From the NCBI GenBank assembly GCA_015493495.1, contig WGDB01000097.1:1-41285 (forward strand): a DNA stretch of 41,285 nucleotides, written 5' to 3'. Positions 1 to 41,285 of the stretch are shown piece by piece. Below the pieces are notes generated by a model. That model was given only the letters and a program-made list of their open reading frames with translations. It searched no databases and was not told where the DNA came from. Made by a program: the position numbers and the translations under genes. Source of the DNA: Helicobacteraceae bacterium. GTDB taxonomy: Bacteria; Campylobacterota; Campylobacteria; Campylobacterales; Sulfurimonadaceae. How positions within the stretch are numbered: position 1 is the stretch's first letter; each line of letters starts with the position of its first letter.

Positions 1-642
1 AGTAAAGATATCAGTGATGTCAAATACATCTTGATCGATGATGAACCTTTTACCTCTTTTACACTTAAAGAGCATGGGAGTTTCAGTGTATGGGGCTTTG
101 GTTTTCATATTGCAGTAGATGCTTCTTTAGCTATTTTGGCGGCTCTGGAGAGTATGGATGTTGAGACGATTCGTATTAAACTCTTGCACTTTAAGGGCAT
201 CAAAAAACGTTTTGATATCGTCTCAAAAGGTGAAAAAAGTATCATTATCGATGACTATGGTCATCATCCTACAGAGATAGAAGCGACTATGAACTCTGTT
301 AAAGAGTATGCAAAACTTAAAAACATAAAGCAGATCACAGCCATATGGCAACCTCATAAATATTCACGAACCATAGACAACCTGGAGGCATTTACTAAAT
401 GTTTCGAGGGGGCAGACCGCTTGATCATCCTGCCTGTCTGGGCAGCCAGTGAGTCAGAGCAGTTTATAGACTTTAAAAACGAGTTTAGTGCTTATGAGTT
501 GAGTATGATGGATTATGTCAAACGTGAAGGTGAGACACTAAACCTGGTCAAGCATGATGAGGTCATAGAGACATTGGACACGGGGATCATCGTCGGTTTT
601 GGTGCGGGTGATATCACCTATCAGATGCGAGGAGAGAAGTAG
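1..642 (+). CDS. murC: UDP-N-acetylmuramate--L-alanine ligase, C-terminal part
   Basis: The reading frame is open from base 1, so the gene starts before the window; 213 residues remain. MurC adds L-alanine to UDP-MurNAc in the cytoplasm, the first amino acid step of peptidoglycan precursor synthesis. Seen: the Mur ligase C-terminal domain motif 'DDYGHHPTEI' followed by a 'WQPHKYSRT' segment and a closing 'GFGAGDIT' typical of MurC rather than MurD/E/F. The TAG stop overlaps the GTG start of the next gene by one base, so the two are probably translationally coupled. Family assignment is firm; only the N-terminal ATP-binding part is missing because of the window edge. Confidence 0.95.
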   Translation, partial: SKDISDVKYILIDDEPFTSFTLKEHGSFSVWGFGFHIAVDASLAILAALESMDVETIRIKLLHFKGIKKRFDIVSKGEKSIIIDDYGHHPTEIEATMNSVKEYAKLKNIKQITAIWQPHKYSRTIDNLEAFTKCFEGADRLIILPVWAASESEQFIDFKNEFSAYELSMMDYVKREGETLNLVKHDEVIETLDTGIIVGFGAGDITYQMRGEK

Positions 643-971
643 TGGCTTATCTCTACGGACTCATCGTTGTAGGACTCTTTTTTGGAGTGATGCACTTCTT
701 TACCGAGTTAAAGCTCTCTCAAAAAATACAAGCTTCTTTGCTTGTTGTAATCATTGTAAGTGGTGCCATCTTTTACAACCATCTCCAACAAGAGCGTGCA
801 GCGCATCTTCGTCAGGTACTTTTAGAGTTTAAGCAAGGTAAAGATCTGCGTTGTAAAGGTCTTACGGTCAACAACAAAATGTTTACACTGAGTATTGGGA
901 CACAGACCTTTATAGCAAACAAAGAGAGTGGAAATGTGGGTGTGATGCTTATTGCAAGTGAGTGTGAATGA
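642..971 (+). CDS. small membrane protein between murC and mutS2
   Basis: 109 residues. The GTG start shares a base with the murC stop, and the 3' end overlaps the mutS2 start by 4 bases. Two hydrophobic segments are visible (about residues 3-20 and 29-46), followed by a soluble tail containing a C-K-G segment and a late C-E end. I do not recognise a family. Position suggests co-transcription with murC and mutS2, but this says little about its role. Two predicted membrane spans with the tail in cytoplasm or periplasm is all that can be supported. Confidence 0.75.
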   Translation: MAYLYGLIVVGLFFGVMHFFTELKLSQKIQASLLVVIIVSGAIFYNHLQQERAAHLRQVLLEFKQGKDLRCKGLTVNNKMFTLSIGTQTFIANKESGNVGVMLIASECE

Positions 972-3172
972 GTCTAAATAGCTTAATAGAGAGACTGGAC
1001 CTCAGTGGCCATATCGACTCTTTTAACAGCTTCTTTAGTCGTGAAAAACCACTTTTTATAGAGGGTGATCAAGAACGTCATCACAGCTATATCCAAGCAT
1101 TGGACAAACTTACATTCAATTCACCTCCAAGGGTAGGCTCTTTCAGACCCATCACTTCGCATCTTAAAAAACAGGGTGCTCTGCGCTTTGAGCAGATCTT
1201 TGAGGTCATTAAAGTGGTACGCTATTTTCATACCCTTAAAAATAGTGCTTTTGAAGGTATTATCGGGGAGTGGATGCATAAGATCATCATCCCTGAACGT
1301 TTCAGTGAAGAGGTCGCTTCGTACTTTGACTTGGAGGGACGTTTTAACGAGGAGTTGGATGAAGAGCTTTTTGGCCTTTCTCAACGTATCAAGGTGATAA
1401 AGTCAGACATTAATGCTTCGATGAAACGTACTCTTTACAGCTCTAAGATCACACCTTACCTTGTAGATACTCAAGTCCATTACATCAATGATGAAGAGTG
1501 TCTGCTGATGCGTGGCGGCTTTAACCATGTCTTAAAGGGACAGGTCGTAGGACGTACAAGTGGTGGTTTTTTCTATGTAGTCCCTGACAGCCTCTCCAAA
1601 AACCGTGATCAGATCCGTAGTATAGAGACCATGCGTGAGGTGAAATTTTATGAGTATGCCAAACAGTTCTCCAAAGTGCTGTCTGAACTGCTCCCTTTTA
1701 TAAACTTTATAGACAAAGAGTTTGAAAGGTTTGACCACTATCAAGCGAGAGTACATTTTGCGCGATCTAAAGATTTAGCGATCATCAAAGCCCAAAGAAA
1801 CAGGGTCATCAAGTTAGTAGAGTTTGAACATCCTGCACTACATAAACCCAAACCTGTAACTGTGGATTTTAGTAAAAATGTTTTAATGATCACCGGTGTC
1901 AATGCAGGTGGTAAGACGATGCTGCTTAAAGCGATCTTGTCTGCAGCATTGATGGCGAAGTATCTTATACCGATGAAAGTGAACAGACATAAGTCTGTCA
2001 TCGGGAACTTCAAACGTTTCGAAGCGATTATCGATGATCCTCAAAATGTTAAAAACGACATCTCTACCTTTGCTGGACGTATGCAGCAGTTCTCGCAGCT
2101 TTTTTCGCAACATGATGCGCTTATAGGCGTTGATGAGATCGAACTTGGAACAGACAGTGATGAAGCGGCAGCGCTTTTTAAAGTGATCTTGGATGACCTG
2201 ATCGCCAAGGGACAGAAGATCGTTGTGACGACCCACCATAAACGTCTGGCGGCTCTAATGGCAGACCGTGACGATGTAGAGTTGATGGCAGCGATCTATG
2301 ATGAAGAGAAACGACAACCTACCTATGAGTTTTTACAAGGGATCATTGGTAAGTCTTATGCCTTTGAGACAGCCTTACGTTATGGGATCATGCACTCTGT
2401 AGTGACGCGTGCCGGTGAGGTCTATGGTGAAAACCATGAAAAACTAAACCTGCTGATAGAACGGGGTGCTGAGTTAGAACGTGACCTTAAAAAGAAACAG
2501 ACTCTTTTGGACGAGAAACTTGCACATGTCTCCCAACAAGAGCGCGACCTGCAAGAGCAAAAAGAGGCCCTTCGTCTTACTCTGGATACTGAGCGAAACA
2601 AGTTAAAAGAGAGTTATGCCAGTTCTATTTCCAAGGCAAAAGAGGCTGCACGCCAAAGTAACATAAAAAGTGTTCATAAAAAGATGAATGAAGCCAATGA
2701 CGCGCTTCCTAAAGAGCAGGTGCCCAAACAAGAGACGGCTTATGAGTTGAAGGTGGGTGACTTTGTGAAGTACCGTAAAAGCAGAGGTACCATTATTAAT
2801 CTCAAAGCTAAAGAGGCTATGATAGAGGTAGAAGGAATGCGTTTACGTGTCAAACGCAGCGAGTTGAAACCTTCAGGTAATCCACCTAAAAAAAGAGCGA
2901 AGACTCAGGTCCATCATAAAATAGAGCGCCGCAGTGGGCTGAAGTTAGACCTTCATGGTCTGCGTGCAGAAGAGGCAGAGGAGAAGATGGACAAATTTCT
3001 CTCTGATGCGCTTATTGATGGTTGGGATGAAGTAATTATCTATCATGGTATCGGTACAGGAAAACTTTCATATGCGGTTAAAAACTTTCTGATCGCCCAC
3101 CCTAAAGTCAAATCATTTGACGATGCGCCACAGCATATGGGTGGTTTTGGCGCCAAAATCGTGCGTCTGTAG
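968..3172 (+). CDS. mutS2: MutS2-family ATPase/endonuclease with Smr domain
   Basis: 734 residues, close to the usual MutS2 length in this phylum. MutS2 binds branched DNA or collided ribosomes, depending on species, and is not a classical mismatch repair protein; in Helicobacter the homologue limits recombination. Seen: Walker A 'GVNAGGKT' at about 310-317, a Walker B region 'GVDEIELGTDSDEAAAL', a long charged coiled coil (about 490-570), a KOW-like patch, and a C-terminal Smr nuclease domain with 'LDLHGLR' and 'HGIGTGKL'. The Walker A has V where many members have P. Starts by overlapping the upstream gene by 4 bases. Confidence 0.95.
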   Translation: MSLNSLIERLDLSGHIDSFNSFFSREKPLFIEGDQERHHSYIQALDKLTFNSPPRVGSFRPITSHLKKQGALRFEQIFEVIKVVRYFHTLKNSAFEGIIGEWMHKIIIPERFSEEVASYFDLEGRFNEELDEELFGLSQRIKVIKSDINASMKRTLYSSKITPYLVDTQVHYINDEECLLMRGGFNHVLKGQVVGRTSGGFFYVVPDSLSKNRDQIRSIETMREVKFYEYAKQFSKVLSELLPFINFIDKEFERFDHYQARVHFARSKDLAIIKAQRNRVIKLVEFEHPALHKPKPVTVDFSKNVLMITGVNAGGKTMLLKAILSAALMAKYLIPMKVNRHKSVIGNFKRFEAIIDDPQNVKNDISTFAGRMQQFSQLFSQHDALIGVDEIELGTDSDEAAALFKVILDDLIAKGQKIVVTTHHKRLAALMADRDDVELMAAIYDEEKRQPTYEFLQGIIGKSYAFETALRYGIMHSVVTRAGEVYGENHEKLNLLIERGAELERDLKKKQTLLDEKLAHVSQQERDLQEQKEALRLTLDTERNKLKESYASSISKAKEAARQSNIKSVHKKMNEANDALPKEQVPKQETAYELKVGDFVKYRKSRGTIINLKAKEAMIEVEGMRLRVKRSELKPSGNPPKKRAKTQVHHKIERRSGLKLDLHGLRAEEAEEKMDKFLSDALIDGWDEVIIYHGIGTGKLSYAVKNFLIAHPKVKSFDDAPQHMGGFGAKIVRL

Positions 3173-3180
3173 GAGTGACT

Positions 3181-6659
<3,479 letters not shown>

Positions 6660-6660
<1 letters not shown>

Positions 6661-7367
6661 TGAGGTTAGATCAGTATTTAGTAGAAGAGGATTTTGTGGA
6701 CTCTCGTACAAAGGCACAGACGCTTATAAAGTCTCGCAAGGTCACGGTCAATGGTAAAGCTGTCACCAAACCGGCCTTTAAGGTCAATGGCGAAAAGGTA
6801 GAGATAGCAGACGAGATGATCTATGTCTCAAGAGCTGCTCACAAACTCAAAGGCTTTCTACCTTCTCTGCCTTTTAGTGTTAAAGGCTTGCATGCTTTAG
6901 ATATTGGTGCAAGTACGGGAGGCTTTACACAAGTGCTGCTTGAAGAAGATGCGGCAAGCGTTACCTGTGTTGACGTAGGGCAGGGGCAACTTCATGACAA
7001 GCTCAACAATGACAAACGTGTTATTAACTTTGAAAAAATGGACATACGTGACTTTACCAGACAACGACAGTTTGACCTGGTCACAAGTGATGTCTCATTT
7101 ATTTCGCTGCATCACATCTTAGAGTCAGTGGATGCCTTAAGCAAGCAGTGGATCGTTTTACTTTTCAAGCCACAGTTTGAAGTAGGAAAAAATGTCAAAC
7201 GAGACAGTAACGGTGTTGTAGTAGATGAAAAAGCGATTATTAAAGCGAAAGAGGCATTTGAAAAGGAAGCTACATACTTAGGTTGGAAAATGCTACATCA
7301 TGAACCTTCCACATTAAGTGGTAAAGAGGGAAATCTAGAGGAGTGTTACTGTTTTGAAAAATGTTAA
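6660..7367 (+). CDS. tlyA: TlyA-family rRNA 2'-O-methyltransferase
   Basis: 235 residues. TlyA methylates ribosomal RNA riboses (in mycobacteria and Campylobacter this affects capreomycin response); the old 'hemolysin' name is historical. Seen: N-terminal S4 RNA-binding domain (residues 1-60, 'MRLDQYLVEEDFVDSRTKA'), then a Rossmann SAM-binding fold with 'ALDIGASTGGFTQVLL', 'SDVSFIS' and 'LLFKPQFEVGK', which supply the K-D-K type catalytic residues. The ATG shares one base with the upstream stop, and the end overlaps ribF by 14 bases; tlyA next to ribF is common in this phylum. Confidence 0.93.
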
Positions 7368-8175
7368 TGCTATCGCCATAGGCGGTTTTGACGGAATGCA
7401 TGTTGGCCATCAAAAGCTTTTTGAAGCCGTAGGAGAAGCAGGTGGTATTTTGGTCATAGAGACGGGTTACGCTAACCTGACCCCAGGTCGAAGTCGTGAA
7501 CACTTTATCCACCTTCCCATCTTCTACTATGATCTTGAGAGTATTCGTCATCTTGATGCTAAAGCCTTTGTAGAGAAGTTAAAAAATGAGTTCCCTAACT
7601 TAAAAAAGATTGTTGTGGGCTATGACTTTCACTTTGGAAAGGATCGCTGCTATAACTATGATGACTTAAAAGTGCTCTTTGATGGAGAAGTTTCTATCAT
7701 TGATGAGGTCACCGTCGACAAGGACTCTGTCCATTCTCACAAGATTCGGGCAAAACTACAGATCGGTGACATCAAAGGTGCCAACCGTTTTCTAGGGTAC
7801 AACTATAGTATTGTTGGTACTAAGGTGACAGGACAAGGACTCGGACAAAAAGAGCTTTTTGCGACCATTAACATAGACGCTGATGGTTACTTACTCCCTA
7901 AAGAAGGTGTCTACGTCTCCACTGCCAGACTAAATGATGAAGAACACTATCATCCTGCTGTCAGTTTCATAGGTCACCGTGTTACAACAGATGGTTCATT
8001 TGCAGTAGAGACCCATATCTTAGATGGTGAGGTCGGTGCAGTCGAAAAGATCCGCCTCTCATTTATAGACTTTATCCGCCCCAACCAGAAGTTTGAATCG
8101 TTAGAAGATCTAAAAGAGGCGATTGCAGAAGATATTGCTGTTGCCAAACGTAAAACAGGACGGTTGAGTCTTTAA
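7354..8175 (+). CDS. ribF: bifunctional riboflavin kinase/FAD synthetase
   Basis: 273 residues from a TTG at 7354, supported by a GAGGAG about 9 bases upstream inside tlyA and by the family N-terminus. RibF phosphorylates riboflavin to FMN and adenylylates FMN to FAD. Seen: the nucleotidyl-transferase motif 'GGFDGMHVGHQ' (residues 9-19), 'GYDFHFGKDR', and the C-terminal flavokinase domain with a degenerate 'FATINI' (normally near F-P-T-A-N) and 'PKEGVYVS'. Slightly short compared with enterobacterial RibF but usual for Campylobacterota. It ends the murC-ribF run. Confidence 0.93.
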   Translation: MKNVNAIAIGGFDGMHVGHQKLFEAVGEAGGILVIETGYANLTPGRSREHFIHLPIFYYDLESIRHLDAKAFVEKLKNEFPNLKKIVVGYDFHFGKDRCYNYDDLKVLFDGEVSIIDEVTVDKDSVHSHKIRAKLQIGDIKGANRFLGYNYSIVGTKVTGQGLGQKELFATINIDADGYLLPKEGVYVSTARLNDEEHYHPAVSFIGHRVTTDGSFAVETHILDGEVGAVEKIRLSFIDFIRPNQKFESLEDLKEAIAEDIAVAKRKTGRLSL

Positions 8176-8414
8176 AAAAGAGCGTTTATCCATAGGTTTA
8201 CGGGATTAGTGAGATTAGAGTAAGCGCAGTTGCCCGTTTTTATAATTCTCATAATCCCACTAGTCTGTGGGCAGTTACACTTGCTCTTAAGGCACTATAC
8301 CTCTATAAGCGTACACTTAACACAATTTTTTGATGTAAAACCACCCACTCTTATCTCCCTTTAATCAACAAAGTTGTAAAATCGCGGAACTATTTTCTAC
8401 TAAAGGGACACTGA
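8176..8414. other. intergenic region before atpB with interleaved inverted repeats
   Basis: 239 bases without a gene. Two imperfect inverted repeats overlap in the order A1-A2-B1-B2: A1 8202-8216 pairs with B1 8244-8258, and A2 8217-8235 pairs with B2 8269-8287. The stretch read on the minus strand also resembles the degenerate 'AATCTGCGTAATCTG...CTCTTGCTCTTAAG' repeats seen at three other gaps in this window. The last 75 bases lead into the atpB promoter. Confidence 0.6.
8377..8382 (+). promoter_or_regulatory. probable sigma70 -10 box for atpB
   Basis: TAAAAT in the context 'TTGTAAAATCGCGG', 32 bases before the atpB ATG. The same 'TGTAAAATNCGC' form precedes the nitroreductase gene. No clear -35 is seen, which is usual for this phylum. 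Confidence 0.5.
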
Positions 8415-9092
8415 ATGGGTGAATTGTTTACATTCTTTGGTCTGATCAGTCATGATCATGCTTTTATCTATATGACACACATGCTGCTTGCAGCAGGTAT
8501 TGTTATCGTTCTTGCTAAGCTTGCAACAAGCAACATGAAAGTTGTACCAACTGGTACACAAAACTTCTTAGAAGCATACCTTGGTGGTGTACTTGCTATG
8601 GGTGCTGATGTTATGGGTAGAGAGGACGCACGTCGTTACCTTCCACTTGTAGCGACTATCGGACTTTTTGTTGCTGTAGCAAATGTTATTGGTGTTATCC
8701 CAGGTTTTGAAGCGCCATCTGCTTTCCTGGACTTTACACTGGCATTAGCACTTGTTGTCTTTGTTTACTATAACTTTGAAGGTATCCGTCGTAACGGTGT
8801 TATCGCTTATTTTAAGCACTTTCTTGGACCGGTATGGTGGTTATACTGGTTGATGTTCCCGATCGAGATCGTCTCTCACATCTCTCGTATCGTCTCTCTC
8901 TCTTTCCGTCTTTTCGGAAATGTCAAGGGTGACGACATGTTCTTGATGGTTATCTTGATGCTGGCACCATGGTTACTACCAATGATCCCATTTGCACTAC
9001 TGTCATTTATGGCACTTCTACAAGCGTTCATCTTTATGATGCTGACGTATGTATACCTTGGTGGCGCTGTTCAGGTCGCTGAAGACCACTAA
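8415..9092 (+). CDS. atpB: ATP synthase F0 subunit a
   Basis: 225 residues. Subunit a forms the proton half-channels of F1F0 ATP synthase in the inner membrane. Seen: multiple membrane helices, the essential arginine R165 within '[10 protein letters not shown]', and a C-terminal helix with '[18 protein letters not shown]'. An AAGGGA ribosome site lies just upstream. No other ATP synthase subunit is near; separation of atpB from the main atp operon is known in Helicobacter and Campylobacter, which supports the phylum call. Confidence 0.97.
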
Positions 9093-9100
9093 GCTCTTTT

Positions 9101-9364
9101 ATGAAGCGAAGCATTTTTGACAAGATCATAAGCTTCCTTCTTGGTATCTCATGGACTTTTATTGTCCTGGGTGCTTTTATAACCTTCAAGCTTTTCTTTT
9201 TTATGGGTGTTGCAACAGCACTTTTTCTCTCTATACTTTACATCATCTTCGGCCTTTTCATCATTTTAGCCTTAGAAACTATGCTCACCTACAAAGAGCG
9301 CCTGCAAGAGTCTAAAAAACAGACACAACTTTTACAAGAGATCCGCGATACACTAGCAGAGTAA
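9101..9364 (+). CDS. small two-span membrane protein downstream of atpB
   Basis: 87 residues starting 8 bases after atpB. Two strongly hydrophobic segments (about 7-33 and 37-62) are followed by a charged, helical tail ('KERLQESKKQTQLLQEIR') that looks like a short coiled coil. From memory, a similar small membrane gene follows atpB in Campylobacter, so the pair may be conserved. Assembly or stability of the F0 part is conceivable but is inference only; no family was recognised. Confidence 0.75.
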   Translation: MKRSIFDKIISFLLGISWTFIVLGAFITFKLFFFMGVATALFLSILYIIFGLFIILALETMLTYKERLQESKKQTQLLQEIRDTLAE

Positions 9365-9369
9365 AAAGT

Positions 9370-10245
9370 ATGATCGCTTTTAACTTCAACATCCATTTTC
9401 CAGATGAACCGTCTCTAAACGATGGTATTTCCGATAATTCAAAAAAGAATATCACTATAGTTAAAAGCAGTGATACTGAAATATTTGAAAAATTATCTCA
9501 AAAATCAGAGTATCTTCCCCTTTCAGGTAGGGAGGCGTCCTATGGGGCTGAAGTAGAATTTTCTAAATGTAGAGAAGGGTGTCTTTGGGGTGTTGATGTC
9601 AAAGGCGTTGTAAGTTTCGTGTGGTCTTGTGGCGATCGTACCTTGAGCTATTTGCCACAACCCTTGCTAACAGTAGAAGTATTAGAATTTTGGACACTGC
9701 ATACAATCATCCCTATGATGTTAGCCCTAGATGAAACCTACAATATTTTACATGTTGGGGCCGTAGAAGTAGCAGGAAAACCCATTATCTTCTCAGCTGA
9801 ATCTTTTGGTGGCAAATCTACAATGACTGATTACTTTTTACAACAAGGACATACTCTGTTGGCTGATGATACGCTGGGTATCTATAAAGATGCTGAAACT
9901 TTTAAAGCGGTGGCATCGTACCCTTTTCACAGGCCATTCAGAGAAGCCGAGTCTTTGGGGTATAAGGTCTCTAATGTAAATACTCACCCCCGAGCTGTAA
10001 AAGCGGTCTATCTGCTGGAAAAAAGTGATGCAGATGCAGAAATCACTATTACAACGATCAAGGGTGTAGAAAAATACAGAGCCTTCCATTTCAGTACCTT
10101 TATCAATTTTGACTTCTTGAAAGAGAAACGTTTCATATCACTTAGCGAGATGGCCAATGCCATTACAGTCTATAAAGTGAGTGTACCCTGGAAACTGGAG
10201 CGACTGCCAGAAGTATACACGGCTATTGTGGAAACAGTAATTTAG
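9370..10245 (+). CDS. HPr-kinase-like P-loop protein (HprK-related)
   Basis: 291 residues. The core resembles HPr serine kinase/phosphorylase: H128 in 'ILHVGAVEV', a P-loop 'AESFGGKST' (143-151), 'LLADDT' (164-168) as the Walker-B-like pair, and a 'PFHRPF' segment (185-190). The first P-loop Gly is Ala. True HprK has an N-terminal domain; here the first 120 residues do not resemble it. There is no HPr or PTS gene nearby. Related proteins (called HprK-related kinase A in NCBIfam, from memory) occur with PqqD-like proteins in peptide-associated clusters, and a PqqD-like gene lies at 17465. It begins 5 bases after the small membrane gene, so it may be read through from atpB. Substrate unknown. 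Confidence 0.75.
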   Translation: MIAFNFNIHFPDEPSLNDGISDNSKKNITIVKSSDTEIFEKLSQKSEYLPLSGREASYGAEVEFSKCREGCLWGVDVKGVVSFVWSCGDRTLSYLPQPLLTVEVLEFWTLHTIIPMMLALDETYNILHVGAVEVAGKPIIFSAESFGGKSTMTDYFLQQGHTLLADDTLGIYKDAETFKAVASYPFHRPFREAESLGYKVSNVNTHPRAVKAVYLLEKSDADAEITITTIKGVEKYRAFHFSTFINFDFLKEKRFISLSEMANAITVYKVSVPWKLERLPEVYTAIVETVI

Positions 10246-10261
10246 CACTTGTTTTTGTTTT

Positions 10262-10288
10262 ACAACCGATGACTTTAGTCTTGGTTGT
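10262..10288 (+). terminator. hairpin after the HprK-like gene, possible terminator
   Basis: ACAACC pairs with GGTTGT around an inner TGACT/AGTC stem, 16 bases after the stop codon. No clean T-run follows at once, although the next 60 bases are T-rich. It separates the HprK-like gene from the first peptide cassette. Weak as a terminator call. Confidence 0.3.
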
Positions 10289-10399
10289 TGTTAGGCGGGA
10301 GTGAGGTTTTTGTTTCAAATAGCTCGTGAATATTCAATATTTTACTTCTTTTAATTTTTGCAAAAATCAATAAAAACTCTACCTAAAACATCAATACGC

Positions 10400-10405
10400 T
10401 ATAAT
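10400..10405 (+). promoter_or_regulatory. -10 box for the first Tat peptide gene
   Basis: Consensus TATAAT, 28 bases before the peptide ATG. The second peptide gene has the same consensus box at a similar distance, so each cassette seems to have its own promoter. No good -35 is visible. Confidence 0.55.
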
Positions 10406-10433
10406 AAAAGAATAACATATTAGGATAGTCAAA

Positions 10434-10613
10434 ATGCACCTCAAAGAAAAAACGTTACCTTCTGCAGAGAAAAAAGTGCAGACAGATCGTCGTAGTTTTA
10501 TAAAAAAGGCTGTTTATGTTGCACCTACTTTGATGGCGTTGGGTGGTCTTTTACGTCCAACCGAAGTCAAAGCTGGGTTTGGGAAACCGCCAAGTGGACC
10601 AACGTGGAGTTGA
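10434..10613 (+). CDS. Tat-signal peptide precursor 1, predicted 12-residue mature product
   Basis: 59 residues. A charged n-region is followed by the twin-arginine motif 'DRRSFIKK' (R19, R20), a modest hydrophobic stretch 'VAPTLMALGG', and a signal peptidase I site 'VKA' (45-47). Cleavage there would release a 12-residue peptide: G-F-G-K-P-P-S-G-P-T-W-S. Tat normally carries folded or cofactor-bound proteins, so a 12-mer cargo is odd; a modified peptide or an uncleaved membrane-anchored form are both possible. The sequence from the RR motif to 'GKPPSGP' is nearly the same in the second copy at 13927. Not recognised as a named family. The next gene starts 2 bases after the stop. Confidence 0.75.
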   Translation: MHLKEKTLPSAEKKVQTDRRSFIKKAVYVAPTLMALGGLLRPTEVKAGFGKPPSGPTWS

Positions 10614-10615
10614 GA

Positions 10616-12859
10616 ATGAAACACATTAGTACATTTAAATGGATGTTTATAGTAACCATCTTTATGTTCGCAACTACATTACAGGCACTTACTGTAACAA
10701 AAACGTATTCCGGACCAACGGAAGAAATAGATAATTCTGGTGATTATGGCGTTGCTTTGCCTGCAGTTGACTTTACGGGAGCAGATTTTTTTCCAGGTGC
10801 AGTTATCTCAAAAGTAGCAACATCTATTACATGGTTAAAGACAGATGGCTCATGCGCTAGTCCAGCTGCAGGAAGTGCTTTCCATGGTGAAACAAGTTTT
10901 AGATTGGATTCTCCTCTAGGCAATGAAGTCTTAGCATTATCGGGAACGTGGTCGGGAAACAGTGCTACTTCAGATGTTACAACTGTTTTTGAACAAACTG
11001 CTGCAAATACACCATCGGGTACACCGGTTAACGGTACCTTTAAACCTAACAATGGAGACCTGGATAACTTTATAGGTGGTGATCCTGTAGGCTCTTGGAA
11101 CCTTGCTGCCGGGGATAATGCTAATAATGATCCCCTGTGTGTACATGCCTACAGTGTAAGTATTACTGTCTATGATGATACTGATGCTGATGGAGTTTAT
11201 GATAATATAGACTTAGATGATGACAACGATGGAATTTTAGACAGTGTGGAAAGAGGTGCATTCCAAGTTGCAGAGACAAATACAAATACAGGAACTATTA
11301 ATGATAACAGTTGTTTTGATAGAAGTTTTACAGTAGCCCCAAGTGGGACTATTTTAAACAGTGTGACGCTTAATATTGAAATCGATCATACCTACCGTGC
11401 TGACTTGGATATAAGTCTTATCTCTCCGCTAGGAACATCCGTAGATCTGACAAGTGATAATGGAGGGGGTACTGATAATCTCTATGTACTTTTTGATGAT
11501 GCAGCGGCATCTTCTGTTGTCGGAGATTCAAGCACGCAACCTCCAACACAATCACTCTCTCCAGAAGTGGCATTGTCAACTCTAAATGGTGAGGATTTTC
11601 AAGGAACATGGACGTTACATATATGTGATGATGCAAATAATGATGTAGGTACATTTAACGAAGCAACACTGTATATAGATTATAAAGGAAGTGATTTAGA
11701 TACTGACGGAGATGGGGTATTGAACCAACTTGACCTAGATTCGGATGATGACAGTATCCCTGATAATATAGAAGCCCAGTCCACTATCAGCTATATATCA
11801 GCTTCAGGGAGTAATGCAGGAATTACAGATGCAAACAATAATGGCTTGGATGACAACTATGAATCTTCTCAGGGTGGAACAGATCTGACCCCGCTGGACA
11901 CTGACAGTGATGGCACACCTGATTATTTTGACAGTGATTCAGACAATGACCGTGTCAGTGACTGTATGGAAGGCATGCCAAATGCTACAGTAGGTAAAAA
12001 ATGTCCTGTAGCGTTGACAGATACCCATTTGTATGGCTTGGTAGACTGGATGTCGACAGGTTCTGCATATGAGACAGTAAACGGTATTGTTGCTGATCCT
12101 GCAACGGATCTTTATGATTTTGATACTAATACACCAGAAGTATCGTACCGAGAATCCAGTATATGCGGGAATCTTGTTTGGGAGTTGACTGCAGATCAAT
12201 GGAAGACCATAGCAGCACCTTGTGTGATCACTGGGAATATTAGAGATATCTTTAGTACATCACTTGGGGCAGGTGATGATGCCAACTATGGTGATGCCGG
12301 TACTTGGGTGATGTATAAACAGTCTGATTTTAGTGGGCATAGAAATTCGGGTTATACTGAAGTGGCTTTGAGTGAGTCAATGGATCCTTCAACAGGATAT
12401 TGGATTATTACAAGTTCAGATGCTAATGTAAGTGTGAATGATGGACAGTTTAGTACTACGGAAGCAGCGAAAGTGGCCGTGACAAACCATACCCCTGCGA
12501 CAAGTCCAGATTTCAATGAAGTCTATAGAACAGGAACAAGCGTTGCTGATGCAACGGTTCATAAATTTCTTTTGGGTCATCCATTTTCTGGACAGTTGAT
12601 CTTAAAAGATCTTTTTGTGACAGGTGATAACGGAAGTAACTATTATCCGATGACAGATAATGCAAACGTAGATTCATTTATGTATACCACTGTCTATGTT
12701 TATGATCATACCGGTACAGACACTCAAAATTATGTAGCAAAAACGCCAGGTACTCCTGGATTTGATGGCCTCATTGAAAATGGAATTGGTTTTTGGTTAG
12801 GTGCAAAAGCAGACTCTGGTGCAACACTTGGTGCGGATTTTCCGTACTATATACCATAA
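10616..12859 (+). CDS. secreted TSP3-repeat protein with P-domain-like modules, cassette 1
   Basis: 747 residues from ATG 10616; GGAG 6 bases upstream makes this better than the in-frame GTG at 10604. A signal peptide ends near 'TTLQA' (24). Two domains ending in 'GSWNLAAGDNANND' and 'GTWTLHICDDANND' resemble proprotein convertase P-domains (about 30-185 and 220-360). Calcium-binding thrombospondin-type-3 repeats lie at about 186-212, 361-390 and 430-455 ('DLDDDNDGILD', 'DTDSDGTPDYFD'). The last 240 residues form a module shared with the protein at 15073 ('QWKT..PC', 'WVMYKQ', 'TGYWIIT'), ending 'FPYYIP'. It is probably exported to periplasm or cell surface. No protease or enzyme domain is seen. 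Confidence 0.8.
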   Translation: MKHISTFKWMFIVTIFMFATTLQALTVTKTYSGPTEEIDNSGDYGVALPAVDFTGADFFPGAVISKVATSITWLKTDGSCASPAAGSAFHGETSFRLDSPLGNEVLALSGTWSGNSATSDVTTVFEQTAANTPSGTPVNGTFKPNNGDLDNFIGGDPVGSWNLAAGDNANNDPLCVHAYSVSITVYDDTDADGVYDNIDLDDDNDGILDSVERGAFQVAETNTNTGTINDNSCFDRSFTVAPSGTILNSVTLNIEIDHTYRADLDISLISPLGTSVDLTSDNGGGTDNLYVLFDDAAASSVVGDSSTQPPTQSLSPEVALSTLNGEDFQGTWTLHICDDANNDVGTFNEATLYIDYKGSDLDTDGDGVLNQLDLDSDDDSIPDNIEAQSTISYISASGSNAGITDANNNGLDDNYESSQGGTDLTPLDTDSDGTPDYFDSDSDNDRVSDCMEGMPNATVGKKCPVALTDTHLYGLVDWMSTGSAYETVNGIVADPATDLYDFDTNTPEVSYRESSICGNLVWELTADQWKTIAAPCVITGNIRDIFSTSLGAGDDANYGDAGTWVMYKQSDFSGHRNSGYTEVALSESMDPSTGYWIITSSDANVSVNDGQFSTTEAAKVAVTNHTPATSPDFNEVYRTGTSVADATVHKFLLGHPFSGQLILKDLFVTGDNGSNYYPMTDNANVDSFMYTTVYVYDHTGTDTQNYVAKTPGTPGFDGLIENGIGFWLGAKADSGATLGADFPYYIP

Positions 12860-12866
12860 GGAAAAT

Positions 12867-13676
12867 ATGATGAGAAAAAAAATACTGTTGAGTGGTTTCA
12901 TAGTCTTGACACTTTTAGTAAGCGGCTGTAGTAAAGATAAAAATAGTGAGACTGCAGCAGAGACCCCAGACAATCCTATAGAGCCTCCAGCAGTAGTAGT
13001 AAACCCGTATAAAACCGCAGGCTGGTATGGTAAGACAGTAGTTCATGCGACAGCAGAAGATGGTAAGATCTATTCTCATAAAAGTGCTGGTGTCTTTGGT
13101 GAACTGGTGCAAAGTAGTGATGACAAAGACCAACATGACATCCCCGGTTATGGACCGGCTAAGTTGCAAATCGTCTTTTATAAACCGGAGTGGGGTGATA
13201 ACAATGGTTACTATTTTTCTGATTATAGAAGTTATGACGATAACAGTAAGCAGGTATGGACATTCCAAGTGTTGAACACGTATGTTGAAAAAGATCCAGA
13301 CTATGGTGTGGACTTGTCTAATGCTTTTGTCACCATTAGCCTTCCTGCTATTTATGATGTGCGCTACAAAGATGACAATGGTAGTATTACCTATAAAGAG
13401 TCAAGTGAAAGTAATATCACCCTGCTAAACAAACTCACACTTGTTGATGTAGACAATAACACAGCATACAGTCTCTCAGAACTTCAAACAGCCTCTTTAA
13501 ATATGGATGGTAAACATACCAGAACATTTAGATGGGTACTGGGAACTGTAGATCAAGATGACTACACGCCTCTGGCGGCACCACAAAGAGCATCTGGGCG
13601 TAACAGCGCTGCTACTGCTTTTGATGTCGAGCCTATACAACAAAATAGTGGAAATTTTGGACTGCCACCACGATAA
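12867..13676 (+). CDS. lipoprotein with C-terminal FGxPP motif, cassette 1
   Basis: 269 residues (start ATG 12867 or the next ATG 12870; AAGGA at 12858). The lipobox 'LVSGC' puts the lipidated cysteine at C21. After a Pro-rich linker the body shares long blocks with the lipoprotein at 14176: 'TAGWYGKTVV', 'HKSAGVFGEL', 'DIPGY', 'YKESS', 'MDGKHTRTFRW', 'GRNSA'. It ends 'NFGLPPR', an F-G-x-P-P motif also present in the two Tat peptides. No known domain recognised. It begins 7 bases after the TSP3 gene, so the two are in one operon. Likely outer-membrane or inner-membrane anchored in the periplasm; function unknown. Confidence 0.8.
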   Translation: MMRKKILLSGFIVLTLLVSGCSKDKNSETAAETPDNPIEPPAVVVNPYKTAGWYGKTVVHATAEDGKIYSHKSAGVFGELVQSSDDKDQHDIPGYGPAKLQIVFYKPEWGDNNGYYFSDYRSYDDNSKQVWTFQVLNTYVEKDPDYGVDLSNAFVTISLPAIYDVRYKDDNGSITYKESSESNITLLNKLTLVDVDNNTAYSLSELQTASLNMDGKHTRTFRWVLGTVDQDDYTPLAAPQRASGRNSAATAFDVEPIQQNSGNFGLPPR

Positions 13677-13926
13677 CCCCCTCCCACAGTAAGTAGGCAC
13701 TTGATGGACAACTGACTCTTGCTCTTTTAGTTTTAAATTAGCATCATCCGCGTAATACCCAAGAGTAGCCTTTTAACCTCCTTCTTGATAACACGCTCTT
13801 GGCTCTCTTCCTCTCAAACAGACCTTTATTTAAACACATCCTTAGTCTATCAGTACCCCAAAAATATTCATCAATAGAAAACATGTTATAATGAAGGGTA
13901 AATAAAGAACTTTATAAGAGTATAAA
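13677..13926. other. intergenic region between the two peptide cassettes
   Basis: 250 bases with no gene. Bases about 13750-13820 contain a degenerate copy of the repeat seen at 24630 and 40010: 'CGCGTAATACCCAAGAG', then 'TTTTAACCTCCTTCTTGA', then 'ACGCTCTTGGCTCTC'. The right end carries the promoter of the second peptide. Confidence 0.5.
13887..13892 (+). promoter_or_regulatory. extended -10 box for the second Tat peptide gene
   Basis: TATAAT preceded by TG-N (TGTTATAAT), 34 bases before the ATG at 13927. 'ATCAATA' occurs shortly before both peptide -10 boxes, so the two promoters may be related. Confidence 0.55.
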
Positions 13927-14109
13927 ATGGCTAAAAAACAAGAGATTTTAACTTCTGTCCCTGAAAAAAAAGAACAGACCAATCGCCGTGATTTTATGAA
14001 AAAAGCGGTATATGCTACACCGACTTTGATGGCATTGGGTGGACTTTTACGTCCAACTGAGGCTAAAGCTGGGTTTGGAAAACCACCGAGTGGGCCAGTA
14101 TGGAATTAA
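13927..14109 (+). CDS. Tat-signal peptide precursor 2, predicted 12-residue mature product
   Basis: 60 residues, clearly a paralogue of the peptide at 10434. Twin arginines R20/R21 in 'NRRDFMKK', hydrophobic 'ATPTLMALGG', 'LLRPTE', and an 'AKA' signal peptidase site at 46-48, leaving a 12-residue G-F-G-K-P-P-S-G-P-V-W-N. Only positions 11 and 12 of the mature part differ from copy 1 (T-W-S against V-W-N, with W fixed), so the mature peptide is as conserved as the signal. The far N-terminus differs more. It precedes a lipoprotein gene by 66 bases. Function unknown; a modified peptide, a signal or an assembly factor are open. Confidence 0.78.
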   Translation: MAKKQEILTSVPEKKEQTNRRDFMKKAVYATPTLMALGGLLRPTEAKAGFGKPPSGPVWN

Positions 14110-14175
14110 AAAAAACAGAGGGTGCAAAGTTACTTGTAGGCGGCATAGTAAGCCATCACTTAGAAGAGGGTTTTT

Positions 14176-14991
14176 ATGAAATATAATAAGATGAAATTTT
14201 TTGTAAGTATTGTAGTAATTAGCTTATTAATAATTGGTTGTAGTGAACAAGATACTGTAGAATCACCTTTAGATCTTATAGATATTAAATCTATTACTAT
14301 TGCGGAAGATCCAGTGGTTTATGAAGCTGTTGCACCGGAGTATAGTACTGCAGGTTGGTATGCTAAAACAGTAGTAAGTGCCACAACTTCTGAGGGTACA
14401 GTATATACACACAAAAGTGCTGGTGTGTTTGGTGAACTGCTTCAAAGCAGTGATGCTAAAGACAGCCATGATATACCAGGTTATGCTCCTTCGATCTTTC
14501 AGATCCTCCTTATACCAGAATTCTTAACGGAGACTACAACAGGTTATTATAGCGAGTATAAAAACTATGATGATCCTGAAAGTAAAAAGAGATGGACATT
14601 CCAGTTGAAAAATCAAAATAGTGTTGATTTATCAAATGCCTCCATAACAATTGCTTTGGAGGGTGTTTTTGATGTGGATTATAAAGAAGAGAATGGACAT
14701 GTCATTTATAAAGAGTCCTCGTCAGTTAATGAAGCGTTGAAAAGAAGGTTGACATTAATAGATGTTGATCATCGGGCTAGTTATACGCTCTCAGAATTAA
14801 AAACTGCAGACTTAGGGATGGATGGTCAACATACACGAACATTCAGATGGATTTTTGGTACGGTGGAGTCATCTGATTATAATCCACTTAATGTATCTCA
14901 AAGAGCAGCAGGACGCAATAGCGCATCGGACTTTGAGCTTGTCACAAAAAAAGAGACAGGCGGTGGCAAGTTTGGTTACCCACCTTTATAA
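14176..14991 (+). CDS. lipoprotein with C-terminal FGxPP motif, cassette 2
   Basis: 271 residues. The lipobox 'LIIGC' gives lipidated C22. Paralogue of the protein at 12867 along its whole length, sharing 'STAGWYAKTVV', 'HKSAGVFGELLQSSD', 'DIPGYAP', 'DLSNA', 'YKESS', 'MDGQHTRTFRW' and 'GRNSA'. It ends 'KFGYPPL', so the F-G-x-P-P motif is kept although the residues around it changed. GAAGAGGG lies 5 bases before the ATG. In this cassette the lipoprotein precedes the TSP3 gene, the reverse of cassette 1. Confidence 0.8.
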   Translation: MKYNKMKFFVSIVVISLLIIGCSEQDTVESPLDLIDIKSITIAEDPVVYEAVAPEYSTAGWYAKTVVSATTSEGTVYTHKSAGVFGELLQSSDAKDSHDIPGYAPSIFQILLIPEFLTETTTGYYSEYKNYDDPESKKRWTFQLKNQNSVDLSNASITIALEGVFDVDYKEENGHVIYKESSSVNEALKRRLTLIDVDHRASYTLSELKTADLGMDGQHTRTFRWIFGTVESSDYNPLNVSQRAAGRNSASDFELVTKKETGGGKFGYPPL

Positions 14992-15072
14992 AAGTTGGAT
15001 TGGAATGTATATAAATTTAAGATTATTTAGAATGGTTAAACCCTCTACGATAATCAAAGAAGGATTGTAATA

Positions 15073-17301
15073 ATGATAAAAATAAAATTTTTGAAACTGA
15101 TTGTTTTAGTACTATTTCTGGTAGGGACTGAGCTACTTGCTTTGACAGAAACATTTATAGACCGATTTAACAGTGTCTCTTATAACAACAACGATGGTAC
15201 AAAAAACTTTGCTGGACCATGGGATGAATATGAACCGTATGCTACTAATAATGATCCTAGTGGAGGATATATAAGAATCAGTAGTAACAGGTTGTATCTA
15301 TATTATATTTGGGCTGAGACCATTACTCGTGAGTTGGATCTCTCTGGTGCATCAGCAGTGACATTGTCTATCGATCTTGTTAGTAATAATTTGGCAGGTG
15401 ATACAGAAGAGATACAATTAAAAAATTCGGATGGTTCCTGGGAAACTGTGATCTTCGTCGATGAAAATACAGTGACAGGTACAAAAAACTATACCATGCC
15501 TTCGAGATTTATTCATGCTTCAAGTGGTATAAAATTTATTGCAACTACGGACTGGGGTTCTAGTGACAGGGTGTATTGGGACAATCTTATTTTTACTGCC
15601 ACATATGTAGATACAGATGGTGACAGTGTCCTTGACAGTGTAGATGTTGATGATGACAACGATGGTATTCTTGATGTTGATGAAAAGAGCGTTCAGACGG
15701 ACAGCTATTCTAATGGTGATGGAGGCGGTACACATATCTATAATTATGCATATACAGATAGATCGACGGTATCAATAGATTTAATGGCAGTAAATCATGC
15801 TTTTAATATTGAAATAGATGGTACGACACTACTTGTCAATGGCAATATAATGGACATTGACAATACGGCAGGACGAAGCCAATTAAAGTTTGCTACCAGT
15901 GGTGGTGGAAGTGGTACGATTGTGAATAATCCTGAGAACACAAATACTAACGGATTACCCAGAGTCCGTATTTATATTGATGTAAATGGAGTAGTGAAGG
16001 TTTATGGTACCAGAACAACGTCATCAACCTTTATCGAATCATTGATAACAGCAGATGGGAGTACCTATAATACCTTTGTCCCTTCTTCTGGATCTCATGA
16101 AATCAAAGTAACCAATATAGATGATGCAGCAACGGAAACTTTAAATGCAAAAAACACTGTCGCTACTGATGTTGACAGTGATGGAGATGGTATAGTCAAC
16201 AGTCTTGATCTAGACAGTGACAATGATGGCCTTGCCGATAATGTAGAAGCACAGAGTACAGGAGGTTTTACTCTTTCGTCAACACCACCTGCTGTACGCC
16301 CTGACGGAAGTAACAGTGCCTATCCCGCTGCAGGTCTGACGCCTCCTGACACCGATGTCAATGGTATTATGGACTTTTTAGATAATGACTCGGATGATGA
16401 TGAGATCACAGATTGTAAAGAGGGTAATGTCAATGTTATGGGCTCTTGTCCTATTGTAACGGTAGAAGCCAATGGTATGAATATTAACGCAGGTGGTGCG
16501 GGTAACTATAATGCAGTAGCTGGAAATATTACAAACCCTGATCCTGTTGCAGCTCAAACTGATGATGAGATCAGCAGTGATGGCGAAGCAGCATACAGAG
16601 AAGCGGCCTGTGGCCCGGCAGAAGTGAGTTTGACAGCAAACCAATGGAAAACATTCAGCTTTCCTTGTGATACAGGTATTAACTCGATAGAGACGCTGCT
16701 TGGAGATACCTTGGGTGTGTATGGAGACAATGCAGACTGGGTTATGTATAAACAAAATGGAAACTACACGGGCAAACCAAGTTCTGATTTTACTTTAATG
16801 AATGCCAGTGATACGGTAACAGCCGGAACAGGTTACTGGATCATTACAGATGCTAATAAAGTTGCGAAAATCAAACGACCTTTAGGTGGTATTGCTAAAT
16901 CTGCTACGGTTCCAGCATCTAACTTTGCAGGTATTCCGACATCAGGACAGGCTTTTAGTAAAGTTATGGCCTATCAATTACCAGATTCATCGACAACTGA
17001 TGCAAAAAAAGTACTGATCGGTAATCCATTTTTAAAAAAGTTTCAACTCTCTGACCTGTACTACCAAAACGATGCTAAAAGTCTCAACTATGTTTCAACT
17101 ACGGCATTAGTCAGTGGTGAACCTATGGAACCCGTAGTTTACATAAAGGACAGTAGTGATATAACAAGTGGAAATTATGTAGCGATTACACCAGAAACTC
17201 CGGGATTAGGGGATGTTGTGCCAGCTATGCAAGGTTTTTGGATTAAATTAAACTCGGGAAACAGCAACAGTAATACCATCACATTCCCATATGAAAAGTG
17301 A
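15073..17301 (+). CDS. secreted TSP3-repeat protein, cassette 2
   Basis: 742 residues with a signal peptide ending near 'ELLA' (23). The N-terminal 160 residues look like a beta-sandwich ('YWDNLIFTATY' end) and differ from the P-domains of the 10616 protein. TSP3-type acidic repeats occur at about 180-205, 366-395 and 430-455 ('DVDDDNDGILDVDE', 'DSDGDGIVNSLDLDSDNDG'). The last 240 residues match the other protein: 'SLTANQWKTFSFPC', 'WVMYKQ', 'GTGYWIITD', 'LIGNPF', 'GFWIKL', and the end 'FPYEK'. The conserved paired Cys suggest disulfides outside the cytoplasm. Role unknown; surface binding or scaffold is a guess. Confidence 0.8.
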   Translation: MIKIKFLKLIVLVLFLVGTELLALTETFIDRFNSVSYNNNDGTKNFAGPWDEYEPYATNNDPSGGYIRISSNRLYLYYIWAETITRELDLSGASAVTLSIDLVSNNLAGDTEEIQLKNSDGSWETVIFVDENTVTGTKNYTMPSRFIHASSGIKFIATTDWGSSDRVYWDNLIFTATYVDTDGDSVLDSVDVDDDNDGILDVDEKSVQTDSYSNGDGGGTHIYNYAYTDRSTVSIDLMAVNHAFNIEIDGTTLLVNGNIMDIDNTAGRSQLKFATSGGGSGTIVNNPENTNTNGLPRVRIYIDVNGVVKVYGTRTTSSTFIESLITADGSTYNTFVPSSGSHEIKVTNIDDAATETLNAKNTVATDVDSDGDGIVNSLDLDSDNDGLADNVEAQSTGGFTLSSTPPAVRPDGSNSAYPAAGLTPPDTDVNGIMDFLDNDSDDDEITDCKEGNVNVMGSCPIVTVEANGMNINAGGAGNYNAVAGNITNPDPVAAQTDDEISSDGEAAYREAACGPAEVSLTANQWKTFSFPCDTGINSIETLLGDTLGVYGDNADWVMYKQNGNYTGKPSSDFTLMNASDTVTAGTGYWIITDANKVAKIKRPLGGIAKSATVPASNFAGIPTSGQAFSKVMAYQLPDSSTTDAKKVLIGNPFLKKFQLSDLYYQNDAKSLNYVSTTALVSGEPMEPVVYIKDSSDITSGNYVAITPETPGLGDVVPAMQGFWIKLNSGNSNSNTITFPYEK

Positions 17302-17348
17302 TGGCGTAAACATACTGACTGTAGTGATATTTTTATGTTTTTTAGGAG

Positions 17349-17376
17349 TGGATAACTTTTAAAAGATAGATATAAT
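17349..17376 (+). promoter_or_regulatory. promoter for the PqqD-like/thiE-like pair
   Basis: TGGATA (17349-17354) and TATAAT (17371-17376) with a 16-base spacer, 88 bases before the PqqD-like ATG. The leader contains two competing short hairpins: GGTAT/ATACC (17385-17402) and CTCTAA/TTAGAG further on. No TPP riboswitch consensus was found despite the ThiE-like gene. Confidence 0.5.
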
Positions 17377-17464
17377 TAAATGTAGGTATCTCTAAAAATA
17401 CCAGCTGTTCTTAGAGGGAATAAAAGAGATGAAAAAAATATGTAAATATAAATAAAGAGGTCTA

Positions 17465-17737
17465 ATGACTTTAAATGACACCATATCGATTGCTGAGACA
17501 GTTTTTGCCCAAGAAGTTGACCATGAGATGGTTATCTTAGATACTGAAAGTGAGCAGTACTTTGGTTTGGATGAGACAGGTGCTGTTATTTGGCAGTACT
17601 TGAGTGAAAATGGCGCTTTGCAACAAGTCTTTGAGATAATGTTTGAGAAGTATGAGGTGGATGCCAAGCAGTTAGAAGCAGATATCTGCCGTTTTACACA
17701 GGAATTGGTAGATGCTCGGCTGGTTCAAAAGCAGTAA
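17465..17737 (+). CDS. PqqD-like peptide-binding protein
   Basis: 90 residues. It matches the PqqD/RRE fold in size and motif: 'VILDTESEQYFGLDETGAVIWQYL' region (about 24-47, three beta strands then a helix), and a helical second half with a 'DAKQLEADICRFTQEL' helix. PqqD-like proteins bind leader peptides of ribosomally made peptides and present them to modifying enzymes. The two Tat-signal peptides upstream are the obvious candidate clients, and the HprK-like protein at 9370 the candidate partner; both links are inference. AAAGAGG precedes the ATG. The ThiE-like frame may overlap its end. Confidence 0.8.
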   Translation: MTLNDTISIAETVFAQEVDHEMVILDTESEQYFGLDETGAVIWQYLSENGALQQVFEIMFEKYEVDAKQLEADICRFTQELVDARLVQKQ

Positions 17738-17744
17738 TGACTTG

Positions 17745-18302
17745 ATGCAATCTTACCTAATTACTGATGTTAATTACTATGGAAATAGCAGCACTTCTTT
17801 TTTTGAGCGGTTAAATGATGTTTTGATCCAACATACTCCTGACTTCGCGCTCTACCGTGATAAAGACAATAGTGACTATCCTGAATATGCCAGAGAATTC
17901 ATTGACCTTTGTTCGCAACATGTTAAGACAAAAGCGATGCTCCATAGTGATGTTGGCCTTGCAGTCAGTTTGGGTGCCTATGGTGTTCATTTGACCTCAC
18001 TACAGTTTGTAAAAATCAAAAGTGCCAAAGAACAGGGACTTTTTACAGTGGTCTCCTGTCACAATGAAGAAGATGTTTTAAAAGCGCAGGAACTGGGTGC
18101 AGACGCTGTCACCTACAGCCCCATCTTCAGTACACCAAATAAGGGTGAACCTAAGGGTTTAGCGGAGTTACAGCGAATGGTGGATAAAATAAGCCTTCCT
18201 ATTATCGCGCTTGGTGGGATTATTACATCTGAGCAGGTAAAAGCGATAGAGCGTACGGGCTGTTACGGTTTTGCCTCTATACGCTATTTTGTAGAAAATT
18301 GA
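17745..18302 (+). CDS. thiamine-phosphate synthase-like protein (ThiE/TenI family)
   Basis: 185 residues from ATG 17745, preferred because the product then begins 'MQSYLITD' as in ThiE; an in-frame ATG at 17712 would overlap the PqqD-like gene. ThiE joins the thiazole and pyrimidine phosphates of thiamine. Seen: TIM-barrel features 'FALYRDKD', 'GVHLTS', 'VVSCHNEED', 'GADAVTYSPIFSTPNKG' and 'IIALGGI'. 'HLTS' replaces the usual H-L-G-Q, so activity could differ from ThiE and TenI is an alternative. It follows the PqqD-like gene by 7 bases. Whether it belongs to the peptide system or is simply next to it is not clear. Confidence 0.75.
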   Translation: MQSYLITDVNYYGNSSTSFFERLNDVLIQHTPDFALYRDKDNSDYPEYAREFIDLCSQHVKTKAMLHSDVGLAVSLGAYGVHLTSLQFVKIKSAKEQGLFTVVSCHNEEDVLKAQELGADAVTYSPIFSTPNKGEPKGLAELQRMVDKISLPIIALGGIITSEQVKAIERTGCYGFASIRYFVEN

Positions 18303-18319
18303 TCAACAACTGATACATC

Positions 18320-18395
18320 TGTCATTGCGCAAGTAATTCGGAACTATGGGTGTGTCTGTAAAGCAGTAGATTCTGACTCAAGTTCAGAATGATGG
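18320..18395. repeat. REP-like palindromic intergenic sequence
   Basis: Contains 'GTCATTGCGCAAG' and the hairpin ATTCTGA/TCAGAAT (18370-18376 with 18384-18390) in 'GATTCTGACTCAAGTTCAGA'. These resemble short palindromes that I recall as widespread in intergenic DNA of several proteobacterial groups. It lies between the ThiE-like gene and gatB. Confidence 0.4.
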
Positions 18396-18461
18396 TATAT
18401 CTGACCATCTTAAGAGAAATATTTATCATTTTTGTGTATAAAACACCTAACAAGGAACCCA

Positions 18462-19886
18462 ATGTTTGAAGTCGTCATCGGTCTTGAAGTCCACGTCCAA
18501 CTTAACACAGAGACAAAACTTTTTTGTTCATGCCCTACGAGTTTTAATGATCGTCCCAACGTCAACACCTGTCCTACCTGTTTAGCACTTCCTGGTGCAC
18601 TGCCGGTACTGAACAAAAGTGTCTTAGAGAAGTCTATTATGCTTGGAACTGCGATTGGTGCTACCGTTAACCGTACCTCGTTTTTCGACCGTAAGTCATA
18701 CTTCTATCCGGACAGCCCTACCTCATATCAGATCACACAGCTCTATACACCGGTCGTTGAACATGGTACACTGGACATTGACTTTGAAGATGGATCAAGT
18801 AAGAAAATCCGTATTAACCGTGCCCATATTGAAGCAGATGCTGGAAAAAACATTCATGACGGTGCGATCTCTAAAGTAGACTTGAACCGTGCAGGAACAC
18901 CGCTGCTTGAGATCGTCTCTGAACCGGACATGCGTTCGGCAGAAGATGCAGTACTATATGTTAAAAAACTCCACTCTATAGTACGCTATTTGGACATCTC
19001 TAACGCTAACATGCAAGAGGGATCATTCCGTGTAGATGTCAATGTCTCCATTCGTCCCAAGGGCGATGAGAAACTTTACACCCGTGTTGAGATCAAGAAC
19101 ATCAACAGCTTTCGTTTTATCCAACAGGCTATAGAGGTCGAAGTGGAGCGTCAGGTCAATGCTTGGGAAGATGGTGTCTATGAAGATGAGATCTATCAGG
19201 AGACCCGTCTGTTTGACCAGGTCAAGCAGGAGACCCGTTCTATGCGTGGTAAAGAAGAAGCAGCGGACTATCGTTACTTCCCGGAGCCTGACCTTCTAAA
19301 AGCAGTTATTCCTGATGCAATGTTCGAGACCTTTTCGAAGATCCCTGAACTTCCAGATGAGAAGAAGAGCCGTTTTATTACGGAGTTTGGTATGCGTGAG
19401 TATGATGCTGCAGTGATTACGGCAGATCTAGAGACAGCACACTTTTTTGAGATCATGTTAGCTGAGGGTATTACCGCTAAAAATGCAGTGACGTGGTTAA
19501 CTGTAGAACTTCAAGGCCGCCTTAAAGGAGGTCTCAACATCACGACCTCTCCTGTGAGTGCGAAGACCATGGGCACTTTGGTCAAGCGTATTGAGGACAA
19601 GACTATTAGTGGCAAGGCCGCTAAGCAGGTTCTTGATCATCTTATAGAAAATGATGCTGAAGTCGATGCTGTTATTGAAGAGCTTGGACTCAAGCAGATG
19701 AACGACACAGGTGCACTTGAGAAGATCATCGATGAGATCATTGCAAACAATGAAGACAAAGCAGAACAGTATCGGGGTGGAAAAGAGAAACTTCTTGGCT
19801 TCTTTGTGGGTCAGACCATGAAGGCGAGTAAAGGTACTGCTAACCCACAGACTGTAAATGAGATGCTAAAAGCAAAACTCGGTTAG
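18462..19886 (+). CDS. gatB: Asp-tRNA(Asn)/Glu-tRNA(Gln) amidotransferase subunit B
   Basis: 474 residues from ATG 18462, with AAGGAA just upstream. GatB, with GatA and GatC, converts Glu-tRNA(Gln) and often Asp-tRNA(Asn) to the amidated forms. Seen: '[15 protein letters not shown]' at the N-terminus, a zinc-type cysteine set (C-S-C-P and C-P-T-C), '[14 protein letters not shown]', 'EADAGKN', '[13 protein letters not shown]', and the C-terminal YqeY-like tail ending in '[16 protein letters not shown]'. Full length and normal. gatA and gatC are not in the window. Confidence 0.97.
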
Positions 19887-19895
19887 GGTGCAGGT

Positions 19896-21509
19896 ATGAG
19901 CGAAGAGCCCCATCACTCCTCTTCTTATCGTAAAAGATATGTAGGTGTATTTGCACGACTGATAGTGTCATTTGCCTATTTTCTCGAGACCTTTACACTC
20001 TATCAAAAGACAAAAAAACTTTTTTATAACCTCTTAGAAAACCAAAACTACCCTTACAAACGCTATTTTGACATCTTTATGATGGTACTGATCTTTTCGA
20101 GCGTCTTTATACTCATACGTGAAGTCCGGCATACGGTCAATGATTTTTGGGCGATGTTCAACGACTATATCATCTCTGTTATCTTTTTAATGGAGTATGT
20201 CTTGCGCTTTTGGGTCATCAGTGACTCTTCAGCGATTATTATCAAGCAGTATGAAAAAGATGAGCTCCTGCAGCGTGAGTTCCGTCTGGGTAGAGCAGTT
20301 TTTAAGGCACTTCTGGTCAAGTGGCAGTTTGTGACCTCTCTGCCGGCCATCATCGACCTTTTAGCGATCATGCCGTTCTTTCATGAACTGCGACTGTTGC
20401 GTTTGTTTATCCTCTTCAGGGTCTTTAAGATCTTCCGCTATACCCAGAACATGCAGTATTTTGGAAAGATCCTTTCACACAAGAAGTTTGAACTTCTAAC
20501 GCTGCTGACCTTCGCGAGTATCGTTGTCTTTGTCTCTTCCATTCTCATCTATGTCATGGAGGCAAACAACCCAAACTCTCCTATAAACTCGCTCTTTGAT
20601 GCTTTTTACTGGTCTATTGTGACCATTTCGACAGTGGGTTACGGGGATGTGACGCCCATCACCCAGGAAGGGCAGTCTGTAGCGGTCCTTGTCATCATCG
20701 CAGGTGTGGCTGTGCTCTCTTTTGCGACCTCTATTGTCGTTACGGCATTTACAGAACGTATGGAAGAGATCCGTGAAAACAAGATGCTTTCAGATGTTAA
20801 GAAGCTGAAGCATTTTTATTTGATCTGTGGTTATGGTGATGTCGCTAAACAGATTGCCTCCAAACTGCATCGTAAAGGACGTAATGTTGTTGTTTTGGAT
20901 ACAGATGAAGTACGCATAGCGGCGGCTAAGGAAAATCAACTTTATGCACTTGCCATGGATCCTGCAGCTCTGTCAACCTATCAGTCTATCGGTGTCGATC
21001 TTTCTCAACAAGCAAGTGCAGTGCTTCTACTGCGTGACAGTGATGTTTTGAATGTTTATACGGCTCTGACCATACGTCATATGACTCAGACTATTAAACT
21101 TCTCTCAATCCTGCACGACAAGGGTAACCGCCGTAAACTACAGCTCTCGGGAGTACACAACATCGTCTACGCTCAGGAGATCGTGGGCATACTCTCTCGG
21201 GAGTATAGTGGCAAGCCTATCGCTTTTGAAACGATGAACTTACTGCGTGCTGAAAACTCGTCGACAGACATGATAGAAATCGTTGTGGATGAGCTGATCG
21301 CCAAGGGTGTTGCCTGTGTTGGTGATCTTGAGGTGCGTAAACATCGTTTGATCCTGATTGGTATCTCCAAGATCGATGAAGAGGCTTTTTTGTTCAACCC
21401 CGACAAGGATGTCGAGGTACATAAAGGTGATATCCTGGTTGTAGTCGGTGAGATCTCAATGCTCAATGAGTTTAGACTGCATATCCATAAACATAAGAGG
21501 TCCTCATGA
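19896..21509 (+). CDS. voltage-gated-type potassium channel with RCK domain
   Basis: 537 residues. The membrane half has six spans; the fourth carries regularly spaced basic residues ('RLLRLFILFRVFKIFRYTQ'), as in voltage sensors, and the pore has the K+ filter 'TVGYGD' (246-251). The cytoplasmic half has an RCK/TrkA-N Rossmann fold ('LICGYGDVAKQIA' then 'VVVLDTD') and a TrkA-C domain. Such channels let K+ flow across the inner membrane under control of ligand binding to RCK. It starts 9 bases after gatB and overlaps the following lone RCK gene by 4 bases. Confidence 0.92.
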   Translation: MSEEPHHSSSYRKRYVGVFARLIVSFAYFLETFTLYQKTKKLFYNLLENQNYPYKRYFDIFMMVLIFSSVFILIREVRHTVNDFWAMFNDYIISVIFLMEYVLRFWVISDSSAIIIKQYEKDELLQREFRLGRAVFKALLVKWQFVTSLPAIIDLLAIMPFFHELRLLRLFILFRVFKIFRYTQNMQYFGKILSHKKFELLTLLTFASIVVFVSSILIYVMEANNPNSPINSLFDAFYWSIVTISTVGYGDVTPITQEGQSVAVLVIIAGVAVLSFATSIVVTAFTERMEEIRENKMLSDVKKLKHFYLICGYGDVAKQIASKLHRKGRNVVVLDTDEVRIAAAKENQLYALAMDPAALSTYQSIGVDLSQQASAVLLLRDSDVLNVYTALTIRHMTQTIKLLSILHDKGNRRKLQLSGVHNIVYAQEIVGILSREYSGKPIAFETMNLLRAENSSTDMIEIVVDELIAKGVACVGDLEVRKHRLILIGISKIDEEAFLFNPDKDVEVHKGDILVVVGEISMLNEFRLHIHKHKRSS

Positions 21510-22195
21510 AGACACATGACGTCAAGGTCTTTGGTTACGGTGAGTTTGCCCGTGAGATTGTACAGCAGGTTAACGAAGCATATAGAAGTGTCAGTGTCTA
21601 CACACTTGATGAAGTGTCTGCAGAAGAGGTACGTAAGGTGGGAAGTGAAGTGCATCTTTTTGACCTTGGAGACAATTGGGACGAGTTTAAAGAGATCTGT
21701 ATGGAAGAGACCCTGTTTATCTGTGCCTTGGATGATGATGCTTCTAATGTTTTTCTAGCGATCTCTCTTCGTGATCAGTTTCCAGATTCTCGTATTATTG
21801 GGATTGCTTCTACTCATGAACATGCAAGTAAACTGCGCTTAGCAGGTGTTCATAAGGTGATCTCCAAGCTTCAAGCAACGGCAGACATCTTGATAGAGGT
21901 CTTGGAAAAACCAGTAGTTACCCATGTTGTTCAGGATATTTTAGACGAGGAGACGTCCTTAAAGACCATGCAGATGGTTATAGAAAAAGAGTCTACACTG
22001 ATAGGTCAAAAACTCGATACAGTTGCCCATGATGCGCAGGAGAGTATTATTGTCTTGGCTGTTGTTGATAGTAAGATGGATACCCACTTTGTTTTTACAG
22101 CAAGAGGGTACCGACATCAACTTGAAGAGGGTGATATTTTAGTCATAATCGGTTATGATGAAGAACTTGAGCGATTTAAAAGGAGTGTTACGTGA
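21506..22195 (+). CDS. stand-alone RCK (TrkA-N/TrkA-C) protein
   Basis: 229 residues: an RCK N-domain beginning 'VKVFGYGEFAREIVQQV' with the Gly-rich nucleotide loop, 'FICALDDDASNVFLAISL', then a TrkA-C domain ('EGDILVIIGYDEELERF'). There is no membrane part. It overlaps the K+ channel gene by 4 bases, so it likely joins the channel's own RCK domains in a mixed gating ring, or has arisen by duplication of the channel's C-terminal part. The overlap with gpsA downstream is also 4 bases. Confidence 0.88.
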   Translation: MKTHDVKVFGYGEFAREIVQQVNEAYRSVSVYTLDEVSAEEVRKVGSEVHLFDLGDNWDEFKEICMEETLFICALDDDASNVFLAISLRDQFPDSRIIGIASTHEHASKLRLAGVHKVISKLQATADILIEVLEKPVVTHVVQDILDEETSLKTMQMVIEKESTLIGQKLDTVAHDAQESIIVLAVVDSKMDTHFVFTARGYRHQLEEGDILVIIGYDEELERFKRSVT

Positions 22196-23088
22196 AGAAG
22201 ATAGGTGTAATTGGTGCTGGAAAATGGGGGCAGGCCCTTGCTTTCGCTTTTAGACAAAACCCGGACAACGAAGTCTATATCACCTCACGAACACCTCGTG
22301 ACATCGAAAATTTTGTCTCGTTAGAAGAGATATTATCACTTGAATATCTAGTTATGGCTATACCTGCGCAACAAGTGGCTTGCTGGCTGGATGAGCATTT
22401 TGTGAACCAGGGACAGAAGGTCTTAGTGGTTGCAAAAGGTATTGAGGCCTCAACAGGACGTTTTCTTAATGAGATCTATGCCAACTATGTCGATGCTGAC
22501 AAGATTGCATTTTTGTCAGGTCCCTCTTTTGCAGCAGAAGTGATACAGGGTTTGCCTTGTGCCTTGGTGATCAATGCGGAAAACGAGAAAGTCTCAGAGG
22601 ATTTCAGTGATTTTTTCCCCTCTTTTGTTCGTACTTACGACTCAAGAGATGTGATGGGCGCTGAAGTTGCAGGAGCTTATAAAAATGTTATTGCCATAGC
22701 AGCAGGGATCACAGAAGGTCTCTCTCTGGGTAAAAATGCCAGTGCTTCATTGATCTCACGCGGACTTATTGAGATGCACCGTTTTGGAAAACATTATGGT
22801 GGTGAAGATAATACCTTTTTGGGTCTTAGTGGGGCAGGAGATCTTTTCTTGACCGCTTCATCAACGATGTCTCGTAACTTTAGAGTGGGATTAGGCTTGG
22901 CCGCAGGTAAATCTCAGTCAGAGATCTTAGAAGCCTTAGGTGAGGTGGCTGAAGGTATAGGAACGGCATATGCCCTCAATACTATTGCCCAAGATAGAGG
23001 GATATACCTGCCCATTGCCGGTGAGGTCTATGCTATACTTGAGGGTAAAGAGCCTCAAAAAAGTTTGAAAGACCTGTTGACACGGTAG
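22192..23088 (+). CDS. gpsA: glycerol-3-phosphate dehydrogenase [NAD(P)+]
   Basis: 298 residues from a GTG at 22192. GpsA reduces dihydroxyacetone phosphate to sn-glycerol-3-phosphate for phospholipid synthesis. Seen: N-terminal dinucleotide fold 'GVIGAGKWGQALA', 'VAKGIE', 'SGPSFAAEV', and the catalytic region 'GAYKNVIAIAAGI' plus 'LGLSGAGDLFLTASS'. A little shorter than the E. coli protein, as is usual in Campylobacterota. The ribosome site AAGGAG is within the upstream gene's last codons. Confidence 0.95.
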   Translation: MKKIGVIGAGKWGQALAFAFRQNPDNEVYITSRTPRDIENFVSLEEILSLEYLVMAIPAQQVACWLDEHFVNQGQKVLVVAKGIEASTGRFLNEIYANYVDADKIAFLSGPSFAAEVIQGLPCALVINAENEKVSEDFSDFFPSFVRTYDSRDVMGAEVAGAYKNVIAIAAGITEGLSLGKNASASLISRGLIEMHRFGKHYGGEDNTFLGLSGAGDLFLTASSTMSRNFRVGLGLAAGKSQSEILEALGEVAEGIGTAYALNTIAQDRGIYLPIAGEVYAILEGKEPQKSLKDLLTR

Positions 23089-23110
23089 AGACAAACACAA
23101 GGAATGACAT

Positions 23111-24457
23111 TTGCAAGATGATGTTAAAAAGATAACGATTGCGATTGTATTAGCGCTCTTAGCTTTTGCACTTTTGAATTTGGCTTTAACGACACAACAG
23201 GCAGCCTTAGTGGGTGTACTTGTTCTTTTAATCACCTTGTGGACCAATGAAGGTCTGGCTCTGGGTGTTGTCTCTCTGATGCCCATAGTACTTTTTCCAA
23301 GCCTTGGCATACTCTCTACCAAAGAGACCACACTCAACTATGCCCATCCTATCATCTATCTTTTTTTAGGTGGCTTTATGCTGGCCATCGCTGTCGAAAA
23401 AACAGGGCTGCATACTTGGATAGCAGACCGTGTACTCAGGGTCTTTCCAAACAGTGCACGAGGGATCATCTTTGCTCTAGCTATCACCTCTGGACTTCTA
23501 AGTTCGATTCTCTCAAACACAACAACAACACTGCTGCTCATCTCTATTGCACTTTACCTCTCAGATGATCCTAAACTCAAACTCCGTTTTGCTTTAGCCA
23601 TCGCTTATGGGGCAAGTATAGGGGGTATTTTAACACCGATAGGAACACCTCCTAACCTCATACTACTGGGTATTATGCAAGAACATGCAATGGCACCTAT
23701 ACCCTTTTTTCAATGGATCTGGATGGTGGCACCACTTTCATTTTTAATGTTTTTAGTTGTCTCCTTTACACTGAGTCTGGGTGTAGGTGATCAGAAGATA
23801 CAACGTGAAGTTGAACACAAACCACTTACTAGACCTCAAAAAAAGGTGGTGTTTGTGCTTATTTCACTAATGTCTCTACTCTTATTAAACGCACCTATAG
23901 CGCCTTATTGGAGTGGTCTGGGTATGAGTGAACCGGTGATCTTGCTCTCTGCCGGTCTACTGCTCTTTGCCCCACCACTTAACATCTTGGATTGGATGCA
24001 AGACAAAGATAAGATCCCGTATCGTATTATGATGTTGTTTGGTGCCGGTTTTTCTATTGCCATGGCATTTTCAAAAACAGGTCTGGCAGACCATATCGCT
24101 TCTTATCTCATAGACATGACAGAGATAGCGCCATTATTGCTGCTACTGATCGTGGCGACGATAGTGACCTTTACGACCGAGGTCACTTCCAACACAGCAC
24201 TCATCTCCATTATGTTACCTGTGATCTACTCCGTCGCAGAGCAGACAGGCTTAGATACAAGACTCTTTATGATGGTGGCGACACTTTGTGCGAGTTTTGC
24301 CTTTATGCTACCTATTGCTACCCCTCCCAACGCTATTGCGATGTCTTCAGGGGTGGTTGATGTGAAGACGATGGTAAAGTATGGGGTGTTGTTCAATGTG
24401 GTCGGGATCATCCTGATCGTGGTCATAGCAAAATTCTTCTGGTCTGGAATAGTTTAG
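23111..24457 (+). CDS. DASS/SLC13-family anion-sodium symporter
   Basis: 448 residues from TTG 23111, chosen because AGGA lies 7 bases upstream and no ATG fits the frame. About 11-12 membrane spans. The two inverted SNT-type motifs of the DASS family are visible: 'SNTTTTLLLISIAL' with 'PIGTPPNLILLG', and 'TSNTALISIMLPV' with 'PIATPPNAIAMSSG'. Members carry dicarboxylates, citrate or sulfate with Na+; substrate cannot be told from the sequence. Not overlapping gpsA but on the same strand 22 bases later. Confidence 0.9.
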   Translation: MQDDVKKITIAIVLALLAFALLNLALTTQQAALVGVLVLLITLWTNEGLALGVVSLMPIVLFPSLGILSTKETTLNYAHPIIYLFLGGFMLAIAVEKTGLHTWIADRVLRVFPNSARGIIFALAITSGLLSSILSNTTTTLLLISIALYLSDDPKLKLRFALAIAYGASIGGILTPIGTPPNLILLGIMQEHAMAPIPFFQWIWMVAPLSFLMFLVVSFTLSLGVGDQKIQREVEHKPLTRPQKKVVFVLISLMSLLLLNAPIAPYWSGLGMSEPVILLSAGLLLFAPPLNILDWMQDKDKIPYRIMMLFGAGFSIAMAFSKTGLADHIASYLIDMTEIAPLLLLLIVATIVTFTTEVTSNTALISIMLPVIYSVAEQTGLDTRLFMMVATLCASFAFMLPIATPPNAIAMSSGVVDVKTMVKYGVLFNVVGIILIVVIAKFFWSGIV

Positions 24458-24476
24458 AATTTAGATTCAGCACATC

Positions 24477-24585
24477 TTTAGGATTTAGCTTCGGCACATC
24501 TTGCACGAAAGTTTGGCGCTCGGCGCACACCAGTGCGCAGTCGGCCAAACATTTCGCACAACCTGCACCAAATCTAAAACCTAAA
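24477..24585. repeat. long imperfect inverted repeat (hairpin), copy 1
   Basis: Left arm 24477-24528 and right arm 24533-24585 form a near full-length stem around the loop ACCA. The inner 18 bases pair almost completely (GTTTGGC...GCGCAC with GTGCGC...GCCAAAC), and the outer ends match too (TTTAGG with CCTAAA). The left outer arm is preceded by a partial direct copy of itself ending 'GCACATCT'. A related hairpin lies at 39863-39971. Located between convergent genes. Confidence 0.75.
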
Positions 24586-24624
24586 TAGTTGGTGGAAGAT
24601 AGTTATATTTTTCTATACAACTGC

Positions 24625-24707
24625 TCTTCGTTCTTAATCTGTAAAATCTGCGTAATCTGTTGACAAACGCTCTTGCTCTTAAGATGACTGGGTCATCTTT
24701 CTAAAAA
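24625..24707. repeat. degenerate 'AATCTGCGTAATCTG' intergenic repeat
   Basis: Contains 'CTTAATCTGTAAAATCTG', 'CGTAATCTGTTGACAAACGC' and 'TCTTGCTCTTAAGATGAC', then 'TCTAAAAACTA', which reaches the minus-strand stop codon of the next gene. The region around 40010-40114 has the same pieces in the same order. AAGATGAC pairs with GTCATCTT across TGG. Confidence 0.65.
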
Positions 24708-25445
24708 CTAAAAACTAAACTTCGCATAAATAGGATTATGGTCAGAAACTTTTTTAGTATCAATAGCTTCGGCATGAAGGAGCGTGACCCCTCTATAAAA
24801 AACATGGTCTATTGGTTTGGAAAAGATAGCTTTAACATGATGGGCAGCTTCTATGTTTGCTTGTTGTAAGCCTAGTTTACGTTGGAAGTCTTTTAACACT
24901 TTGACACGTCGTCTACTCCAATTGTTAAAATCTCCACCAATGATCATGCTGCCTTCATACTGCAGCAGATGTCGTTCGATTTTTGCCAGTTCTAAGGTGA
25001 AACTTTTAAGCGAGACAAAATTAATGGCGTGAAGGTTGACGAGGTAGAGTGGGGTGTTGTTGGGGAGAAGGTGCTCTGTTATGAGTAGGCTTTTGTGTGT
25101 TGCTATTCCTCCCATCTCTTTTTGGGTACTGATAGAGGTCTGCACCTGTTCAAAAGCGACTTTAGCAGCGGTGACGACACCATAAAGATGTTTTGTGGTC
25201 TCAATATTGCTGGCGAGTGCGTAAGAGTAGTTTTGAAATGCATAAGTGTGTTGTTGCTTTGAGTGTTTGATCTCTTGAAAAAGTAAAAAGTCACTAGGGT
25301 ACTCTCTTAGCAGGTCTTTAAGCGTATTGCTAAAGGTACTTTGCTGGTTCTCTTTATGGATATTCCAAACCAGAAGTGAAAAAGGTGAAGCCAGTCTCTG
25401 GTCTTGGTGTTGGAGTTTTGAGGGGAAGCATGAAGGAACAAACAT
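24708..25445 (-). CDS. endonuclease/exonuclease/phosphatase-fold hydrolase
   Basis: 245 residues. Metal-dependent EEP-fold signatures are visible in order: 'LLVWNIHKEN' (Asn metal site), 'FLLFQEIKHS' (catalytic Glu), 'IIGGDFNNWS' (Asp/Asn pair) and the terminal 'SDHNPIYAKF' (Asp-His). The fold covers DNases, sphingomyelinases and phosphatases; the substrate cannot be decided. No clear signal peptide, so cytoplasmic. It lies 9 bases after the cardiolipin synthase gene on the same strand, and similar EEP/PLD gene pairs are common, which makes co-transcription likely. Confidence 0.85.
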   Translation of the reverse strand: MFVPSCFPSKLQHQDQRLASPFSLLVWNIHKENQQSTFSNTLKDLLREYPSDFLLFQEIKHSKQQHTYAFQNYSYALASNIETTKHLYGVVTAAKVAFEQVQTSISTQKEMGGIATHKSLLITEHLLPNNTPLYLVNLHAINFVSLKSFTLELAKIERHLLQYEGSMIIGGDFNNWSRRRVKVLKDFQRKLGLQQANIEAAHHVKAIFSKPIDHVFYRGVTLLHAEAIDTKKVSDHNPIYAKFSF

Positions 25446-25454
25446 AAAAAAGCT

Positions 25455-26858
25455 TTACAACTGCGGTGCGAGGATACGCATGAAGTTCTCAATGATACGA
25501 CGGGTGTGTGACACCTCCGGAAGATGGGTCTCTGCATGGGCTATAAAGCACTCCATCCACTGTTCGACCTCATAGATGATCTGTTCGGAGTAGGCAAAAC
25601 TGACAACTTCATAGTTGAGCAGAAGCGAACGGTTGTCGATGTTGACCGAGCCTATCATGATGGCATCACTGTCGAAGAGGATGGCCTTGGCATGAAGCAT
25701 GTTTCCTTTGTAAAGTACCAGCTCTATGTTGCTCTCCTGCAGCTCTCTCATATAGGAGCTGCGGCTGAGGTCGGCGATGAGATGGTTGGAGACTTTGGGG
25801 GTGATCAGTCTGACGTCGACCCCTTTATGTTTGGCGATCTTGAGGGCGTTGGTCAGTGTCTCGTTGGGCACGAAGTAGGGTGTGACGATCCAGATCCGTC
25901 TTTTGGCCGTAAAGATGGCGCTGATCAGCGCTTCGAAAAGTGCATCGCCTTTGATGTCAGGACCGGAAGGAACCACTTGTATAAAGGCGTCTCCATCGAC
26001 ATGGTCTTTAGGCGGAAGCGCCGCTTCTCTTAACGGTGAAGATGTAGCGTAGGCCCAGTCGTCTTCGAAGATCTGGGCATATTGATAGGTGGCTTCACCT
26101 TCGGTTCTAAAGAGAAGATCCTCCCACTGATCGGGCAGTCTGGTTGGTCCGAAATACTCGGCAGCGAGGTTCATACCTCCTGAAAGCAGGACCTTCTCAT
26201 CGAAAAGGTAGATCTTCCTGTGGTTACGCAGGTTGACATAGTTTTGATACGGCAGACGCAGCAGGGGCATGAAAAAATGGACTGTTCCACCGGCTTGGCG
26301 CAGTTTTTTAAAGACTCCCTGGAAAAAGTAGCGTCGGTATGAACCCAGAGAGTCTATCAGTAGCCGTACTTCTACCCCTTGTGCAGCCTTTTTCGCGAGC
26401 GCAGAGATGATGGCTCGTGTCACCGTGTCATCTGCGAAGACATAGGTACTCATACTGATACTTTTTTGGGCATTGTGGATCTCTTGCATCATCACTTCAA
26501 AAGCTCTTGTCCCTTCGCTGATAAGTTCAAAACTGTTATGGCTGCTGACACCGGCTATACCGTTGGAGCGCAGGATACCGTCGATGATGTTGATCTCTAT
26601 GGGTGTGACATCAGGACTGCTTTTGAGTTGTAGTGGGGACTTGTTATAGTTATGGGGCTGTTTTCGTACGCCAATGAGAAAATAGAGCAGGACTGAGAAG
26701 TAGGGGACAATGATCATAAAGAGAAGCCAAGAGATCATACTGGTTGGTGTACGTCTCTGATAGAGCATATGGAGCATTGTAAAAAGTATGAACATCTCAC
26801 CAACGATAATAAAACCGTGATAGATCAAAAAGTCTAAAAGACTACTTTCCACGAACAA
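25455..26858 (-). CDS. cls: cardiolipin synthase, PLD family
   Basis: 467 residues. It condenses two phosphatidylglycerol molecules into cardiolipin at the inner membrane. Seen: two N-terminal membrane spans with a PLDc_N type region, then two HKD motifs, 'HRKIYLFDEKVLLSGGMN' and 'HAKAILFDSDAIMIGSVN', each with the H-x-K-x4-D pattern. Length is standard for bacterial Cls. Its start overlaps the end of the upstream 60 aa membrane gene by 17 bases. GC looks locally higher than in neighbouring genes, by eye only. Confidence 0.95.
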   Translation of the reverse strand: MFVESSLLDFLIYHGFIIVGEMFILFTMLHMLYQRRTPTSMISWLLFMIIVPYFSVLLYFLIGVRKQPHNYNKSPLQLKSSPDVTPIEINIIDGILRSNGIAGVSSHNSFELISEGTRAFEVMMQEIHNAQKSISMSTYVFADDTVTRAIISALAKKAAQGVEVRLLIDSLGSYRRYFFQGVFKKLRQAGGTVHFFMPLLRLPYQNYVNLRNHRKIYLFDEKVLLSGGMNLAAEYFGPTRLPDQWEDLLFRTEGEATYQYAQIFEDDWAYATSSPLREAALPPKDHVDGDAFIQVVPSGPDIKGDALFEALISAIFTAKRRIWIVTPYFVPNETLTNALKIAKHKGVDVRLITPKVSNHLIADLSRSSYMRELQESNIELVLYKGNMLHAKAILFDSDAIMIGSVNIDNRSLLLNYEVVSFAYSEQIIYEVEQWMECFIAHAETHLPEVSHTRRIIENFMRILAPQL

Positions 26859-27024
26859 GCATCCAAAAGTCTTTAAGGATCAGCAGCAGACACACAATCC
26901 AAAAGGCGATGAGAAAATAGTTGAGTCTAAGACCAGAGCTGTAATGAAGTATAGGCAGACCCAGAAAAAAAGGCCACTTCAAAAAATAAAAAAACATGAT
27001 TAAACTACCGTATATCTCTTTCAT
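26842..27024 (-). CDS. small membrane protein upstream of cls
   Basis: 60 residues, mostly hydrophobic, with two likely spans (about 7-25 and 34-52) and a basic end 'MLVRGK'. It overlaps the cls start by 17 bases, so translation is probably coupled. The family is not recognised. It could be a small companion of the lipid enzyme, but this rests only on position. Confidence 0.6.
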   Translation of the reverse strand: MKEIYGSLIMFFYFLKWPFFLGLPILHYSSGLRLNYFLIAFWIVCLLLILKDFWMLVRGK

Positions 27025-27048
27025 ACTTCAATAGTAACCAAGATTGGG

Positions 27049-27054
27049 TAAAAT
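27049..27054 (+). promoter_or_regulatory. probable -10 box for the Dabb gene
   Basis: TAAAAT in 'GGGTAAAATTCTTGC', 28 bases before the ATG at 27083. It is in the divergent space between this gene and the minus-strand cls operon. Confidence 0.45.
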
Positions 27055-27082
27055 TCTTGCAATTTAATACCAGGATAGAGAG

Positions 27083-27373
27083 ATGATTGTACATATTGTG
27101 ATGTTTGACTTTAAAGAAGCGGATAAAAAAGAGAATATAGCCAAAACAAAAGAGATGCTTGAAGCTTTGCAAGAGAAGATAGATCCACTTTTAAGTATGG
27201 AAGTCGGGGTTGATTTTAATGGCAGTGAACGTGCCATGGACCTCTCCCTTATCTCAACATTTGAGACTAAAGAGGGCTTAAGTACCTATGCAACCCATCC
27301 AGCACATCTAGAGGTAGTTGCCTTTATTAGAGAAGTGACAACGGCGAGTAAAGTAGTGGATTACGAAAAGTAA
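27083..27373 (+). CDS. Dabb (stress-responsive alpha/beta-barrel) domain protein
   Basis: 96 residues, the normal size of a single Dabb domain. Seen: the N-terminal strand 'MIVHIVMFDFK', the central 'MEVGVDFNGSERAMDLSLI' and the late 'YATHPAHLEVVAFI' segment (Y-x-x-H-P-x-H), all typical of the family. These dimeric small proteins resemble heme-independent barrel folds and their bacterial function is mostly unknown. Single gene between a divergent and a convergent neighbour. Confidence 0.85.
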   Translation: MIVHIVMFDFKEADKKENIAKTKEMLEALQEKIDPLLSMEVGVDFNGSERAMDLSLISTFETKEGLSTYATHPAHLEVVAFIREVTTASKVVDYEK

Positions 27374-27420
27374 AATTAAGTTTTTACTCTTTGAATTGAG
27401 TACTCAGGTGTAGAAAGTGC

Positions 27421-27831
27421 CTATTTTTTGCCAAAAAGTCCGAAAAGTCCACCACGCTTTTTAGGTGCTAGAGCTTCTGCTACTTCCGGTTGTACTTCCT
27501 CTATAGTACTACACCCTTCATCAGTAGTCACGATCTGTACATTCCGTTTGATCATGATCGCCGCACCACCTTTACTCTCAACACCAATCCCCTGAAGTGG
27601 TCCAGAGAGCAGGTCAAAGACAGCATCATCAGCACCCTCACAGTTGTTGCCGGCCGTACAGACAGTAAACTGCAGGTCATGGTTGAGAAAACGGATCCCA
27701 ACAATAAGATCGATATTTTGAGAACGCAGGTCTATCTTGATACCACAGATATTTTCATCATCAGCATGTTTGGTACTGTACTCTAAAAGAGCCTCTTTAA
27801 ACTGTAGTCCTATAGAAGGGGTTTCTGACAT
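27421..27831 (-). CDS. uncharacterised small protein with GLFGLFGKK tail
   Basis: 136 residues from the ATG whose complement is at 27829-27831, chosen because AAGGA lies about 6 bases upstream; the frame stays open further upstream but that part overlaps the next gene antiparallel-free coding and has no ribosome site. Body: 'QFKEALLEYSTKHADDE', two paired-Cys stretches ('FTVCTAGNNCEG', 'EGCSTIEE'), and a basic end 'KKRGGLFGLFGKK' that could touch membrane. No family recognised, no signal peptide. It may be translated from the same message as the upstream methyltransferase gene, 53 bases away. Confidence 0.65.
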   Translation of the reverse strand: MSETPSIGLQFKEALLEYSTKHADDENICGIKIDLRSQNIDLIVGIRFLNHDLQFTVCTAGNNCEGADDAVFDLLSGPLQGIGVESKGGAAIMIKRNVQIVTTDEGCSTIEEVQPEVAEALAPKKRGGLFGLFGKK

Positions 27832-27883
27832 GCAAATCCTTATGGTTGGTGGTGTAATAATTCCAAATTGTAACACAGATGTT

Positions 27884-28534
27884 TTATAAAGCGGCTCTTT
27901 TTTGGAATAAAATGATCTTTTTTTCGTCACCAGATATATATTGGAAATGGTGCTGTTGGGCAAGAGTTTGAAGTGCATGCGGCCTGAAAAAAGAGATATG
28001 GGTAGGGTCGCGTCGATACCACCATTTTAAGTAGGCCTCTTTTTCATTGGGGTGAAACTGTGTCATAAGGGCGAGGTAGCCACCTTCTTGAAGATGCTCT
28101 GAAAAGAGGGCCATGGTCTCTTGCACCTCACTGATATGTTCTATCACTTCAGTCGAAGTAATAAGATCATATTTTTTATCCACATAGACTTTTTCAGGTG
28201 CAAAAAACTTATCGTAGTGATCTACCTGAAAACCTTGATGTGTCATAATATTTGCCAAAACAGGGTTGGGACCGGAGCCAAAGTCCAAAACTGTATGGAT
28301 CTCTTTTTTATAAGGTAAAAAAGTCTTCTCCATAAAGTCTTGAAACATAGCGACATAGCCGAGGTTCTCTTCAGTGTTGTTGTGCTGTTCATAGACTTTT
28401 AGCTCTTTTTCATTGCTAATGATCGCTGCCTCTTCTTTAAAGATAAACTCACACTCATGACAATGATAGGTCTCACACTTCATATACGTATCAAAAAAAG
28501 CTTCCGTAGGGCCTTGACATATTTTGCAGTGCAT
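27884..28534 (-). CDS. class I SAM-dependent methyltransferase with N-terminal zinc ribbon
   Basis: 216 residues. The N-terminus has C-x-x-C and C-H-x-C pairs ('MHCKICQG', 'YHCHECEFIF') like a zinc ribbon; the SAM-binding motif is 'VLDFGSGPNP' and a later 'LITSTEVIEHI' matches the post-I acidic loop. Such proteins are often annotated as methyltransferase type 11/12 with unknown substrate. The start shares one base with the ABC-F stop, so the two are probably coupled. Confidence 0.85.
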   Translation of the reverse strand: MHCKICQGPTEAFFDTYMKCETYHCHECEFIFKEEAAIISNEKELKVYEQHNNTEENLGYVAMFQDFMEKTFLPYKKEIHTVLDFGSGPNPVLANIMTHQGFQVDHYDKFFAPEKVYVDKKYDLITSTEVIEHISEVQETMALFSEHLQEGGYLALMTQFHPNEKEAYLKWWYRRDPTHISFFRPHALQTLAQQHHFQYISGDEKKIILFQKRAAL

Positions 28535-30489
28535 TAAGCTTTCTGTGCCTCGATCTCTTCGACTTTTTCTTCGATTAGAAGCAGCTCTTCAACTTTAGCT
28601 TCGTACAGTGCTTCTGCTTCTGAGAGCTCATCTGCTACAACGGTGATCCCTTTAAGTTCATAACATTTTGGGTCCGCTAAACAGGTGTTGATGATGTCGA
28701 TCTTCTCTTCCAGTGCCTCTATCTCAGTTGGCAGACGTTTAAGGGCTTCATTCTCTTTGTAAGAGAGTTTGATGTTTTTAGCTCTCTCTTTTGGTGCCTC
28801 TTTTTTAGGGACACTTTTTTCAGCTTCATTGATAATGCTGGAGATCTCACGCTGCTCTTTTTCATCTTCAAGGTATTCAGAGTAGAGTTGATACTCCTCT
28901 TCGACAAGCCCATCATGGTTTTTAAAGACAAAGAGCTTTTTGGCGATCTTGTCTACAAAAAAGCGGTCGTGACTGACTAAGATGACAGCACCCGGAAAGT
29001 TTTGAAGTTGCTCTTCAAGGATGTTGATGGTGGGGATGTCGAGATCATTGGTTGGCTCATCGAGTATAAGACAGTCGACATTTTTGGTAAAGAGTAAGGC
29101 CAGTGCCACACGGTTCTTTTCACCACCACTTAGTGTACCGATCTTTTTGTCAAGGAACTCTCTGGGAAAGAGAAAGTTCTTAAGGTAGCCATAGACGTGC
29201 ATGTTGGACCCGCGTACAACCACACGGTCTCCCCCATTGGGACAGAAGGTCTCAATAAGATTTTTGGCATCATCCAAGAGCTCTCTATGCTGGTCAAAGT
29301 AGCCTATAGAGAACTCTCCTTGTTTGATCCGCCCTTCAGTTGGCTTAACCCGTCCTAGAAGCGTTTTAAGCAACGTGGATTTACCGGTACCGTTAGGCCC
29401 CACGATAGCAATGACATCTTTTTGTAAGATACGTGTGGTGAAATTTTTGATGAGAAGTTTGTCCCCGAGGGTGACTCCAAGGTTCTCGACCTCAAAAAGC
29501 ATCTTCTGTTTGTTGACACTTTTGTCACGGTTAAAGTGTTTGGCTTCTCTCTGTACCTCGACACTCATCTTACGGATCATGGCGGGGTTGGTCTTGGCCG
29601 CTTCACGCAGTTGCATAAGTCGTTCTTTACGACCTTCGTTACGTTTGAGTCTGGCACGTACCCCTCTGGCAAACCATTCGTTTTCAGTTTTTAACATCCC
29701 CAGTAGGTTGTCATGCTGCTTTTGCAGGGTACGGATATGTTCTGCTTTTTGGGTGAGGTAGTCGGAGTAACCCCCTCTGTATTCACGAAGCGCACCATCT
29801 TCGACCTCTATAGTCTTGGTAGCGATCTGGTCAATGAAGTAACGGTCGTGAGAGATGAAGACCAGGGTGTACTTCTCTTTTAAGATCAACTCCTCCAAAA
29901 ACTCCACCATATAAACGTCAAGGTGGTTGGTCGGTTCATCAAGCAGCAAAACGTCTGGTTTTTGAAGAAGCAAACCAGCTAATGCAACGCGGCGCTGCTC
30001 ACCACCACTGAGCATCATTACCGGTTTGGTCTCCATGTGCTTGAGGTTGAAGTGCACCAAAATACGCTCTATCTTGTCATCGAGACTCCAGGCACTGTGG
30101 TGGTCTAGATAACTTGAGAGGTCAGCGTGCTCTTTTAAAAGCAGTTTATCGTCAAAGTTCTCAGCCATCAGTACAGAGATCTCATCAAAACGTGCCTTGG
30201 CATCATAGAGTTCCTGAAGCCCTCTCTCTACTGCCTGACGTACGGTGTCCTCTTCTTGAAACTTGGGGACCTGGTCAAGCATCTTGATCTCCAGGTCCTG
30301 CTTGACGATGCGTTTACCGTCATCGAGGATGAGCTTTCCGGAAACTGCTTTCATAAGTGTGGATTTACCACTACCGTTTTTACCCACAATAACGATGCGA
30401 TCACCCTCTTCAACATGAAAATTGATGTCGATCAGGATCTTTTGGAGGTCATAATGTTTGTGTACGTTGAGAAGGTCTATCAGTGCCAT
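28534..30489 (-). CDS. ABC-F family ATPase, Uup-like
   Basis: 651 residues with two ABC domains and no membrane spans. Domain 1: Walker A 'GKNGSGKST', signature 'LSGGEQRRVAL', Walker B 'VLLLDEPTNHLD'. Domain 2: 'GPNGTGKST', 'LSGGEKNRVAL', 'CLILDEPTNDLD'. A linker rich in Arg and a C-terminal coiled coil (about 570-651, 'LPTEIEALEEKIDIIN') are typical of Uup, which acts on ribosomes or branched DNA. Not an exporter. No resistance role is suggested by the context. Confidence 0.92.
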   Translation of the reverse strand: MALIDLLNVHKHYDLQKILIDINFHVEEGDRIVIVGKNGSGKSTLMKAVSGKLILDDGKRIVKQDLEIKMLDQVPKFQEEDTVRQAVERGLQELYDAKARFDEISVLMAENFDDKLLLKEHADLSSYLDHHSAWSLDDKIERILVHFNLKHMETKPVMMLSGGEQRRVALAGLLLQKPDVLLLDEPTNHLDVYMVEFLEELILKEKYTLVFISHDRYFIDQIATKTIEVEDGALREYRGGYSDYLTQKAEHIRTLQKQHDNLLGMLKTENEWFARGVRARLKRNEGRKERLMQLREAAKTNPAMIRKMSVEVQREAKHFNRDKSVNKQKMLFEVENLGVTLGDKLLIKNFTTRILQKDVIAIVGPNGTGKSTLLKTLLGRVKPTEGRIKQGEFSIGYFDQHRELLDDAKNLIETFCPNGGDRVVVRGSNMHVYGYLKNFLFPREFLDKKIGTLSGGEKNRVALALLFTKNVDCLILDEPTNDLDIPTINILEEQLQNFPGAVILVSHDRFFVDKIAKKLFVFKNHDGLVEEEYQLYSEYLEDEKEQREISSIINEAEKSVPKKEAPKERAKNIKLSYKENEALKRLPTEIEALEEKIDIINTCLADPKCYELKGITVVADELSEAEALYEAKVEELLLIEEKVEEIEAQKA

Positions 30490-30553
30490 ATATTGCTCAT
30501 AAATTAAAGTGACGTATTTTAGCAGAGAAGGGCTTTAGAGGTGCCTTTAACTC

Positions 30554-31327
30554 TTAATGCAAAAATCGGTACATCATGATCGATGCAGCCACAGCGACGT
30601 TAAAGCTTTTTATGTTGGCTTGCATCTCGATGACCACCGCTTCATCACAGGCCTCTAACACCTCTGCTGAGAGCCCTTTTCCTTCATGTCCCATCAACAA
30701 GACCCACTTTTCAGGTACTTTGACTTGATTAAGTGGGGTCGCGCTTTCAGTCACTTCTGCTGCAAAGATCTTGTATCCATCGGTTTGAAGTTGGGTGATG
30801 GTTGCAAATATGTCATCGTAACGGTGGATCTTCAACCGACTGCTCAGGCCCATAGAGACCCTTAGTGCACGACGGTTGTAGGGATGTGGCCCTTGTTCGG
30901 GTAAAAGGTAGGAGTCTACACCTAAAGCGGCGGCACTTCTCGCAATGGAGCCTATGTTTTCGCTGGAGGAGATCTCATCGAGCATGATGATATGGTCTCC
31001 CAGTGCTTGAAGCAGACTGTCTTGTGGTCTAATTCCATGCATCATGCAGTTGTGATGTACTTTATGTCCAACGATCTGTTCCATCTGTGTTTTGGTTGCC
31101 ACATAGCATTTGGGGATCTTTTTGGTCTCCAAAAGATCTTTAAAGGTCTCATAGTATTGTGGTGTGGCCAAGATGCTTTTGACTTGGACATTACTTTGTA
31201 AAACAAGGTTAACGACCTTGGGACTGTCTGCTATAAAGCTGCTGTCTGCTCTAAACGCCTGGTCTCGGAGCTGTTGGTAGATCTGGAGTTCAGGCACATC
31301 TATCTTCTCGACTGTAATAAAGTTCAT
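30554..31327 (-). CDS. TrmH/SpoU-family RNA 2'-O-methyltransferase
   Basis: 257 residues. SPOUT fold motifs are seen: 'SSENIGSIARSAAALG' (motif 1), 'LLMGHEGKGL' (motif 2) and 'IKSFNVAVAASIMMY' (motif 3, with S-F-N where most have S-L-N). An N-terminal substrate-binding region precedes the catalytic domain. It methylates a ribose in tRNA or rRNA; the exact target is not clear. It lies 64 bases from the ABC-F gene and directly abuts the small membrane gene upstream. Confidence 0.9.
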   Translation of the reverse strand: MNFITVEKIDVPELQIYQQLRDQAFRADSSFIADSPKVVNLVLQSNVQVKSILATPQYYETFKDLLETKKIPKCYVATKTQMEQIVGHKVHHNCMMHGIRPQDSLLQALGDHIIMLDEISSSENIGSIARSAAALGVDSYLLPEQGPHPYNRRALRVSMGLSSRLKIHRYDDIFATITQLQTDGYKIFAAEVTESATPLNQVKVPEKWVLLMGHEGKGLSAEVLEACDEAVVIEMQANIKSFNVAVAASIMMYRFLH

Positions 31328-31636
31328 CTATTTTTGATCACCAAAGCAGTGGGTGCGGTAGAGAAACCATGCGGCTATAGCGCTGTCGTTGTAGCTGTAC
31401 TCCAACTGCTTTTTAGGGATGGAGTTGTTACGCATATATGAGCGTATGATCCCAGTAAAGAGATAACTGATGAGCAGGGTAGCCACAGCATAAAAGTAAT
31501 CAACCACATACGCTACAAGCAGGGTCAAGATGATAGGCATATAGGTCAGTTTAAAGGCAAGAAGTTTTACCAACCATTGGCAGTAGGGTGTTTTGAAGGT
31601 AGGGGTGGGTTCTATCTCGGGGATAAAGTCATTCAT
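31328..31636 (-). CDS. small membrane protein
   Basis: 102 residues with two or three hydrophobic segments (about 20-40, 40-62) and a C-terminal Tyr/Trp-rich tail. It abuts the SPOUT gene with no gap. A TATAAT-like box on the minus strand (31643-31648) is only 6 bases before the ATG, so the true start may lie a little further in, or the message may be nearly leaderless. No family recognised. Confidence 0.65.
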   Translation of the reverse strand: MNDFIPEIEPTPTFKTPYCQWLVKLLAFKLTYMPIILTLLVAYVVDYFYAVATLLISYLFTGIIRSYMRNNSIPKKQLEYSYNDSAIAAWFLYRTHCFGDQK

Positions 31637-31802
31637 AACGAGATTATAATAGAAGTTGTGTAAACAAGAGCTACCTATTGAACACCTGACGATAAAACTA
31701 TCTAAAAAGTAAACTTAAGTCGTCAACCTAGCTTTGCTTATTCACTAAGATAAAAATAGAAAGTCTGTATTCTTTGGTAATCAATTTAAAAAGGAGTGAT
31801 TT

Positions 31803-32015
31803 ATGAGTGAACCAAGACTACAGGATATAGGTGACTATAACACCTTGAAAGGTGAAAAAAAGAGGATTGTATGGGCTGTGATCATTGCTGGTCTTATCAT
31901 CGGTGCTATCTATTTGGCAGCACGTACTTACTTCGTTCCAAGTGATGTTATACCAACGGATGACACGATCACTAAGATTCCATCTGTTCAAAAAGGTATG
32001 GGTGTAACACGTTAG
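31803..32015 (+). CDS. small single-span membrane protein
   Basis: 70 residues. A strong AAAAAGGAG ribosome site 6-7 bases before the ATG. One span (about 24-41, 'VWAVIIAGLIIGAIYLAA') follows a basic K-G-E-K-K-R patch, so the N-terminus is probably inside and the 27-residue C-terminus in the periplasm. No family recognised. Alone, 67 bases before the M48 gene which has its own promoter. Confidence 0.65.
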   Translation: MSEPRLQDIGDYNTLKGEKKRIVWAVIIAGLIIGAIYLAARTYFVPSDVIPTDDTITKIPSVQKGMGVTR

Positions 32016-32036
32016 TTAGTAAATTAGTAAAAATGC

Positions 32037-32042
32037 TACAAT
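32037..32042 (+). promoter_or_regulatory. extended -10 box for the M48 protease gene
   Basis: TG-C-TACAAT, 40 bases before the ATG at 32083. Confidence 0.45.
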
Positions 32043-32082
32043 AACGCAAATTTTTTAAGGCACTATCGCCCGAAGGTCAACC

Positions 32083-33330
32083 ATGGTAACAACAATTATA
32101 GGTATCTACACCGTGTACGTACTCATCAAGATATATGTGAGTGTCATGCAAATCGGCTATGTCAATCAGGCAAAACGCCAAACTGCTGTACTCATGGGTG
32201 CAGCAGATTTTTTAAAAGCAGGCAATTATGCAGCGGCTAAAGAGAAACTTTCTATGTTTACCACACTTTTAGATTTTGTGGTCTTTTTAGCATGGATGGA
32301 TTTTGGGATCGCTTGGATCGAAAAGACCTTTTTGGTATATGATCCTGCGCTCTCTACAGTACTTTCAGTCTTAGCCTTTATTATGATCAATGGTCTCATC
32401 AGTTTACCGGTGGACTATTATGAGAAGTTTATCTTAGATGCAAAGTTTGGTTTTAACCGTTCGAGTAAAAGCCTTTACATCAAAGACACTGCGATCTCAA
32501 CTCTTTTGACTGTGGTCTTTGGCGGTGCGATCGTCTGGGGTATTTATCTTATTATCAGTTCAACAGCGTTGTGGTGGCTTTGGAGTTTCGCCTTTATTTT
32601 TGGGGTTATTGTACTTTTGAACATGTTCTTTCCAACATTGCGTGCCATGTTCTTTGACAAGTTGACACCGTTGGAAGATGAGCAACTTAACAAACAGATC
32701 ACCCGTCTGATGGATGAGACTGGTTTTCAGAGCTCAGGTGTCTTTATCTCTGATGCTTCCAAGCGTGATGCCCGTCTTAATGCTTACTTCGGTGGCTTAG
32801 GCAAGACAAAGCGTGTGGTACTGTTTGATACACTATTAGAGAAGTTGACACCTAATGAGCTTTTGGCTGTTTTAGGACATGAACTTGGACACTTCCAACA
32901 TGGAGACATCTATAAAAACATGGCTTTGATGGGCGGGATGCTGTTTGCTATGTTCGCTATTTTTGGAAATCTTCCTGATACACTCTATATGGAACTCGGT
33001 GTTCAAAAAAGCGCAGCGAACATGATGATACTTTTTATATTAGTGATGCCACTGCTCAGTTTTGTGATGATGCCACTTATGGGGATCATGAGTCGTCATA
33101 ATGAGTATGCAGCAGATCAGACCGGTGCAGAGTTGGGTGGTAAGTTCTTTTTGAGTGAAGCGCTTAAAAAGTTGGTGAGTGAAAACAAAAGTTTTCCACT
33201 CTCTCACCCTCTCTATATCTTTTTCTACTACACCCATCCACCGGTGTTGGAGCGTCTAAAAGAGTTGGGTTTTGACATTCACAGTCAAAGCAGTGAAGCC
33301 TTAGAGGGATCATGCCCATCCATCGACTAA
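32083..33330 (+). CDS. M48-family membrane metalloprotease (Ste24-like)
   Basis: 415 residues with several membrane spans. The zinc site is complete: 'HELGH' at 266-270 and the third ligand E341 in 'NEYAADQTG'. The order of helices and 'FPTLRAMFFDKLTPL' matches CAAX-protease-1/Ste24 type enzymes; in bacteria these take part in membrane protein quality control rather than prenyl-protein processing. Its 3' end overlaps prmC by 19 bases. Confidence 0.92.
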   Translation: MVTTIIGIYTVYVLIKIYVSVMQIGYVNQAKRQTAVLMGAADFLKAGNYAAAKEKLSMFTTLLDFVVFLAWMDFGIAWIEKTFLVYDPALSTVLSVLAFIMINGLISLPVDYYEKFILDAKFGFNRSSKSLYIKDTAISTLLTVVFGGAIVWGIYLIISSTALWWLWSFAFIFGVIVLLNMFFPTLRAMFFDKLTPLEDEQLNKQITRLMDETGFQSSGVFISDASKRDARLNAYFGGLGKTKRVVLFDTLLEKLTPNELLAVLGHELGHFQHGDIYKNMALMGGMLFAMFAIFGNLPDTLYMELGVQKSAANMMILFILVMPLLSFVMMPLMGIMSRHNEYAADQTGAELGGKFFLSEALKKLVSENKSFPLSHPLYIFFYYTHPPVLERLKELGFDIHSQSSEALEGSCPSID

Positions 33331-34142
33331 AAAGTGTCAACACGTGGTTAACTGAGATCACTGCAGCACTGCAAGGTGTTGTTGAACGTCCACGACGTGA
33401 GGCCCAACTGCTTATTATGGCCCATTTGAAAAAAGATGAGCTGTGGTTGATAACCCATGAAAATGATGAGGTCGAAGCGGGTGAAAAGCTTGCGGCGTGG
33501 GTTGAACGACGCAAAAAGAATGAGCCTTTAGAGTACATCACCAACCGCGTCAGTTTCTACTCTCAAGAGTTTCACATCGAAGCGGGTGCTTTGATCCCGC
33601 GTCCTGAGACAGAGTTACTTATCGATGAGGTACTGGCTGTAGCTGAGCGTGACAAAGTACTAACTATTGTCGAAGTGGGTGTTGGCAGCGGGATCATCTC
33701 TACGATCTTGGCACAGGAGCTTCCTCAAGCCAAGATCATTGCAGTAGACATCAGTCCTAATGCGCTAAAAGTGGCCAGAAAGAACATTGATGCTTTTGGG
33801 CTAAGTGAACGTATTGAACTGCGAGAGGGTGATTTGTTAGAACCCATCACGGAAAAGATTGATATTTTAGTCTCAAATCCACCCTATATCGCAGACGGTG
33901 AGCCTCTGGAAAGTAACTTGGATTATGAACCCGACCTGGCACTGTTTGGCGGTACTGTAGGTGATGAGATCATACAGCGTCTTTTAGATGAGACACTACA
34001 GAGAAAAATCCCCTGTTTCGCTTGTGAGATGGGGTATGACCAAAAAGATAAAGTTGAGAACTATCTCAATAACAGATACAGTGCACTGAAGTTCTACAAA
34101 GATCTTGCAGGCCATGACCGTGGTTTTGTACTTCAGCGTTGA
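33312..34142 (+). CDS. prmC: release factor glutamine methyltransferase
   Basis: 276 residues. PrmC methylates the Gln of the GGQ motif in RF1/RF2. Seen: N-terminal helical domain, 'EYITNRVSFYSQEF', 'LIPRPETELL', SAM loop 'VEVGVGSGIIST', 'AVDISPNAL' and the catalytic 'NPPYIA'. The start overlaps the M48 gene by 19 bases. Standard length. Confidence 0.95.
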   Translation: MPIHRLKSVNTWLTEITAALQGVVERPRREAQLLIMAHLKKDELWLITHENDEVEAGEKLAAWVERRKKNEPLEYITNRVSFYSQEFHIEAGALIPRPETELLIDEVLAVAERDKVLTIVEVGVGSGIISTILAQELPQAKIIAVDISPNALKVARKNIDAFGLSERIELREGDLLEPITEKIDILVSNPPYIADGEPLESNLDYEPDLALFGGTVGDEIIQRLLDETLQRKIPCFACEMGYDQKDKVENYLNNRYSALKFYKDLAGHDRGFVLQR

Positions 34143-34188
34143 GCCTTTGGCTTAAGGGAAAGAGTGAAAAGTGAAGCGCGTCTTGACT

Positions 34189-34344
34189 GTGCGTGGGCTT
34201 CCCGCCGAGGGAAACAAAGCGTTAGCGTAGCGAAGGGGAACTTGTTCGCCGCAGCGTGAAACACAGAGGTGCGTGTGGGCTTCGCGCCGAGGGAAACATA
34301 GCGTTAACGTAGTGAAGGGGGAACTTATTCACCGCAACGTATTT
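34189..34344. repeat. tandem direct repeat, two copies of about 80 bases
   Basis: Copy 1 starts at 34189 and copy 2 at 34269. Shared landmarks in order are GTGCGTG, GGGCTTC, CGCCGAGGGAAACA, AGCGTTA.CGTAG, GAAGGGG, GAACTT.TTC.CCGCA.CGT. Copy 2 has about three extra bases. Within each, TTCCC...GGGAA can pair in copy 1. No ORF follows the pattern. It fills the gap between prmC and the DUF4149 gene. Confidence 0.75.
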
Positions 34345-34364
34345 AAAGTAAAAAAGGAAAAAAT

Positions 34365-34847
34365 ATGACAGCAAAACAGTGGACGGTAACGATCTATCTT
34401 CTTTTAGTGGCGATGACACTAGGTGCAGTACTGACTCTAGGTATCTTTGTCACAGCGACGATCTTTCACTCTGACAGTTACCTGGTAGGGACGATGTTAG
34501 ACCATTATAATGAGGGTGTCTTGATGGCGGAGATCTTTCGACGTTTCAGCTACTTTATCTCATTTATAGCACTAATCGTCTTTGTCTTTGAAGGAAACGA
34601 ATACAAACACGGTCGTCGTGACAACTACGCAATGATCAGTGCTTTTTTTGTGATCACTACAGCGATGATGTTCAGTGCCATATATACACCCAAGATCTTA
34701 GCTATGCAGGCATTAGGAGCTGAAGCGACACAGAGTGAGGCTTTTGAAGCTTTACATCTTGGCAGTGAGATCGATTTTAAGGTCTTAGCAGTGGCACTCT
34801 CTGTTCTCTTTATTCGCCGCATGCACCTTATGTTTGTACAAAAGTAA
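34365..34847 (+). CDS. DUF4149-domain membrane protein
   Basis: 160 residues and four predicted spans. 'TLGAVLTLGIFVTATIF' near the N-terminus, 'AEIFRRFSYF' and 'FEALHLGSEIDFKVLAVAL' near the end fit the DUF4149 (TMEM205-like) family of small membrane proteins of unknown role. AAAGGAAA ribosome site lies 6 bases before the ATG. It is the only gene after the tandem repeat. Confidence 0.8.
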   Translation: MTAKQWTVTIYLLLVAMTLGAVLTLGIFVTATIFHSDSYLVGTMLDHYNEGVLMAEIFRRFSYFISFIALIVFVFEGNEYKHGRRDNYAMISAFFVITTAMMFSAIYTPKILAMQALGAEATQSEAFEALHLGSEIDFKVLAVALSVLFIRRMHLMFVQK

Positions 34848-34882
34848 AACAAATACAAATTAGAGAACACTAAACCTCTCTA
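34845..34882 (-). terminator. terminator-like hairpin for the 29 aa minus-strand ORF
   Basis: On the minus strand TAGAGA (starting in the stop codon) pairs with TCTCTA over a 10-base loop and is followed by ATTTGTATTTGTTTT. The six-base stem is weak, but position directly after the small ORF supports a short transcript. Confidence 0.35.
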
Positions 34883-34969
34883 GTTGTCTCCCCAAAATAT
34901 ACTTATGATGTAAAGGGCTCCAAAAATAACAGGAGCCATATACAAAACCATATACATATCTATTTCCAT
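34880..34969 (-). CDS. possible 29-residue single-span membrane protein
   Basis: Too short for ordinary gene calls. The product is almost all hydrophobic: M-E-I-D-M-Y-M-V-L-Y-M, then 'APVIFGALYIISIFWGDN'. An AAGGAG lies 6 bases before the ATG (minus strand) and a T-rich hairpin follows the stop. Size and shape recall small subunits such as CydX or KdpF, but no sequence match is claimed and no partner gene is adjacent. It could also be chance. Confidence 0.45.
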   Translation of the reverse strand: MEIDMYMVLYMAPVIFGALYIISIFWGDN

Positions 34970-35051
34970 TATCTGCTCCTTTTTATTAATGATGCGCTTT
35001 TATGCCTTACAGTATGATTAATGCGGTGTTGCTATTTTTTTACATATTCAA

Positions 35052-35230
35052 GCTTGCCTCTTACTCAATATGAAGGGATCATTCCCGCCTTAGAGTCTGC
35101 CCATGCGGTAGCGTACGCGATGAAGTTGGCAAAAGAAAATCCAAAAGATTCGATCTTGATCAACTTAAGTGGCCGTGGGGATAAAGACATCGATTTTGTG
35201 GTAGAAAAGTTTCCTATTCCAAGTAAATAA
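35052..35230 (+). pseudogene. trpB: remnant of tryptophan synthase beta subunit, C-terminal end only
   Basis: The frame from about 35052 reads '[18 protein letters not shown]' then '[13 protein letters not shown]', which is the conserved C-terminus of TrpB (PLP-dependent, makes tryptophan from indole and serine). About 58 residues of the usual 390-400 remain; the lysine that binds PLP and the rest of the gene are absent, and upstream bases do not continue the match. A nearby ATG at 35021 could open the frame but lacks a ribosome site. It is most likely the scar of a deletion, possibly because a full trpB sits elsewhere. Confidence 0.8.
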
Positions 35231-35237
35231 CAATTAC

Positions 35238-35270
35238 ACCCTCTGAACTTATCAGATGTTTTCAGAGGGT
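35238..35270 (+). terminator. hairpin after the trpB remnant
   Basis: A perfect 9-base stem ACCCTCTGA/TCAGAGGGT, 8 bases after the remnant's stop. Little T-run follows. Probably the old trpB terminator kept with the gene's end. Confidence 0.45.
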
Positions 35271-35385
35271 TCCATTATTAGTCTCCATCTCATTTTCATA
35301 AATATCTTATTAACAGACTCCCTTTGGAAGTGCCCTTTACTCTTTTGTGTTATCCTATTTGAAATATTGACAAGAAGGTTTATGC

Positions 35386-36300
35386 ATGCACGAAAGTCAT
35401 ACACTGATCCACAGTATTATTGATGAGGTAGAGACCGTTCTTATTGGTAAACGTGACAAGATCGCTTTGGCGATGGCGGCCTTTCTTTCGGGTGGACATC
35501 TGCTGATCGAAGACATGCCGGGTGTGGGGAAGACCACTTTGGCCAAGACACTTGCAGAGGTTCTGGGACTGGACTTTGGGCGTATACAGTTTACTTCAGA
35601 CCTGCTTCCGGCAGACATCATCGGGGTGAACTATTTTGATGTCAAGAGCGGTGCTTTTCGTTTTAAAAAAGGGCCCATCTTTAGTTCTCTGCTTTTGGCT
35701 GATGAGATCAACCGTGCGACTCCAAAGACACAGAGTGCCCTTTTGGAGGCCATGGCAGAACAGCAGGTGAGTGTAGACAACGAGACCTACAAGCTTGAAC
35801 GTCCCTTTTTTGTGATCGCGACCAAAAACCCTTATGAAGAGAACGGTGTTTTTGCGATGCCAAGCTCTCAGCTGGACCGCTTTGTCTGTACGATCTCACT
35901 GGGTTATGCCAACAGAGACTCTGAACGTGAGATCCTGCGTCGCGGTGGTGCAGAACCTTCGCTAAAACTCAAACAACTGACACGAGAAGAGGTCGAGCGA
36001 CTAATACGCTTGGCTCAGGAAGTCCATGTCAGTGAAGAGATCCTGGACTTGATCCAAAACATTGTGGAGGTGAGTAGAAACAGAAGTCTCTTTATCTATG
36101 GTCTCTCTACTCGTGGTGCCTTGGCACTGCTGCAACTGTCAAAAGCTTATGCCCTTATAGAAGGCAGAGACTTTGTTATCCCTGATGATGTTACCGCAGT
36201 ATTAGAGCCGGTACTTGTCCACAGACTGGAGTTACAAGAACGTGATCATACTCAATCAGCTACAGAAAAGATTCTCGCCCTCATTTGCCAAGATTGCTAG
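35386..36300 (+). CDS. MoxR-family AAA+ ATPase
   Basis: 304 residues. 'EDMPGVGKTTLAKTLAEVLG' Walker A (about 42-61), 'RIQFTSDLLPADIIG', Walker B 'LLADEINRATPKTQSALLEAM' start and 'QLDRF' arginine-finger region are typical. MoxR proteins act as chaperones for partner proteins, generally encoded next to a DUF58 protein, as here. AAGG lies 7 bases before the ATG. It overlaps the DUF58 gene by about 59 bases. Confidence 0.92.
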   Translation: MHESHTLIHSIIDEVETVLIGKRDKIALAMAAFLSGGHLLIEDMPGVGKTTLAKTLAEVLGLDFGRIQFTSDLLPADIIGVNYFDVKSGAFRFKKGPIFSSLLLADEINRATPKTQSALLEAMAEQQVSVDNETYKLERPFFVIATKNPYEENGVFAMPSSQLDRFVCTISLGYANRDSEREILRRGGAEPSLKLKQLTREEVERLIRLAQEVHVSEEILDLIQNIVEVSRNRSLFIYGLSTRGALALLQLSKAYALIEGRDFVIPDDVTAVLEPVLVHRLELQERDHTQSATEKILALICQDC

Positions 36301-37135
36301 AAAGGGAAGTGAGCGACCGACCAAGTATATCTATCTTCTGATCTTTATCTTTGTCGCGCTCTTTATGCAGGCGTACATCCATAACTATAACATCGTCTAC
36401 ATGACCCTCTTTTTCACTTTTGGCTTTGCTATGAGCAGTTACCCTTTTGGGCGTAATAACATTCGTGCTCTGGAACTTGAGCTTTTCTCTTTTGATAGGG
36501 TTTTCGCTCATGAAAAGAGTCTCTACGCGCTGCGGTTGCACTCCTCAAAACAGGAGCTTTATGACATTACCTGTATAGCTGCTCAAGATCGTGTGCATGT
36601 TGATAACATTAAAGAGGGGGAGGCGAGGTTGATCACCCTCTCACATACTTATGACAAACGGGGAGAGCAGGTGTTAGAGAGTGTTGAGTGTGTCAGTGGG
36701 TTTCCGCTGCCACATCAGACTTTTTACAAGGTCTTTGACATTAACAGAGCTTTTGTGGTCTATCCTGAGCCTAAGGGAAAAAGTCTGGATGCTTTTATGG
36801 TGCACAACCGTATGCTTTATGGAGAGCGCGAGGATTTTGACGGTATTAGAAACTTTGAAAGTGGAGACCGTCTCTCTGAGATCTACTGGCCTTCCTTGGC
36901 TAAGGGTGATACATTGATGAGCAAACAGTTTTTGTACAGTGATGAGAGTAGGGAGCTGGTCTTTGAGTTTGAGCAGTGTGGCAGCGATGATGAAACACGA
37001 CTTTCACAACTGACACTGTGGGTCTTAGAGTGTGAAAAGAGAGACCTGAACTTTACCGTAGTCATAGCGGGCAGACGTCTAGAACGCGAAAAGATGGAGA
37101 CAGATGAGATCCTTAGCTTCCTTGGTCGATTTTAA
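36242..37135 (+). CDS. DUF58-domain membrane protein
   Basis: 297 residues from GTG 36242 (CTGGAG about 10 bases upstream); an in-frame TTG at 36215 would add 9 residues. Two membrane spans near 30-70 are followed by a cytoplasmic or periplasmic domain with the family block 'FESGDRLSEIYWPSLAKG' (compare G-D-x-x-R-x-I-x-W). DUF58 proteins are von Willebrand-like partners of MoxR ATPases. The start deep within moxR and the 32-base overlap with the next gene indicate tight coupling. Confidence 0.85.
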   Translation: MIILNQLQKRFSPSFAKIARKGSERPTKYIYLLIFIFVALFMQAYIHNYNIVYMTLFFTFGFAMSSYPFGRNNIRALELELFSFDRVFAHEKSLYALRLHSSKQELYDITCIAAQDRVHVDNIKEGEARLITLSHTYDKRGEQVLESVECVSGFPLPHQTFYKVFDINRAFVVYPEPKGKSLDAFMVHNRMLYGEREDFDGIRNFESGDRLSEIYWPSLAKGDTLMSKQFLYSDESRELVFEFEQCGSDDETRLSQLTLWVLECEKRDLNFTVVIAGRRLEREKMETDEILSFLGRF

Positions 37136-39068
37136 AAAACCTTTTTCACCACTGCACCTTGTGGACGTGGCACTCATCTTGGCCATCATCCCTCACTTGG
37201 ACCGTCTCAAGTTTCCTATGCTGGTCTATCTCTTAACCGTTTTTTTAGTGTTACTCTTTTTCAGAGAACGCCCCAAATGGTTAAAGTACCTGCTGGTTCT
37301 TTTTGGACTGCTCTCTGTGATCAGCTCATTTTACAGCGACTTTAATTTTGCCTCATTTAACAAGTTCGCCCTCTACCTCTCATTTCTCAACGTTTTATTG
37401 ATCTTTGCGGTGACACTGCAGCGACTTGAAAACAAGGTGAACTTTTATCTGGCCTTTTCACCGGCACTGCTTTTGACACTCTCCTTCTTTCTGCACAACT
37501 CGGTACTGATGCTCTTTTATATGGTCTTTACACTTTTTGTCTTTTTACTGCTCTTTTTATGGCAAAAGATGCAGGGAGAACTCGTCACAGCCTTTAAGAT
37601 GGCACTTTCCATCTTTGCCTATGCCCTGCCTATTGTTGCCATCTTGTTTTTGGTCTTTCCAAGGATCAACTTCGAAAAAGCAGAGTATGGTTTTAGTGAC
37701 ATCTTAACCAAACGCAGTGGTCACAATGGACGGATGTCACTAGGCAGTGATGCTCTGTTGGTACCATCCTCTCAAGTCATTATGGAGGTCTATTTTAAAA
37801 AGCCCTTGCCCAAGAGTAGAGATCTTTACTTTCGTGGTACGGTTTTGTATCAAGACAAAGACACTGCTTTTTTACCTTTGGCCAAGAGTGCACAGCACCC
37901 TCTACGCCAGTCTGAAACAGCCACCCATCTGGCTGAGCCTGTAGATTATGATGTGACCCTTTATCCTCATGATGAGCGGTGGCTTTATGGTTTGGACATA
38001 CCTGTTGTTAAACCTGAAAAAAGTCAACTTTTAGAGGACTACACCTTAGTGGCAGACAAAAAGGTCAAAAAAAGTCTGCGTTACAGCGTGCGCTCTTATA
38101 TGCAGTACCAAATAAATGCTCCTTTACGTGAAGAGATCAAAAAAGCAGCTCTACAGGTAGACCTTCATCGAGATGAAGTAAGTGCCAAGATCGCAAAAAG
38201 TCTGCACTCTAAAAATGATGTAGAGACCTTAAACAATCTCGCAGCATATTTTCGAAGTTTGGGGTTAACGTACACCTTGAAACCCGACACCTTTGACACC
38301 CTGCGTCCCATAGACTCTTTTTTACAAGAGAACAAAAAAGGGTACTGTGTCCATTTCGCAGCAGCCTTTACATACATGGCTCGAGCCGCAGGACTTCCCG
38401 CTCGAGTGGTCACAGGCTTTAGAAGTAACAGTGATCAAACCTTGGGTAATTACCTGGTAGTGAGAGAGTATGATGCCCATGCCTGGGTTGAGGTCTACTT
38501 GAAAAAGCAGGGGTGGCGCAGGGTGGAGACGACAGCATTAGCGCAATATATGGACAAAGACGTTATGGAACAGCTTGGCGTACCTACTACTGTTTTGGGA
38601 CGTCTTTTACATGAAAGCAATCTGCGTTTTATGTATGTCAAATATATCATAGAGACGTGGGTTCTTGAGTACAGTCGTATGAAACAGATGGAGCTCTTAA
38701 AAAACCTTCTCAGCAGTAACAGTTATCTCATCAAAGCCATACTGTACCTGCTTCTTTTTATGATGCTCTCCATAGGTTTTGCCATCTATATAAGTGGTGT
38801 AAAAAGCACACATACGCTTTTAAAACTGATGCAACCTCTTTTTAAAACACTTCAAAAAGAGGGACTGAAAAAGCGACCGACAGAGAGTATGCACCACTTT
38901 TTCATGCGGGCAGAAAAACTGTATGATGCGCAGTGGTTAGAGCAGATAGATCTTTTGTATCATAGATTACGCTACGGTGAAGTTATAGATGCTGAAGATA
39001 AAAAACGTTTACAAAAAGAGCTAAAAGTCTTAATAAAAAAGGGTAGCAAAAACCTTAAAAATGGGTAA
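37104..39068 (+). CDS. TgpA-like membrane transglutaminase-domain protein
   Basis: 654 residues. Five to seven N-terminal spans (DUF3488-like), a periplasmic transglutaminase-like domain with C415 ('KGYCVHFAAAF') and H459 ('YDAHAWVEV'), one further span (about 550-570) and a DUF4129-like tail. The place of the third catalytic residue reads 'GWRRVETTA', giving Glu475 where the family usually has Asp. Forms the third member of the moxR-DUF58-transglutaminase operon, an arrangement well known in bacteria. Substrate unknown. Confidence 0.88.
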   Translation: MRSLASLVDFKKPFSPLHLVDVALILAIIPHLDRLKFPMLVYLLTVFLVLLFFRERPKWLKYLLVLFGLLSVISSFYSDFNFASFNKFALYLSFLNVLLIFAVTLQRLENKVNFYLAFSPALLLTLSFFLHNSVLMLFYMVFTLFVFLLLFLWQKMQGELVTAFKMALSIFAYALPIVAILFLVFPRINFEKAEYGFSDILTKRSGHNGRMSLGSDALLVPSSQVIMEVYFKKPLPKSRDLYFRGTVLYQDKDTAFLPLAKSAQHPLRQSETATHLAEPVDYDVTLYPHDERWLYGLDIPVVKPEKSQLLEDYTLVADKKVKKSLRYSVRSYMQYQINAPLREEIKKAALQVDLHRDEVSAKIAKSLHSKNDVETLNNLAAYFRSLGLTYTLKPDTFDTLRPIDSFLQENKKGYCVHFAAAFTYMARAAGLPARVVTGFRSNSDQTLGNYLVVREYDAHAWVEVYLKKQGWRRVETTALAQYMDKDVMEQLGVPTTVLGRLLHESNLRFMYVKYIIETWVLEYSRMKQMELLKNLLSSNSYLIKAILYLLLFMMLSIGFAIYISGVKSTHTLLKLMQPLFKTLQKEGLKKRPTESMHHFFMRAEKLYDAQWLEQIDLLYHRLRYGEVIDAEDKKRLQKELKVLIKKGSKNLKNG

Positions 39069-39139
39069 TATACTCTCTCCTCGAAGTATAAACAGTCGTC
39101 ATCTGTGCAAGCTATGGGCGCATCTAAGTCTCTATGTTG

Positions 39140-39145
39140 TAAAAT
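39140..39145 (+). promoter_or_regulatory. probable -10 box for the nitroreductase gene
   Basis: TAAAAT in 'TTGTAAAATACGC', 32 bases before the ATG; same form and distance as before atpB. Confidence 0.5.
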
Positions 39146-39177
39146 ACGCAATTATTTATAAGACGGAGTGAAGCCGA

Positions 39178-39864
39178 ATGGAAACTATGAATGTTATTGA
39201 CGCCATAAAAGGGCGTGCATCAAAGCGTAAGTACTTAGAAAAAAAGGTCCCTCAAGAGACTATTGAGAAGATCTTGGAAGCTGCTGCGATGACCCCAAGT
39301 GGTGCAAACATGCAACCATGGACAGTGTATGCTGTCAGTAACGACAAGTTACTCAAGGATATCGGTGACGCTATCATCGCCCATATTGAAGCGGGTGGTG
39401 ATGTCGATCAACACGTTCAGTACTATCCTCTAAACTGGATCAATCCGTATAAAAAACGCCGTATTCTTACAGGTGCGGGTCTCTACAAACTGATGGAAGT
39501 CGACCGCCATGATGACGCAACCCGTCAGCAGATGTGGTTTGACAACTACCGTTGGTTTGGTGCTCAAAACGTCTTTTTTGTTTATGTAAACAATGAGCTT
39601 ATCAATGGAGCGCAAGGTCCACTTATGGACTGTGGTGCTTACATGCAAAACCTTATGCTTGCTGCTGAAGGTTATGGCTTGGCAACAGTTCCTCAAGGTT
39701 CTACTACGGAGTATGGCAAGATCATCTCCAAGGTCATGGGTGTTCCTGATGACTTTTCACTGCTTTATAGTGTGGTTGTTGGGTATGAGGACAAGAGTGC
39801 GCGGATTAATTCTTACCAGCCAAAACGCGTAAAGTTAACAGACACAGTAACTTTCCTCGACTAA
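39178..39864 (+). CDS. nitroreductase-family flavoprotein
   Basis: 228 residues from ATG 39178 (GGAG 9 bases upstream; ATG 39187 is too far). FMN-dependent NAD(P)H oxidoreductase family. Seen: N-terminal 'IKGRASKRKYLEKKVP' with the basic FMN-phosphate contact, 'TPSGANMQPW', 'DCGAYMQNLMLAAEGYGLAT' start, 'VVGYED' at the C-terminus. Substrate could be a nitro compound, quinone or flavin; not decided. Monocistronic by position. Confidence 0.88.
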   Translation: METMNVIDAIKGRASKRKYLEKKVPQETIEKILEAAAMTPSGANMQPWTVYAVSNDKLLKDIGDAIIAHIEAGGDVDQHVQYYPLNWINPYKKRRILTGAGLYKLMEVDRHDDATRQQMWFDNYRWFGAQNVFFVYVNNELINGAQGPLMDCGAYMQNLMLAAEGYGLATVPQGSTTEYGKIISKVMGVPDDFSLLYSVVVGYEDKSARINSYQPKRVKLTDTVTFLD

Positions 39865-39971
39865 AAAGTTCCAGCTGCGGCGCGATTTGCACCGGGGTTC
39901 ACCTCTCAACGTACCGATGTACGCCTTCGGGTTCACGCCCGGCACAACTCACCCCACATCTGAAACTTTTT
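39863..39971. repeat. long imperfect inverted repeat (hairpin), copy 2
   Basis: Left arm 39863-39914 pairs with right arm 39919-39971 around the loop CGAT. Outer ends AAAAAGTT.CAG and CTGAAACTTTTT pair well; the inner CGTAC/GTACG stem is perfect. Compared with the copy at 24477, the inner stem changes from CGCAC/GTGCG, a compensatory change. It also carries GGGTTCAC twice. It starts within the stop codon of the nitroreductase gene. Confidence 0.7.
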
Positions 39972-40009
39972 TCTGTACATTAACTTTTTAAGATGCGCTT
40001 TGCTATCTT

Positions 40010-40111
40010 CTTCGCTCTTAATCTGCGTAATGCCCCAAGGGCATCCCCTTAACCTCCTCTGTTGACGAAAACGTTTTTGCTCTTAAGATGACTACGTTAT
40101 CTCTCTAAAAA
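40010..40111. repeat. degenerate 'CTTAATCTGCGTAAT' intergenic repeat
   Basis: Contains 'TTCGCTCTTAATCTGCGTAA', 'GCCCCAAGGGCATCCCCTTA', 'ACCTCCTCTGTTGACG' and 'TTTTTGCTCTTAAGATGACT', ending 'TCTAAAAACTA' at the minus-strand stop codon. Parallel in order to 24625-24707, and its middle matches 13755-13810. Confidence 0.65.
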
Positions 40112-40711
40112 CTAACTAAGGCTCTCTATCCAGTAAGGTGCATTTCTCTGCTCGGCTTTGACGGTTGTAGTACCGCCGTGACCTGGGTAGACGGTTTTGT
40201 CGAAGTCTAGGGTCATGAAGCGTTTGAGGGAGGTCTTCATATCTTCAGGTGAGGACATGGGAAAGTCGGTGCGTCCGATGCTTCTATCGAAAATAAAGTC
40301 TCCACTGAACATGGCGTCTTCGATCTCTATGGTTGAACAGCCTGGGCAGTGGCCGGGGAAGTGTCTAAATGTCATGGAGATACCTTCTATCTCCAGTGTT
40401 GTAACCTCTCCTTCGACTGCGACATCAGGAAAAGAGGGTGGCAGGTCAGGAACCCATGAGTTGTCCGTCAACATGGGTATATCACCTTTTGGGGTGTAAA
40501 GAGGGATCTCAAAAAGTTCTTTGGTCTCTTGGTTGGACCAGACATGATCGAAGTGACCGTGTGTGTTGAGGACAGCTACAGGGTTAGTGACATTTTCTTT
40601 GATCCAGGCAGTGGCATCTACACCGGGATCGATGATGATGTCTTTACCGTCAACAGTGACGATATAACAGTTGGTCTGGTACATACCCATAGGTTGGACT
40701 TTGATCTGCAT
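40112..40711 (-). CDS. metallo-beta-lactamase-fold hydrolase (glyoxalase II-like)
   Basis: 199 residues. The metal motif 'THGHFDH' (50-56) plus later His in 'FPGHCPGC', Asp in 'FSGDFIF' and His in 'YPGHGG' make up the full binuclear site. The short form without the C-terminal glyoxalase II domain fits the YcbL-type group of hydrolases acting on thioesters. Cytoplasmic, no signal peptide. Divergent from the DUF455 gene with a 63-base gap. Confidence 0.9.
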   Translation of the reverse strand: MQIKVQPMGMYQTNCYIVTVDGKDIIIDPGVDATAWIKENVTNPVAVLNTHGHFDHVWSNQETKELFEIPLYTPKGDIPMLTDNSWVPDLPPSFPDVAVEGEVTTLEIEGISMTFRHFPGHCPGCSTIEIEDAMFSGDFIFDRSIGRTDFPMSSPEDMKTSLKRFMTLDFDKTVYPGHGGTTTVKAEQRNAPYWIESLS

Positions 40712-40749
40712 ATAAGCTCGCTTTTGTGACTGCTATACAGCAGAAACAG

Positions 40750-40755
40750 TAAAAT
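40750..40755 (+). promoter_or_regulatory. possible -10 box for the DUF455 gene
   Basis: TAAAAT, 19 bases before the ATG at 40775, in the short divergent gap. Confidence 0.4.
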
Positions 40756-40774
40756 TAGTGATAGAATTATACCT

Positions 40775-41285
40775 ATGAATTTTTATACTAGCTTAGAAGA
40801 GATCCTTACCACTGCCCAACCTGCTCAAAAAGCTGCCCGTTTCCGCACTTTTTACGAGGCCTATTTGGCAGGTGAGGTGGTTTTCGAGACCAATTTCAGT
40901 GCCAAAAGTTTTACAGAACCCAGCTACAGTGCCTTTTGTACAGTGGTACATCCTCTTAAAGTACCCAAGCGTCGTAAACTGACCACAGACAATGGTAAGA
41001 TCATCTTACTGCATGCCATCGCACATATAGAGTATACGGCTATTGATCTGGCTTTAGACCATGCGTATCGTTTTCAGGGTCTTCCCAAAGCCTATTATGA
41101 TGACTGGTTGGAGGTGGCAGATGACGAGATCCGTCATTTTGAGATGCTTCATGCTATGTTAGAGCAGTTGGGTGCCAAGTATGGTGACTTGGAGGTGCAT
41201 AACTCTCTTTTTGAAGCCTCGTATAAAACAGAGGGAAGTCTGGTAGACCGTATGGCAATGGTGCCCCGTTATCTGGAAGCCAATG
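40775..41285 (+). CDS. DUF455 ferritin-like protein, N-terminal part
   Basis: The frame opens at ATG 40775 and runs off the window edge (170 residues seen). 'HAIAHIEYTAIDLALDHAYRF' start and 'ADDEIRHFEMLHAML' give the paired E..H / E-x-x-H carboxylate-histidine ligands of the ferritin-like four-helix fold of DUF455. The exact role of the family is unknown; a non-heme di-iron oxidase or tRNA-linked function is possible. The end with 'VPRYLEAN' is typical of the family. Confidence 0.85.
   Translation, partial: MNFYTSLEEILTTAQPAQKAARFRTFYEAYLAGEVVFETNFSAKSFTEPSYSAFCTVVHPLKVPKRRKLTTDNGKIILLHAIAHIEYTAIDLALDHAYRFQGLPKAYYDDWLEVADDEIRHFEMLHAMLEQLGAKYGDLEVHNSLFEASYKTEGSLVDRMAMVPRYLEAN

Follow-up and report, generated by a model that had tools for sequence, protein, structure and literature searches.

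A predicted phosphopeptide export locus in a Helicobacteraceae bacterium, with Tat-signal precursor peptides, a PqqD-like RRE and an HprK-like kinase

The window analysed is a 41,285 nucleotide stretch (contig WGDB01000097.1, positions 1 to 41,285) from a Helicobacteraceae bacterium, a sulfur-oxidising marine organism. Eight reading frames on the + strand were each found open at the coordinates given below: an HprK-like protein, two Tat precursor peptides, two lipoproteins, two secreted proteins and a PqqD-like protein. The HprK-like and PqqD-like genes flank two peptide / lipoprotein / TSP3-like cassettes, as a first-pass annotation of this DNA had described; its outline proved largely right. 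The two cassette copies differ in gene order, and their products share 72% identity for the peptide, 48% for the lipoprotein and 34% for the secreted protein (C-terminal half). The cassette is without genes for a radical SAM or YcaO enzyme, a transporter, a lasso protease or a cyclase, which bears out what had been said of its enzymes, and a promoter scan of the real sequence gave results no better than those of shuffles.

Secreted protein copy 1 (10616..12859) starts 2 bases past the stop codon of peptide 1 and contains TSP3-like Asp repeats, a P_proprotein domain (E=1.3e-17) and a conserved C-terminal domain; copy 2 (15073..17301) also has the TSP3-like Asp repeats. The "TSP3" label is based upon DxDxDGxxD repeats, Pfam TSP_3 giving no match. 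Each lipoprotein has a lipobox Cys and a short C-terminal tail: copy 1 (12867..13676) ends in FGLPPR (13656..13673), which resembles FGKPPS of the peptide core, and copy 2 (14176..14991) ends in FGYPPL (14971..14988). The model of lipoprotein 2 (pLDDT 72.9, moderate) has a beta-rich domain (residues ~57-240) followed by a disordered linker and a disordered tail; a fold search with it found no PDB match at E<=0.001.

Peptide 1 (10434..10613; profile E=1.6e-18) is composed of RRSFIKK, a hydrophobic stretch, a VKA cleavage site and the core GFGKPPSGPTWS (10575..10610), predicted to be released by a cut after VKA, with Ser7 and Ser12 as candidate phosphosites. Peptide 2 (13927..14109; recognised from sequence and profile) has RRDFMKK, a hydrophobic stretch, an AKA cleavage site and the predicted released core GFGKPPSGPVWN (14071..14106), where Ser7 is the sole Ser/Thr. 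Judged by their sequences, both behave as real genes: the two copies, compared from RR on (41 codons), have 13 synonymous vs 7 replaced codons, and peptide 2 has a 98% identical counterpart in the genome of another species. Ser/Thr was present in 24/24 tabulated cores, and the core of one relative (L097), EYLPDNPPWLNQ, has none; the place of the candidate Ser within the core varies, being Ser7 of GFGKPPS here and often residue 2-3 in relatives.

The Tat signals of the peptides contain, at a fixed place within the hydrophobic region, the lasso-type RRE-binding motif YxxPxLxxxG, which reads YVAPTLMALG in peptide 1 (10515..10544) and YATPTLMALG in peptide 2 (14011..14040). Across 20 aligned peptides R, R, K, Y, P and G are invariant. 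Spacing from RR to Y was 9 in 26/26 class A peptides; the class A pattern demanded the motif, so only the profile searches test it freely. This YxxP motif and the hydrophobic region of the Tat signal overlap, so part of the motif's conservation may reflect the needs of the signal. The Tat signal model TIGR01409 matched peptide 2 (16.9 bits vs a cut-off of 16.7) and gave no match to peptide 1, and TatC is encoded in the host genome (E=2.8e-66); twin-Arg signals and a TatC thus occur in the same genome, and the peptides would be exported by Tat and cleaved after A-x-A.

The 90 aa PqqD-like protein (17465..17737) matched PF05402 with E=2.7e-16 (60.1 bits vs a cut-off of 23.4), upholding its earlier assignment, and its best relative of solved structure was TbiB1 (E=6.8e-10), followed by PbaB1 (9x90; E=7.7e-8) and LppB (9x8z; E=0.012). 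It is a discrete RRE of the lasso type; its scores were under both NCBIfam lasso PqqD cut-offs. Residues D36, D73 and F77 correspond to N33, D70 and F74 in the leader pocket of LppB; D36 in place of N33 is a conservative change, and TbiB1 also has D. Counted among RREs of window-type loci, and not from alignment A2, which has one junk row (L048 1-10), D36 was found in 12/12, D73 in 12/12 and F77 in 11/12. The kept pocket residues and the lasso-type family support, by analogy, the view that this protein is a leader-peptide binder, and it would probably bind the Tat peptides.

The HprK-like protein (9370..10245; 291 aa) was weakly recognised by sequence profile (PF07475, E=2e-4, under cut-off) and clearly by fold: its AlphaFold model (pLDDT 93.7) matched HprK/P by Foldseek with E=1.9e-7 and probability 1.0. 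Residues H128, GGKST 147-151, D166-D167 and HRPxR 187-191 are invariant or near-invariant in 32 relatives. The catalytic His, the GKS and the Asp-Asp pair of this HprK fold (H128, K149, S150, D166, D167) are spaced like H148, K169, S170, D186 and D187 of BsfK, with the same H-21-K and K-17-DD intervals (PMC10368454). Both LppK (PMC13381572) and BsfK (PMC10368454) are kinases that act on core Ser3 of RRE-bound precursors, and by analogy the HprK-like protein would phosphorylate the precursor peptides. The first-pass annotation had also supposed that the chemistry was "unknown or encoded elsewhere". The absence of the enzymes it listed was confirmed; the chemistry need not lie elsewhere, because relatives of the kinase phosphorylate RRE-bound precursors, and it is most likely that of the kinase itself. 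A further suggestion, that the two proteins belong to HPr-rel-A (TIGR04352/TIGR04353), was rejected: that set likewise pairs an HprK-related kinase with a PqqD-family protein, but the kinase scored 22 bits vs a cut-off of 200 and the PqqD-like protein 15.6 bits vs 35.

Tat signals of other systems are shielded by redox-enzyme maturation proteins. With the binding motif lying within the Tat signal itself, the RRE could similarly be a Tat proofreading chaperone that keeps hold of the YxxP signal up to the point of readiness of the peptide, the HprK-like protein using ATP for release or regulation, and the core would then be exported unmodified. Binding and chemistry do appear separable, since Ala changes in YxxPxL of BsfA still allow phosphorylation. 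We think this explanation unlikely, because the kinase keeps every catalytic residue, the characterised HprK-like proteins linked to RREs are peptide kinases, and so short a cargo, if unmodified, gives a proofreader nothing to check.

Association of the peptide, kinase, PqqD-like protein, lipoprotein and TSP3-like protein was supported by co-occurrence and synteny. Among 397 genomes, the peptide was accompanied by the kinase in 13/15 peptide-bearing genomes (Fisher p=2.6e-17) and by the RRE in 13/15 (p=8e-12), and kinase and RRE occurred together in 20/21 (p=2.6e-20); the three genes mostly adjoin one another where they co-occur. The co-occurrence of peptide with kinase and PqqD-like gene that the annotation had asked about is thus the rule at class level (13/15 genomes), the figure for the kinase at family level being 12/15. 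Orphan peptides without kinase or RRE were found in four genomes (G058, G077, G303, G330), which would suit a peptide that is an uncleaved anchor, its YxxPxLxxxG serving only Tat or membrane-anchor needs from within the hydrophobic region and the kinase targeting another protein. That reading is very improbable given how strongly the peptide is tied to kinase and RRE at genome level; moreover, Ala occupies a fixed -1 position (+19) in 24/26 class A peptides, and YxxPx[hydrophobic] was seen in 0/14 ordinary Tat signals of the same group with a located match, a control set dominated by one enzyme family (~940 aa open frames).

About 25 related loci, mainly of Campylobacterota, retain the peptide, TSP3-like protein, lipoprotein and kinase. 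A sister set (class B loci) has peptide, kinase and RRE with NTP_transf_5 (PF14907) in a polysaccharide-locus setting, and a third set comprises true lasso loci, which have protease and cyclase and are without a Tat peptide. Kinases of window-type loci are distinct from those of the lasso type and the polysaccharide type. In the host's own family there are lasso loci whose kinase and RRE are homologous (G010, G044), and a genome of the same genus (G007) has kept the RRE while kinase, peptide and partners are absent; the present locus could accordingly be pictured as the relic of a lasso locus, its RRE and kinase being leftovers and its Tat peptides unrelated small surface proteins. We give this little credence, because peptide, kinase, RRE, lipoprotein and TSP3-like protein are conserved as a module in many genera, with a kinase lineage of their own, the catalytic and pocket residues are kept, and on two contigs (L094, L227) a lasso-type locus neighbours a window-type one.

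A lasso peptide cluster was itself ruled out for the window. The only match to a transglutaminase-like B2 protease in the host genome was sub-threshold (a 654 aa protein; window 38343-38495), so that B2 is taken as absent from the genome, and a profile search found no asparagine-synthase-like cyclase in the window. The Bsf lasso cluster of Bradymonas sediminis (BsfK, BsfB1) resembles the locus in its RRE-assisted HprK-like kinase acting on core Ser3 (or Thr3), in its catalytic spacing and in a YxxPxL leader, whereas its B2 protease, lasso cyclase, ABC transporter and lasso precursor have no equivalents in the cassette (PMC10368454). Paeninodin-type lasso peptides (LasK-type kinases) likewise have an HprK-like kinase and a PqqD-like B1 protein, but their C-terminal Ser phosphorylation, WxxP leader and macrolactam are absent from the window system.

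Close in kind are the linear polyphosphorylated peptides (LPP; LppA/LppB/LppK/LppN/LppS/LppD), placed in Bacillota only by their authors (Popov et al. 2026, PMC13381572), and the system described here is apparently a Gram-negative cousin of these. Both have a discrete RRE and HprK-like kinase beside a linear precursor whose leader contains YxxPx[hydrophobic] and whose C-terminus is variable, and neither has a lasso cyclase; the NTP transferase and polysaccharide-locus setting of LPP recur in the sister class B loci. LPP differs in its cut by a SipW-like peptidase and its link to an MsbA-like ABC pump, neither of which is among the eight cassette genes, the cassette having no SpI, ABC or NTP transferase gene. 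Its leader consensus, YxxPxVLxHQxIxFETxxS, is matched here only in the YxxPx[L] part, the remainder of our leader being Tat hydrophobic and cleavage region; the short Pro-rich core and the TSP3-like and lipoprotein partners also distinguish the window locus.

From these comparisons we consider it on balance slightly probable that the locus encodes a RiPP-like system for exporting phosphopeptides. The RRE would bind the Tyr-x-x-Pro-x-Leu stretch within the Tat signal and hand the precursor over to the kinase for phosphorylation at a Ser/Thr in its short, Pro-rich core (here Ser7 of GFGKPPS). The modified precursor would then go to the Tat translocase, signal peptidase would cut after A-x-A, and the resulting short peptide, of 12 residues in this case, would emerge beyond the inner membrane. 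That kinase and RRE act upon the peptide ahead of export, as earlier proposed, is thus supported by inference from characterised homologues. Points that weigh against this reading are the continued phosphorylation of BsfA with Ala changes in YxxPxL, the Ser/Thr-free core and shifting Ser position among relatives, the orphan peptides, the lone RRE of G007, the overlap of YxxP with the Tat signal and the lack of the NTP transferase of LPP clusters. Phosphate could instead be only a handle to which enzymes elsewhere in the genome add more (e.g., by glycosyl or nucleotidyl transfer): NTP_transf_5 adjoins the same trio in the sister loci, and the LPP and Bsf clusters both carry an NTP transferase. 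With NTP_transf_5 absent from the window and from nearly all window-type loci, we regard such further additions as rather improbable.

If phosphopeptide export is the correct reading, one sequence doubles as RiPP leader and Tat signal, coupling modification to export, and this merger might explain why Tat is used for so short a cargo; the literature searched yielded no paper on a RiPP leader that is a Tat signal. The locus suggests that Campylobacterota, along with a few other MAGs, have a family parallel to the phosphorylated linear RiPPs of Bacillota whose export route differs (Tat and signal peptidase vs a dedicated peptidase and ABC pump). What would be new relative to phosphorylated linear and lasso RiPPs is that a Tat signal serves as the leader and surface proteins as the partners. 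We assume that the peptide acts at the cell surface with the TSP3-like protein and with the lipoprotein, whose flexible tail has a similar FGxPP motif, and the conserved surface partners could reveal the purpose of such peptides. The fuller proposal, of a new RiPP-like kind in Gram-negative bacteria where a phosphorylated core released from a Tat-signal leader docks on surface proteins sharing FGxPP, is tentative, and we rate it somewhat below an even chance. Because FG-type loci are related and share gene order, we do not take as independent co-evolution the pairing of FG-type core with FG-type tail, which was observed at 6/7 vs 1/17 (Fisher p=3e-4).

The cassette at 9370–17737 encodes, all on the + strand and in this order, an HprK-like kinase (9370–10245), Tat peptide 1, a secreted TSP3-like protein, lipoprotein 1, Tat peptide 2, lipoprotein 2, a second TSP3-like protein and a PqqD-like RiPP recognition element (RRE; 17465–17737); the gap between the stop codon of peptide 1 and the start of the TSP3-like gene next to it is 2 bases. 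The cassette is flanked on one side by an atpB-like gene and an 87 aa ORF, and on the other by a thiE-like gene with gatB beyond it. The host genome belongs to the Campylobacterota, with Sulfurimonas and Sulfuricurvum MAGs among its relatives. In a same-genus genome (G007:C118, 3757–5075; locus L081) a lone PqqD-like gene was present between thiE-like and atpB genes, without kinase, peptides, lipoproteins or TSP3-like genes; thus the cassette acts like an accessory island whose RRE can persist after the rest is lost.

The kinase resembles HprK only weakly by sequence; its AlphaFold model (pLDDT 93.7) matched HprK/P in Foldseek (E=1.9e-7, probability 1.0). H128, the GGKST loop, D166 and D167 were invariant among 32 relatives, and the H-21-K and K-17-D spacings equal those of BsfK, the Bradymonas sediminis lasso-cluster kinase, which needs H148, G163, K169, S170, D186 and D187, targets core Ser3 or Thr3, and is strongly boosted by its RRE (PMC10368454). 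LppK, from the linear polyphosphorylated peptides (LPPs), adds several phosphates to core Ser3 (PMC13381572). The PqqD-like protein scored 60.1 bits, above the Pfam cut-off of 23.4, and its best solved relatives (TbiB1, E=6.8e-10; PbaB1, 9x90, 7.7e-8; TfuB1, 8e-6; LppB, 9x8z, 0.012) are leader binders of lasso and LPP systems, with PqqD itself ranking behind. In LppB, D70 holds leader Tyr-16, V35 and F74 sandwich Pro-13, and N33 fixes the kink (PMC13381572); the window counterparts of D70, F74 and N33 are D73, F77 and D36, kept in 12/12, 11/12 and 12/12 window-type loci, respectively.

R, R, K, Y, P and G were invariant in an alignment of 20 Tat peptides. Among 26 window-type peptides the twin Arg to Tyr distance was always 9 (Trp replaces Tyr in one, L234). 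Counted from Tyr, 25 of them have Pro at +14 and 24 have Ala at +19, which is the -1 cleavage position; 15 have Thr at +15, which we take to correspond to the conserved Thr(-2) of lasso leaders. YxxP was found in 0/14 ordinary Tat signals of related genomes. Cores spanned 8–34 residues (most 10–16); the 24 tabulated contained Pro-Pro (22), Trp (16) and Ser or Thr (all 24, 15 of them among the first three residues), and one outside that table (L097) had no Ser/Thr. Orphan Tat-YxxP-like peptides were seen at L085 (G058), L086 (G077), G303:C29 and G330:C8, genomes in which no kinase or RRE was found.

The lipoprotein model consists of a beta-rich domain, a disordered linker and a disordered tail, and a fold search with it returned no known fold. 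Loci with an FGxPPS core have tails ending FG[LY]PP; in several others the tail reads F-D-[LI]-x-x-P-P, and in those with an xxSVPxPPxW core it is absent. It is a reasonable guess that core and tail have a docking partner in common. Some homologues (L089, L091, L101) lack the lipobox.

The kinase was present in 12/15 peptide-bearing genomes at family level (151 genomes; p=1.4e-11), and at class level (397 near-complete genomes; peptide in 15, kinase in 21, RRE in 45) peptide and kinase occurred together in 13 (p=2.6e-17), peptide and RRE in 13 (p=8e-12), and kinase and RRE in 20 (p=2.6e-20), these p-values all ignoring shared ancestry. One genome (G203) carried three peptides, each adjoining its own kinase.

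By analogy with homologues of measured activity, the signal would be bound by the RRE and the core then phosphorylated by the kinase. The signal and the neighbouring genes suggest that the RRE would thereafter let go of the signal, that Tat export and cutting by signal peptidase would follow, and that the phosphopeptide would encounter the lipoprotein and TSP3-like protein outside. The strongest objections are that BsfA YxxPxL mutants remained phosphorylated (PMC10368454), that the Ser position in the cores is not fixed, and that orphan peptides exist. The nearest known kind is the LPPs, described by their authors as restricted to Bacillota, with Tat, Gram-negatives and Campylobacter unmentioned (PMC13381572); several LPP-defining features are missing from the window system, which we therefore class as LPP-like in its working and not as an LPP member.

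Three locus types were distinguished. Type A, the window type (about 25 loci), has peptide, TSP3-like protein, lipoprotein, kinase and usually RRE, mostly in Sulfurovum and relatives; its presence in MAGs labelled Thermodesulfobacteriota, Methyloprofundus and Proteobacteria reflects either transfer or mis-binning. Type B combines an NTP_transf_5 protein with peptide, kinase and RRE; several loci adjoin Wzc- and Wza-like genes, and type B cores are often long and Gly/Ser/Asn-rich. We regard this type as a second, LPP-like Gram-negative family. At L070, L072–L075, L077, L121 and L133, all type B with Tat-YxxP peptides, many cores were long Gly/Ser/Asn-rich or repeat-rich, and several of these loci sit in polysaccharide export loci. 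Type C has lasso protease, kinase, cyclase and RRE, without a Tat peptide. In the kinase tree these labels grouped well beyond chance (13 changes vs 33 in shuffles), and nearly all window-type kinases separated from the B and C side, with some forks open. Window-type and lasso-type loci are adjacent in L094 and L227, so both are maintained there as distinct systems. The JAUXBW01 'Methyloprofundus' MAG (L089, L115) holds one window-type kinase locus and one of lasso type, which are close to those of Sulfurovum, by mis-binning or transfer. The Campylobacterota lasso loci L068 and L071 (G044, G010) encode an ABC transporter, Transglut_core3 protease, HprK-like kinase, asparagine-synthase-like cyclase and PqqD, again without a Tat peptide. 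Within the window, a sub-threshold Transglut_core3 match (38343–38495) falls in a 654 aa protein (37104–39068) downstream of a MoxR-like ATPase gene (35386–36300); this 654 aa protein is probably an ordinary transglutaminase-like one.
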